Positions 1 to 64,000 of a stretch of 64,000 bases of DNA are shown one piece after another. Origin of the DNA: Lucifuga dentata. Taxonomy: Eukaryota; Chordata; Actinopteri; Ophidiiformes; Bythitidae. Within the stretch, counting starts at the first letter, position 1, and each line of letters starts with the position of its first letter. A program made the position numbers and the translations under genes. The stretch lies in assembly GCA_014773175.1 (NCBI GenBank), contig VXCM01006029.1, forward strand, positions 1 to 64,000. The letters run 5' to 3'. The notes under the pieces are model-generated. The model was not told the origin of the DNA. It saw nothing but the letters and a program-made list of their open reading frames with translations, and ran no database searches.

Positions 1-293
1 TTTTTATTTCACATTTGCTTTGGCAATGTAAACATATGTTTCCCATGCCAATAAAAACCCACTGAATTGAACAGAGAGAGAGAGAGAGCCTCAAGGCAAA
101 CAGGCTTACAGCATAGCGTGACAACACACACACAGAGACACACACACAGAGACACACGCGCGGTGTACGTGAGTGTGTGCTGAAGTAGAGATTGTCACTC
201 AGAATAAAGATGAAGGTGTAGATCCCGGCGGTGTAATAATGCAGCTCTGACCACACATCACTGTCAGTGATCAGCAGGAATTACCTCACTCAC

Positions 294-571
294 ACACACA
301 CACACACTCTCTCTCTCTCTCTCTCTCTCTCTGTCTTGCTTAGTCTGTCTTTCACTCTCTCTTTCTCTCTCACCATCTGTCTCTTTCTCTCACTCTCTCA
401 CAATCTGTCTCTGTCTCACACTGTCTCTTACTGTCTCTCACTCTCACTGTCTCACTTTCTTGCTGTCTGTCTCTTTCTCACTCTCTCACCATGTCTCTCT
501 TGCTCTGCCTCTAGCTCTCTCTCTCTCACACTGTCTCTCACTCTGTCTCAATCTGTCTCTTACCTGTCTCC

Positions 572-613
<42 letters not shown>

Positions 614-673
614 NCTGTCTCAATCTGTCTCTTACCTGTCTCCATTTCTCTCTCTCTCTCTCTCTCTCTCTCA
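294..673. repeat. CA then CT-rich polypyrimidine tract with an N duplication
   Basis: About 380 bases made of a short CA run followed by (CT)n and degenerate CTGTCT/CTCACT units. A single N at 614 separates two copies of a segment beginning CTGTCTCAATCTG (543-613 and 615-673), so the true tract is probably shorter. The long serine/leucine open frames here are products of the repeat. Confidence 0.9.
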
Positions 674-763
674 GCCTATGGCAGACATGTTTATGTTGTC
701 ATGGTAAGATGATCCTAATTACTAGAATGCATTTCATAACATCGTCCTTATAAAATTCTTAAA

Positions 764-783
764 GTGTGTGTGTGTGTGTGTGT
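764..783. repeat. TG microsatellite
   Basis: Short uninterrupted TG dinucleotide run in the intron. Confidence 0.85.
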
Positions 784-1333
784 ATGCGTGTTTCCTTGCC
801 TTTGTATGAGAGGAAAAACTGTATTCAGAAGGATAAAATAAGCTAACTAAGAACATCCTTGAAGACAAACAGACTTTACCAACCTCCACTTCTTTAAAAC
901 GATAATTCAAGGATATGATTTGGATTCAGAGCAGAATAATGCAGGAATAAAAACGTCCAGAAATTCAACTTTATGAGCATGCAAAAGGATTTGAGCTACA
1001 CATATAATTTGTAGGCTAAATGAAACGTGTGCGTAATGTTTTTAACATTAAGGGTGATGAAGTCTTTTTACAGAAACAGAACAAACCTGTGAGAAATGTT
1101 GACCTTGACAAAGGTAAAACCGACAACATTAAAAACGTTTCCTGTTAACTATTAAGGTTTATTTTCTCTTAAGTGAAGCGCACTCGTTAGAGCTGACACC
1201 TCTACTGAGATTTATTTTTTTATTTTTTTATATCCCACAGCTCCGTGGGGAAATTCCTCCTCTACATCCTAATAACTAGGAGCGGCGGTCTCCAGGTAAT
1301 CTGGAGGGCAAGGAGGCAGAAGCATTACACATA

Positions 1334-1470
1334 CCGTAAATGCTCTAATAAAAACCCCTACTCAAATCATGGCCGATATCTCATTATAGCCGGGGGCGGA
1401 GTCAGCAGGAAGAAATAAAGGCGGTCTAAAAGGTGGTTTGGTGTCTGTTACTGTTCCAGGTTGGGCTGAA
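1334..1470. mobile_element. Fragment of TACCGTAAATGCTCTAATA-ended element
   Basis: Starts with TACCGTAAATGCTCTAATAA and continues with text close to the left part of the element at 22689-23671, including GTCTGTTACTG and CCAGGTTGG. Only one end is recognisable here, so this is a truncated relative of that inverted-repeat DNA element. Confidence 0.55.
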
Positions 1471-2926
1471 CGGAGCAGGAGAGGAACGGTTTTAATGGTG
1501 TTTCCACCTGAAAACGGTTTGGCGCAGAACGCTTACGGAACGCTTACATACCCGCATGTTTTTCTCGGCACGGCTAGGCAACCGTGCTCAGCGCAGCAGA
1601 ACTGTTTCTGTAGGTAGGGTAATGACGTAGGAGTTCACTGATTGGTTTATGTCAGTTTTGTGACTCCGCCTCTGATAACGAGTCGCTGACAGCACAGGGA
1701 TTCATCAGACCTCCAAACGATGCAGAGAAAAAATCAAAAGGCTCAAACACACGTACAGGATCCAGAAGGACAGTAAAGCAAGAGCAGAGCTGCTAGGAAA
1801 CAGAGCGATTCTACGAAGTTTTGGAAGCATTTTAGGATCCCGTCCTTCCATGCGGAATGGCGGTTTACTAGATTTGTCCTTCTCCACGTCCTTCATGGCT
1901 ACACAGGAAGCAACGGTGAATGATCACGGTAAGTTGTGGCACTAGTTCATACGTACTTTCATACGTACTTATGAAATAGTAGCTAATCAAAGGATAAGTC
2001 AGGTATTTTTTAAGTCAAGCCTTTTATTTTAAATATCTGGCGTAATTTTGTTGATATGAAGTATAAATTTCAGTGATCGGTGCAGTAATCTCAGGTCCTG
2101 CCACGTTTCCAAACATGAAATGTGCTGCTTTCACTTGCGTCACTTCCTCTCTGGTTTTAGCAGCGCCACAGATGGAAACAGAAACGGTAACCGTTCCTAC
2201 GAGTCCGGAGCAGCGTGGAACGGCACGAAGCGGCCCTGTAACCGTTTGGCCTGACAGCAGAAAAGTGCAGGTCGGTCTTACCGGTGTGTCCCGCCCACTT
2301 CAAGCACTGACAAAAATAAAACACGGTGGAAAATGGTTGAAAATCCTCTCCAGGAAATAGGTTGAAATTACCTCCTTGCACTTCCTGTTTTTTTTTTTAA
2401 CTTTATTTTATTACAGACAAAATGATAAAATATGATTTTTTTTTTTTAATGCATACATTAAGATTCATGCAGGGGGTTATGGGAACGCAGAAAGCCAATG
2501 ATGGTTCTCACAGGTGCAGTAATGTAAATGAGTGTGTGAAGTGTGTGTTTATGTTCTGCTTATGCATCATTTGTTCGCGTCCCCATACGTTCACAAGTCC
2601 TCTCACTGTTGCTGCTGATGAAATTACCTTCTGTTTGCTCCTCCGCTCACTTTTACATCACTATTCCCAGTTAGCTTGTTTATTATAGCAATAACAGGCC
2701 AGACGTCTTTGGCCGGCACGACGCCTGAAGGCAACACTGACACCGGTTTATTATCTCATCTGTGATTCCTCCTCTGGATGTGATGTTTGATCACGCTCAA
2801 CACGACCTTTCTCTGTTCCAGCAGAAAACATAACCTCCACCTGCACCTCGCCCTCCCAGGACGCAGCAGCGTCAACAGCCTAATTACAACCCTCAGAGAG
2901 AGAGAGATGATGGTTTCCTCAGAGAA

Positions 2927-3077
2927 TTAAAGGAGCATACTGGTGATTTTGCATGTTTGAGCCCAATAAATACAACCTGCATACAGCTTACATTATTGTC
3001 AGCCATTTTCCAAAACATAAAAATGTATAGTTGTTGTGTTATTTTGCCAAATCCCCTAATTTTTCAAAATCAAATAA
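2927..3077 (+). mobile_element. TTAA-ended MITE, older group, left-end fragment
   Basis: Begins TTAAAGGAGCATACTGG and follows the older-group consensus through CCAAAACATAAAA and TTTTGCCAAATC to about 3077, where similarity stops. Only the first ~150 of ~570 bases remain. Confidence 0.8.
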
Positions 3078-3432
3078 CAGAATGAGTAAACTGGCCCACT
3101 GTTGTCGAAAAGGAAGTAGTATAGGCAGTATTCTTCAAATATAATTTATTATCTATCCACTGACCCAAACCATGTCTTGCTAATTTTTTGTAGTCAAACC
3201 AGTTTGTACCTATAAAAATACCTCTGCAAAAAAAGAGCATGTTTATGAGAATAACACATAAATCTGCTGGAGTCAGTGATATAGACAGGATATTGGGACT
3301 TACTCGTGAATGAAATTCTGTTTTACGCTGCAGGACTCTTACAAGTCAGAGGTCAAACATGACTATTCTTAAATTTTGGAAACACTGCACTGGGGATGAT
3401 GCTATGCTAAATAAACAGAGAAAGATGTAAAT

Positions 3433-3744
3433 CAGTCATCCTCAAAGTCCAGACTCTGGTCCGGATCCAGACCGAACCACAACTGTCTCTGAGCAAATTC
3501 TACTTTTCATAATTATTATCTGTATTATCTGCAACGCAACAAGTCAAAATTCTCCTTTTCCCAGTCAGTTTTGCTTTCTCTGCAGCGGAGAAAGCAACCC
3601 CCCCCCCCCCCNCCCCCCCCCCCCAATTTCCAGTAAAAAATTAGGATTCCAATCCGACCCTGGCTTGACTGACCTTAATGAATGGACCTTTGACTTATTG
3701 AATTTTCTTTGTGGACCTTTAAGATTTGTATTTGAGTACTCCTG
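3433..3744 (+). mobile_element. hAT-like non-autonomous element (first of an opposed pair)
   Basis: 312-bp element starting CAGTCATCCTCAAAG and ending TTTGAGTACTCCTG, so the ends share an inverted CAGnnnTnCTCAAA-type terminus. It is flanked on both sides by the same 8 bases, ATGTAAAT (3425-3432 and 3745-3752). An 8-bp target duplication and CAG ends fit the hAT superfamily. A poly-C run with a single N (3599-3624) lies inside and is probably a collapsed or unresolved homopolymer. No transposase is visible. Confidence 0.75.
3599..3624. repeat. Poly-C run broken by N
   Basis: Homopolymer C with an N at 3612. The length is not reliable. Confidence 0.9.
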
Positions 3745-3792
3745 ATGTAAATAATGTTATGCTAAATACATAAACAGGAGAAAAATGTAAAT

Positions 3793-4201
3793 CAGCGGTA
3801 CTCAAATACAAATCTTAGAAAGACAATTTTAAATAAGACAAAGGTCCGTTTATTAAGGTCGGATTGGGATCCTAATTTTTACCGGGAATTGAAGGTGTGG
3901 AGCGGTGCTGTCACTCTCAATGAGCCCAACACCGTGTCAACCCATCGTTGTCATGGAGATGATGGGATGCTGAACGTGACTGGACCAAACCAAAGCTAAG
4001 TAGACATCACACAGACATGGAGCAGTCGGACTTCGGTTTCGCTTTCTCAGCTATGGAGAAAGCAGAGAATTCTGACTCGTTGCATTGCAGCAATGTCTCG
4101 TAGATAATACTAATAATACATATGAAAAGTAGAATTTACTCAGAGTCCAGACACAGTTGTAGTTCGGTCCAGATCCGGAGTCCGGACTTTGAGGATGACT
4201 G
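3793..4201 (-). mobile_element. hAT-like non-autonomous element (second, opposite orientation)
   Basis: 409-bp reverse-orientation relative of the element at 3433-3744. It starts CAGCGGTACTCAAATAC and ends GGACTTTGAGGATGACTG. It is flanked by ATGTAAAT (3785-3792) and ATATAAAT (4202-4209), a 7/8 match to the target of its partner. It carries about 120 extra internal bases (roughly 3895-4040) that the partner lacks. No coding capacity is seen. Confidence 0.75.
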
Positions 4202-5149
4202 ATATAAATGATGCTATGCTAAATACATAAAGAGGAGAAAGATGTAAACGAAGCATGATTCTCCAGCAAAGTGAATCAGCAACCTTTGGAAGGAAAGAAA
4301 GAAAAAGAGACAGGTTTGGAGGGATGTAAACTCTGAATCTCACACATCTGGCTTTTGTTTCATTGCGCCACTCTGCGTAATGCATTCAAGCTTCGGATCA
4401 CCGTCCGCGTTACATTCATTCCTGTCCCATGGCGCATGAAATACAGAGTGTTTCACAAGAGCGCGGCTTCCAACGAGCTGGCCGCGTCCCTGAGGAGTCA
4501 GCATCCTTGGCACAATGGATTCTAGATAAAGATAATTTATTACAGTTACTGCTTCAGAAGGAGACGCTGGCGGGAGGAGGATGAGGAGCCTCTCCAGCCG
4601 CTGCGAGGGCTCAATATGTTTTATTTAAAGACCTAGTTAGCTCGTCTTATCATTATCTGACTCCTGAGTCCTGAATGGGATAGATTATGCTGCTGCTTTA
4701 TTTCACCTATCTCCATCAGAGCCTTACCTCTGTAGCTCCTGGCTGTTTTTCCCCTTTCCTTTGCCTTGTGCCTCTTTATTCTTTTTCTCTCCGTTTCCCA
4801 AAAAGCATTTCACCCTTCTCTGCTTTTGACACGAGAAGACTGCATCAGCTCTGTTAATCCCTTCATCTTTAGCAGGTTAAAGAGGAGGAGGGAACAGCCA
4901 GAAGCTCCGTTCCTGCTGCTGCTTTTCTTATTGAGCTTTCAGTCTTTTAGTCCTGCTGCTGCTCAAATTATGAGATTTAGCAAAGAGTAGGAAACATGCA
5001 GCATTACATTTTAAGACTGTAACAGGAGCTTTCATTTGTTTCCAACGTAAAAAGAATAATGTCCGTACTTCTGTTTTATTAATGAAATGGCAAAATATAA
5101 AGTGATCATTAGAGGAGGTTTGTTTTTTTGAGTTGCTATACCTGAACTT

Positions 5150-5416
5150 AACCTTCCAACCATCCCAACATAAAACCATATTTTAGTTTTGTGTTATTTT
5201 GCCAAATTCTCTAATCTTTCAAAATCAAATGTTCATTTGAAAATTCAAAGTTTTGTCTGATGCACAGTTGCAGAAAGAAAGAAAGAAAGAAAGAAATGAG
5301 GTGTTAGCAGGCAAAGCTAAAATACGGTTTTAGAAAATGGTTAGCAGTAACATAATGTGTATGTGGGTCGTATTAATTGGGTTTAAACATGTAAAATCAC
5401 CTGTATGATCCTTTAA
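5150..5416 (+). mobile_element. TTAA-ended MITE, older group, internally deleted
   Basis: Reads ACATAAAACCATATTTTAG and TTTTGCCAAATTC as in older copies, then jumps through a GAAA microsatellite (about 5273-5296) to the right end, finishing GATCCTTTAA at 5416. The middle of the element is missing. Confidence 0.75.
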
Positions 5417-5561
5417 ATCTCTGGCTGCGTGTTGCTATTTAGCTAAAAATTAATTTTTAATAAGTTACAATAAACGTAGACCAGCTAATTAGACTAATTA
5501 CTCATACCTGTGCATGTATAGGAGATGTTAATTATATGGTAACAATACAGCAGGTGTAGAC

Positions 5562-6128
5562 TTAAGGACCATACCGGCGATTGTGCAGGTTTGTATCTAA
5601 TATATACAATCCACATACATGTTATGTTGCTGACAACAATTTTCCAAAATATACTACTTTAGCGGTTAATTTAGATTGTTTTTCCTACCTTCTAGACTGC
5701 CATTTGGTTTCAGTTCATTCCAATATATTAAAATCTACTTGTATTGACTTTAAACATGTTGAGACACAGTGAACATGATATCCAGTAGGTTTTTTTTGCC
5801 GAAGTAACTTTAATCGATTCAACACGGAGCTGCATGTAAGTCAATGTATGTCTACGCCAGGAAATATAGTCCCAGGAGAAGACGGCTTTTACAAAGAAAT
5901 TCAAATGACTGTGCTTTCTATAATCATGTACAGGTGTTAGCAGGCAAAACGCTGAATTTTAAGGTGTTTGTATCACCTGAATAGTTCATTTTGAAAGATT
6001 AGAGGATTTGAAAAAATAACAAGAAAACTAAAATATCATTTCATGTTTTGGAATTTGGTTATCAGTAACGTAACATGCATGCAGGTTGTATATGTCTGGC
6101 TGAAACAATCGCCGGTATGGTCCTTTAA
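5562..6128 (-). mobile_element. TTAA-ended MITE, older group, near full length
   Basis: Spans TTAAGGACCATACCGGC to CGGTATGGTCCTTTAA, with the interior in reverse orientation (GTTTTTCCTACCTTC near the left, TTTTGAAAGATTAG near the right). The left terminus has lost one A. It is diverged from the younger copies over its whole length. Confidence 0.85.
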
Positions 6129-6460
6129 ATAGCTCTTCCAGTATGTTATGCAACAGCTTCTTAATTCAAAGTGTCACCCGATATGAAAATTCATCTCGGT
6201 GTAAACCTGAAGGGAGAACATCCTCATCACCTCCTTCGCTTCATGCAGGCCTGCTCGCTTCCATGCCATCTGTGCTCTGCCATCAAACGCGGCGCTGACG
6301 AACACGAGCTCTCCGTGCAGCATGCACTTTGCATACGGAGACGAGCCGACAGTCGCACTTCCTGCATGGTCTGAAGCTGCGAGGGAATGACGGAGCTACC
6401 ATGTCTTTTAAGGCCTGAGGGCTTCCTGCCTTGAAGCATCGACACGAGAAGCTTCAAGGA

Positions 6461-6536
6461 GCCGCCTCCTCCTCCTCCTCCCCCCCGGACGGGGNTCCCC
6501 CCCGGACGGGGAGGAGGAGGAGGAGGAGGAGGCCGC
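6461..6536. repeat. Inverted CCT/AGG triplet repeat around an N
   Basis: GCCGCCTCCTCC... mirrors ...GGAGGAGGCCGC around a GC-rich centre, making a strong potential hairpin. The single N at 6495 lies between two identical 16-base copies (TCCCCCCCGGACGGGG), an assembly duplication. Confidence 0.8.
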
Positions 6537-7120
6537 AGCAGATGCGTAGCAGCGATAGTGTCAAAGCATGGGTGGAGGAATAATTTACTCCACAGCAGAG
6601 CCGCGTGGATGATCAATACTTTACATAGAGAAAAGAAAGGGCCCATTGACTACGTGGCGGCTGGGCAGGAGAGGTGGGAATCTCAAGAACATGTGATGCT
6701 CCGTGCACGTCGACACCCACGGTGAGTGTGTGCAGGAGCCTGAGAAAATGAGCGGTGATTAAAAATCGACAGCACGGTAATTGGCTTGAGGAATACGGTT
6801 TGTCTGAGCTTCTCCTCTGCACTGTAAAAAGTCTTCCAGCGTTAGTCCATACTACATACATTTAAAACGTAGGATTCACTCAAAAAAAATAATTTTCCTT
6901 TTCAACTGGATTTATATAAGTAACTGCACTCTAAAAAAACTTTCTTTGGTTTAACTTTATAAAAATGAGGCAACATTTTCCAATCATTTTTCAAAGTTGG
7001 GTGAACTAGTATTTTTGAGTAGGACAAACTCAATAATATGNCATTTTCCAATCATTTTTCAAAGTTGGGTGAACTAGTATTTTTGAGTAGGACAAACTCA
7101 ATAATATGTAAAATTAAGTA

Positions 7121-7329
7121 CACTGTAAAATGTGACAAGTTGATCTTACTTAAAGAAAACAGGGAAACCGACTGCCTTGAAAAGTAAATATAACTATTAG
7201 TCTTAAGTTATGTTTACTTTATCTCTACTTGAACTTAAGACTATATAGTTATACTTACCTTTTTCAAGGCAATTGGTTTCCTAGATTTTTTTTTGTTTTT
7301 TGAAGATCAACATGTCACATTTTACAGTG
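7121..7329. mobile_element. 209-bp palindromic MITE nested in the foldback arm
   Basis: Starts CACTGTAAAATGTGACA and ends TGTCACATTTTACAGTG, with good inverted complementarity across most of its length. TA flanks both ends (7119-7120 and 7330-7331). The opposite foldback arm lacks this segment and serves as a natural unoccupied site. The TA duplication fits Tc1/mariner-type insertion. Confidence 0.75.
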
Positions 7330-7666
7330 TACAGCCGATGTGGAAACAGCCAAGAAACTGAGTTGAGCAAACTTGATAGTCATCAACATGTGACCTACAT
7401 TAAACTTGATTAAAATTTAAGAAAGAAACACTACGAAATTCAGTTCCATGAACTCATACATTTTTTAATTTTTTTTTTTGACAAACTCTTGCTTGACTCA
7501 AAAAGAATGAGATCAAAAATCATGCAGAGAAAGTTTAGATTTGATGTATTTAACGTGGATTATTTGTTGGCATGTTTATGTTTGTGGAGTAATACACCAG
7601 AATACAGATAAAGATTTATAAAACTGGTGAAAATGCTGATGTAGCATGTCTGTACTTCCTGTAACG

Positions 7667-7735
7667 GAACTTAACGGTTAGAGAAGCTCGTGACCGAAGG
7701 ATCGCTGGTTCAATCCTTGGACTGGCAGCAGAAAT
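7667..7735 (+). mobile_element. tRNA-like SINE head fragment
   Basis: GGTTAGAGAAGC (7677-7688) resembles a pol III A-box region, and GCTGGTTCAATCC (7704-7716) matches a B-box (GGTTCRANTCC). The spacing is that of a tRNA-derived SINE head. No complete tRNA cloverleaf can be drawn, so this is not called as a tRNA gene. Confidence 0.45.
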
Positions 7736-8248
7736 CAGGTTTGGGGAAGTGAAGTTTGACTCAAACAGACAAATAAGAGTTTGTCAAAATTTAAAAAAAA
7801 AAAAAAAAAATTGTATGAATTCATGGAACTGAATGTCATAGTGTTTCTTAAATTTTAATCAAGTTTAACGTAGATCATGTTGACGACTATCAAGTTTGCT
7901 CAACTCAATTTCCTGGCTGTTTCCACATAGGCTGCACTTAATTTTATGTCTTAAAGTCAAGTATACATTATTGAGTTTGTCCTACTAAAAAAATACCAGT
8001 AGTTCACCCAACTTTAAAAAATGATTGGAAAATNATTATTGAGTTTGTCCTACTAAAAAAATACCAGTAGTTCACCCAACTTTAAAAAATGATTGGAAAA
8101 TGTTGCCTGATTTCTTTTAAGCAGCATTTTTTACAGTGTGTAAGCTTTTCATGTTTCTTCTTCTTCTTGCATCTTCCCTTTGGCTGCTTTCCTCCGTACA
8201 GCCCACTGCAAATCTGGGCTATTACATAAGGCGATCATGAATGTGAAG

Positions 8249-8264
8249 TGTGTGTGTGTGTGTG
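8249..8264. repeat. TG microsatellite beside the exon donor
   Basis: Short TG run lying 7 bases from the splice donor of the 8271-8367 exon, on the intron side. Confidence 0.8.
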
Positions 8265-8270
8265 GCGTAC

Positions 8271-8367
8271 CTTGAACAGACCATGCCTGTGGCTGTGCTG
8301 GCCCAGCCACACTCCGCTGCCGGGGGTGAGCTCCATCTGAGGGGGGTCGATCACTCGCTCGTAAATC
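8271..8367 (-). CDS. nell1: nell1 exon encoding the end of the TSPN/laminin-G-like domain
   Basis: This 97-base internal exon translates on the minus strand to IYERVIDPPQ, MELTPGSGVW and LGQHSHRHGLFK. The first base completes the R codon begun by the exon at 39815-40048, giving the family sequence DCNRIYERVID. Human NELL1 has IYERVIDPPD...WLGQ...HGLFK at this place; NELL2 has a different middle (IYERVVEKP), so NELL1 is the better match. The acceptor is TTTTTGGCAG before 8367 and the donor is GTACGCC from 8270. The exon ends in phase 0. NELL1 is a secreted, multidomain glycoprotein linked to bone and neural development. This segment belongs to its N-terminal thrombospondin-N/laminin-G-like module. 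The residue differences from human are my reading and no alignment was run. Confidence 0.92.
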
Positions 8368-9487
8368 CTGCCAAAAACAAATCAGACGAGAATGTTTGGT
8401 TATGATAATGACACAGACACACAAATGCCGTTTCTCCTCTCGCCGCCTGGCATGCAGGCTTATCCGGTGCAGCTAAATACCAGAGTAAATCCAATAGAAA
8501 CAAAGCGGGCCTGGCTCTCTGCGGGGAGGAAAGGCTGCTCTCCTCAAGCATGACAGCCAGCCTCATCAGACACACGGCTGCTATCAGGATGAGGGATGCA
8601 GGCTAGCTTAGCTTAGCTTAGCCGCCTGGACACAAACAGACTGCCATTATTAGTGTCATTTAGCAGCATTTTCTGAGTGCTGAGGTGGTTTAATGATGCC
8701 GAGCAGGATGTCAGAGAATAATTCATTGGGTTTTTCTCCTCTTTCTCAGAGTACCAGCACCGATAAACAGAGCAGAAAGCATTTTATCATCATTATTTCA
8801 GCTTTCATTAGAGCAGCTGTATATAATTTGATCTCTGCGACAAAAGGAAACCACAACAATATTATCTGATGTAGACATAACTAGCAGTACATTTTCACGG
8901 TTTTGTGGTAATCAGAGTAGAAAGTCCAGTGGAGGAGAAATAAATCAGCATGCTCCTGATTTGGGTGAATGTTGTCTCCAAAGCAGTGAACAAGACAGAA
9001 AGTGAGATTTGACAGTATGAAAGGTCAGCAGCCATGAAATTACTGAGTCACTGCGTGTTGATGCATGATCCGACCAGCCAACACGTACGGGATGTCACCG
9101 CTTTTTATGCTGTATCCTTCCACAAAAGACTCAGAACCTAAAGCTCTTTGCAGCCCTGAAACACTTTACAGCCTCCATACTCAAAGTCCGGCCCCAGGGC
9201 CACGTCCGGCCCTCCGTCACAATAACGGTGCCTGCAACGCCGCATTACTTCAGATGCCGCAGCAATCCACATGTCAGTCTCACGGTGCGTTCTGCCCTCA
9301 TGAACCAGACCCTCAGATTAACTCCTTCACTTTGGGCAGCAACTCCATCTGGTAAATATCACACATTCTTGGAATTAAGTTTGAATAAATGAGCTCAAAT
9401 GACTAAAATACACTAAAATAAAGGCAACAATCATGTATGATCTCTGCACTCTGCAATGTTCTTCCTCTGAGAGAACAGAAAGATAAC

Positions 9488-10644
9488 TATCGTACATACT
9501 CGACTATAAGCCGATCTCGTGTATAAGCCTGCTTTTTACCTACAAATTTAGATTTTTAAAGAAACACGAGTATAAGCCGACGCCCTGATGTTGTTCCATC
9601 AGTTTATCAAATTACCTGTTTTCTGGGTATTGTCAATAGGTGCGTTTCCATCCAACTATTTTTATGTGAATAATGAATATACGCATCAGAAAGCCTGGAT
9701 GGAAACACCGTTAATTCGCATTATCTCCAAAATGCGCATTAAAAATTTATGCGCTTAGCAGAGGTGGATCAACTGATTATCCGCATAAGACGAAATGCGA
9801 ATAAAGTGGATGGAAACATTCGCATTAAGATGAGGACGCGACGTGCGCTGCTGGGTGAGCATGCACACGCACACGCCTCAGAAGAGCAGGTAGTCGTTAG
9901 CAAGCGCCTGCAGAACGATGGATCCGTTATTCGTTATATCGGAAAAATGTATAAATTTGTCACAAATAACTTGACACGCCGCGTAAACGATTGTTTTACC
10001 CACACTACAAGTTTCACCACCACACGGTACTCAGTACACTTAACGAGTTTATAGAGCGCCAACGTTAGCGCTATCGTCTGCATCGCTAGCTTGTTGGCTG
10101 CATTAATAAGGCGTGTATAACTGCTTATGAGCTGTAATAAGTATTCTTCCACACCAAGGTTTCATTTAAACTCTGCATGCTGTGTTTTGCTGTGGACATT
10201 AGTTTATGTAGGATGAAATCACCTCTGAGATCATTCATAATGTAGCTGATGGAAACGTGCATCAATTCACATTTCCTTTAATCGAATAACCAGAAATGCG
10301 AATAAGTTGGATGGAAACGCAGCAATAGTATTCCTGAGTTTCTGAAAATAATCCACGTACTGGTAAACATGATATTTATTCCAGCAGCTGATTACCATAA
10401 CTGACCAATCACAGCAGAGCTTACTGGCCACTGCAAAATGTGCTGCTAAGAAGTTTAGTCAGGAAATATCTCATTCTAAGGTCTGATTTAAACTATTTTC
10501 CATGGTAGTGGTAATGGTAGTATTTCTATTCCTGGAAATTTTCTTCTCTGGGATCTGATCTGAATTTCTCGTGTATAAGCCGACACCGATAAGCTTTGTA
10601 AGTCTGGTAATAAAAACTCGGCTTATACTGGAGTATATACGGTA
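9488..10644. mobile_element. TACCGTATATACTCGAGTATAAGCC-type inverted-repeat element
   Basis: The left end reads TCGTACATACTCGACTATAA and the right end is its reverse complement in diverged form (ending GAGTATATACGGTA). TA abuts both termini. The body includes TATAAGCCGAC motifs repeated at both ends. The second copy at 44597-44968 confirms the family. It is interrupted by a different element at 9640-10322. It is probably a non-autonomous cut-and-paste transposon; the superfamily is not certain. Confidence 0.7.
9640..10322. mobile_element. 683-bp MITE with TGCGTTTCCATCCAACT ends, nested
   Basis: Perfect 17-base inverted ends: TGCGTTTCCATCCAACT at 9641-9657 and its complement at 10305-10321. 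CAATAG lies directly outside both ends (9634-9639 and 10323-10328), a likely target duplication. Subterminal copies of GGATGGAAAC and ATGCGAATAA recur, as is typical of transposase-binding subterminal repeats. It splits the older element at 9488-10644. Confidence 0.75.
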
Positions 10645-11452
10645 AATTTGTGACTTAAATAAAGGAGATACAAGACTTGAGCTTCTGCTGAATGAGTTAG
10701 CTGTTCTGCTAAAGTTACAGCAACATTCAGCAGGGAGAGAGGCAACAGGTCTGAGTTTAAGACTGTTTCCTAAAAAAATTTAAAACAAAGAGGGAAGCTG
10801 AAGCGAGAGAATCCAGAGCTGTTTGGGCTTCTCAGTGATTATTCTGGCTGATCTAAATAACTGCTTGAGTCACAAAAAAATGCTTATAATCCAGAAAACA
10901 TGCTAAGCATTCTGTCACTCCATGAATAATGCTTTTAAATTGATTTTAATGGCTGCTGTTCCTGTGTGTGTGTCTATGTGTGCAAACACACGTGCACAGG
11001 CATGCTGATGTGCGTGCTCTGTAATTGTACGCCTCAATATTGTTTATGGTGTAGATTTGTGATTTCCCCCCCGCTGGGCGAGCTGCCACTGCAGAGGAAA
11101 ATGCAGAGGTCATGTGATTACTGTTTTTTTTTCTCTCCTCTGAACCGTTCTGTCTTTCCTTCCTTCACCTTCCTCTCCTGTCAGCAGCTCAGCAGTGGGA
11201 GTTTCACAGGGAAACGCTTGGGAGCAGCGATGCCAATTACAATAGTTGTGTGCTAGCGGGCATATTTACATGGTCTGACGCTGCAGGCTGCAGCCGTCAA
11301 CCGCTAATTATCCATACATACAGCTCTCAACATACGACTAATGCTGCTATTCTAAAGCCAAATCACAAGATTAATGAAGAGTAGCTACCATGCAGAGTAC
11401 AGAGGAGAATATGATGAACCATAACGAATGAATCGTAACAGTGAAAATTACT

Positions 11453-11932
11453 TTAAAGGACCATACCACCCATTTTGCATATTTGAGCCTAATATATTCA
11501 GTTTTCATACATGTCACGTTACTGACAATCATTTCTCAAAGGATAAAACCGTATTTCAGCTTTCCTGATATTTTGCTAAATCTCTTAATCTTTCAAAATC
11601 AAATATTCAAGTGATACACCCACCTTAAAAATCCATGTTTCTCCTGCTAATAGTTACACAGCCTTATGAAGTCACGGTCCTTTAAATTTTTCCATAAACG
11701 CAGGTCTTCTTTTGGGACTATATTCCCCGGTGGAGGCATACATTCACTCCACGCTTTTTATTGAGCTTAAACACTAAAATTACATAACTTCTAAAAAAAC
11801 CTGAATACACGTCTTGTTGGTGATGATGGATTACCTATCCCAAGAACGTTTACAGTATCAACAAGTTGATTTTAATAGCAGAATGAACTGAAACCAATGG
11901 AGGTCTGGAAGGTAGGAAAAACATTAATTCAC
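11453..11932 (+). mobile_element. TTAA-ended MITE, younger group, right end missing
   Basis: Starts TTAAAGGACCATACCACCC and is essentially the same as the copies at 25907 and 30710 until GGAAGGTAGGAAAAAC, then departs after ATTCAC. The right inverted arm is absent. Confidence 0.85.
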
Positions 11933-13479
11933 AATGCGTCACACAAGAAACTGCTTCACAGAACTCACGCTAATAGTGTTACTTATGTTACTATAGTAGT
12001 GTAAATAGCTTTTACGCTATAGCGTAAAAGATTGATTTTTTCATTTTATGAATCGATATCAGAATCATTTAAATTTGAATTGTAATTAATCGAAAAATCA
12101 ATTCCTCTCCCCCCATCCCACCCCACGAACAATCATGTTATCAAATTTGGAGTGTTAGAGGTATCCATAATTTCTCTATGCTAACACTGTGTTAGCTAAT
12201 CTTGGTGCACAGGTAGCTGTAGTCCACTTCTGTTAGCTGCGTGGTATGTTAGCATAACCTCATCAGCTAGCCAGCCAAGAATGGGAATTAATCATATTGT
12301 AACCCCCCCACCCAATAAATTAGTCTGCATGTGCCCCCATGGTTGGTTGGCCAAGTCCCTTAATATCTACTATGAATTTGAAAAAGGATGTTAATAAAAG
12401 TGTGTTGAACATTGATTGGACAGCAGGGAATACATGATACAGTGGAGCAAGATGGAGCAGACGCATCCCTTCATCCATAACCAGAAAAATAGGCCACTGC
12501 TCTACTTTTACTCTGCTCCTCTTAACCTTTGTGTGCATGTGTGTGAGAGAGAGAGACCCACATATCGATAGAGAAGGAAGAGTGAGGCAGGTGTGCAGCA
12601 GCTTGGCCATCATTCTTCTGAATGAAGAGTCTGACGGAAGGAGAAAACGCTGAGATGTTGGACCTGCTGCATTAGACAAAGATGTGGACGCTCTGCAGGA
12701 CGGAGACTAAAAACCCACATCTTATTACATAATACGTATTGTGTTGACAGTCCTCTTCAACAAACTGCCAGACTCCCTGCCCTCCCTCCCTCGTTTTCCA
12801 GTGATTAATCATCTGAATGAATCGTCTAACCCCATAAACAGCGTTTCATCTTGTGCAGTCAGATTTCAGCGGCTGCCTGGCTATTTCCCAAGTACGTCTT
12901 CAAGCTACTGATAAGAGCAAATAAATAAAAATGAAATGAAACCACAAACACCATCAAAAGCTGCGCCTGTCTAATTTAAGGATTACATGTCAGAAAACTC
13001 CACATCTAATGCCTTTTCATCTCCGGCAGCAAGACACAATATTTAGGGTTTTGGTAGCTACCGTGACTCCCCTTCAAGAGAACAATACCAATCACAGCTT
13101 TTATTATTTGCTCTGCCAATATCTGTCTGCCACTCTGAACCCCAGACCACTCCAATTTTCCACTAGCTGAGCTCGAGACATCCGCGGTCATGTTTGTGTC
13201 TTTCCTTTAGCAGACAGATGAAGTCGGAGACGAGGAGTCGAACGCCCTTTGAGTCACTTGCTTCAATGTGGGACAAAATTTTCAGAGCAATCCATTTATC
13301 CTCTGTCAAAAGCACAAGCCGGGTGTCATGTCAGGCAGGCAGGTGGAGGATTAGTTAGTGTGGTCGTACAGGCAGGAGGCTTTATACTTTATACCAGAAA
13401 AATACAAACACATGCGCATTATAATGCAAGCTAATACAATAATCCTGTCATAATACTCATTTAGTATTAATCACAGATA

Positions 13480-13538
13480 CTAACAGGTGAGCCCTCCGAG
13501 ACTCTGAGATTCAGAGTCTCGGAGGGCTCACCTGTTAG
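13480..13538. repeat. Perfect 28-bp hairpin with 3-base loop
   Basis: The arm 13480-13507 (starting CTAACAGGTGAGCCCTCC) is the exact reverse complement of 13511-13538; the loop is GAT. The right arm runs straight into older-group TTAA-element sequence (CACCTGTTAGCACGTATG), so the palindrome was formed at the broken edge of that element. Confidence 0.9.
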
Positions 13539-14052
13539 CACGTATGCTCAAATGCAGCAGCACGATCATTTTTAATTTCTCAGTAAAAGCCCGCTGGCAG
13601 ACGTTAATTTTATTTCGTGTAGCTCTGTGTTGGATTAATTAACTAACTTCTATAAAACGGGTTCGCGTTGATGGATTAATTATCTGAAGCACATGTCAAG
13701 TCTCTACAAGCTGATTTTTTTTTTACAGCGTGCTGGAATGAACTGAAACCAATGGCAGTCTGAAAGGTAGGAAAAACAATCGTAAAATTTACTGCTCCAG
13801 TTAGTAGTTGGTTGGCAAGGTGAGGAAAGGATTTATAATAAGAGACAGGTGTGTTTGACGTGCCTGTTCTCTCCTGTCGGATGGTAGGAGAAAGTATTCA
13901 GCAGTTAAAAAAAACAAACAAACAAACAAACAAACCCATTATTGTCATTCATTTACTCACTCGTTTGGCTGGTATATGCTACACAACAAAGTGTATGTGG
14001 GTTGTATTTATTTGACTTAAACGTGAAAAAAATCACCGGTGTGTTCCTTTAA
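13530..14052 (+). mobile_element. TTAA-ended MITE, older group, left end lost and interior disturbed
   Basis: Older-group text is visible from CACCTGTTAGCACG through TGGAATGAACTGAAACCAA and GGTAGGAAAAACAA, then an unrelated stretch with an (AAAC)n run (about 13908-13935), then the right end from GTGTATGTGGGTTGTATTT to GTTCCTTTAA at 14052. The left inverted arm is replaced by the hairpin at 13480. Confidence 0.7.
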
Positions 14053-15060
14053 CAGCAGGATTGTACCTGTCTAAACACTTTTAATATCTCTATCACTCCT
14101 TATCATTGATTTAAATTTTAAACTCAAACCACTCGTAATAAAACACACACACAGCAAACTAAACCAATATAAAAGCTACACACATATTAGCTTATGGCTA
14201 CACTAGCTTAAACAGCCAAACAATATACCACTGCACAGAGAAACAGTGAAAAAAGTTTACCTAACATGTTAAAAAAAAAAAAAAAAAAAAGCAAGAAAAA
14301 AACACCAACACTTACTTCTGATTGTGTCCTGAAATCCAGCGAACAGAATAAACTCATAAAACTGCTGAATTTAAGGCTAATTAACCGCTAACATCAGCAA
14401 TGCTAAAATTTGTAGCCAAACAGCTACACTGGCAAAAACCACCTGTAGCTAATAAAAGCTAACGCAGGTTAGAAAATACAGGAAATCGATTGGTTATTTC
14501 AAAATAAAAGCGTGGAAGAGGAAATAGTTTTTTTTTTTTTTGTACTTTGTAAGTTTGCTGTTGAGAAGTCATACTTTTAATAGCATGCTAGTTACAGCAA
14601 CTTTAATACAGTTTAAAAGCTCTGTCCTATTTCAGGCTGTTGATTTACTAATGACTCAAGAGTTTCCTGCAGTAAAAAAATGATTCATTCATCACAGAAT
14701 TACAGCTACACTCAAACATTAATCTTTAAATACATCACACATACATCATCATACATACAGCTCATGCCCTGTTTAATTATAACTAACTGGAGATTCCAGC
14801 TATTGTTACAATGCTATAAAAGTGAAGTTCATTATGGAGGCTTGCTTTGCCTCCATCCAACAGCAATCGCTGTGTTACCTGCAGGAAAAACAATCAGGTG
14901 ATCAGGAGATCAGACTGGAGGGAAAACAGGAAACTACTGTCTCTACCAATATAAAAGCAAACCTGCAGCTTCATCTGTACAACACAGAAAACCATTCTGA
15001 GCACGCTGCTTTGAAACATCACAAATCAGCTGAAATCCAGATGTGGTTAATATATTTTTA

Positions 15061-15605
15061 TTAACACTGCCAAAGAGGTTATGTGATCACTGGCATTTGT
15101 TTCTTTGGAGCAGATATCTCGAAAAGTTATGGATGTATTTGGATAAAATTTGGGTGACAGATAGATAATGTCAAAGAAGAGATTAAATTATGGGGATGAT
15201 CCAGATCAAATTCTGGATCCACTCAGAAGTTTTTTTTTAATCCTATAAAACACAATGATAATGGACTAAATTTAATGAAATTTAGCATGGTGGCTTATTT
15301 TGGCGATCAAATCATAATTGATCACACAGGATCCAGAAGAAGCATTTATTTGTCTTTTTTAATATGTTTATTATCAGGATTTTGACAATAAAAGCTTGAT
15401 TTACGGTATGAAATGTGGAAACTTGTCAAAAATGTTTGAAATAATTACGGCTCATGTTTGGGTGCTAACTGCTGAGAGCGTTGTAGCGGTGGTGGAGGGG
15501 AGCGGGGAGGTTTTTTATTGGGGATTTTGTTAGCCTTGGCAGAGGTATATGCTGTCAGAGAGCCTTCTTGCTACATTTCTGTGCTTGTCTGACCTTTTCT
15601 AACTT
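15061..15605 (+). mobile_element. Fragment of a widespread non-LTR-type interspersed repeat
   Basis: Begins CTGCCAAAGAGGTTATGTGA and has the AAGTTATGGATGTATTTGG and GATGATCCAGATCAAATTCT blocks. It ends with GTTAGCCTTGGCAGAGGTAT. Similar blocks in reverse order occur at 40413-40625 and 41462-41585. I recall this pattern as a common fish repeat (RTE-like), but the class is not proven here. Confidence 0.5.
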
Positions 15606-16617
15606 CTGTCATTCACCTTTACATACTCCTTTTTTTACTTCGTAAGTCTGATTTTGAAAAGTACTACACAAAAAGCAGGTTTACTTCTTTGATTTTTCTG
15701 AGCTGAGAGTGTGTACCGCTCAAATGACATGCTGCAGAGTTACCGGCAGCGTGTCGGTGATGGATTGTGTCGCATGAGTGGGAAAAACTTTACTCTGCTC
15801 TTTTCTTCCTCTCTCATCTTTTCGTGACGAGCATGGAAGCGGCGCAGTGCATGCTGGCTGCTGTCATCTCAACTCCACAGCTTCCACTTCCAAAAGGGCA
15901 TCTGTCAATCTCTCCCAGGCTTCTTAAATGCTGCGACGGATTCAAAGTGCTCCAGTGCCACTCAAACTGGAGCTCTGCCACCCACAGTGGTAGAAATAGG
16001 CGGCCATTATGCTGCGAGACTGCAGAGTTAATACGCCCATTAAATGCTAAATCCAGCTTGAAACCAAGAAATCCACAATGGATGAATTATAGGGGAGATG
16101 TGTTTGTTTTTTTAAAATATTTTTCAACAACACGTTCAACACGCAGAGATGTGTGGTTAAAAATTGGCAAATACGCAATGTGGAAGTAAACACTGAAATT
16201 CTTTACTTTAAAGTATTTGTAGATAATACAATTGGGGGGAAAAAAAACACAAGAGAAAGTCTTGCAAACAAAATGCGAATTTTGATTCAGTAGTCATGTT
16301 TGCATGTGCACTATACTCCAAATATTTGTTTGTACTCCAATTAAGACAATAATAGACATAATACATATGCACGTATGGAATTAACAGGATTCCACACAGA
16401 ATATATGAGATTTGTTGCATAATTGGAGTATGAGGAAAGTCTACCAGGTGAGAAAATATGTGAAGTGCTGAATTACTGCAATTATACCATTTATATATCA
16501 TTATATACCATTATATACCATTTACATGCCTGAATAAAACGATTTACTACTGCATAATCTCAGTCCTAATTTCATTAATTATGGTGTTCACATGATGTAT
16601 GAAAAAATTGATTTATC

Positions 16618-16783
16618 TATCTATAATGGCAGAAATCTCTAGAACCTGGTGCTGTATGAAGTTGAAATTCAGCAGGTTTATTGCTCAGGACCCAAGGACG
16701 TGCAGTGTCACGTGTGAAGTTGTTTGGATGAGTGGTTCTCAATTTGAGCTGTGCTGGTAAAAAGTAGTCCGCACGGCTTAAAA
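16618..16783 (+). mobile_element. Unclassified interspersed repeat X, first part
   Basis: Shares GCAGAAATCTCTAGAAC, AATTCAGCAGGTTTATTGCT and GTAAAAAGTAGTCCG with the copies at 45168 and 60218. Its second half resumes at 17502 after an inserted LINE fragment. Confidence 0.7.
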
Positions 16784-17501
16784 AAATCTATTGAACAGAG
16801 ACTAGAAGGTCAGTTTCTACAGACGAGTCTAGTGAGCTACAGCAGATCATCTTCCGACTTTTATGTTGAATTTAAGAAGGAGTTTAAGTTTGAAAAGTGT
16901 TTAAAAATAGGAGGCAGAGGCGAACGATCTTTGACTTTAGACTTAACAATTCTAGAATTCCAAAGGTTACTGGAAGATATATGGAGTTAGAAAGGAAAAA
17001 TAGAATATGTACATTATGTAACGAATTATGTATAATGTACATAATGTACATAATATGTACATTATGTACATATTATGTACATATAATGTATATGTATTAT
17101 GTACATATAATGTATTATGTACATTATGTATAATGTACATAATATGTACATTATGTACATATTATGTACATTATACAAATCTCCGTGTTGGAGATGAATG
17201 TTATGTACTGTTTGAATGCACAAATATGGAAATAATGCAATCTAGAGAAAAGTATTTACCTAAGTATTATGTTAAGTGTCCATCTATGTTTAAGTTAGTT
17301 TTGTTATTGAAGTCAGAATCCAAAAATAATCTGTAAACTTGGTGCCTTTTTGAAAAATGTATTAATTTTGTTTGTGATTTAGGTTGTTTTTCTTTTTTCA
17401 GCCGTTCTGCCTCCTTCATATGTATTATTATATGTACTGTTTGTATTCCATACCATTTATATGGTCACGAGTTTAATAAAATGAAATGAAATGAAATGAA
17501 A
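16784..17501 (+). mobile_element. LINE 3' end inserted in repeat X
   Basis: A plus-strand frame shows FKKEFKFEKC, then FDFRLNNSRIPKVTGRY and RICTLCNE, and after a tandem-repeat interruption VGDECYVLFEC and REKYLPKYY before a stop at 17336. This order (RICxLC...GDE.....C...KYLP.YY) is what I know from the C-terminus of many LINE reverse transcriptases, with a zinc-knuckle-like Cys pair. The 3' tail is (TGAAA)n, ending at about 17501. Repeat X resumes directly after it. It is 5'-truncated and not functional. Confidence 0.65.
17016..17176. repeat. Palindromic GTACATTAT/ATAATGTAC array
   Basis: About 160 bases of alternating TGTACATTATG and ATAATGTACAT units, so the array is both tandem and self-complementary. 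It lies inside the LINE reading frame between the RICTLC and GDECYV motifs. Confidence 0.85.
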
Positions 17502-17650
17502 AGGATACGCTCCGCTCCAGCGTCACGGTCTCAACCCGACCCCGTACAGCAAACAAAGCTAGCTTAGAGGACGTGCAGAACTAAATTATGGCAGGCTGCG
17601 GCACACACCATAAAGCCCGACCCGTTCAGAACATGCATGTTTTAAACGGC
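17502..17650 (+). mobile_element. Repeat X, second part
   Basis: GGATACGCTCC, CACGGTCTCAACCC, GCAGAACTAAATTATGGCAG and GCACTGCACTAGT match the right half of the copy at 60218-60524. Together with 16618-16783 it forms one copy split by the LINE insert. Confidence 0.7.
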
Positions 17651-17972
17651 ACTGCACTAGTCACCTTAATACAAGTGTAATAAAAGTTTTAAAGAATGTT
17701 ACAGTAAATGTACTGAGTGTAAAACGTTGTTATCTCATCTGAAAGCACTTTACTGCTTTCAGATGGAAGGAAATGAAAAACAGAATGAGAAACAGACTGA
17801 AGGAAAGAAACGAAAAAAAGTGTAGCATGACAAAGATAAATGGAAAGAGACAAAAGCAAAAGCAAAGGTCAGGAAGAGTAGATAGTAGCTGTATAAGTCG
17901 ATAACTTTAAAAATTGAAGCCAGAAATGGGTTAGTTAGGGAAAAAGGGAAGATAAAAAGAATGTGGTAAGGA

Positions 17973-17975
17973 TGA

Positions 17976-18015
<40 letters not shown>
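17973..18015. repeat. GAAA microsatellite
   Basis: Uninterrupted (GAAA)n inside a wider purine-rich stretch (about 17755-18020). Confidence 0.9.
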
Positions 18016-18548
18016 AAAAGAAAAATATGAGTTCGCAAAATAACAACCTGCTGTCAAACAAAAGTAGTGCAGTGAAAAGTAGAAAATCTCCCTGGAAATA
18101 CTAAAGTATCAGTACCTCAAATTAGTACTCAGGTGAAGACCGAATACTTAAAAGCAGCAAAAGTAAAACTAACCGATGAGAAGTGGAGCGTTCACCTGAA
18201 AACCAGCAGGAAAGTAGAGTGTTTCTTAACACGACAGCAAATGTATCATGTTTAATGGATAAAATGACCCAAATTCCTTTAGCCTGGCTGCAGGGGATAC
18301 GTTCGCTACGTTCGCTTTTCCCATGTAGATGAAGACAGACGCTAATCTGGCTTTGTCACCCAATTCCCAAAGGAAGTGTACGGGCTCTTCCTCTCTGTTG
18401 CAGGTTTCTGTAATTACTTCACCTCCACATTGACCTTATCTGTTGATAGAAGCTGCTGTCCTTTTCTGATAAGACGCCAAGACTGTAGCTGCAGATATAT
18501 TCAGGAAAAAAAAAAAGGCAAGATGGAGAGGCTGGTTAGGTGTCTTGT

Positions 18549-18549
18549 A

Positions 18550-18580
<31 letters not shown>

Positions 18581-18653
18581 CCCCTGGGTCTCCTTGCCAC
18601 AGGGAGCTCCTCCTCCTCCTCCTCCTCCTCCTCCTCCTCCTCCTCCTCCTCTT
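18549..18653. repeat. TG run followed by TCC triplet repeat
   Basis: TG dinucleotides at 18549-18580, then (TCC)n at 18607-18653. The TCC run is complementary to the GGA run at 18747-18787. The serine- and leucine-run open frames here are repeat products. Confidence 0.9.
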
Positions 18654-18746
18654 CCTCAGCACCACAGGCCCTGCGTTTATCCTCAGGAGGTGCTTGGACT
18701 CTGCTGCTGACACTTCATCACCGCAAACCCCGAGACAAAAGCACGG

Positions 18747-18787
18747 TGAGGAGGAAGAGGAGGAGGAGGAGGAGGAGGAGGAGGAGG
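18747..18787. repeat. GGA triplet repeat
   Basis: (GGA)n about 95 bases from the TCC run, in inverted relation to it. Confidence 0.9.
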
Positions 18788-18794
18788 ACTCGTG

Positions 18795-19860
18795 CTACCT
18801 TCCACAAAACTCGGAGCTCAAATTTTCCAACTTCCTGCTTGAAAAAATGCGGAACGACACTAATGCTGCATTCACATTGATGGTAGAAAAACTGCCCTAC
18901 TGCCGATGGCAGCGGAATGCAGCGCCAGACGGCAGGCAACAATGGTAGACGTGGAACCGTTGCCATGGTAATTAGCGGGATGCAATACGAATCAATACTG
19001 GAGGATACAGTAGCATTTTATAATTTTGCGCCATGTTTTATAAAACAGGAAAGCTCTGGCAGTTTTAGACGCTCGTTTAAAGAAGTGACAGAAAAGACAG
19101 ACACGCACACGCATGTAGGTTCATCCCGTTTTACAGGAGCCAAACTGATAAATTCAGGAACTGAGGATGATGAAGAGATTCAGAAGATATTTCAGGCTGT
19201 CGTCATGTCAGCCGTCCATCTTTGACCCAAGAATATCAACATCATAATGGTTTGTCTTTGCAGCTGCAGTAAGCAGAAAAAGTTGAACAATTTTTGAAAA
19301 ATCTGGCCGTGCTCGGAGTTTTCTGTCGTTCTCTCACTGAAAAGAAGGAACATCCAGTTTTCCTACCGCTCACCATCAACATGTGAATGCAGCATTAAAG
19401 TTGAGCTCCAAGTTGGAAACTCATAGCAAAATCCATCTATTCCGACTTCTATGAGTATGATGTCACTCAACATGACAGCTTTTTCAATGTCAATAATCAG
19501 CTAACAGCAGAATAAAGTATTATTTATTATATGACACTGAAATAAAAAGGTCAAGATATATTGCCATGGTAACTATTTATAGTGTATAATAACTGTTTGC
19601 TATTGATACCTAAGTGTAAATAATTTCAGAATATTACTTCTCTGNTATAGTGTATAATAACTGTTTGCTATTGATACCTAAGTGTAAATAATTTCAGAAT
19701 ATTACTTCTCTGCATAAATGTTTAATACTGTGATTAATATTAAAACAACACAACCAAACATGTAATCTAACTTTACTTTAGTTAGCATTAATTACTAAGT
19801 TTATTTAATCTGACAGTATTTACTGATTTATTGGCGTTCAGGGTCATGTATATAAACGGC
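18795..19860 (+). mobile_element. Older relative of the 60773-61321 element, split
   Basis: 18795-18860 (CTCAAATTTTCCAACTTCC, GAAAAAATGCGGAACG) and 19398-19860 (GTTGGAAACTC, ATATATTGCCATGGTAACTA, AACTGTTTGCTATTGATAC) align in order with 60790-61240. The inserted element at 18863-19395 separates the halves. The left terminus is degraded. A single N at 19645 lies between two 67-base copies and is an assembly duplication. Confidence 0.65.
18861..19397. mobile_element. MITE with TAATGCTGCATTCACAT ends, nested
   Basis: The left end TAATGCTGCATTCACAT and right end ATGTGAATGCAGCATTA are perfect complements. Further inward, GATGGTAGAAAAACTG and CAGTTTTCCTACC continue the inverted repeat. The site in the host element reads CAC-TA-AAG when the insert is removed, which matches the uninterrupted relative (CACTTGAAATC). 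A TA or TWA target fits Tc1/mariner or PIF/Harbinger. Confidence 0.65.
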
Positions 19861-20095
19861 CAATTGATTTTCGTGATGGAATGGGGAAATGGAAAACAGA
19901 TAAGTCCTTTTCCATTTTTCATTTTGGGAATAGGAAAACAGAAAACTAGTCATTTTTCGATTTTTCTTTTTATGTTCATAAATGATAAATTAGCTTCATG
20001 CTTGAAAACTTAGCATTAGCGACTTCTAGCTCAAGTTTCCATCAGAGCTTCGCGTTCCATGTCTTTATTCAGAAAATCATCTCCTAACGCTCACA

Positions 20096-20179
20096 GTTTT
20101 ATCCTTTAGGAAACGTAAGATGTATGAAAATTAAATATATTAGGCTCAGACATGCAAAATGGATGGTATGGTCCTTTAA
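20096..20179 (+). mobile_element. TTAA-ended MITE, younger group, right-end fragment
   Basis: TTTTATCCTTTAGGAAACG followed by ATATATTAGGCTCAGACATG and GGTATGGTCCTTTAA. Only the terminal 84 bases are present. Confidence 0.8.
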
Positions 20180-20413
20180 TAATAATAATGTTTCTGACCA
20201 AAACATTTATGACATTTTAAATCATTTTTAAACCTTCAATTTTACAGACAAATGCTTTAAGACTTCAGATGATGGAAAACAAGCGACTGCAGGACAGAAA
20301 TATAATAAATAAATAAAAAAGGTCATTAATGTTGATGTCAGTGAATCTGAGCTGATAGCAGCAGATTCAGTCTGACGGAGAATAACGACGCTAATGGCTG
20401 CAGCCGTTACAGC

Positions 20414-21921
20414 ACAAACGGAGAATCAGAGTCCAGGGTTAGAACGGACAAACGGAGAATCAGAGTCCAGAGTTAGAATGGACAAACGGAGAATCAGAGT
20501 CCAGAGTTAGAACGGACAAACGGAGAATAAGATTCCAGGCTTAGAACGTACAAACAGAGAATCAGAGTCCAGGGTAAGAACGGACAAACAGAGAATCAGA
20601 GTCCAGAGTTAGAACGGACAAACGGAGAATCAGATTCCAGGGTTAGAACGTACAAACAGAATCAGAGTCCAGAGTTAGAACGGACAAACGGAGAATCAGA
20701 GTCCAGGGTAAGAACGTACAAACAGAGAATCAGAGTCCAGGGTAAGAACGGACAAACGGAGAATCAGAGTCCAGAGTTAGAACGGACAAACGGAGAATCA
20801 GAGTCCAGAGTTAGAACGGACAAATGGAGAATCAGATTCCAGGGTTAGAACGTACAAACAGAGAATCAGAGTCCAGGGTAAGAACGGACAAACGGAGAAT
20901 CAGAGTCCAGAGTTAGAACGGACAAACGGAGAATCAGATTCCAGGGTTAGAACGTACAAACAGAGAATCAGAGTCCAGGGTAAGAACGGACAAACGGAGA
21001 ATCAGAGTCCAGAGTTAGAACGGACAAACGGAGAATCAGATTCCAGGGTTAGAACGTACAAACAGAGAATCAGAGTCCAGGGTAAGAACGGACAAACGGA
21101 GAATCAGAGTCCAGAGTTAGAACGGACAAACGGAGAATCAGATTCCAGGGTTAGAACGTACAAACAGAGAATCAGAGTCCAGGGTAAGAACGGACAAACG
21201 GAGAATCAGAGTCCAGAGTTAGAACGGACAAACGGAGAATCAGAGTCCAGGGTTAGAACGGACAAACGGAGAATCAGATTCCAGGGTTAGAACGTACAAA
21301 CAGAGAATCAGAGTCCAGGGTAAGAATGGACAAACGGAGAATCAGAGTCCAGAGTTAGAACGGACAAACGGAGAATCAGAGTCCAGGGTTAGAACATACA
21401 AACAGAGAATCAGAGTCCAGGGTAAGAACGGACAAACGGAGAATCAGAGTCCAGAGTTAGAACGGACAAACGGAGAATCAGAGTCCAGAGTTAGAACGGA
21501 CAAACGGAGAATCAGATTCCAGGGTTAGAACGTACAAACAGAGAATCAGAGTCCAGGGTAAGAATGGACAAACGGAGAATCAGAGTCCAGGGTAAGAACG
21601 GACAAACAGAGAATCAGAGTCCAGAGTTAGAATGGACAAACGGAGAATCAGAGTCCAGAGTTAGAACGGACAAACGGAGAATCAGATTCCAGGGTTAGAA
21701 CGTACAAACAGAGAATCAGAGTCCAGGGTAAGAACGGACAAACAGAGAATCAGAGTCCAGAGTTAGAATGGACAAACGGAGAATCAGAGTCCAGGGTTAG
21801 AAAGGACAAACGGAGAATCAGAGTCCAGGGTTAGAACGTACAAACAGAGAATCAGAGTCCAGGGTAAGAACAGACAAACGGAGAATCAGAGTCCAGGGTA
21901 AGAACGGACAAACGGAGAATC
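20414..21921. repeat. 34-bp minisatellite, 44 units, with higher-order pattern
   Basis: Unit ACAAACGGAGAATCAGAGTC plus CAGAGTTAGAACGG, 34 bases. I count 44 units (one, the eighth, 2 bases short) plus a 14-base partial unit. Three main variants recur: A (GAGTCCAGAGTTAGAACGG), B (GATTCCAGGGTTAGAACGT followed by ACAAACAGAG) and C (GAGTCCAGGGTAAGAACGG). They repeat as A-B-C over much of the array, forming a 102-bp higher-order unit. Confidence 0.95.
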
Positions 21922-21999
21922 CAAAGCATCACAAAACACAGTTTAGAAGCACGTTAATGGCATTTAAAGTTTTCCTGCACGGGCGGAAAGGATAACTGC

Positions 22000-22281
22000 T
22001 AGTGTGTATGTGTGTATGTTTGTGTGTGTGTATGTGTGTGTCTGTGTGTGCATGTTTACATGTGCATATGTGTGTATATGTGTGTATGTGTGTGTGCATA
22101 TGTGTGTATGTGTGTGTGTGTGTGTGGTGTCTGTGTATGTGTGTATGTGTGTGTATGCATGTGTGTGTGTGTATGTGTGCGTGCATGTATGTGTGTGTGT
22201 GTGTGTGTATGTGTGCATGTATGCATGTGTCTGTGTATATGTGTGTGTGTATACGCGTGTGTGTGTGTGTGTGTGTGTATG
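22000..22281. repeat. Compound TG/TATG microsatellite
   Basis: About 280 bases of TG with TATG, CATG and TCTG interruptions. All long cysteine/valine and histidine/threonine open frames here arise from the repeat on the two strands. Confidence 0.95.
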
Positions 22282-22688
22282 TGGATCTGCAGCTGCGCAT
22301 TGATCTGATGTGGATATTTGGCAGCAGGAAGCTCATTGATTGGAGACTAAAGGCCATGCAGCGTTTCCTGTGTGTTCTCGCCATGCAGCCGCAGCAACAA
22401 ACCAGCTGCTACAACAAAAGCGCCGTCGGTCGGAGATAAAGAGGCGGGAGCTGCTGAGGATGTCAAGGTGATATGCAGCGCCGCGCGGCGTTATTAACCT
22501 GACTCCAGCTCGTTAGCATTCTCTGCAGAGCGGCGCTTTATGCTGGGCGTCCATGATCAGGTAATGAAGTAATGAACGCTCGCCGCTCGCAGCGCTGGAA
22601 CTGCCCTTCACGGGAAATTAAAACGTTACACCTGAGCTGCTCATTTGCAGTAACATTTCTAGTTTTTCATGCTCAGATGAACTGTAAC

Positions 22689-23671
22689 TTACCGTAAATT
22701 CTCTATTAAAAGCCGGTATTCAAATAATAGCCGGTTCCCAATAACAGCTGGGAGATAAGTCTGCAGGATGAAATAGTGGCCGGTCCCTAATAAAGGCCAG
22801 GTTGGTTTATGTCTGTTACTGGTCCAGACAAATAATATTAGTGTATTCTGCTGCTGCTAACACTAACTACAGAGCCTGGGAGGCTAACGGAGGAGGGGAA
22901 AAATGACTTACTAAATCGTTTGAACGACTTTTTTTTCTCTCTCTCTGTCTCCTTGAGCCAGCCTGGGCTCCATAATCAGATGACAGTATCTACGTTTTAA
23001 GTACCAAACCGCTTTAAAAACCTCCAGCCGTTGTCCTTTCAGCCAGAAGGAACGAGCGGACTCAGCGTGAAACAAAGCCATTAACGTGGAGCTCCTTCCC
23101 GGCGAGGAGCGAGTGACGCTCCGCTGTCACACACCAACCAGGAATTGTGGATAAAATGGATGAAAACGAACCTTTCTAAAAGCTAGAGGAATGATCACAC
23201 TGTGAAATGTTTCTCCATAGCGGCGGTGTTTTNTTTTTTTTTTTTTTGTTTTTGTTTTTCTTAAATGTAGTTACAGTGCTTCTATCAGCGGTGGGACACA
23301 AACTGCTAGCCGACTACAAGGCTCATTTCAGTTTGAATCTCACCACGCCTACCATAATAACTGTTGCAGGGAGCGCTGACTCCACGGATTTTACCGCGGT
23401 CATCATTTGCAGGGTTTTTAATGGAAAACTGAAGGACACAAACTATGAAACAGCAAAGGGAAAGTTTGACGAGAAGCACGTAGTTCTACATCCTTAATTA
23501 GAAATAAAGGCCCATCTCCAATAAAAGCCGGTATCTTATAAAGGCCGGGTTCTNTCCTTAATTAGAAATAAAGGCCCATCTCCAATAAAAGCCGGTATCT
23601 TATAAAGGCCGGGTTCTCTCCACGGCTGAGGTAAATAAAGGCCCCGGCCACTATTAGAGCATTTATGGTAA
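22689..23671. mobile_element. 983-bp inverted-repeat element with TTACCGTAAATTCTCTA ends
   Basis: The left end TTACCGTAAATTCTCTATTA mirrors the right end CTATTAGAGCATTTATGGTAA. AAAGCCGG/CCGGC blocks recur near both ends. N at 23233 is in a poly-T run, and N at 23554 separates two 63-base copies. A 96-codon open frame (23207-23497) contains no motif I recognise. A fragment of the same family lies at 1334. Confidence 0.7.
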
Positions 23672-23805
23672 ATAAAATCTTATAAACCATATCATATATA
23701 TTAATTAAAAATTAGATTTTGTGGACAATAAAAATTACCTTAAGAGAAAAACAAAAAAGGAGGAGAGGAGCTGCCACAGACAAGAAAAAGGAAAGAAGAA
23801 ACACA

Positions 23806-24369
23806 TTAAAGGACCATACCGGTGATTTTGTGTGTTTAAGCCAATAAAAACTATCTGCATACATGTTACATTACTGCCAACCATTTTCCAAAACATAAAA
23901 CCTTACTTTTCCTGTTATTTTGCCAAATCCCTTAAAATTTTAAAATAAAAGGTTCTAGTGATACATCCACCTTAAAATTCATTATTTCACCTGTTAATAC
24001 TTAATTGCAGATGAGATGGTTGTTTTATTTTATTTTATTTTTTTTGTAAAAGCCGTCATCTCTTGCGACTACATTTCCTGGCAGATGTGCATTTTCTCTG
24101 TGTTACACCAATTTAAAAAAGTTGCTTCGACAAAACATTGAACAGACGTCGAGTTCACCATGACGGATTATTTACCTCAAACACATTTCAAGTCTCTACT
24201 AGCTAATTTTTATGCCGTACTGGAATGAACTGAAACAATGGCAGTCGGGAGGGTAGGAAAAACAATTCTAATATTTACCGCTCCATTAGTATGTTTTGGG
24301 AAATGTTTGTTGGTAATGTAATGTGTATGTTGGTCTCAAACGTGCAAAACCACCGGTATGGTCCTTTAA
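23806..24369 (+). mobile_element. TTAA-ended MITE, older group, full length
   Basis: TTAAAGGACCATACCGGTGA to CACCGGTATGGTCCTTTAA. The interior includes TTTTGCCAAATCCC, ACTACATTTCCTGGCAG and GTAGGAAAAACAATTC. It is diverged from the younger group throughout. Confidence 0.9.
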
Positions 24370-24462
24370 GGTCCAATTTTTACTTTCCATGCGAGGACGG
24401 CAGGGTCCGCTAGGGACTACCTCCAATTTTTTGTGACCACACAGACTTGTACGCATGGTCAC

Positions 24463-24535
24463 TAAGCTATACTATGCAACACTATGCTGCGCTACGCTAT
24501 GCTATGCTACATTATGCTATGCTATGCTGCCGTGC
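24463..24535. repeat. CTATG-type pentanucleotide array
   Basis: Repeated CTATGCTA/CTACGCTA/ATTATGCTATG units, imperfect. Confidence 0.8.
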
Positions 24536-24554
24536 ATGTGTGGAACACGTCCTC

Positions 24555-24984
24555 CAAGTCAAGTCAAGTTTATTTGTACCTAATATCACATATGATGTCT
24601 CAAAGGGCTTCACAGACCCACACATTAAAGGACCATACCACCCATTTTGCATGTTTGAGCCTAATAAATTAAACTTTCATACATGTTACGTTACTGACAA
24701 TCATTTCCCAAAGGATAAAACCATATTTCAGCTTTCCTGATATTTTGCAAAATCTCTTGTATGTATGAAAATTAACTATATTAGGCTCAAACATGCAAAA
24801 TGGGTGGTATGGTCCTTTAATGGTTCCTGACCATCCCAAGCTCTCTAAGAAGACAGAAATAACTCCCTAAAAAAAATCTATTATATCAGGAAAACATGGA
24901 AGNCCAAGCTCTCTAAGAAGACAGAAATAACTCCCTAAAAAAAATCTATTATATCAGGAAAACATGGAAGATACCTCCAAACAC
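24555..24984 (-). mobile_element. Fish retroposon 3' tail, reverse, split by a MITE
   Basis: TCAAGTCAAGTTTATTTGTA at 24557, then AAAGGGCTTCACAG. After the MITE at 24625-24820 it resumes with AAATAACTCCCTAAAAAAAA and AGGAAAACATGGAAG. This is the reverse complement of the tail seen at 36262-36450. N at 24903 separates two 67-base copies. Confidence 0.6.
24625..24820 (+). mobile_element. 196-bp deletion derivative of the TTAA-ended MITE
   Basis: Both ends are intact (TTAAAGGACCATACCACCC and GGTGGTATGGTCCTTTAA), but the element jumps from TTTTGCAAAATCTCTTG directly to TATGTATGAAAATTAAC in the right arm, losing about 385 internal bases. Only the inverted arms remain. Confidence 0.9.
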
Positions 24985-25893
24985 ACACCAGAATGTAGAA
25001 GAAGCAGAATCATGTCCACATCTGTTTGGAAATATAAATTGGTTTTTGACAGAGAGGATAATGAAATGACATTTAGCTTCATTGCTAGTCTGTCACGAAG
25101 CCAGCGCTGGGTTCTCCTGTAACGGCCTCGTTCCCATCCTAATGATTGTTTTGACCTGATGAGCCGCTTAGCGGGTGAGGCAGAAAGAATCCACCTTCCA
25201 GCTCGCTGGCTTCTTTAACGAGCAAAGCAGAATGTCCTTTAATGGCCGTCGGACACAAAGGCAGCACGAGTCGTTATGTGATCTGTAGGTGGAGAGTTTC
25301 TAACGTCTTGCCTCCATTATTACCAGATGGATTTAATACCTGAAATGAAGTGTACATTGAGAAACCAGATGAATGTGGCTGGTTTGTTATCATGAGCTCT
25401 GCAGCTCGTCACGGCACTCCTCATGCTGATTTTCATGACATAGGAGCTAAAGAATAGCAAAAGAAAAGGATGTAATGCGTTTCACATGAGCGTCAGACAA
25501 CCTGACGTTCCCTGATGAGCACGCAGCAGACAGCCCAGCATGACGTCCAATCAGAGATGAGTACAATAAAATAAATAATAAGAAGCTCGTGTCAAAAGAA
25601 AGGCATAAAATTCCTCATCATGAAAGCAGGAGATGGATGTTCTTTGGAAAAAACATTAGAAAAGTCATTTTAATTTCCTGGTTTTAAACAAACCTAAACT
25701 GTATTTTAGTCGTCATGAACTGCATGTTTTCCTCACCTGAAACACGCCTGGATGCTGAAACACGTGACAGTGAACAGGTCTGTCAATATCAACATTTTGT
25801 CATGAAGAATATCATGTGGGTGCCATTGTTACATTCAATGTTAATGCTAAATAGCTGTGTACATAAACATACACGAAAAAACATAACTATTAA

Positions 25894-26880
25894 GCCTGGT
25901 TTATGCTTAAAGGACCATACCACCCATTTTACATGTTTGAGCCTAATATATTCAGTTTTCATACATGTCACGTTACTGACAATCATTTCCAAAGGATGAA
26001 ACCGTATTTCAGCTTTCCTGATATTTTGCTAAATCTCTTAATCTTTCAAAATCAAATATTCAAGTGATACACCCACCTTAAAAATCCATGTTTCTCCTGC
26101 TAATAGTTACACAGCCTTATGAAGTCACGGTCCTTTAAATTTTTCCATAAACGCAGGTCTTCTTTTGGGACTATATTCCCCGGTGGAGGCATACATTCAC
26201 TCCACGCTTTTTATTGAGCTTAAACACTAAAATTACATAACTTCTAAAAAAACCTGAATACACGTCTTGTTGGTGATGATGGATTACCTATCCCAAGAAC
26301 GTTTACAGTATCAACAAGTTGATTTTAATAGCAGAATGAACTGAAACCAATGGAGGTCTGGAAGGTAGGAAAAACATTTTTAATTCACCGTTCCAGTAGT
26401 ATGCTTTGGAAATGATTGTCAGTAACGTTACGTGTATAAAAACTGAATATATTAGGCTCGAACATGCAAAATGGCTGGTATGGTCCTTTAATGTGGACTC
26501 AGACGCTCTGAAATGGACCGTCTGTGTGTCCCGACATTCATCCTTCTCATGACGACGTTTGCACTTCAACCCCAGGAATTCCACTACTGCTGTAAGCCCC
26601 CCCCCCNCCCCCCCCATGAAATGTATGTCTTGTATGATGGGTTTTTAGGGGTTTTTTGTTTTGTTTTAGTCTGACATGCTTAACATGCTGTCTCATTGTC
26701 TTTGAATTGTCCTGTAAATCACTTTATCTGTTCCTAAAGGCTGCTACAGAAATAAAATTTTTCTTTACTTTTATTAGTTTGTCCAATCATTAATTAATTC
26801 TGCGGTGCATGACGTCACCAGCAAACCCGCATCACATTTACACGTGCCCACGTCACATCCACGTTAAGCATAAACCAGGC
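25894..26880. mobile_element. Inverted-repeat element with GCCTGGTTTATGCTTAA ends, host of a MITE
   Basis: GCCTGGTTTATGC at 25894-25906 is mirrored by GCATAAACCAGGC at 26868-26880. With the inserted MITE removed the left end reads GCCTGGTTTATGCTTAATG; the right end in reverse reads GCCTGGTTTATGCTTAACG. The superfamily is uncertain, possibly Harbinger-like. The body includes a C run with an N at 26607 and a retroposon-like 3' tail (about 26690-26775, CTACAGAAATAAAATTTTT). Confidence 0.65.
25907..26491 (+). mobile_element. TTAA-ended MITE, younger group, full length, nested
   Basis: TTAA at 25907-25910 and 26488-26491 flank a 577-bp element with inverted arms of about 95 bases: AGGACCATACC... 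against ...GGTATGGTCCT. The interior carries TTCCCCGGTGGAGGCATAC and AGGTCTGGAAGGTAGG. No open frame of note; the element is non-autonomous. Confidence 0.95.
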
Positions 26881-28041
26881 CTCAGGTGAAAAGGTCGAAC
26901 CTGGAATGTCGTCTTTGCACAGTGAATTCAGAAATTATAAAGCATTTCTAGTTTGTGCACATTTCATATTTTATGAGACTACAAGCAATGGCCATCGCTG
27001 CTGTAATGAAAACTTAATTAGGATATGTTGGATATGCCAATCAATGCTAGCCTCATGGGATGGAGGGAGAGGAGGGCGACACCATCTGAAAGGGGTGTTT
27101 CAGCAGGACCTGGCCTAACGACACCAGTAACAAACCTCTTTCTGCCACCAAATACTTCATTTAGCCCATAACTACATGTTCGACATCGATGCTTCTGGCT
27201 GATTTATGGCCTAAATGAGATGAATAATGCAGGTTGTTACTAAGCACCTGATGAATTCAGGCCACGTAAAGGCCTCTTCATCACCTTGTCCTCATGCTGT
27301 TCAGGCATCTGCTGCACCGACGACGACTGAAGCAAATATCCACCGGCCTTTATCGTCCGTCATGCAGCAGGCATTTTCAAAACGGCCACTCTGATTGGTC
27401 GAAGACACTTTAAACTGGCGCTCATAACTCTCATAACACTTTGTTTAAATGGCTGATCGGCCAACTGTTTGTCATAAACAGGAAGCCTTTACTGTTTTAT
27501 TGTGGTATTGTCTGAAGAGAAGAACTTCAACACCACAATTACCACTCATCTGATTTCTATCATTTTATTATCCTTTTTATATTTATGTCTGGATTCAAAA
27601 ACGTTGTACGACGTAATTTGATGGAGACGCTGATATTACAGCATATTATTTATTGCCTTCTACAGTTTCCAAAGGGCAAATCTGCTCCATATGAAACCTG
27701 AACCAATTTATTTTATTTTATTTTGTTTAGAGGTTTTATGTATTTATTGCTGAACAAGAACCATATTAACTCAACTTTTTACTGGTTTACAGCATGGAGT
27801 TGGAGTTTTATTGGACGAAGGATCTGACTCTCCAGCAGATACAGTATGTTACAGGAAGCACATAGCGGCTTTGAGATTTACCTTCCGGACAGCAGATTTC
27901 ATGAAATTTTCACATTTGAGATAAAAATGTTGGTCAGGCAAAAAAATCTGACTGAACTTTGTCGCTGGAGGAAATGAAAAATGCGTTAGAATCTCCAAGA
28001 ATCATCCTCAGAGAACAACCAGTAACAGATTCATGAAAAAT

Positions 28042-28219
28042 TTAAAGGACCATACCACCCATTTTGCATGTTTGAGTCTAATACAGTATATTCAGTTTTC
28101 ATACATGTAACGTTACTGACAATCATTTCCCAAAGGATAAAACCGTATTTCAGNTATTCAGTTTTCATACATGTAACGTTACTGACAATCATTTCCCAAA
28201 GGATAAAACCGTATTTCAG
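28042..28219 (+). mobile_element. TTAA-ended MITE, younger group, left-end fragment
   Basis: TTAAAGGACCATACCACCC through AAAACCGTATTTCAG. The apparent repeat around N at 28154 is a 65-base assembly duplication. The sequence then changes to unrelated CCAACTTGGTCTG. Confidence 0.85.
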
Positions 28220-28482
28220 CCAACTTGGTCTGAAGTGGACCTTGTCAAACGTTTGTTTTTTGCTGGCCAAGTTGAAATTCTGATAAATTATGACTGAGGA
28301 CATCATCGTCCTGAGGGTAGAAAATATGATTTATATCGTTCTGCATCACCATAAGGACTGGTGTTAATAAAGCTCCTCTAACAAGCAACATGAGTGACAT
28401 AATGAGAGAATCATTCCAGGCCAACGGAGAAAAGAAAATCTATTCTGACAAACTGGACCATTTACTGGTAGGATATTTCTAT

Positions 28483-29522
28483 TTAACCCCTTGTACCTGA
28501 GCGGTCCCAGTACCGGGATTTTAACGATGTTTTCATGAAATACCATTCACAGACGGCATATCGGTCAACCAACTAACGCGACAGCTGACTACGTGAGTTT
28601 TACGGTCACGTGCAGTTCCAAACGAGTGGTCACATGACCCGGGGAACCAACACTCATTGAGTTAGAGGCATGCGTAATGCGGAAGTCAGCGGCGCACATT
28701 CTTCCCGGAGCGCATGTAGCTGCATGACGTTAACGCTGTGAGAGAGAANAGTCAGCGGCGCACATTCTTCCCGGAGCGCATGTAGCTGCATGACGTTAAC
28801 GCTGTGAGAGAGAAATGAGTGTCGGATGGATCGGATGTTTGAAGACGGCAGAAGCCTGACTTTAGTGTTCTCAGGAAATATTCTGACCGTTCTTAGTGAA
28901 TACTTGTAAATAGTTTTGTGGGTTTTTTTCTGTTTTGACGTTTTTGTGCGTTAGATAATAGTTTTACACGTGTCAGTTTCTATAAGCCTGATATGTTGAT
29001 TCTTATATGTTATGTTGTGCAATAAAAAAAACTAATTTTGGAGGTAAAAGTTATATGTTGGTGAAAAGCAGTACTTCACAGACACATTACTTGTACCTGA
29101 TGTAGAAACGCCGTTTGGCTCACTGGCGCCCTCTAGGCAGTCTGGTACAACTACGAGTAAAATGTATGAAAAATGTTTGTGCTTCACTTCTGTTACATCA
29201 AACTTGGTGGAGCTGCAGCTCAGAAGTTTTACAACAAATCCAGTAGCACCAACAGCTACTAAATCATTGTTATAAGAGTGATATTCATCTCTAATGTAGA
29301 ATTTTGAGACAACTGAAGTAAAATTTTAATTTTTCTGTTGTATTTATTCAGCTCTCAGTCTGTTCTAGTGATAGTGATGGAAATCTAACTCTACATCTAA
29401 ATTCTCCAAAGTGTCACTTATCCATGCTGTCCTTATGGTTGTGGAGTTATTACAAATTAAATATGTGCACGCCTTTTTTAGACGTAAATTCCAAAAAAAG
29501 AGCTCAGAGTAGAAGGGGTTAA
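28483..29522. mobile_element. piggyBac-like non-autonomous element
   Basis: TTAA (28483-28486), then CCCCTTGTACCTGAGC. At the right, GCTCAGAGTAGAAGGGG (29502-29518), then TTAA (29519-29522). TTAA targets with CCC-starting inverted ends fit the piggyBac superfamily. The body holds no transposase frame. A second TGTACCTGA motif at 29092 may be a subterminal repeat. N at 28749 separates two 65-base copies, so the real length is about 66 bases less. Confidence 0.7.
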
Positions 29523-29879
29523 CTGTCAGACGGCGTTTGACAGCTGCCTTCACGCTGAAAAGGAAGAGTTAACAGTCAGCATCAGAAATGCTGCGTAACA
29601 AACAAATCTGCATCTTTAAGTCCTAACCTTGAATAATAAGGACAGAAAATTCTGAGGTGAAAGCACCTTGGTGACAAAGGAACAGCCTGACATGAACCGC
29701 AGGAAGTACAAACGTGTTCAGAAATTCAGCCGATCGGCGAACGAAGCTCGTTTGTTTCTGTGACATGAAGGTTTTCTCAAGAAGAAAAAAAAAAAAGCTC
29801 CAGCAGACAAAACACAACATAATGCGCCTTTAACAATATCACATAAAAACACAAAGGAGCTCTGCTCAAACAGCCAGAA

Positions 29880-29900
29880 CACACACACACACACACACAC
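29880..29900. repeat. CA microsatellite
   Basis: Uninterrupted CA run. Confidence 0.9.
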
Positions 29901-30221
29901 TCCAGGGTGTTGTTTTGGCTGAAAACACCGAGACAAATTAACTGTCTCTTCCTGTCAGCTGAGCTTTCTTCCCTCGTGTCGACTTCTTTCCTATGGAGTC
30001 TGAACGTGTCACCGAGTTAATTCTCGTGACACGACGCGTACGCCAGGCGTTCCCGGTGTCTGACGTCACGCCACTGCAATTTTGAATGTAAAGAAATACG
30101 ACAGAAACAGTATTATCGGAAAGAGAACGCGAGCGGTTGGTAAAACAAACGACGACAAATGAAAAAGGTACAAACTGGTGCTGACAGAGATGCAACAGAA
30201 CGCTAGCCCAGTTAGCCACCA

Positions 30222-31313
30222 TTAAAGGAGCAAACCGGTGATTTTCCATGTTTGAACCCAATAAATACAAACTGCAAGCACATTACGTAATAGCCAACCG
30301 TTTTCCAAAACATGCTACATTAGGCTTGTTTTTCCTACCTTCCAGGTTGTGGTTTCATTCAGAACACGATAAAAATCTATTTGTAGAGACTTGAAACACG
30401 CCTGAGACAAATAGTCCATCACAGTGAACACAACATCAATTACAGCTTTTTTTTTAAGTAGCTTTATTTAACTGATCCATCGTGGAGTTACATGTAAGAC
30501 AACATATGTCAACATATGTTACATGTAAGACAACATATGTCTCCGGAAATATAATCCCAGGAGAAATTAAAACGACCGTGTCTTCAATAATCGTGTGAAC
30601 ATGTTAGAAGGTGAAACATTGAATTTTAAGGTCAGTGTTTCACCTGAAACACCTCAAAACCACCTGACTTTGAAACTTTAGGTGATTAACAGGAAAATTA
30701 AAATACAATTTAAAGGGCCATACCACCCATTTTGCATATTTGAGCCTAATATATTCAGTTTTCATACATGTTACGTTACTGTCAATCATTTCCCAAAGGA
30801 TAAAACCGTATTTCAGCTTTCCTGATATTTTGCTAAATCTCTTAATCTTTCAAAATCAAATATTCAAGTGATACACCCACCTTAAAAATCCATGTTTCTC
30901 CTGCTAATAGTTACACAGCCTTATGAAGTCACGGTCCTTTAAATTTTTCCATAAACGCAGGTCTTCTTTTGGGACTATATTCCCCGGTGGAGGCATACAT
31001 TCACTCCACGCTTTTTATTGAGCTTAAACACTAAAATTACATAACTTCTAAAAAAACCTGAATACACGTCTTGTTGGTGATGATGGATTACCTATCCCAA
31101 GAACGTTTACAGTATCAACAAGTTGATTTTAATAGCAGAATGAACTGAAACCAATGGAGGTCTGGAAGGTAGGAAAAACATTTTTAATTCACCGTTCCAG
31201 TAGTATGCTTTGGAAATGATTGTCAGTAACGTTACATATATGAAAATTTAATATATTAGGCTCAAACATGCTAAATGGATGGTATGGTCCTTTAATATTT
31301 TGGAAAACGGTTG
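30222..31313 (-). mobile_element. TTAA-ended MITE, older group, interrupted by a younger copy
   Basis: Left part 30222-30709 (TTAAAGGAGCAAACCGGTGA ... GGAAAATTAAAATACAA); the right part resumes at 31296 (TATTTTGGAAAACGGTTG) and ends at about 31313, so the terminal arm is lost. The interior reads in reverse orientation. A local duplication of ACATGTAAGACAACATATGT lies near 30492-30540. Confidence 0.85.
30710..31295 (+). mobile_element. TTAA-ended MITE, younger group, full length, inside an older copy
   Basis: TTAA at 30710-30713 and 31292-31295 flank a 578-bp element. The first bases are AGGGCCATACCACCC and the last are GGATGGTATGGTCCT. The interior is the same by eye as at 25907 and 11453. 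Confidence 0.95.
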
Positions 31314-31966
31314 ATAGATTCCATGATGGTTTCTGAGGATATTCATGCTCCAAAGGGAAAAACGCTTTTGAATGTGGCTTTGCGTTTCGCACCCTGCACA
31401 TGCTAATGCCGCTCTCTTTCAGATTTTGGGTCTTATAGCAGAGATTCAGACATTTAAAGTTGCTGAGAGCTAATTCCTGCACACAATGACTGAGACGGAG
31501 CGCTGGCAGGCAGAGAACAGCAAAAGGAAGCGGGGGGTCGAGTACATCTTCAGAAGGACTGCTGTGTTTGGAAGCCTTTCTGTGTTTTACCCCAAAGGAA
31601 GAAGCCAATGAGGAGAACACAGCAGCCACTTTCAAGTCAGGCCTCCTTGAAGCTCCGCTTTCAGAACGCACCTGAACATCACATGTGCTGCAGACGCCTG
31701 GCAGAGCACGCCAGCAGCAGGAGAGGCGAGGAGCTGGCGCCGCAACTGAGCGGCGCTGAGAGCGGCCGGGCCCTCTGGGAAACGCCGCTGCAGCCAGTCT
31801 GAACAGGAAATGACCTTCTGTGAGCAGANGGCCGGGCCCTCTGGGAAACGCCGCTGCAGCCAGTCTGAACAGGAAATGACCTTCTGTGAGCAGAGGACGC
31901 CGCGTGACAACCAGAGCCAATGTCATTACCGTGATTAGCTATTCAGGTCCAAGACAAAGAGGCACC

Positions 31967-32040
31967 GTGTGTGTGTGTGTGTGTGTGTGTGTCAGTGGGT
32001 GTGTGTATGTGTCAGTGGGTGTGTACTGGGGTGTGTGTGC
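31967..32040. repeat. TG microsatellite, compound
   Basis: (TG)n to 31992, then GTCAGTGGGTGTGTG-type units. N at 31829 just upstream separates two 65-base copies (assembly duplication). Confidence 0.9.
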
Positions 32041-32160
32041 CACTAATTCAATTAGGAAAATTTGGAGCTTGCAGTTACATATGACAGTTAAAAGCATCTG
32101 ACCTTGTCAAAGCTCCACTGAGATCCTGCTAACACTACGACAGGCATTTCACCAAAAAAA

Positions 32161-32166
32161 GTGTGT

Positions 32167-32197
<31 letters not shown>
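32161..32197. repeat. TG microsatellite
   Basis: TG run with one TATG interruption. Confidence 0.9.
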
Positions 32198-32240
32198 AGC
32201 GTCTGAGCGACTTGCAGGAAAAACAGAAAGAAGGAGGGAA

Positions 32241-32242
<2 letters not shown>

Positions 32243-32272
<30 letters not shown>
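32243..32272. repeat. GA microsatellite
   Basis: Uninterrupted GA run. Confidence 0.9.
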
Positions 32273-32278
<6 letters not shown>

Positions 32279-32353
32279 GGCAGCCATTTTCTCAAGCTGT
32301 ACATCTGAATGCTGCAACATTTCAACACACATCATAACTTCTCAGCTCTGAAC

Positions 32354-32355
<2 letters not shown>

Positions 32356-32393
<38 letters not shown>
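32356..32393. repeat. ATT triplet microsatellite
   Basis: (TTA)n, about 12 units. Confidence 0.95.
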
Positions 32394-34235
32394 GTTGAGG
32401 GTTAGTGGAGATCCAGGGTTTAGCTCAGATCTCCACTGGAAAATCTAGGCAGGTAGCTTTGGCTAGCTACCAAAGCTAATAGCTGTGGTTGATAGCTAAA
32501 GCTATTTTATATCTACCAAAGCTAAATATAAATTTTGATAAATCTGTTTAAGGAATGGAACAAATCATGTTACATCTTTTAGCGATAATATTATTGAATA
32601 TGAAGATAAAAATCTTGTTAAACAAAAACCGTTACAACGATCTAAACAGCGGAGCTATAAGGTGCGTTATGTCCGTTCCGTCCACCAATTCAGTCTGACA
32701 AATCCGTTCACAACACTGTGGTTCCACCTTAGTGATGAATTTGGGTAATTAGCAAAAATGCTACAGAAAATTTAAAACACGCTATTCAACAAAGATTCAG
32801 GGCTTTGTGGAAAACATCCAGGGCTAAAGCCCCATAAGCCCACCGCTAGCGCCGTGCCTGCCCAAAAATAAAGGTTTATTACCTGAACATATGATAAAAG
32901 CAGTCATTTACTTTGTACCAATCGACAGAAAAGCTTTTAAATTGTCAGGAAAATGGTTTGGCTTCAAGTTTAGAAATTCTCAGGTTTAACAATGACATAA
33001 AAACATGAAAAAATGGAGGATTTTATATCAAGTTATACTTTTTTCAAAAAGTTTATTTCAGGAACACAACAAGCAGCTCCTCAGATTAACTTTCATGCTG
33101 CTGCTAAATATGTAAACTCTAATTGCTGACAGATTCAGAATGACTGAACATCCTGATAAAAAGTTCTGGCGTATGGCATCGCTGCTGATTATAAAACATG
33201 TGAAAGTTACATCGGAGACATGAGCCGTCACAGAACTTTTAGCACATTTTACAGGGGAATGCATGCCTGTTGCCATGGCTACACAAAAGCTGATAGGGCC
33301 ACTGACCCATCAATCAAATCCTCTGCTTGTCTACTATCCAATCACAGAGGAGAATTTTAAAATTTAAACTTCTCTCAGAAGTTACATCATCGAGAAGCGA
33401 TGAAGCTACGCTTTAGCTCGGAGGCTATCTGTGCTTTAGCTACATTTATCTCAGGATCGTGTCATAAAATGTCATGTTTGGGCTCATTTTGTTCAGGAGA
33501 AGCCAAGCTTTCCATAGATATTCATATATCTCTATTTTATTGAGAAATGGCCATGATAAAACATCGTGAACGCTACATCTGGGCTGCTGAGCCTGGGTCC
33601 GGCCGCCCCTAAACATGCTTTTTATTTTATTTTTTAAAGCTGGACGGATAAATCATAACAGTTTCCCCCAGAGGAGGCAGACAGGACAGAGTCTGAGAAT
33701 GCCAAGGAGCGTTAATTAGTAGTTGTGCATCAGAATTTATTCATATAATAATAGGAAAATAAAGTTTCAGTCACATTAATTCAGCACATTAGCAGTGACA
33801 CCACAAATCTACATTAATATTCTGATCCCAGACTTCATCTGTAGCATTCAGAGCCTCAGGTATCTGCACAGACGCTATCCAAACACAACACATCTACACA
33901 CACACTTCAACATTTTAAGATCAATCTAAGAGCTCCGTGTGGTCAAATCCAATTATAATCTGATGGATTTTCTATTCTGTGATTATATTCTGAAGATAAA
34001 CACTGGAATACTGATGTTCATTTGGAACCTGAACATGAACAGACTGATGTCGTCGTGGTTTTGTGTATTTTGATTCTGGTTCTGCCAAAGATTTTCAATA
34101 CAAGTATCAGTTCTGCTGCTTCGACTTTTAATTTTCTTCCTAAATAAAACATTTTGATTCCCATACGGCTTTAAAAATGGAAAGAAAATCCAGGTTTTAA
34201 AAAGTAAATCTACTACAGCTGCTCTTTGTAGAAAT

Positions 34236-34310
34236 CTTTAAAGGATCATATATGTGCATGTTAGATAATACATACAACCTGCATACAAGTTAGGCTGCTG
34301 CTACAACAAA
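34236..34310. mobile_element. TTAA-ended MITE, older group, terminal fragment
   Basis: TTTAAAGGATCATATATGTG, then CAACCTGCATACAAGTTAGG, resembling the outer 75 bases of older copies. It directly precedes the younger copy at 34316. Confidence 0.6.
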
Positions 34311-34315
34311 TTAGC

Positions 34316-34900
34316 TTAAAGGATCATTCCACCCATTTTGCATATTTGAGCCTAATATATTTAATTTTCATACATGTAACGTTACTGACAATCATTTCCA
34401 AAGCATACTACTGGAACAATGAATTAAAAATGTTTTTCCTACCTTCCAGACCTCCATTGGTTTCAGTTCATTCTGCTATTAAAATCAACTTGTTGATACT
34501 GTAAACGTTCTTGGGATAGGTAATCCATCATCACCAACAAGACGTGTATTCAGGTTTTTTTAGAAGTTATGTAATTTTAGTGTTTAAGCTCAATAAAAAG
34601 CGTGGAGTGAATGTATGCCTCCACCGGGGAATATAGTCCCAAAAGAAGACCTGCGTTTATGGAAAAATTTAAAGGACCGTGACTTCATAAGGCTGTGTAA
34701 CTATTAGCAGGAGAAACATGGATTTTTAAGGTGGGTGTATCACTTGAATATTTGATTTTGAAAGATTAAGAGATTTAGCAAAATATCAGGAAAGCTGAAA
34801 TACGGTTTTATCCTTTGGGAAATGATTGTCAGTAACGTAACATGTATGAAAACTGAATATATTAGGCTCAAACCTGCAAAATGGTGGTATGGTCCTTTAA
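34316..34900 (-). mobile_element. TTAA-ended MITE, younger group, full length
   Basis: TTAA at both ends (34316-34319 and 34897-34900). The interior is the reverse complement of the copy at 25907: CCTACCTTCCAGACCTCC near the left, TTGAAAGATTAAGAGATT near the right. 577 bp between the TTAA sites. Confidence 0.95.
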
Positions 34901-35944
34901 ATTCGATGTCTTACACACACAGCTGCTCAAACATTTGGAATCACTCATAATTTTCACATATAATCAATGTTTCCAGTCATGTAAAACCAGTTTGCATAAA
35001 TTATCAGTGACTATGTATCAGACTTTGACCTTTAACCTGTTCAGCATTTCTCTGCCTTCCACCCAAATTTATGCTGGGAAAGGTTGAGATCTGCAGACAC
35101 ACTGAAAGGCTTATGTGGGTGGAGAGAATGAAATATGAATAGTTACCAGACTTAATCTGTTTCTAAGGCAACAAATTAAATCTGGTAAGTAGTTAAGAAA
35201 AAAAAAAAACAAGAAAAAACGTGAGAACAGAAAAATCTGCTCTTTATTAAAATCCTCTTCTGAGACGTGAAGTCTTAATGAATCCAAGCACTCGCTGAGG
35301 AGTCGGAGTCACGGCTGCTTGACCTCTGTGTGTTATTCTTTACATGAATAATTATGCGCTCTAATTGACAGGAACACGCCTGATGTCTCAGACCGTCCCA
35401 GTCTCGTTCTCGTCTAATCGGACAAATTCAGTCTCTGTTGTAATTAAGTTTTTTTCTGTTTAATTAATTCGGTTCACTCAAAGCTGACAGAGCTTCAGCT
35501 CATCTCAGCTTATTAACATCTTCACTCACCATCATCAGCTTCAGCCCAAACCACACTTCCGTTCATACGTGTTGGTGTCTGCTTGGAGGACGTTTTCCAC
35601 ATGCGGAACAAAAGAATCACGCTAAGTACACAGCGTTATGCTAAATAAGCGCCGTGATACTGAAGCTCCTTCATAAAGCTTCTGTCACGTTACTGGGAGC
35701 ACCGTGTCACATGAAGGCAGCGCCGTTGTCAGGAGTCACAGGTAAAAGTCAACAAAGATCAGCATGTTAATGAGCTGCTTCGTATTGACCATGATTTATG
35801 ATTAATTTATCCTGACTCATGTGGCGTTAAAGCGACATTCACAAATTACAGCAGCAAAGGAAACCTAAATTTTACTTCAGAGCTCCACACTTTAAAAAAC
35901 TGAGACTAAAAAGTTAACAGGAAAACACGCATGTTAACCTCCAT

Positions 35945-35982
<38 letters not shown>
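35945..35982. repeat. TG microsatellite
   Basis: About 19 uninterrupted TG units. Confidence 0.95.
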
Positions 35983-35984
<2 letters not shown>

Positions 35985-36261
35985 ACACAGATGTGCACAG
36001 AGCAGCAGATGAGATTATGAATAATCTCAATGCTACAAGAATGTGTGTGAGATCAGATCAAAACTCACCGTTTAAAAACGGACTGATCAGCTGATCAGCG
36101 TAAACTGACCAAACTCCCACTTGTGGACTTTCACTTTATGTGACCCATATTTTAAATCACCATGATGATGATTTCATATCGACTAGATTGATGCTGAATT
36201 ACTGATTATTTTCTATTTGTATCATTCTATCATAATTTACCTGTTTCTATATCTCACCTGG

Positions 36262-36450
36262 CTGTCTGAGGAGAGGAGATCTCTCTTTGAAAAGCCTCTC
36301 CTGAAGCTTCTTCCATTTTTCCTTGTATAATCAGGTTTTAGGGAGTTTTTCCTGGCCTCCTTACAGAGTCTGGGCTGGTCGTTGATGTGAGATCTTTGAG
36401 ACGTTGGAATGATTTTGGGCGACAAATAAACTTGACTTGACTAGTAAGTC
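36262..36450 (+). mobile_element. Fish retroposon 3' tail
   Basis: CTCTCCTGAAGCTTCTTCC, then TTTTAGGGAGTTTTTCCTGG and AAATAAACTTGACTTGAC. This matches a tail I know to be common in teleost genomes. It is the plus-strand counterpart of 24555-24984. Confidence 0.55.
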
Positions 36451-36905
36451 AAATGTTTTTTTCATGTATTTCCAGGCATGTTGACAGCAGCAGCAGGAAG
36501 TTGAGTTTTTGAAGTGGTTTCATCATGAGATTCTCCTTCTCTTCCCATGTTATCCATATTAACGTGTTCATCCTGGCTGCAGGCATCATTACATCACCAT
36601 CGCTGCTTTCTGTACGTCTGCCTCACATCTTTTCTCTCTGTGCTGCAATCTCTGCCAAAGGATCAATCTCAGGCAGGGACACAGGGAGACGGACTGATCG
36701 CTGCAGAGTTTGATCCGCCTTCAGATTAAGTTCAAATCTGAACCTGAGATAAGAGTCCTTTAAACGGAGGCCGTGATTCAGCGCGGCGGTCAAACAAAAC
36801 CACGGCTACAGAATGACGCCGTCGCCCTGCAGAAAGCCAAACAACGACTCAGATGCAGAGACGAGTTTATCCAGATACATCACGTCTGTCATATAGACGA
36901 TAACG

Positions 36906-37035
36906 TTAAAGGACCATACCACTATTTTGTATGTTTGAGCCGAATATATTAAATTTTCATACGTTATGTTACTGACAATCATTTCCCAAAGGATAAAACC
37001 GTATTTCAGCTTTCCTGATATTTTGCTAAATCTCT
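36906..37035 (+). mobile_element. TTAA-ended MITE, younger group, left-end fragment
   Basis: TTAAAGGACCATACCACTAT through TTTTGCTAAATCTCT, then a switch to CCATCCATTTTCATTTGCTT (about 37036-37075). The latter resembles another common fish retroposon end. Confidence 0.8.
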
Positions 37036-37092
37036 TCCATCCATTTTCATTTGCTTATCCCGGTCCGGGTCACAATACACCCACCTTAGAAA

Positions 37093-37375
37093 TAAATTCA
37101 TAAAGCTAACCTAGCTACTTAGTTAGCTGCTGCTGCTGCTAATGCTAACTCAAGTTTTCCTGTTCTATTCAGAATAAATTCATGAAGCTAACCTAGCTAA
37201 CTGTCTTAACTAGCTGCTGCTGCTAATGCTAACTCAAGTTTTCCTGTTCTATTCTGAGTAAATTCATGAAGCTAACCTAGCTAACTGTCTTAACTAGCTG
37301 CTGCTGCTAATGCTAACTCAAGTTTTCCTGTTCTATTCTGAGTAAATTCATGAAGCTAACCTAGCTAACTGTCTT
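37093..37375. repeat. 84-bp tandem repeat, about 3.4 copies
   Basis: AAATTCATGAAGCTAACC recurs at 37094, 37175, 37259 and 37343, so the last two spacings are 84 bases. Units contain a (CTG) run of variable length and CAAGTTTTCCTGTTCTATTC. Confidence 0.9.
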
Positions 37376-38229
37376 GGGGCCAGAATTGTCCTGATTTGTT
37401 ATGTGGTAAATATATGATTTATTACTGTCTACTGTTTCTTTATATGATATGATATGGATCGTATTAGAAGCTACATGTGGCTACTTTGCTTTTTTTTTCC
37501 CCCCCAGACGAGCCTTTATAGCTTGTTGATTATTATAAAGAATAAACTTGATCAAAGTTACTCACTACTCAATTAATCTTTTTAATAAATACTTTATTAC
37601 TCAAGTCATTATTTTGGTGACTACTCTTATTATACTTGAGTCGCTATGATCATAAAGTAATAATACTTTTACTTGAGTACAGTTTCTGGCTATTGTACAC
37701 ACCTCTGCTGCTCTGTTGTTTCTTTCCTGTGTATTTAACCAGCAGCCTTGTTAAGCATGTGAGTCATTTCCTGAATAAATGAGCCAAAGACGCCTCACAA
37801 CACGATTTAGCTGAACTTTGACCCTGATCGTCACCGGTCAGCAACCATTCGCATTAAGCAGCATTTGAAGGTCTGGGTGTGAAAGAACAATCCATAAAGT
37901 AAGAGTGAGAGCCAAAGACTTTCTACATGGCGAGAAAAATTCCACCCTCACACTTTTATGGATACCTAAACCCATTTAATGAGCCCTGAAATTAATAAAG
38001 TGCTATTTAGTGCACAAATCTAATGGCTTTAAATTCCAAGGCTAATGGTTCTGCTAGTTGGCCCACATAATCTTCTACAACACTCAGGATAAGGTTAGAA
38101 GGAATATGACTTTAATTTTCCTTTTTAATGCTTCAGCCTTGTGCAACATTCTCATCAAAGCCAAATTTATTTGATTGGTTTGAGAAAACATCAGAGGAGA
38201 AAAAATGTACAGTTTGATTTCCACTCTGA

Positions 38230-38254
38230 TTTTTTTTTTTTTTTTTTTTTTTTA
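38230..38254. repeat. Poly-T run
   Basis: Homopolymer of about 24 T. Confidence 0.9.
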
Positions 38255-38504
38255 ACTTTTTGCGTGGAATAATTCTTTTTGGCATTTAATCTTTACAAAA
38301 CCCTCATGGGCTTTTGTTGCCCTCCAGACGCTGAAAGCTTGTGCATAATAATGATGAAAATCAAAAAGAATCTGGCAAGTTCTGTTCTTAAAAGTAATCT
38401 GAATCCAACCTCATCTGACCTGTTTTCATTAGAGACCCGCCAGAAAAATGGGCTCAGAAGTCGACAAATATTCTCTTAATCAGCTGTAAGAAACTAAAAA
38501 ACAC

Positions 38505-38975
38505 TGGATTTTGCATGTTTGCCCACGTTACATTACTGACAACCATTTTCCAAAACATAAAACTCTATTTTAGTTTTTGTGTTACCCACAATAAAACTCA
38601 ATGTTTCACCTGCGAACACGAACGTCCCATAGAAAGCACGATCGTTTTTTATTTCTGGGTAAAAGACGTGTTTTTGTTGGACTATATTCCCTGGCAGAGG
38701 CGTACATTTTCTTCCACGCAGCTCCACGTTGGATTTATTAAAGTAACTTCGATAAAAAATAAGAACGATGTTTGGTTTGCACCTTTCAAGTCTCTACAAG
38801 TTGATTTTTCTAGCGTAGTGGGATTAAATTAAATCAATGGCAGTCTGGAAGGTAGGAAAAACAATTGAAAAATGTACCACTGCATTAGCATGTCGCTACA
38901 GCAATGTGGATGCAGGTTGAATTTATTGGTTAATTAATTAATCATACAAGCAAAATCACTGATATTCTCTTTTAT
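38505..38975 (+). mobile_element. TTAA-ended MITE, older group, termini degraded
   Basis: GGATTTTGCATGTTTGCCC and ACAACCATTTTCCAAAACAT at the left, ATATTCCCTGGCAGAGGCGT in the middle, and CAGTCTGGAAGGTAGGAAAA at the right. Neither TTAA end is intact. Confidence 0.75.
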
Positions 38976-39500
38976 TCTCAGGATTAATTATTTATCACCT
39001 CTTTATTATTCTAATATCAACAATAAAACAGAAGTGAAGAACATGAATAATTTAGCTCTCACCTCCAAGAAGAACTTTTTTTCTTGCATTTTATTCTTTA
39101 AATTTTTCCTCCGTACGAACTCTCAGAAGTGTGAATCTCACTTTTCTCTGCTGCAGACAAGCTGAAGTGATAATTATTGGACAAACCAGCGGGCTGATGG
39201 GGATAATAGCTGTCTGAGTAGAATCAATACGACACGGAACCCTGCAGTTCATCATACAGCTTCTCAGCCATGAGAGGTGACGGAGAATTACCTCCACTCA
39301 AATTTACAAACTGCATTAAGAGGAGAAGCGATGCTTTTTTTTTTTTTTTTTTTTGGATGTCACAGCTGAAGAGCCTGTTTATAGATCAGCTCTGACTGAG
39401 CGCTTCTTTAGAAAAGGTCCTTCACGGCTCGATCGATGAGCCGATTATATCATTGTTACTTCCACTTCATTATGGAAACTTCAGCGAGGCAGTGAGAGGT

Positions 39501-39540
39501 ACACACACGCACACACACACACACGCACACGCACACACAC
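39501..39540. repeat. CA microsatellite, compound
   Basis: CA run with CGCA interruptions. Confidence 0.9.
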
Positions 39541-39814
39541 TCTCCATGCTACGACACAGCCTCTCTTTCAGCGCTGTGTGTTAATTTGTCCTCGTGCGTC
39601 ATTGTGAGCGGTGTCACCAGCCTGTCATCCACACAGAGACTGTAGTGAACAAATATTTATCTTGATGAACACAGACGGCTCGTTAGACGTGTCACTTCAC
39701 CAGAGCACGAGGAAAAAAAACATCAGCGTGGCCACGTGTGACAGAGATCACTTCTGTCTCCGTGTTGGAGATGAAAACGTAAAGCAGGAATTCTGGCGTG
39801 TGCGTGTGCGTTAC

Positions 39815-40048
39815 CTGTTGCAGTCGACGTGCAGCAGCAGGTGCGAGGCGCTGATGGTCAGGGCGATCTTGTGCCACTGGCCGTCGGCGAGGCGGTAGGG
39901 GAAGGACTCTGAGCGAGGCTTGCCTTTGAAGCGGTAGTGGTAACGGNCGGCGAGGCGGTAGGGGAAGGACTCTGAGCGAGGCTTGCCTTTGAAGCGGTAG
40001 TGGTAACGGATCTCCTCTCTGACGCCGCTGCTCTCCAGCTCAAAGTAA
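39815..40048 (-). CDS. nell1: nell1 exon encoding the core of the TSPN/laminin-G-like domain, with an assembly duplication
   Basis: Minus-strand exon. Its first base completes a Ser codon from the 57499-57649 exon, then it reads YFELESSGVREEIRYHY, RFKGKPRSESFPYRLADGQW and HKIALTISASHLLLHVDCN, ending with AG that joins the next exon to give R. The match to NELL1 is very close (HSYFELESSG, EIRYHY, GKPR, PYRxADGQWHK, ASHLLLHVDCNR). NELL2 differs more (EVRLHY, PYILADDKWHK). The acceptor is CCTATCCTGCAG before 40048 and the donor is GTAACGC from 39814. As given the exon is 234 bases, but 39885-39946 and 39948-40009 are identical 62-base copies around an N at 39947. Without the extra 63 bases it is 171 bases, in frame, with both phases fitting its neighbours. 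The insertion is a multiple of three, so it would give a false 21-residue repeat in a predicted protein. Confidence 0.95.
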
Positions 40049-40412
40049 CTGCAGGATAGGAGGGGGCAGAGGGCAAAGGTCAGAGGTCAGAGGTGCAAAT
40101 GTTCTTAATGAAGGTCTCTGTTCGAGGATGTAAAACTTTTGGAACATACTCAGGTCCAGAAGATATGGGATCCTCAGACCCATATTTTTAGAGTTGATAT
40201 AGAGTTTTAAAAAACACTTTATTATTGCATTTATCATTTCAAATATTCAATGTTTCCGTGAACATCTTATTCCTGGCTGCGTGAAAACACACCTGAAACT
40301 GCATTTAGACCATCAGCAGACACTAACACTCCACTGAAGCCCCACATTTCATGCCAGCAAATCAAATTTTCATTGTCAAAATGAAACAGATGAACAGAAA
40401 AACAAATAAATA

Positions 40413-40625
40413 AATCCATCTTCTGGATCCTGTGTGATCCACAATCTGATCTGATCTGCAAAATAAGCAGATCTTCTTTGTTGTTAAAACACGAGCCACC
40501 ATGTTAAATTTCATTACAAATCTGCCCAGTAGTTGATTTTACAGGTTAAAAACTTCTTCTGGATCCTGATCCTGATGCAGAATATGATCCAGATCACCTC
40601 CAACATCTAACCGCTTCTTCCTCTC
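40413..40625 (-). mobile_element. Non-LTR-type repeat fragment, part 1
   Basis: CTTCTGGATCCTGTGTGATC and GATCCAGATCACC are reverse-complement blocks of the repeat at 15061-15605. The continuation of that repeat is found at 41462-41585. Confidence 0.5.
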
Positions 40626-40633
40626 GACATTAC

Positions 40634-40920
40634 CTGAGAATCAGAATCAGGTTTACTGCCAAGTAGGTTTTCACATACGAGGAGTTTATTCTGGTGCTTT
40701 GGTGCACAGCAAGCAAAAATATACAAAGAAGAATAAAACAAGTACGACAATCAATAAGCATAAATACAAAATTCACAATAAAATACATTACAAAAACAAA
40801 AGTAAAATAAAACCATGCACAAGTGCTATCCAAATGAGCGAGCTGCATAGTTTTGTGCATGAATACGCAGAGTTTTCACCAGGGAATGTGCAATAGTTCA
40901 CAAGTATTCAGTACAAAGAG
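40634..40920 (-). mobile_element. LINE 3' end, reverse orientation
   Basis: GAGAATCAGAATCAGGTTTA followed by CTGCCAAGTAGG and TACGAGGAGTTTATTCTGGT. In reverse complement this is a tail ending in CCTGATTCTGATTCTC, as seen at the 3' end of many teleost LINEs (L2/Rex-type, from memory). No coding part is retained. Confidence 0.55.
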
Positions 40921-41131
40921 TACAGGCAGTCCCCAACTTATGAACGTCCGACTTACGAACGGACCGCCATAAAGCCGATCGAATTAAAAATTCAAGTTAC
41001 GTATAATGATTTGTAATAATGAACGGTGCACTACTTTATGACGCAAGTCAAAACAACAGAAGAACGCCTCTTCTGACGTGCAAAACATCAAGGAGCGAGA
41101 GTAAGTGTTAACATACGTGTTTTTTATATAC

Positions 41132-41134
41132 CAC

Positions 41135-41163
<29 letters not shown>
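41132..41163. repeat. CA microsatellite
   Basis: Uninterrupted CA run inside the mariner-like element. Confidence 0.9.
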
Positions 41164-41166
<3 letters not shown>

Positions 41167-41230
41167 CTATATTTATGATGTTTTAGTATATCTGGAAGTG
41201 TTTCTTTAATGTTTCTTATGCATAGAAAGG

Positions 41231-41350
41231 TAAAATATACATGCTAGATACGCATCTAAGTAAAATATACACGCTAGATACGCATCTAAGTAAAATATAC
41301 ACGCTAGATACGCATCTAAGTAAAATATATACGCTAGATACGCATCTTAC
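41231..41350. repeat. 30-bp tandem repeat, exactly four units
   Basis: TAAAATATACACGCTAGATA plus CGCATCTAAG, repeated four times with only ATG/ACG and TAT/TAC differences. Confidence 0.95.
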
Positions 41351-41461
41351 GTAACTGTTCTGACTTATGAACAGCTGTGGGACGGAACTCGTTTGTAATC
41401 CGGGGTCTATGAATGTACATATCCTGTATATGAATGTGCCAGATAGTAATCCAGTCTGTCT

Positions 41462-41585
41462 TTCCCTCCCCAAAATTTCATCCAAATCCATCCATAACTT
41501 TTCAAGATATCCTGCTAGCAAACAGCATAACCTGTTTGGTGGAGGTAACACACTGACAGAGCAGCAAAAACACATAAAACACACC
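41462..41585 (-). mobile_element. Non-LTR-type repeat fragment, part 2
   Basis: CCCAAAATTTCATCCAAATC and CATCCATAACTTTTCAAGAT are the reverse complement of blocks at 15115-15160. With 40413-40625 this forms one reverse copy interrupted by about 840 bases. Confidence 0.5.
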
Positions 41586-41830
41586 TACTGACCCAGAAAA
41601 AAGAGAGTTTTCTGACTTCATTTTGACCTGTTTTCATTTTGTGGCCTAACTGCAGGTGTGTGACTGCAGGTGTGCGTACACCTGCGGCTCCTTTTGGCGC
41701 CGCGTCCTGCACTCTGCGCCCTCATCAGCCGCATCAAATCAGCGGTGACGAGCCGCAGGCAGCCGCTCATGACATTTCAGCTTCCCTACAGCTGCAAACG
41801 ACCCCCAACACCAGAACCCTCCCCGGACCC

Positions 41831-41833
<3 letters not shown>

Positions 41834-41874
<41 letters not shown>
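41834..41874. repeat. CA microsatellite
   Basis: About 20 uninterrupted CA units. Confidence 0.95.
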
Positions 41875-41878
<4 letters not shown>

Positions 41879-41913
41879 AGCCTGGCAAAGAAAAAATATG
41901 AGAATATGTGACA

Positions 41914-41918
<5 letters not shown>

Positions 41919-41945
<27 letters not shown>
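41919..41945. repeat. GA microsatellite
   Basis: Uninterrupted GA run. Confidence 0.9.
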
Positions 41946-42537
41946 TGTAGACCATTCAATACAAAGCTGAACAGCCCTCATGCATATTTATGGAAGGAAA
42001 GCAGACTAACTCCTCAGAATATCAATTGGGGCTATGGGACAGCAGATTTATCCATCCTGTTTGGAAAATAAATTAAACTTGAGAAAAGCTCATCAGGACT
42101 CACATAAACAACATCAAACAGCCCATTATATAATAAAATATAAAATATCTCCAGCGGAGCAGGAGGGCATTTCATCACGAGGATGAGAAAAGAGGGGTTA
42201 AGTGTAAAAAGACTGACTTGACTGAAGTTCATAAAATGAGCCAGAACCAAACTTAGATCACATGATCAGACTAATTCATGCCTCATTAAAACAGCCAATA
42301 TAATCGACTTTATAGCCAAGGCTTGAGACATCAAGTCCCGATCACACTGACTCATAATTAGCAGATGAATGAGACTGAATCCTCAAATTGTCACCCACTT
42401 TTTAATATTTAAAATAATCAACAGTGTTTTAAAATTAATTATTAAAAAAAAATTACTACACAATAATACAGAATTATTCCATAGATTAAGTTCCCCTACA
42501 ATCCAGATTCATCTATATGTATTCCACATTTGAATTC

Positions 42538-42566
42538 TTTTTTTTTTTTTGNTTTTTTTTTTTTTG
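42538..42566. repeat. Poly-T run broken by N
   Basis: Homopolymer T with an N at 42552. The length is unreliable. Confidence 0.9.
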
Positions 42567-42896
42567 TAATTAATTATTCAATTCTATCAATGGCTGTCTA
42601 GTTGTTTCTATGTATTTTTATTTTACAAAACAGATGAAAATTCAGGAGCACTTTGGGTTTATTCACACAGTTCAGGCATGAAATGGGCAGCTACACTAAT
42701 GAGTGGGTGCTGTGCTAGTTTACACTAATTAGCTTGTTTGCTGTATGGATGGATTGTCTATGTTTCTTTTATTAGTGTGAAAGAGCTGCAAATGGAGTGC
42801 ATAAACCCTGATAAAGTGTCACAGACATTTATGGCACATTACTAAAGTAACTCCTGTTGCATTGCTAGCTCAGCTAACCAGCTAGCCCTGTATGTT

Positions 42897-43347
42897 ATGC
42901 TGCGTTTGTTGTACCTTGGAATTGGAAAACCTAAACTCGTCATTAAAGACGACAGCGTGTTCAAGGTAAACAAAGTGGGAGACAACATAAACGCCTCCAT
43001 GAAAAATTCAGCCTTGTTTGTTCTGTCAGACCAAAAGAAGATTTTAACATTTATTTAGCTATTTATCTTATTAAAACAGCTGCTGCTTTACTTCATGTTT
43101 AACCTTTTACTGTCTGCATGCTGACTGATTTAAAGAAAATTCTAAATGTTTGTTTATAAACACAAAAATAACTTTTTTGTATTTTTTTTTTTTAACAGCG
43201 TGAGCAGCCATATTGAAATGATGTCAATACTCAACTTGGAGATGAGGAACTTTGCGAGCAGGAACTCTGAGTAAAGGGGTCATTATTTGGCTTTTCCCAG
43301 TTGGAGGTCAGAAATTCATAGCTCTGAGTTTAAGTTGAACGCGGCAT
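42897..43347. mobile_element. Inverted-repeat element with ATGCTGCGTT ends
   Basis: The left ATGCTGCGTTTGTTG and right AAGTTGAACGCGGCAT are diverged complements, similar in terminal style to the elements at 18861 and 60773. It contains GATGTCAATACTCAACTTGG and CAGGAACTCTGAG inside. Moderate support only. Confidence 0.5.
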
Positions 43348-43786
43348 TAGCATTAGCAATTAGCTAAGGCCTATTAATCTCCTGAATTGCAGCCTAGCCC
43401 TCCTGTTAGCATGTCATTTTAGCTGGTGTATTTGTCAGTATACAGGAGTGTGTAAGAATGTAATGCAGCTGCTAGAAAGCTAATAATGAATTTTGTTTTA
43501 TTACTGTAGCCACCAGAATAAATGCGACACACACACACATTCATGAGTGTGGATGTTGTTTGTCATCGTATCAGACATGAGAGAAACGCGTTCATCTTGT
43601 CTGTTCAGCCCACCGAGCTCAAACCTTTCCACGGAGCTAATGACGTCCCATCAGCCCCCATGCAGCGGGATCCGCTAATATTAAAACAATTAGCACACAG
43701 CAAATTAACTAGCATCACCGGGAAGTGGTTTTTTGTCAAACATTAAATTGCATTTACACGCATCAAGCTCTGGCTGCTCACTCACA

Positions 43787-43812
43787 TGTGTGTGTGTGTG
43801 TGTGTGTGTGTG
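43787..43812. repeat. TG microsatellite
   Basis: Uninterrupted TG run. Confidence 0.9.
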
Positions 43813-44596
43813 AGGTAGAGAGTCAAGAACGGAGCAGTTTTGTACGGCACGTCATCACTCTGAAATGAAATGAATACATCACGCGTGGCTGTGTCAGCTC
43901 TGACCTGACAGCTCAGCTCAATCATCCTGCAGCAGAGAAGCTGCTGAGAGAATCATTTGCATCGAACGAGGAGCAAAATGAGAACAAGAGCGCTCCTGCT
44001 TCGCCTCCTCTGGGCTTTCAGAGACCTGGAACCAGCATAACACCGCTAACCTGATTTGACTCATGAAATAATCATCAAAGACATTAACTCCACTTCACTC
44101 CCAGCATTTATTTTTTCAAATATTTAGTGGTGGAAGTTATCGTATCATACATTAGCATACATTTAGCAGAGGGGAGTAATCTGTTGGCAGGCTGTTCGTT
44201 TGTTACAGAGCTTGTAGCCTGAAAAAGAAAAAAAGTTGAAAAAGATGTTTTTGGTGCTTTTCCATACTAAAAATACACACTGAACCTTATTCCTGTTTTT
44301 ACAGGCTATTTTTGTTGCTCAATATAATGACAGAAAAAGATTCATGTTTGCGTGTAAAGACCAAAGGAAAATTCTGACTAGCTGCAGTAAAGAGAGACTC
44401 CTGTTGATTACAGTCTGTTGGTGATATGAAAACTGCATACTGAATTTCAATTATACTCAAGGAAATATATCTTCTTTTTTTTTTTTCTCCAAATACCAAT
44501 ATTTTAATTAGACTGAAACTGGCATGAATGGTAACAGACCGAGATTATGCATTTGCATGTCAGTTTATTCCGGCATGTAAACGTTATAATACATCC

Positions 44597-44879
44597 TACC
44601 GTATATACTCGAGTATAAGCCAACCCCTGATTTTGACTGTAAATTTAGATTTTTAAAGAAACCCGCAAATAAGCCAACCTCCGATGTTGTTCCATCAATT
44701 TATTTATTTAGCAATTTACCTATGTTTTTTTTTTTTTTTTTTNNNNNNNNNNNNNNNNNNNNNNNNNNNNNNNNNNNNNNNNNNNNNNNNNNNNNNNNNN
44801 NNNNNNNNNNNNNNNNNNNNNNNNNNNNNNNNNNNNNNNNNNNNNNNNNNNNNNNNNNNNNNNNNNNNNNNNNNNNNNN

Positions 44880-44943
<64 letters not shown>

Positions 44944-44968
44944 GACTTGTACTCAAGTATTTACGGTA
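44597..44968. mobile_element. TACCGTATATACTCGAGTA-ended element containing an assembly gap
   Basis: The left end TACCGTATATACTCGAGTAT and right end GTACTCAAGTATTTACGGTA are inverted. Left subterminal text (AAATTTAGATTTTTAAAGAA, GATGTTGTTCCATCA) matches the copy at 9488. The interior is poly-T, a 137-base N gap, then 61 A. Confidence 0.75.
44743..44879. other. Scaffold gap of 137 N between poly-T and poly-A
   Basis: 19 T before the gap (44724-44742) and 61 A after it (44880-44940). The lysine and phenylalanine runs in open frames here are gap edges, not proteins. Confidence 1.
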
Positions 44969-45167
44969 ACTATGAAGCCAGAAATCTCTGTCTGTGGCAC
45001 CAACGGGGTCATTCCTGTGTTCCCAGGGTCTGATGATCCCCAGCTTTATATAGCACAAGACAACCCCTAATGTGTTAGGGTTAACACACACGTAATGTGT
45101 GTTAACAGAATACTGAACTGGGGAACATGGGACTCTGGGAACATAGATACGCTCCCGCACCAACATC

Positions 45168-45312
45168 TCTAGAATCCGTCATGTATGAAGTTAAAATTCA
45201 GCAGGTTTGCTGCTCAGGACCCAAAGACATGCAGCGTCACGTATGAAGTTGTTTGGATGAGCGGTTCTCAAATTGAGTTGTGCCAGTAAAAAGTAGTCCG
45301 TGCAGCACGTGT
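45168..45312 (+). mobile_element. Repeat X, truncated copy
   Basis: ATCTCTAGAATCCGTCATGT to GTAGTCCGTGCAGCA, matching 16618 and 60218. The right half is absent. Confidence 0.7.
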
Positions 45313-45699
45313 GTGTGTATATTCTGCAAAGCATGGACCCTCAATAACTCTGTCCATGTATGCATCTTATTCACATTGCCTGACAAATAATCAGAGCATA
45401 GCGTGCACGTCAACAATTTAATCCTGCCATTTATTCTGTTCGTTTACACCGTCATTTTTGATGTTACAGGCTGAATGACAAATTGAAAACCAGTTCATGA
45501 TGCAAGACTTTAGCTCAGGTTTTCCACTTTTCTAATCTGGGACAAAAGTCCAGGTTGGAGCCAAATCGCTGCTCCCGCCCTTCACCAACACCTGCTTTAG
45601 TCTGAGAAGTTAAGAAGTTCTCAAGCACGTTTGAAATTATCAGTGAGATGCTTTTCTGAAAGGAAATGGAACAAAATGAGCATTAGCCAAAGGAAGCTA

Positions 45700-46196
45700 A
45701 GGGTGTGTTCACATGATTAGCAGTGAGCGGTGTGATCCATTATTGTGTGTTGGAGTTGAACGGTGTCTCCTAACGTTGTCACGCCACCTTGAGCGACACG
45801 CACCGCTCAGATTCTCCGTTTTGATGCTGCACTCAGTGTTCAATCAAATTCAACTTTAACCTTTCCAACGCACAACCAATGAGAGTACAGCTGTTAGCAG
45901 AAGTGACACAACAATGGAGAAGTTCATAACCTGCTCATATACCTCATATAACCTTACAATCATATTTTAAATATCAGGTTAGCTACATCCGAAGCTAAAG
46001 CTAGCTTAGTTGCTAATAGGTTAGTTAGCAGATGTAGCAGCTGTTTTTACTTCAGGCACTTCTTGATGACGCATGTTGTTACGTTAGCGCTCTGCTAACC
46101 CAGGTGCAGGGCATCAGGAGCGTAGGCAGCAAGGTGAGCAACGCGCAAATCGCTCTCTGCAGTGCAAATACCGCTTATCACGTGAAAACACCCTAA
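45700..46196. mobile_element. hAT-like element with AGGGTGTTTTCACGTGAT ends
   Basis: The left TAAGGGTGTGTTCACATGAT and right ATCACGTGAAAACACCCTA are diverged complements, continuing inward as AGCGGT/ACCGCT. AGGGTGTTTTCAC termini are common in fish hAT-like elements (from memory). No transposase frame. Confidence 0.6.
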
Positions 46197-46221
46197 GAGG
46201 AGGTGAAAGTGACAAAAGCAC

Positions 46222-46254
46222 CTCTTCCTCCTCCTCCTCCTCCTCCTCCTCCTC
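46222..46254. repeat. TCC triplet repeat
   Basis: (TCC)n, about 10 units. Confidence 0.9.
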
Positions 46255-49200
46255 CACATTGACTTTATAACTTACAGTATTTTCTTCTCTTTTCTGACAC
46301 AGAATAAAACACACACTTGTTGAACAGCAACTAGCTCCCTCTCGTTCGGATCCTTGTTGGTAAAATCAGTGACTTCTCGTGTCTTTTAACTTCTCGTGTG
46401 CGGTTCCCCGTGTTTTCACGTCCTTCTTCATCATCATGTCCACTTCGCCTGCGCTCTGTTGTGAGTCGAGCGTGCCGATACGCAGGATAACAGGAAATAC
46501 AGCTGAGTAATTGGAGCAGTTCAGCAATTATAGGATTTCTGAAGTCACCTAGTCTAACTGGGAAGCACAAGCTGACTTTCGCTAATTGCTTCGGATGAGT
46601 TTCCAGGGCTCGCCGCACGCCGCTTATGGACTTTGGTGTAGATTCTGTCTCAGGTTCCTGGAGTGGAGATCTGAGCACTTCACACCGAAACAGCTCCAGT
46701 CTTTGTGTCTGTTTCCTCTGTGTGTTTGATCGCCTGCAGTTAGCTGCTGTTGCTCATTATTGCTCATGCTGGTACATAAGTTATTGACAGCTGATTATGT
46801 GGTTGCCTAGCAATAGCAACATGCCCCTCTCTGGAAAACGGATTAGTTTGGGTTACAAAGCATCATGGCGTGCCCGTTTCTTTGCTCTGAACCAAAAGGA
46901 AAAGTTAATTGCATCACAACATTCTCATTTGATTGATATTCGGTAAAACTGCAAATGGAGTTTTGATGTGGAAAATTCCCTCCAAACTTCTTTGAGCTGT
47001 TTGTTTACACAGATTTACTTTTCCAAACTCAAAGCAAATCAAGGCCTGAAAAAGAGACATTTGGAAGTTTGGGTAACCTGCTGTTATCCTGTTATTTCTC
47101 ATAGTTTAGATCACATTCTCAGCTCTAATTAACTTTTCAAAAGAAGATGCAGCGTTGCGTTCAGGGACCTTTATGTTGCTGGTATTTTTGGTCATCACTT
47201 GAGATTTTTGCAGATGCTTTAAATTAAATACATGGGTCATACTTTAGAACTGTGTGGCAAACCAACCTTGCAGTCAGATACAGTTATGATAATTTTAAAG
47301 ATGCAAGACAGTATTTTCAGTTTCTCTCTCTCTCTCTCTCTCTACTTCCTCTTCCTCTGCACCTCTTTGCTTGGCCAATCACCTGTGCTGTTTTAAAAAT
47401 CGAGCGGTGACGACCATGTGACCCTCCAAACCGTCCCTCTGCAGCCACCTGTTTTGGCGACAGTTACATCATATTTTCTGCACATTTCCTGTCCATGTAA
47501 CCAGCCTTAACCAGCTCAGAGTTTAGTATTTTAGACTCGTATATGTAGAATTGGGTTTGGTTCATTATTTTGGACTCGGCCACCCTGACGACTGAATGCT
47601 TCCTGTATTTTTTGTAGTAAATTAACTCCCTCTGGTTTTGTTTCTTTAAATCTCTTACCTGCCCGACTTTTTTGTATTTTCTTTTTATCTTAACGTAAGC
47701 TTAACCCTCCCTTGTCTTTATTCCAGTAGGTCTTAGCAGGAGGTTGTAACAGCAGGAAATTTGTCTAGGAGGAAGTCGTGCTGAGACTCGCTGACAATTT
47801 ACACACTCGTACATGGTGCAGCGACGACACCACATGCAACGCAAGGAAGAGAGGAGGAAAACGACTCCACGCACGTCTAAAAATACACATTCAGCATGAA
47901 TTTACGCAGAGACATACAGTCTGACTGCATCCAGCAGCAAACTGCTCCAATTTCCTTTACATTATTACATCAACAATAAAGCTACATTATCATAGCGCCC
48001 GGAAAAAAAGATGAAAACTGCAACCACAGCAAAAGAAAAGGGTATTTTTCAGCTTCTCTGTTGAGTTTTTGCATAATATTCCGGATACTTTCAACTTAAT
48101 TTATAAAGTAATTTCCATATCTTAAAGCATCGGGGAGTTAAGTTTCACAAAACTTACTTTTCCTCATCAGTATGAAAATGAATGCAGCCAGGAGTTCTAA
48201 CAGCTAATCAGATGTCTGACGCTAGGGAACCTGTGCTATTGGTTAGTTATCGTGTTCAACAACATGATAAAACAACAGCTCACATCGTCATTACCATGGA
48301 AACATGAAAGTGTAAATACAAAGATTCATCATCTCGACCTGTTGTTCAGGTCATCCAAAGGGAGTAAGCACAAAGAAATATGGTATTTACAGCCAACATG
48401 ACTTCACTCATAAACTCCATACTAACATCACGTTAGCTCAGTGTTTCCATACATAGGCTCTACCTGGACGGCCCGCCCAGGTAGGTGAAGACCTGTCCAG
48501 GTAGTTAACAGTTTATCATCCATTTCAATTATTGAAAACTCTTTTTTTTTTTTTAAATACAGTACCTCTGTCTTCTGTTCTCCTGCCGCTTGTAATGCTA
48601 ATCAAGTTTGAGCCAATCGATGCACTTCTACGTCATCATGGCAGCGGAGTTGTTACCTGAGTCAAAGCAGGGCTGAAAATCAGGAGTTTCAGCTTTGAGC
48701 TCAGCTCGTAATGAAAAGAAATAATGTAATGAACAGAAGGCAGACCGCCGGCTCGATACGCATCTGTCCCGTAGTAGGAAAGGGCCATAATATATCTTGC
48801 TATTAACATATATGAGCCAATCAGGAGTCAGCTCCTTGTGGCCAGGCATAATGTGTAAGTAAGCGGGTTTGCAGAGGTTGGAGGAAGGTGACGGCTCAGG
48901 GAGGAAGCTGCACGGGTGACAAGTGGCCGGAGTCCCAATGTCCCAGCATCATCTTTCAGAGAAAAGTTTCTGGAATGAACGGCTGCCTGAGAGCAAGCGT
49001 TCGGCTGTATATCATCCTGTCCTCTTCCTTCACCCCCGGTGTCACGCCGCTTTTTTATGGAGGGCAGCTGACAGCCAATTATCTGCTCAGCAGGGAGGTC
49101 AGCACGCCGGAGCTCATCCGTGGAACCAGAGGAGAAAAAACAAAAACGACGGCGATGGACGAGGCACCGATGGCGTCGCTTACTGACCTGGTTGATTGGC

Positions 49201-51044
49201 TGTGAGATGTTTTAGTTATCAGAGGAAGAAGAATCAGTTGTTTTTTGGATTTAACAGAAACACGTTGCCGCCCTGTTGGAAGGTGACGTGCAGCTTTCAC
49301 AACTCAGCTGAGTGGAGCTGCAGATGCAGCAGCAGGAGCCGCAATCAATTCTCATCTTCACAGTTTTGTGTGGAGTGTCAGGGTGCTGGAACAAAGCATG
49401 ATGGGAAACAGATTCTCTCCTATTAATAGACTCAGAGGCTGTTTGAAGTCATTCGCCTTTTATCCACCAACGATAGCCAAAACTCTACATACAGCATCGC
49501 TTTGGAAACTAGTCACATGATGTTTGTTTCTGTCGCTAACTCCCATGCTGCACCATGCATGATGGTCATTAGCTTCTGATTAGTTTCAGGTTAGCTTCTG
49601 ATTAGTTTCTGGTTAGCTTCTGGTTAGCAAGCACTACCTTTACTTGACTGTGAATTCAGAAATGTTTTGGTGAAGTGACAATGAAAAATTAAAATGGCGG
49701 TGTAATTTTAATGTTTTTAAGTTTTGGCTAATTTTTGTCTCCACAGCCTGGAAAAGAAGGCAAGATGGATTGTTTCTTTAATATGTCTAAGATCTAGTTT
49801 GGTGTGTACTTGACTTCACAATGTATAAGAAATTCTTATACTTATTTATTTTTGTTTAATGAGTTTGGTTCTTTTTGTATCTGAGGCCACAGTAACAGGT
49901 TCAGACCGAACACGTCTCTTCAAGAGGACGTCAGACCTTCTGGTTTCATCTGTTGTTTGGTTTCAGTTTTTGTTTAATTTTGAACTCCAATAATACGACT
50001 ACAACAGAATCAGTTTTTGACAGGAACCAGAACCAATAAATGGAATTTTCATCATAATTCATTAAATCTATTCAATATCCTTAACTTACAATGCAAACAT
50101 ATCAATCTTATAATTCCTTTGAGCCTATTAATGAGACTTAATTATCTTATTTTGAGTGAGATTATTTCATCTCCAGCACAAGTTATTTTTTCTCTTTCCT
50201 CCTCCACATTTGTCAAAAGATGCTGACCCTCGTTTCTTACTTCAATTTACATAAGTTCATTTTTATTAGAAATAACATCAGCACACTGGCAAATTCTTTG
50301 GCATGACTGAAGAAAGTAAGATTTGTAGGATTTAGGAACAGAAAGAAATGACGAGTCAAGATAACATTTTTGTTGCTCAGTGGGTATAAAAATAAACGCC
50401 ACCAAGAATGGCTGAGTCAAAACTCTGAGTAGAAAACAGCTCGCAGGCTAAAGTCTATGATTCTGGGCAAAAAAGTGCAAAATTCTGCATTTTGGTCGGC
50501 CGAAGTTTGTTCAGAGGCGCTTAGAAACTGAGACTCAGGAGAAATGAGCGAGTCAGCAGCTCTGCTTCATATGTTTACTAAGAGTAAATGCTGAAGAAGC
50601 TGAAACCTGCAGGTACGGTCAGTCAAATGACTCATACAGGTATTCAGCAAAAAAGACAAGAAGACAGCAGGTTTCACACACACACACACACACACACTAT
50701 AAACTATAAATGAACACACAGAGAGCATCAGTCACTAAAGAAACTTTCTGCCTCATCAGAAAACGCCTGGAAAACAAATCAAAAATCCTGACAATTTAAT
50801 CATTTTTGCTAAAAACAGTCATTCTTTTTCATTCAGGTAAGCATCGTTCATGATAATAGCGGTATGATTTTTTTATGTGGTAAATATTTGTCATATTACA
50901 ACGTTAATGGCATGATGATGTGTTGATGAGTTTTCACGTGATGCGAAACAAGAAAAAAAATTAAACAAAAGTATGAAAGTAGCAGGCCAGCGCCTGAAGA
51001 ATTATTTCCTAAAACAGAGCTTCCTCTGCTGTTTGAAATGGTTC

Positions 51045-51163
51045 GCTACAAGGCTAAGTGGCTAACAGCTACAAGGCTAAGTGGCTAACAGCTACAAGGC
51101 TAACTGGCTAATAGCAACAAGGCTAACTGGCTAACAACTACAAGGCTAACTGGCTAACAGCTA
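51045..51163. repeat. 23-bp tandem repeat, five units
   Basis: GCTACAAGGCTAAGTGGCTA plus ACA, with small changes between units. Confidence 0.9.
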
Positions 51164-51572
51164 AAGGTGGAAACAGCAGCAAATTAGTTTCTCCATCTGA
51201 AGCAGAAACCTGGTGAATACCAAGAAAGCCACCTGAGAGCCAATCAGCTGATTTGAGACACAAAACAAACAGGAAGTGTTTGACTCAGTCAAGAGCGGGG
51301 GGGGNTGATGCTGGAGGTAGGGCGAATAGGTCCATAATCGTCCACTGTTTCCACACGCCAAGGAAATTATGAAAGAAAGAAAAATATGTTTGCTTCATTT
51401 AAGTTAATTTTAATAATATTATATTGTGCAGCAAAGGCCACTGGCCATCCCACCAATGGCTGCGGCCCACCAGGAAAAGTCCCGCCTCTGCCAATGGTCA
51501 ATCCAACCCTGAGCATAACTGTTAGCTAGTTGTACTTCCTGTGAGAGAAAAAGCTAACGGTGGAGTGAAATC

Positions 51573-52290
51573 AGGTTCAGGTTCCTTGGGGTCCACAACA
51601 GCGAGGTGAAGTGGTCACACCGACTCTGTGATCAGGACTGCTGACCAGCGTCTCTTCTTCCTGCAGAGACTGAGGAGGTTCGGCGTGGACAGGAGGATTC
51701 TCTGCAGCTTCTACAGGTGCGGCACAGACAGCGTCCTCTCCGGCCGGTAAGGGAGAAGCTCCAGGCAGGACCGCAAGTCACTGCAGAGGGTCGTCAAACC
51801 TGCTCAACACATCAGCAGGTCAGAGCTTCCATCCATGCAGAGGAGGAAATACTCAGACCAGCAGCAAACTCTTCCCTCTGCTGCCATCAGAGCCAGATCC
51901 AGCAGCTCAGAGACACTTTCTACCCACAAGCCATCAGGCTGTTGACCTGCAGGACTTTATGAACACATGCACACACACACACTCTTGCACTCCCACACAG
52001 GCACTTCCACACACTCATTCAACATCAACGCTACCTGTAAATATGCACAGTACTTCAACACTGCAAAACCGCATCACATCCTCCTGTACAATGTATGGTG
52101 TAGGAGTATATGCATATGTATATATGTATATATTTGACATGTATATATTTGACTCACGTGACACTTCATTCCATCTCCCTTATCCCTTTGGAAGCACAAA
52201 AGCACACAAATTTCACAAATTTCACCACCTACAATGTCGCCACCCGCGGCATTGTTGTGAATGTGACAATAAAAATCTCAAAATCTTGAA
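51573..52290 (+). mobile_element. 5'-truncated, frame-broken LINE: reverse transcriptase C-terminus and 3' tail
   Basis: Across frames I read FLGVHNSEVKWSH, then RLFFLQRLRRFGVDRRIL and CSFYRCGTDSVLSG, then KSLQRVVK, AQHISRSELPSM and LRDTFYPQAIRLL. This order is typical of the region after the polymerase motifs in teleost L2/Rex1-type LINEs. A frameshift near 51610, a deletion near 51745 and rearrangement after 51835 make it non-functional. The tail is AT-rich and ends AATAAAAATCTCAAAATC at about 52286. Confidence 0.75.
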
Positions 52291-52309
52291 ATTAGCTAAA
52301 AAAAAAATC

Positions 52310-52667
52310 AATATTCTGCCTGCTAAGACGTACGAAGAAGGAACAGTTATTTTTAATTTCTCGTAAAATCCATCTTCTCCTGGTATATATTATGTTGGAT
52401 TAAATTAAGCAACCTTACCAAAAAAATAAAAAATAAAATACAAACAATATGCTGTGATTATTTAGCTGAAGCACATTTCAATCTCTACAAGTTCATTTTA
52501 ATTGCGTACTGGAATTAGCTAAATGTCAGTCTGGAAGGTAGGAAAAACAATTCTAAAATGCACCACTCCAGAAGTATGTTTTGGAAAATAGCTGGCAGTA
52601 ATGTAACGTGTCTGTGGGTGGCATTTATTAGGCTCAAACGTGCAAAACCACTGTTATGCTCCTTTAA
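52310..52667 (+). mobile_element. TTAA-ended MITE, older group, right half
   Basis: Starts in the middle (CCTGCTAAGACGTACG) and continues through GTCAGTCTGGAAGGTAGG to TTATGCTCCTTTAA. It directly follows the LINE tail. Confidence 0.75.
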
Positions 52668-53495
52668 CACGCTCTGACACATCGTCCTACGACAGAAAGG
52701 TAAAAACAAATCATGTCTGGTCCTGTTTTAACATCGTCACGTCATCCTCAACAAAGCATGGTTTCTTCAGAGGAAAGCACCTGTCGACTCTCTGAAACGG
52801 GCCTGAGGAGTGGGCGGAGCCTGGACGGACGAGCGGAGACGAGCTTTGAGTTACTTGGAGCCGGAAAACTGCTGGTGAGGCAGAAGGAGGCTCTTTCTGT
52901 TCAGCTGGTGGAGCAGCAATGAAAGCTGGGCTGCTATTCCCCGGTGCTGAACAGAGAAAAAGCTGCAGCTTCTGCAGCGAGGACCAAGAAATGCCTGAAT
53001 TCAAAGACTTCAGGCTTTGAGGAGGAGGGGAGCGCGGGATGAGAGGAAGAGGAGGGTACACTCATACCGGCAGAGCAGAGGGGAAGGTTTCATCAGCGCT
53101 GGAGAAAGTCCTGAAAGTTTTGACTGATAAGTTCTGAGCTAAGATGCAACTCAGAAGACGTTGGAATAAATTATTTTTTTCAACATAACCTCCTTCTGAC
53201 TTCTCTCACACACACACACACACACACATTCTGCTAATGACGCTGTGAAGAATTTTATATCAGTTTCACAGAAGTCCAGAAAGATACGACGTCATCGCCC
53301 AAGGCCAAATGTGTTTGTTCGTATTTGGGAAGAGGTGGGAGGAGTCTGAAAGGTCAAAGGTCAGTAACATGGCTGCTGAATTAGCAGCCAGCTTTGACTC
53401 ATTGGTGCATCCAACAAATAAGAAAGTCCCATGTCCTCCTGATGTATGAAAACAAGAGACAAGGAGGTAAACAGGAAAATCCTTTACTTAAATCC

Positions 53496-53560
53496 TTTAC
53501 TTGGTTTTGCATCTTTAGGCCCAATATATACATCCACATACACATTAAGTTACCCAGCAA
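53496..53560 (+). mobile_element. TTAA-ended MITE, older group, small left-end remnant
   Basis: GGTTTTGCATCTTTAGGCCC and CATCCACATACACATTAAG resemble the outer arm of older copies. Confidence 0.5.
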
Positions 53561-53644
53561 AAGTGGCTAGTTATGAGAGACCAGACTGAGAGCTTTGAGC
53601 TTTTTGCTGAATTTTTATGCATCAGTCCACAACTCCTCTGAGCT

Positions 53645-53905
53645 AAACATGTTGCATGTTGGCATGCTGTATGGTGCATGTTGGTGTGCTGCATGTCGGC
53701 GTGCTGCACAGTGCATGTCGACATTTTGCATGGCGCATGTCAGCGTGATGCACGGTGCACGTTGGCGTTCTGCATGTTGGCATATTGCATAGCGCATGTC
53801 ATTGTTTTGCATGGAATACGTCAGTGTGTTGCACGGTGAATGTCGGCATGTTGCATGGGTGCATGTCGGCGTGTTGCACAGTGCATGTCAGCATGCATGA
53901 AGGAG
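53645..53905. repeat. Degenerate 22-bp tandem repeat
   Basis: Units such as GCATGTCGGCGTGCTGCACA plus GT, about 11-12, each with GCATGT...TTGCA spacing of about 22 bases. It is diverged, so probably old. Confidence 0.8.
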
Positions 53906-53980
53906 GAGAGGAAACTCAGCTGATTAGCCTCACTACTGTTTAGACAGCCTGTTGTGCAATAATTATACCTGCAGGTAATA

Positions 53981-53983
<3 letters not shown>

Positions 53984-54017
<34 letters not shown>
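53984..54017. repeat. GA microsatellite
   Basis: Uninterrupted GA run. Confidence 0.9.
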
Positions 54018-54022
<5 letters not shown>

Positions 54023-54479
54023 GTCGGGGTAAATTCATTCCTTCAAGAAAGGTGGAAAGTAATTTGAGTACATTTACTTGTTTTATGGTATTGGTACTTT
54101 CTACTAGTTCTATTCTTGGCTTCTCTCTTTGGTTGTATGAGGACAGTATTTATTGTGCTATGCAAAAATCACTTGGATGGTCCTTTAACCTGATCTGTTC
54201 CTATAAAAACCTGTATTTTCCGATAAAAACTGTAAGAATTGGAAACGTTGAACCCCACTCGTCATATTTCTTGACCCTGGATCTGATTTTCTTCCAGCCT
54301 GAGCGTGAATACTTGTAGTAGATTTCAGTGTGACTATTAGCGTGTAGCAGCTTTGTTAGCAGCGTTTTCAGAGCAGCTTCCTCACACTGCCCTTTCTCTG
54401 CTTCACACCCACACCGGATTATTCTGCCTTTACCTCTCCCTCTCTCTCTCTTACTGAACTGAAGACTGTTTTTACCTTC

Positions 54480-54543
<64 letters not shown>
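54480..54543. repeat. GA microsatellite
   Basis: GA run with GACA and GAAA interruptions. Confidence 0.9.
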
Positions 54544-54921
54544 CGGGGAGGAAAGAAATCGATGCTGGCTGCCCTTTAAAAACAATTCACTGCTGCAGTT
54601 TCTTGGGGGATTGGGGTCAACTCTCTGCTGCCACTCACTGCTGCCCTGCAGCCATCAAGTCCAGCGTTCAATTCATTTACAGCGATCCCTCAAAGACCGA
54701 AGCCAGAAAACACACCATGGATGTTAGAAACATGACTGAGAGAAACGCACCAATGAGCTGCAAGCACCTGACTCATAAAGAATTGCTAAATATACAATTT
54801 CATAACTCCGTCTTATTTATCACAACCATCATACGACATGTATCAGTGATGGAAGCAGTACTCACATTATTTACTTCAGTAAAAGTATCAATAATAACAA
54901 GTATTAGCAGTGAAAGGATTT

Positions 54922-55501
54922 TTAAAGGGCCATACCGGTGCTTTTGCATGCTTGATCCCAATAAATACAACCCGCATACACGTTAATGATAACTATTTTC
55001 CAAAACATAAAACAGTGTTTTAGTTTTCCTATTATTTTGCCAAATTCCCTCCTCATCTTTCAAATTAAATGTTCAGGTGATACACCTCACACAACTTCAA
55101 ATTCACCTGGAAATTCAATGTTTTGCCTGTTAACATGTATGTCTGAATGTACAAGGGATGGCCATTTTTAATTTCTAAAAGCTGTCTTCTCCTGGGACTA
55201 TTTTCCCTGGCGGAGGCATACATTTTCTTCTGTTCAGCTCCGTGTTGAATCGATTAAATAAAGTTATTTTAACAAAAAAATTTAATAAACATCATATTCA
55301 CTCAAGCATGTTTCAAAAGTTGATTTTTACAGTGAACTGGAATGAACTGAAACTAATAGCAGTCTGAAAGGTAGGAAAAACAATTCTAATATTTATCGCT
55401 CCATTAATATGTTTTAAAAAATGGTTGTCAGTAACATAACATGTTATGTGATTAGTATTTATTGGGCTCAAACATGCATAATCACCAGTATGGTCCTTTA
55501 A
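54922..55501 (+). mobile_element. TTAA-ended MITE, older group, full length
   Basis: TTAAAGGGCCATACCGGTGC to CACCAGTATGGTCCTTTAA. The interior has TGGGACTATTTTCCCTGG and GAATGAACTGAAACTAATAG. Confidence 0.9.
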
Positions 55502-55674
55502 CGTACTCATAACGAAATGAGACTGAAATTTCCAGAAGAAAGAAAGAAAGAAAAATTTAAATGTCCTAAAACTCTTTTTGATCAATCTGTAAAAGTCATC
55601 AAGCTAAAACAAGTCAGTTTATCAGAGTTCCAGAAAAATTCAAACTTTGGAAACTTTTATGTGACAACAGACAA

Positions 55675-55885
55675 ATTTATCTCATATTAAATGTGTAAAA
55701 ACAGGAAAAGATAGAAGAAAGATCAAAGAAGAAGAAAAATAATGAGATGAAAGTGCAGAAAGAAAAAGAAAGAAAGAAGGGAATGTAAGAAAGGAAAGGA
55801 AGAATTGAGACAAAAATGGAATAAAAGATGAAAAGGAGGAAAGAAAGATGGAGGAAAGCATGAAATAAATAAGGAAGGAAAGATG
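55675..55885. repeat. Polypurine tract
   Basis: About 200 bases almost all A/G with GAAA, GGAAA and GAAGAA units; degenerate. Confidence 0.8.
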
Positions 55886-57059
55886 GCAGCAATGTGTTTC
55901 AGCCGTTTATTTTACACCTAACCCTTAATATCTTCCTGCAATTAAACCTGCAATTAATAAGCTCAGCATGACACTATATGCTGCTGTTATTAGACATAAC
56001 CAGCCATATTCACAGTGACAGTAACCTTTATCTAGTGAATAAAGTGATTTAACACAAGGATCAACACCTATGACGGTTACAACACACTAACAGCAGACAT
56101 GAATAGGATGTAGCATTATTACGCATTACAACAGGATGCTGCATCACATATAAACATGGCATAGCCTAAATCAGTGTCGTTACCAAAGAAACAAGAACAA
56201 ACTCACAACAACCATCACATTTACTCATACGACCAGCAAGTCAGCAAAAATGCTGTAAAACACAAATAACACAATCAGATTCAACAGGCTTCTCCACAGA
56301 TTCCAGCTACATAAAAATCCATCAGACTTACCAAAGCTGCTCATCATCTGAAGACAAAGTCCGTCCTCCTTTCTGTCTTTAGAAAGAGTTTAACCACATG
56401 GCTGGACATTATCGGTGCGTTTCAGTTCCAAAATGTGAAAAAGAAAGTGTTGTAAATCCATTTCTTCTTCTCCTTCAGCCATTGTGTGTTAAAAAACAAC
56501 AGGACTAAGTAAAAATCTAAACAAAAAATCTAAAGAATCTAAACGTCAAGAAAGAAAGTTTAAATAAACATTAATGCTACGTTACATGCTAGCTAGGTTT
56601 ACTTGAATTAGCTAAGCTAACCGGTCCTCTTCTTCTTCTGATGAATTTCTGGCAGGCTGTTTAGCTGTTAGCATAATGCTGTACTCTGATGACGTAGGCC
56701 AAGGCCAGCTAGAAGGCCCTGACGTGTAAAAGAACACGCCCAACATGGCAAACTCAAAATCTGATTGGTTAAAGAATATGACAATCAACAACATCGTCCC
56801 ATTAGCTTGAATAGCAGAGGGGATTCACTGGAGATTCTGAAGGCCTCAGGCTAGATTTTTTTACCCAGAGACAGCACAGGGGAAAATCTGATTGGATAAA
56901 AGCTCTAATTTACATGAGCTGCACTGGAAGGAGGGAGAGAGTAGCGATGAAATGACGTTAATAACAAAACTGATGGGAACGAACTTTGTAAAATACATAT
57001 AGCATTAATTAAAATATTAAATAATAAAAACATAATTTGATGATTCTGACAATCTCTAG

Positions 57060-57108
57060 GCCAGCAGAGAAGGCCTTGCTGGCCCTGACGGCACACCACT
57101 GATGTATT
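57060..57108. mobile_element. Possible DNA-element terminus ending GGCACACCACTG
   Basis: GCCAGCAGAGAAGGCCTTGC and CTGACGGCACACCACTG resemble a terminus I know from fish DNA elements (CAGTGGTGTGCCGTCAGGG in reverse). A related GGCCAGCTAGAAGGCCCTGA lies near 56701. The opposite end was not found. Confidence 0.35.
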
Positions 57109-57498
57109 ATGTTATTCATGCAGAACATCTTCAGAATAAATAATAACTACAGCCATCAGATAACTGCAGAGGAGGACAAAGTACAATATTTCCTCTGGGA
57201 AAGTAAAAAGTCTGAAAAATCCCGTCAGTCTCTCAGAAATAATATAAAGCAGATTATGTGTTTGTGTCTGACACGGTGAGAAACGCCGGCAGCCTTTCAG
57301 CGCCGCGCTAATCTCAGATTGATCTTTACTCCGCCATCATCAGCCGCCATCTGCAAACAGCCGAGCGACCAATAAGAGCAGAATTCATCTCCGGCTTTAA
57401 TTTCAGCGATAAACCTCCGTAATCCACCGTCTGGAAAAGTTCCGCGTGGAGAAGAAAGGAAGCCGGCGGCCGAAATGAAAGAGGATTACAGACGTTAC

Positions 57499-57649
57499 CT
57501 GTGTTCCGACTCGTGGATGGAGAATATGACGCCTGACGTAGACGACTTCTGCTGGATGGAGGCCAGGAAGGTGAACTCGCTTTTACTCCTGAACAGCTGG
57601 ATCACCTTCTCCGTGATGCGTGCCGGGGCATGCACCGCTCTGCCCGCAT
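57499..57649 (-). CDS. nell1: nell1 exon encoding the first part of the TSPN/laminin-G-like domain
   Basis: 151-base minus-strand exon. The first two bases (AT) finish a codon from the upstream exon, most simply the Asp of the FLFQD motif. It then reads AGRAVHAPARITEKVIQLF, RSKSEFTFLASIQQKSS and TSGVIFSIHESEH, ending AG, which joins to Ser in the next exon. Human NELL1 has EKLIQLFRNKSEFT...QQKPSTSGVI...LEHS here, so the match is clear; NELL2 has a different QxFFQKLRNKNEFT. The acceptor is TTTGATTCCTCAG before 57649 and the donor is GTAACG from 57498. By the mammalian gene this is probably coding exon 3, but the number is inferred. No signal peptide is in the window, so upstream exons lie beyond base 64000. 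Confidence 0.93.
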
Positions 57650-57833
57650 CTGAGGAATCAAAGCAAACAGGAAGTAACCGTCATCATCTTCACAGGTCAT
57701 GTTCTGTCTGAAAAAAGTGGGTGAGAGCACATCATTTCTCCTATATATCAACACACACATACACATAAATACAACATACACACATATATAAAAACAATAC
57801 CGCTCAAAAGTTTGGAAGTCTCCTGCTTTCCAT

Positions 57834-58388
57834 TTAAAGGACCATACCGGTGACTGTGCATGTTTGAGCCCCATAAATACAACCAGCATACATGTTACAC
57901 TACTGGTAACTAATTTCCAAAACATAAAACCATATTTTAGTTTTTCCTGTTTGTTTGTTTTTTTTTTTAAATCTCCTAATCTTTCAAAATCAAATGTTCA
58001 GGTGATACAACCACCTTAAAATTCAAAGTTTCACCTGCAAACGTTTATGCACGATTGTAGAATGTTTGGAGAAAAGCATGAAAACACAGTCATTTTAATT
58101 TCTCTGTAAAAGTTTCTGGAACTATATTTCCTGGCGGAGAAATATGTCGTCTTCTGTGCAGCTCCATGTTGGATCAGTTTAAATAAAGTTACTTTAAAAA
58201 AAACAAAAACAACCCTAATAGACGTGTTGTTTGCTGTGATGAATTATTTATCTCAAGCATGTTTCATGTCTCTACAAGTTGATTTTTATAGCATATTGGA
58301 ATGAACTAAACCAATGACGGTTTGGAAGGTAGGAAAAAGAATCTAAAATTTACCACTAAAGCAGCACATGTTGGAAAATGGTAACATG
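57834..58388 (+). mobile_element. TTAA-ended MITE, older group, right arm missing
   Basis: TTAAAGGACCATACCGGTGA through GGTTTGGAAGGTAGGAAAAA to TGTTGGAAAATGGTAACATG, where it stops. The next younger copy begins about 50 bases later. Confidence 0.85.
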
Positions 58389-58438
58389 GACTCAGATTTT
58401 ATATGTTGTTGTTGACACGGGCCTTACAGAGGGCCTCC

Positions 58439-59020
58439 TTAAAGGACCATTCCAACTATTTTGCATGTTTGAGCCTAATGTATTTAATTTTCATACATGT
58501 TACGTTACTGACAATCATTTCCCAAAGGATAAAACCGTATTTCAGCTTTCCTGATATTTTGCTAAATCTCTTAATCTTTCAAAATCACATATTAAAGTGA
58601 TACACCCACCTTAAAAATCCATGTTTCTCCTGCTAATAGTTACACAGCCTTATGAAGTCACGGTCCTTTAAATTTTTCCATAAACGCAGGTCTTCTTTTG
58701 GGACTATATTCCCCGGTGGAGGCATACATTCACTCCACGCTTTTTATTGAGCTTAAACACTAAAATTACATAACTTCTAAAAAAACCTGAATACACGTCT
58801 TGTTGGTGATGATGGATTACCTATCCCAAGAACGTTTACAGTATCAACAAGTTGATTTTAATAGCAGAATGAACTGAAACCAATGGAGGTCTGGAAGGTA
58901 GGAAAAACATTTTTAATTCACTGTTCCAGTAGTATGCTTTGGGAAATGACTGTCAGCAAGAAGTATGAAAATTGAATATATTAGGCTCAGACATGCAAAA
59001 TGGGTGGTATGGTCCTTTAA
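58439..59020 (+). mobile_element. TTAA-ended MITE, younger group, full length
   Basis: TTAA at 58439-58442 and 59017-59020. The left terminus is AGGACCATTCCAACT and the right is GGGTGGTATGGTCCT. The interior differs from the copy at 25907 at only a few sites (CACATATTAAAGTG). Confidence 0.95.
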
Positions 59021-59244
59021 GCTGCAGCGAGGAAGAGAAGTGAGGAAGACTTCAGTCAGCAAAGACACGGATGTCTCTGCAGACTCGTCTGACCTGATGT
59101 GGAAGCTGAAGTCACAGACAAACACGTTACTCCGCAACTCTTAGCCAAGGGCAGAAAGTAGAGCAGAACCCAGAGAGAACGCTGCTCTACAGCGCCTCCT
59201 GCAGGACGCTGACAGGGTAAAAAAAAAACCCAAACAGCTGAGAT

Positions 59245-59420
59245 TTCAAGAATAATTTCATAATATTTTGAGAAAAGATGGTGCTCTGTTATAAGAATAA
59301 AGTCACAAATTTAAAGAAAAGTCACAATAATTTTGATAAAAGTCACAACATGAGAATATTACAAACTGATATCGCAAGAATAAAGTCATAATAAAAGACT
59401 ATAAGACTGTCATAACAGTC
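59245..59420. repeat. Degenerate AATAAAGTCACAA-type tandem array
   Basis: GAATAAAGTCACAAAT, AAAAGTCACAATAATTTTG and GAATAAAGTCATAATAA recur at irregular 20-40 base spacing, an A/T-rich degenerate satellite. Confidence 0.6.
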
Positions 59421-59884
59421 ACCATCTGAGAAAAATATTATGTTGTTTAAACATCATATTCTTGACAACTTCTCTACAAATAATCAATAAATATTTAAAT
59501 AACAGAGAAAATGTGAATTTTTTTTCCTCAAAATTTTATAACCTTCCAAAAATTATGGCACTATTCACCTAATAATCCAACTTTTTAATGCTGTAAATCC
59601 TGTAAAAATGTCTTTTTTTTCTCTCTTGCTCGTCCCATCACTATTATTATTTAAAAAACACCTCAGTCTTATGGCTGAATTATTCTTCCTGTATGACCGT
59701 TTGCACAGATATGAGCTGACGTGGAAACGGGATCAGCTTTTACATGCTGTGGTTTTCGCCTCGCAACAAACCGTTATCATCCCAAACTGTAGGGGGCAGC
59801 ACCCAGAGACTCTCCTGCAGCACAGAGCACCACAGAAGAAGTCTAATGTTTACCAGCTATTTTCAGAGCTTTCACATATCAGTC

Positions 59885-60621
59885 TTAAAGGAGCATAACG
59901 GTGATTTTACTTGTTAGAGCAGCATGTTACATTTCTGCCAACATTTTACTGGAGCGACTGGAGCGGTACAGTTTAGAATTGTTTTTCCTACCTTCCAGAC
60001 TGCCATTGGTTTCAGTTCATTCTAATACACTATTAAATCTACTTCTAGAATTGAAACGTGCTTGAGATAAATAACCCATCATAGCAAACCAAACCTAATT
60101 TAGCCAGAACATGGAGCTGCATGGAAGAAAATGTATGCAGCAAGAAAAATATGAAAACTAAAATATGGTTTTATGTTTTGGAAAATGGTTGACGTAATAA
60201 TAATGGTAACATCTAACTATAAAAAGCAGAAATCTCTAGAACCCGTCATGTATGAAGCTGATATTCAGCAGGTTTATTGCTCAGGACCCAAAGACCTGCA
60301 GCGTCACGTATGAAGTTATTTGGGTGAGTGGTTCTCAAACTGAGCTGTGGAGGTAAAAACTAGTCCGTGCAGCAGGATACGCTCCGGTCCAGTGCCACGG
60401 TCTCAACCCAATGCCATACAGCAAACATCGTGCAGAACTAAATCATGGCAGGCTGCGGCGTACACCATGAAGTCCGGCCCAGTCCGAACACGCATGTTTT
60501 GAACAGGCGCTGCACTAGTTATAATAACTGGTAATAGTAACTAATAATAATAGTAATGCAACCATGTATGCAGGTATTTACTGGGCTCAAATATGCAAAA
60601 ATCACCGGTACAGTCCTTTAA
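59885..60621 (-). mobile_element. TTAA-ended MITE, older group, interrupted by repeat X
   Basis: TTAAAGGAGCATAACGGTGA at the left. The interior reads in reverse orientation with a large internal deletion (after GGAAGAAAATGTATGCAG). TTTTGGAAAATGGTTGACG is followed by repeat X at 60218-60524. The right end resumes at GTATGCAGGTATTTACTGGG and finishes CAGTCCTTTAA at 60621. Confidence 0.8.
60218..60524 (+). mobile_element. Repeat X, most complete copy
   Basis: About 300 bases from AAAGCAGAAATCTCTAGAAC to GCGCTGCACTAGT, flanked by TATAA at 60218-60222 and 60520-60524 (a possible 5-base target duplication). No inverted ends, pol III boxes or coding motif are obvious, so its class is unknown. Confidence 0.65.
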
Positions 60622-60772
60622 ATCTTCCTGTTCCATGCTTTACAGCAAAATGTCTCTTCTTTTCCAAGATTTAGTGAGATTTCACAGGAATAGTTTGTCA
60701 TGTGTCGATGCTCTTTCATCATACAGATTTCTGTATTTTCTGCTACCAGCAACTTTTCATTTTCCATTTCAT

Positions 60773-61321
60773 ATGCTGCGTTCACAGACCTCAGAACTCA
60801 GTTTTTTCCGACTTCTTACTTGGAAAAATGCGTTGGAACGGCACTTGAAATCGGAATTCTGGCTGGGAAACTCGGACCAAAATGATCTACTCTGACTTAC
60901 CGAGTATGACGTCATCAACATGGTGGTGCCGTAGAAGCGAGCTTTGTGAATGGAAACGATCAGCTAAGAGGAGAATAAAGTATTTTTTCTTATGTGAAAT
61001 TGAAAGAAAAAGGTCAGAATATATCGCCATGGTAACTATTTTGTATAATAACTGTTTGCCATTGATACGCAAGTGTAAATAATTTCATAATATTACTTCT
61101 CTGCACAAAGTTTAATACCCACTGTGATTAATATCATTATAAAACAACACAACCAGACAGTCCTGTAGCCTAACTTTACTTTAGTTAGCATTTATTATGA
61201 AGTTTAATTAATTTTACAGTATTTATTGGTGTTCAGCTGCTTTTTTGATTACATTTGGCTGGAACGGTTTGAGGTTGGAAGCTGGAACTTAATCGACTTC
61301 TGAGGTCTGTGAACGCAGCAT
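60773..61321. mobile_element. Inverted-repeat element with ATGCTGCGTTCACAGACC ends
   Basis: TGCTGCGTTCACAGACCTCA (60774 on) is perfectly mirrored by TGAGGTCTGTGAACGCAGCA (ending 61320); the perfect inverted repeat is 23 bases. The body shares ATCGCCATGGTAACTATT and AACTGTTTGCCATTGATACG with 19398-19860. Non-autonomous; superfamily uncertain (hAT or Harbinger style). Confidence 0.75.
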
Positions 61322-62576
61322 GAGTCCCTGAAGGGGCGGGGCTTGCCCTGTTGTTACAGTTGATGTCATGTCTCATTAATAAGCTGGTTAAACAATCTGG
61401 ATGAGTGAAAAGGCGCCATGTTGACCCCACGTGATGCGTCCTTCTGCGTGACGTAAATTTGACCCTGCAGCAAAAAAAAAGCCTCAGCATCTCTGTCAGG
61501 TTCAGATTCTCCTGAAGATTTTTCTTTTGCAGAAAGAATGCAGACATGTTTTCGTGCACACATGCAGCCTGCAGTCATCTGTAAATCCATACATGAAGCT
61601 CGCCAGCCGCTCATCCGTGCAGCATGCAGCAGAGCGTCCCTGAGGAGCTACGCTAGCTTTCTGCTGCTCAGCCTGCAGCGCACAGCAAAAACACACACTC
61701 TGGACCGCAGAAGCAGAAGATAAAGAAGTGAAGTATGACTGAACACACACACACACACACAAAAAACTAAATAAATAAAGCTCAGGGTTCACGGATGGAG
61801 GGAACGTGTTAAACTAAAGCTTAGATTCTGCATTTTACCCTGAACGCTACTGAAGCAAAAGTGCTGTAAATTCTGTTTGGTGCAGCTTTAAAACAAAAAA
61901 AAACACAAACTAAGAAACAGCAATAAAAAAAAAGAAGCAGAAAACAGCCAACAGAGCGAAGTCGGTTTAGACGAGCGTTTCAGCTTAGAAAGTGGCAGAG
62001 TTAATAACGTTGTGAAACAGGAAGTGAAGGATGTCTGTAAGCGGAATGAGGATGAAGAGTCTGACACAGCGAGGCCTCCTGACTCCTGACTCACATTTGA
62101 AGAATCCTCAACTGTTAAAAATTTTATAAATCTGAACTGATGAAACAATGATGTGGTTCAAGCTTTCCTTTTCTTTTTTGGGGTAGATAACCTGACTGTA
62201 AACACGAACCTGTATGATGTAACCGTGTATTTATACAGCTTTCTGATTTCATATAATCACACTACATCTGCCTCGTTTTTCTAATATGACGTAGCCTGAT
62301 GAGCTGAAGCCTCCTCGCTGTCTGCTCTGATTCAGCACCTCCTCCTACACCTCCACCTGCGTTCTGGCTCCGCCTTCCCTCTCCGCTTTCACCATGTTTC
62401 CTGTAGGAGAAAATTCTCTTTCTGTTCCCAAACATTTCTCCAAACTAATCTTTGTTTTCTGATCAATCAAAGTATGAAATTTAATCAGATATGGCATAAT
62501 ATTATCTTTTGGGACCTGCTGATTTAAGATTTTCTTTTTACAGATTTGGCCTTTAAATTTATTTTGTGTGAGCAGA

Positions 62577-63162
62577 TTAAAGGACCATACCACCCATTTT
62601 GCATGTTTGATCCTAATATATTCAATTTTCATACATGTAACATTACTTACAATCATTTCCCAAAGCATACTACTGGAACGGTGAATTAAAAATGTTTTTC
62701 CTACCTTCCAGACCTCCATTGGTTTCAGTTCATTCTCTATTAAAATCAACTTGTTGATACTGTAAACGTTCTTGGGATAGGTAATCCATCATCACCAACA
62801 AGACGTGTATTCAGGTTTTTTTAGAAGTTATGTAATTTTAGTGTTTAAGCTCAATAAAAAGCGTGGAGTGAATGTATGCCTCCACCGGGGAATATAGTCC
62901 CAAAAGAAGACCTGCGTTTATGGAAAAATTTAAAGGACCGTGACTTCATAAGGCTGTGTAACTATTAGCAGGAGAAACATGGATTTTTAAGGTGGGTGTA
63001 TCACTTGAATATTTGATTTTGAAAGATTAAGAGATTTAGCAAAATATCAGGAAAGCTGAAATACGGTTTTATCCTTTGGGAAATGATTGTCAGTAACGTA
63101 ACATGTATGAAAATTGAATGTATTAGGCTCAAACATGCAAACTGGGCGGTATGGTCCTTTAA
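62577..63162 (-). mobile_element. TTAA-ended MITE, younger group, full length
   Basis: TTAA at 62577-62580 and 63159-63162. The interior is in reverse orientation, like the copy at 34316. The open frame at 62345-62749 overlaps its end and is not a gene. Confidence 0.95.
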
Positions 63163-63192
63163 ACATGTAAAACTACCAGTATGGTCCTTTAA
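63159..63192. mobile_element. Right-end remnant of an older TTAA-ended MITE
   Basis: TTAAACATGTAAAACTACCA then GTATGGTCCTTTAA. This is the terminal ~34 bases of an older copy; the younger copy ends at the TTAA that begins it. Confidence 0.7.
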
Positions 63193-63654
63193 GAGTGTTT
63201 GACGTTAATGTTCTGAATGAAAAGCAGCTGAAGAAAGTAAAAATCAGAGGAGCACAGCCGACGCTCATCATTTCACATCTCAGCGTTTCATTTTTCACAG
63301 AGGAAATTAGATAAAAAAATAAAGGAAAAACCTGAAATCCAACAATAATAAAACAATAAAACTCCAAACAGCAACACACAACTTTACCTCATCTCTAAAA
63401 ACATCCGCTCTCTGACTCAACGTAAGCAAAATAAACTCTAATTTATGCTGCAGAGTGACTCTCTGTGCACCAATCTCTCTACATACTGTGTGGATTTGTG
63501 TTTGGTGTGTATTTGTGTGTGTGTGTTTGTGAGGAACTCTCCAGGCTGAGATCCTCTGTGTAATCTGGTCCACCCCCCCCACAACTTGGTATGATCCCAC
63601 CTCCGCTGTGGGCAGGATTTAACACCACAGCTGGTACTGTCTGCTTCCAGCCGC

Positions 63655-63659
<5 letters not shown>

Positions 63660-63696
<37 letters not shown>

Positions 63697-63700
63697 GCGC
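63660..63700. repeat. CA microsatellite with CG end
   Basis: (CA)n to about 63694, then GCGCGC. Confidence 0.9.
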
Positions 63701-63820
63701 TATGTAAAGAATATAGGCACACAAAGGGGGAATTGGTGGAATTGAGATGTGAGCTAATTTGTGGAGCTCTGAGTGCTTTGAGGTTCTGTATCAGGATCCG
63801 TCAGACCTGCTGCTGGGAGT

Positions 63821-63821
<1 letters not shown>

Positions 63822-63855
<34 letters not shown>
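63822..63855. repeat. CA microsatellite
   Basis: Uninterrupted CA run. Confidence 0.9.
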
Positions 63856-63856
<1 letters not shown>

Positions 63857-64000
63857 CTTAATTACATTCCTAGTCTGATAAACAGCCAATCACTGCATCA
63901 GGAGACACCAGCTAGCATGCTAAAGCTGCTAATATGTGCAACGCTAACATTTCGCTATGCTATGTTCTTTTACATGGAGCTGATCGCTGCATCTCATCCT

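Follow-up and report, generated by a model that had tools for sequence, protein, structure and literature searches.

A very probable false homotype duplication at a contig boundary within a nell1 exon of Lucifuga dentata

Duplications arising at contig joins

In a de Bruijn graph the k-mers are linked by overlaps of k-1 bases, and repeats that stay unresolved leave their traces one k-mer distance away from the contig ends (PMC5368935). Contigs placed next to each other in a scaffold that overlap and remain unjoined are described as negative gaps in accounts of Meraculous (PMC3158087) and ALLPATHS-LG (PMC5368935). In the legend to Extended Data Fig. 5b of PMC8081667, false homotype duplication denotes an overlap at a contig boundary from which scaffolding makes tandem duplicates with a gap between them. 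Haplotype duplication is presented in PMC9516828 as a known cause of false gene and exon gains. In the assembly literature considered, including parts of PMC3158087 and PMC5368935, no statement was found on the printing of one N at such joins.

The locus described here is an exon of nell1 located in a 64-kb stretch of L. dentata DNA, the whole of which is referred to as the window. Within this exon a 62-base sequence occurs twice around a single N, and the repeat is almost certainly a false homotype duplication at a contig boundary, judging from the letters of the assembly and from related proteins. The duplicate belongs to a known class of errors and is without biological novelty. As in the homotype duplications illustrated in PMC8081667, identical tandem sequences flank a gap and their size is set by the assembly. 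The duplicates described there are often as long as a corrected read and come from overlap-layout-consensus assemblers, whereas those of the window measure 62–67 bases, as the K of a de Bruijn graph would probably give. With the negative gaps of Meraculous and ALLPATHS-LG, as these are characterized in the sources cited, the locus would share adjacent scaffold contigs that overlap without being joined in the graph.

The nell1 exon, its neighbours and the gene assignment

The exon containing both copies, delimited by splice borders, translation and comparison with relatives, occupies positions 39815..40048 of the minus strand, between the acceptor CCTATCCTGCAG (...CTGCAG) and the donor GTAACGCA (GTAACG). 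The initial annotation had reported identical 62-base copies separated by one N, and a comparison of the flanks confirms this: the stretch CGGCGAGG...GGTAACGG is present at both 39885..39946 and 39948..40009 (minus strand for both), with 62 of 62 bases equal, and the single N at 39947 in the base listing is the exact boundary between them. Copy 1 would represent the end of the left contig, copy 2 the start of the right one, and the N the putative scaffold join. The exon measures 234 b as assembled and 171 b with one copy; deleting copy 1 or copy 2 yields an identical sequence, and the genome itself most likely carries a single copy, with an exon of 171 b.

Read on the minus strand, neither copy interrupts the frame; the translation contains RYHYRFKGKPRSESFPYRLA twice, the two occurrences being separated by one X, and the 63 added bases do keep the reading frame, as had been proposed. 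The accompanying claim of a 21-residue duplication in the protein stands as far as the frame is concerned, but the repeat really comprises 20 residues plus one undetermined codon. A gene predictor would output NELL1 with 21 extra residues, and the importance of the case is limited to annotation quality.

Two further exons, both on the minus strand and both with an AG acceptor and a GT donor, were placed on either side. The preceding exon (57499..57649, 151 b) ends with two codon bases, the middle exon starts with one codon base and ends with two, and the following exon (8271..8367, 97 b) opens with the final base of one. The initial annotation had taken the fit of a 171-base exon to both neighbours as support for a single copy; the fit is real but uninformative, since 63 is a multiple of three and the phases agree equally well for 171 and 234 b. 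These three exons are those placed in the window; the rest of the gene presumably extends beyond it.

The assignment to nell1, also made initially, holds as well. The three-exon protein with one copy is up to 97% identical to fish proteins named NELL1, those of Larimichthys crocea and Collichthys lucidus, over 76–77% of the query. A Poecilia mexicana entry whose sole designation is laminin G domain protein is 93% identical to it over 100% of the query. By themselves these matches would indicate a spiny-rayed fish as the most likely source of the window. Among the 49 relatives found, the gene is named NELL1 in all 12 matches whose name states a gene. The exon at 39815..40048 and both its neighbours thus resemble fish NELL1. 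The same protein contains Pfam Laminin_G_2 at 38.5 bits, above the cut-off of 22.9, and its residues 3–139 of 139 are matched in the solved chains of NELL2 and NEL. In that search of solved structures only NELL2 and NEL chains were matched, and no NELL1 chain, so the preference for NELL1 over NELL2 comes from the named protein relatives. On these comparisons the thrombospondin-N/laminin-G-like domain encoded here appears closer to NELL1 than to NELL2. In NELL1 the VWC and EGF-like domains lie further along the protein.

Recurrence of the repeat around single Ns

The strongest evidence for an artefact, not mentioned in the finding of the initial annotation, is the recurrence of the same signature at other single Ns. 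Of the Ns in the window 16 stand singly and 137 form one run; at nine of the 16, exact repeats of 62–67 bases abut the N on both sides. Besides the nell1 case, flank comparison identified 67-base repeats around N 7041 (6974..7108), N 8034 (7967..8101), N 19645 (19578..19712) and N 24903 (24836..24970), 65-base repeats around N 28154 (28089..28219), N 28749 (28684..28814) and N 31829 (31764..31894), and a 63-base repeat around N 23554 (23491..23617). The full series of lengths is therefore 62, 63, 65, 65, 65, 67, 67, 67 and 67 bases. Eight of the nine sites fall outside the three placed nell1 exons, and this, together with the narrow range of lengths and the termination of the repeats exactly at the N, implicates the assembler rather than the gene. 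The eight further sites most likely represent the same assembly error, with 526 repeated bases besides those in nell1; from these like cases we infer that the N at 39947 stands for an assembly gap rather than for an ambiguous base. Altogether the nine joins account for 588 repeated bases and 9 Ns, i.e., 597 bases or about 0.9% of the window. A scan of single Ns for left flanks whose end equals the start of the right flank would flag such sites assembly-wide.

A control scan of the N-free positions from 401 to 63600 looked for exact repeats of 40–399 bases with a one-base spacer. Such repeats were found at 0.4% of the positions, only in 20927–21143 and 37258–37292, and both regions are tandem arrays, with periods of 34 and 84 according to Tandem Repeats Finder.

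The repeats probably arose in a graph-based assembler when one contig ended, and the next began, on the same stretch of roughly K bases, so that both carried it; the properties of de Bruijn graphs suggest that neighbouring contigs may share an end of length K in this manner. The scaffolder would then have set the two contigs side by side with one N, for a gap estimated as zero or negative, leaving the overlap unmerged, which would account for the lone N, the full identity and the restricted range of sizes. K would be about 62–67; we infer this value as well as the behaviour of the assembler. Against an artefact it can be held that the lengths of the repeats are not constant (62, 63, 65 and 67), a spread that would need variable trimming of the ends or several values of K. 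It can also be held that the signature is not universal, as six single Ns (3612, 6495, 23233, 26607, 42552 and 51305) lack a long repeat; they lie at homopolymers or short repeats, and their flanks share exact repeats of at most 16 bases. At the remaining N (614) there is a near repeat of 71 bases with 87% identity, which ends in a TC microsatellite, the difference in length lying in the TC tract.

Two of the sites coincide with another structure. At 6955–8121 inverted repeats are nested within one another; the outer arms, of 54 b, are 91% complementary and 1059 b apart. This structure is perhaps a terminal-inverted-repeat or foldback element near a nell1 exon. The false duplications at Ns 7041 and 8034 overlap its arms, which is where they would be expected had the inverted repeats broken the assembly graph.

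One copy or two, and the rival explanations

The comparison with relatives covered proteins of 0.55–1.75 times the query length, a range that leaves full-length NELL1 outside it. The site is spanned by 31 of the 49 relatives, mostly gene predictions or fragments, the other 18 having been dropped before counting as they do not cover it. An insertion of at least 15 residues is present in none of the 31, and in each of them (31/31) the one-copy protein scores higher than the two-copy one. The recurrence of the signature at eight other Ns and the absence of the insertion from these relatives are lines of evidence independent of each other; both support the artefact proposed initially, for which they make a stronger case than was first argued. 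The additional claim that the one-copy protein matches the family without a gap applies to 29 of the 31, which have no indel in the stretch, while the two Albula matches have one extra residue; these two, which are 49–54% identical, are probably NELL2-like. With respect to the NELL1 relatives the extra 63 bases are the sole difference in length in the stretch compared.

The scores of domains and chains change in the same direction. Against three NELL2/NEL chain sequences the three-exon protein obtains 147.0–147.4 bits with one copy and 131.9–132.6 bits with both; the two-copy protein requires gaps totalling 20 residues in its alignment to NEL (9oz6), and each of the two NELL2 chain sequences matches it only in two disjoint segments. 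Against Laminin_G_2 the three-exon protein with both copies scores 32.0 bits, in comparison with the higher value given above for one copy. The as-assembled exon taken alone reaches 22.6 bits, just below the cut-off of this family, and 51.9–54.8 bits against the NELL2/NEL chains, low values that do not result from the extra copy alone, because the query is also shorter.

The alternative of a real in-frame tandem duplication of 63 b (21 codons) in the thrombospondin-N/laminin-G-like domain of nell1, specific to the species or the individual and with the base between the copies undetermined, seems very improbable. The open frame through both copies is what a real duplication would require and is to that extent an argument against an artefact, and the extra 63 bases preserve the phases at both ends of the exon. 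Such a duplication would, however, be accompanied by the single-N signature at eight other sites in the window, it would show no substitution between its copies, it is absent from all 31 spanning relatives, and its insert would land inside the laminin-G-like domain match. It was rejected in view of the recurrence, the identity of the copies and the relatives. That the added length of 63 is in frame is regarded as a coincidence: of the nine joins, four add a multiple of three, against an expectation of three.

A false heterotype duplication, in which two diverged haplotypes and not a graph overlap were set side by side, is hardly credible either and was rejected in spite of haplotype duplication being a reported source of false exon gains (PMC9516828), since copies of that origin should show differences and a wide spread of lengths, while each of the nine repeat pairs is 100% identical and the lengths stay within 62–67 bases. 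The false homotype duplication, in turn, agrees with what is found in the exon: two copies with a gap, the single N 39947, between them, no haplotype variants distinguishing one from the other (62/62), and a repeat length within a narrow range that recurs elsewhere in the window.

Some other features of the window deserve mention. A minisatellite of 34-b units in 44.4 copies, in which long exact matches recur at lags of 102 and 136, occupies 20414–21921, and a tandem array of an 84-b unit in 3.4 copies is located at 37091–37375. The only multi-base gap, the 137 Ns at 44743–44879, is preceded by a poly-T end and followed by a start of 61 bases of poly-A, the homopolymer switching strand across the gap.
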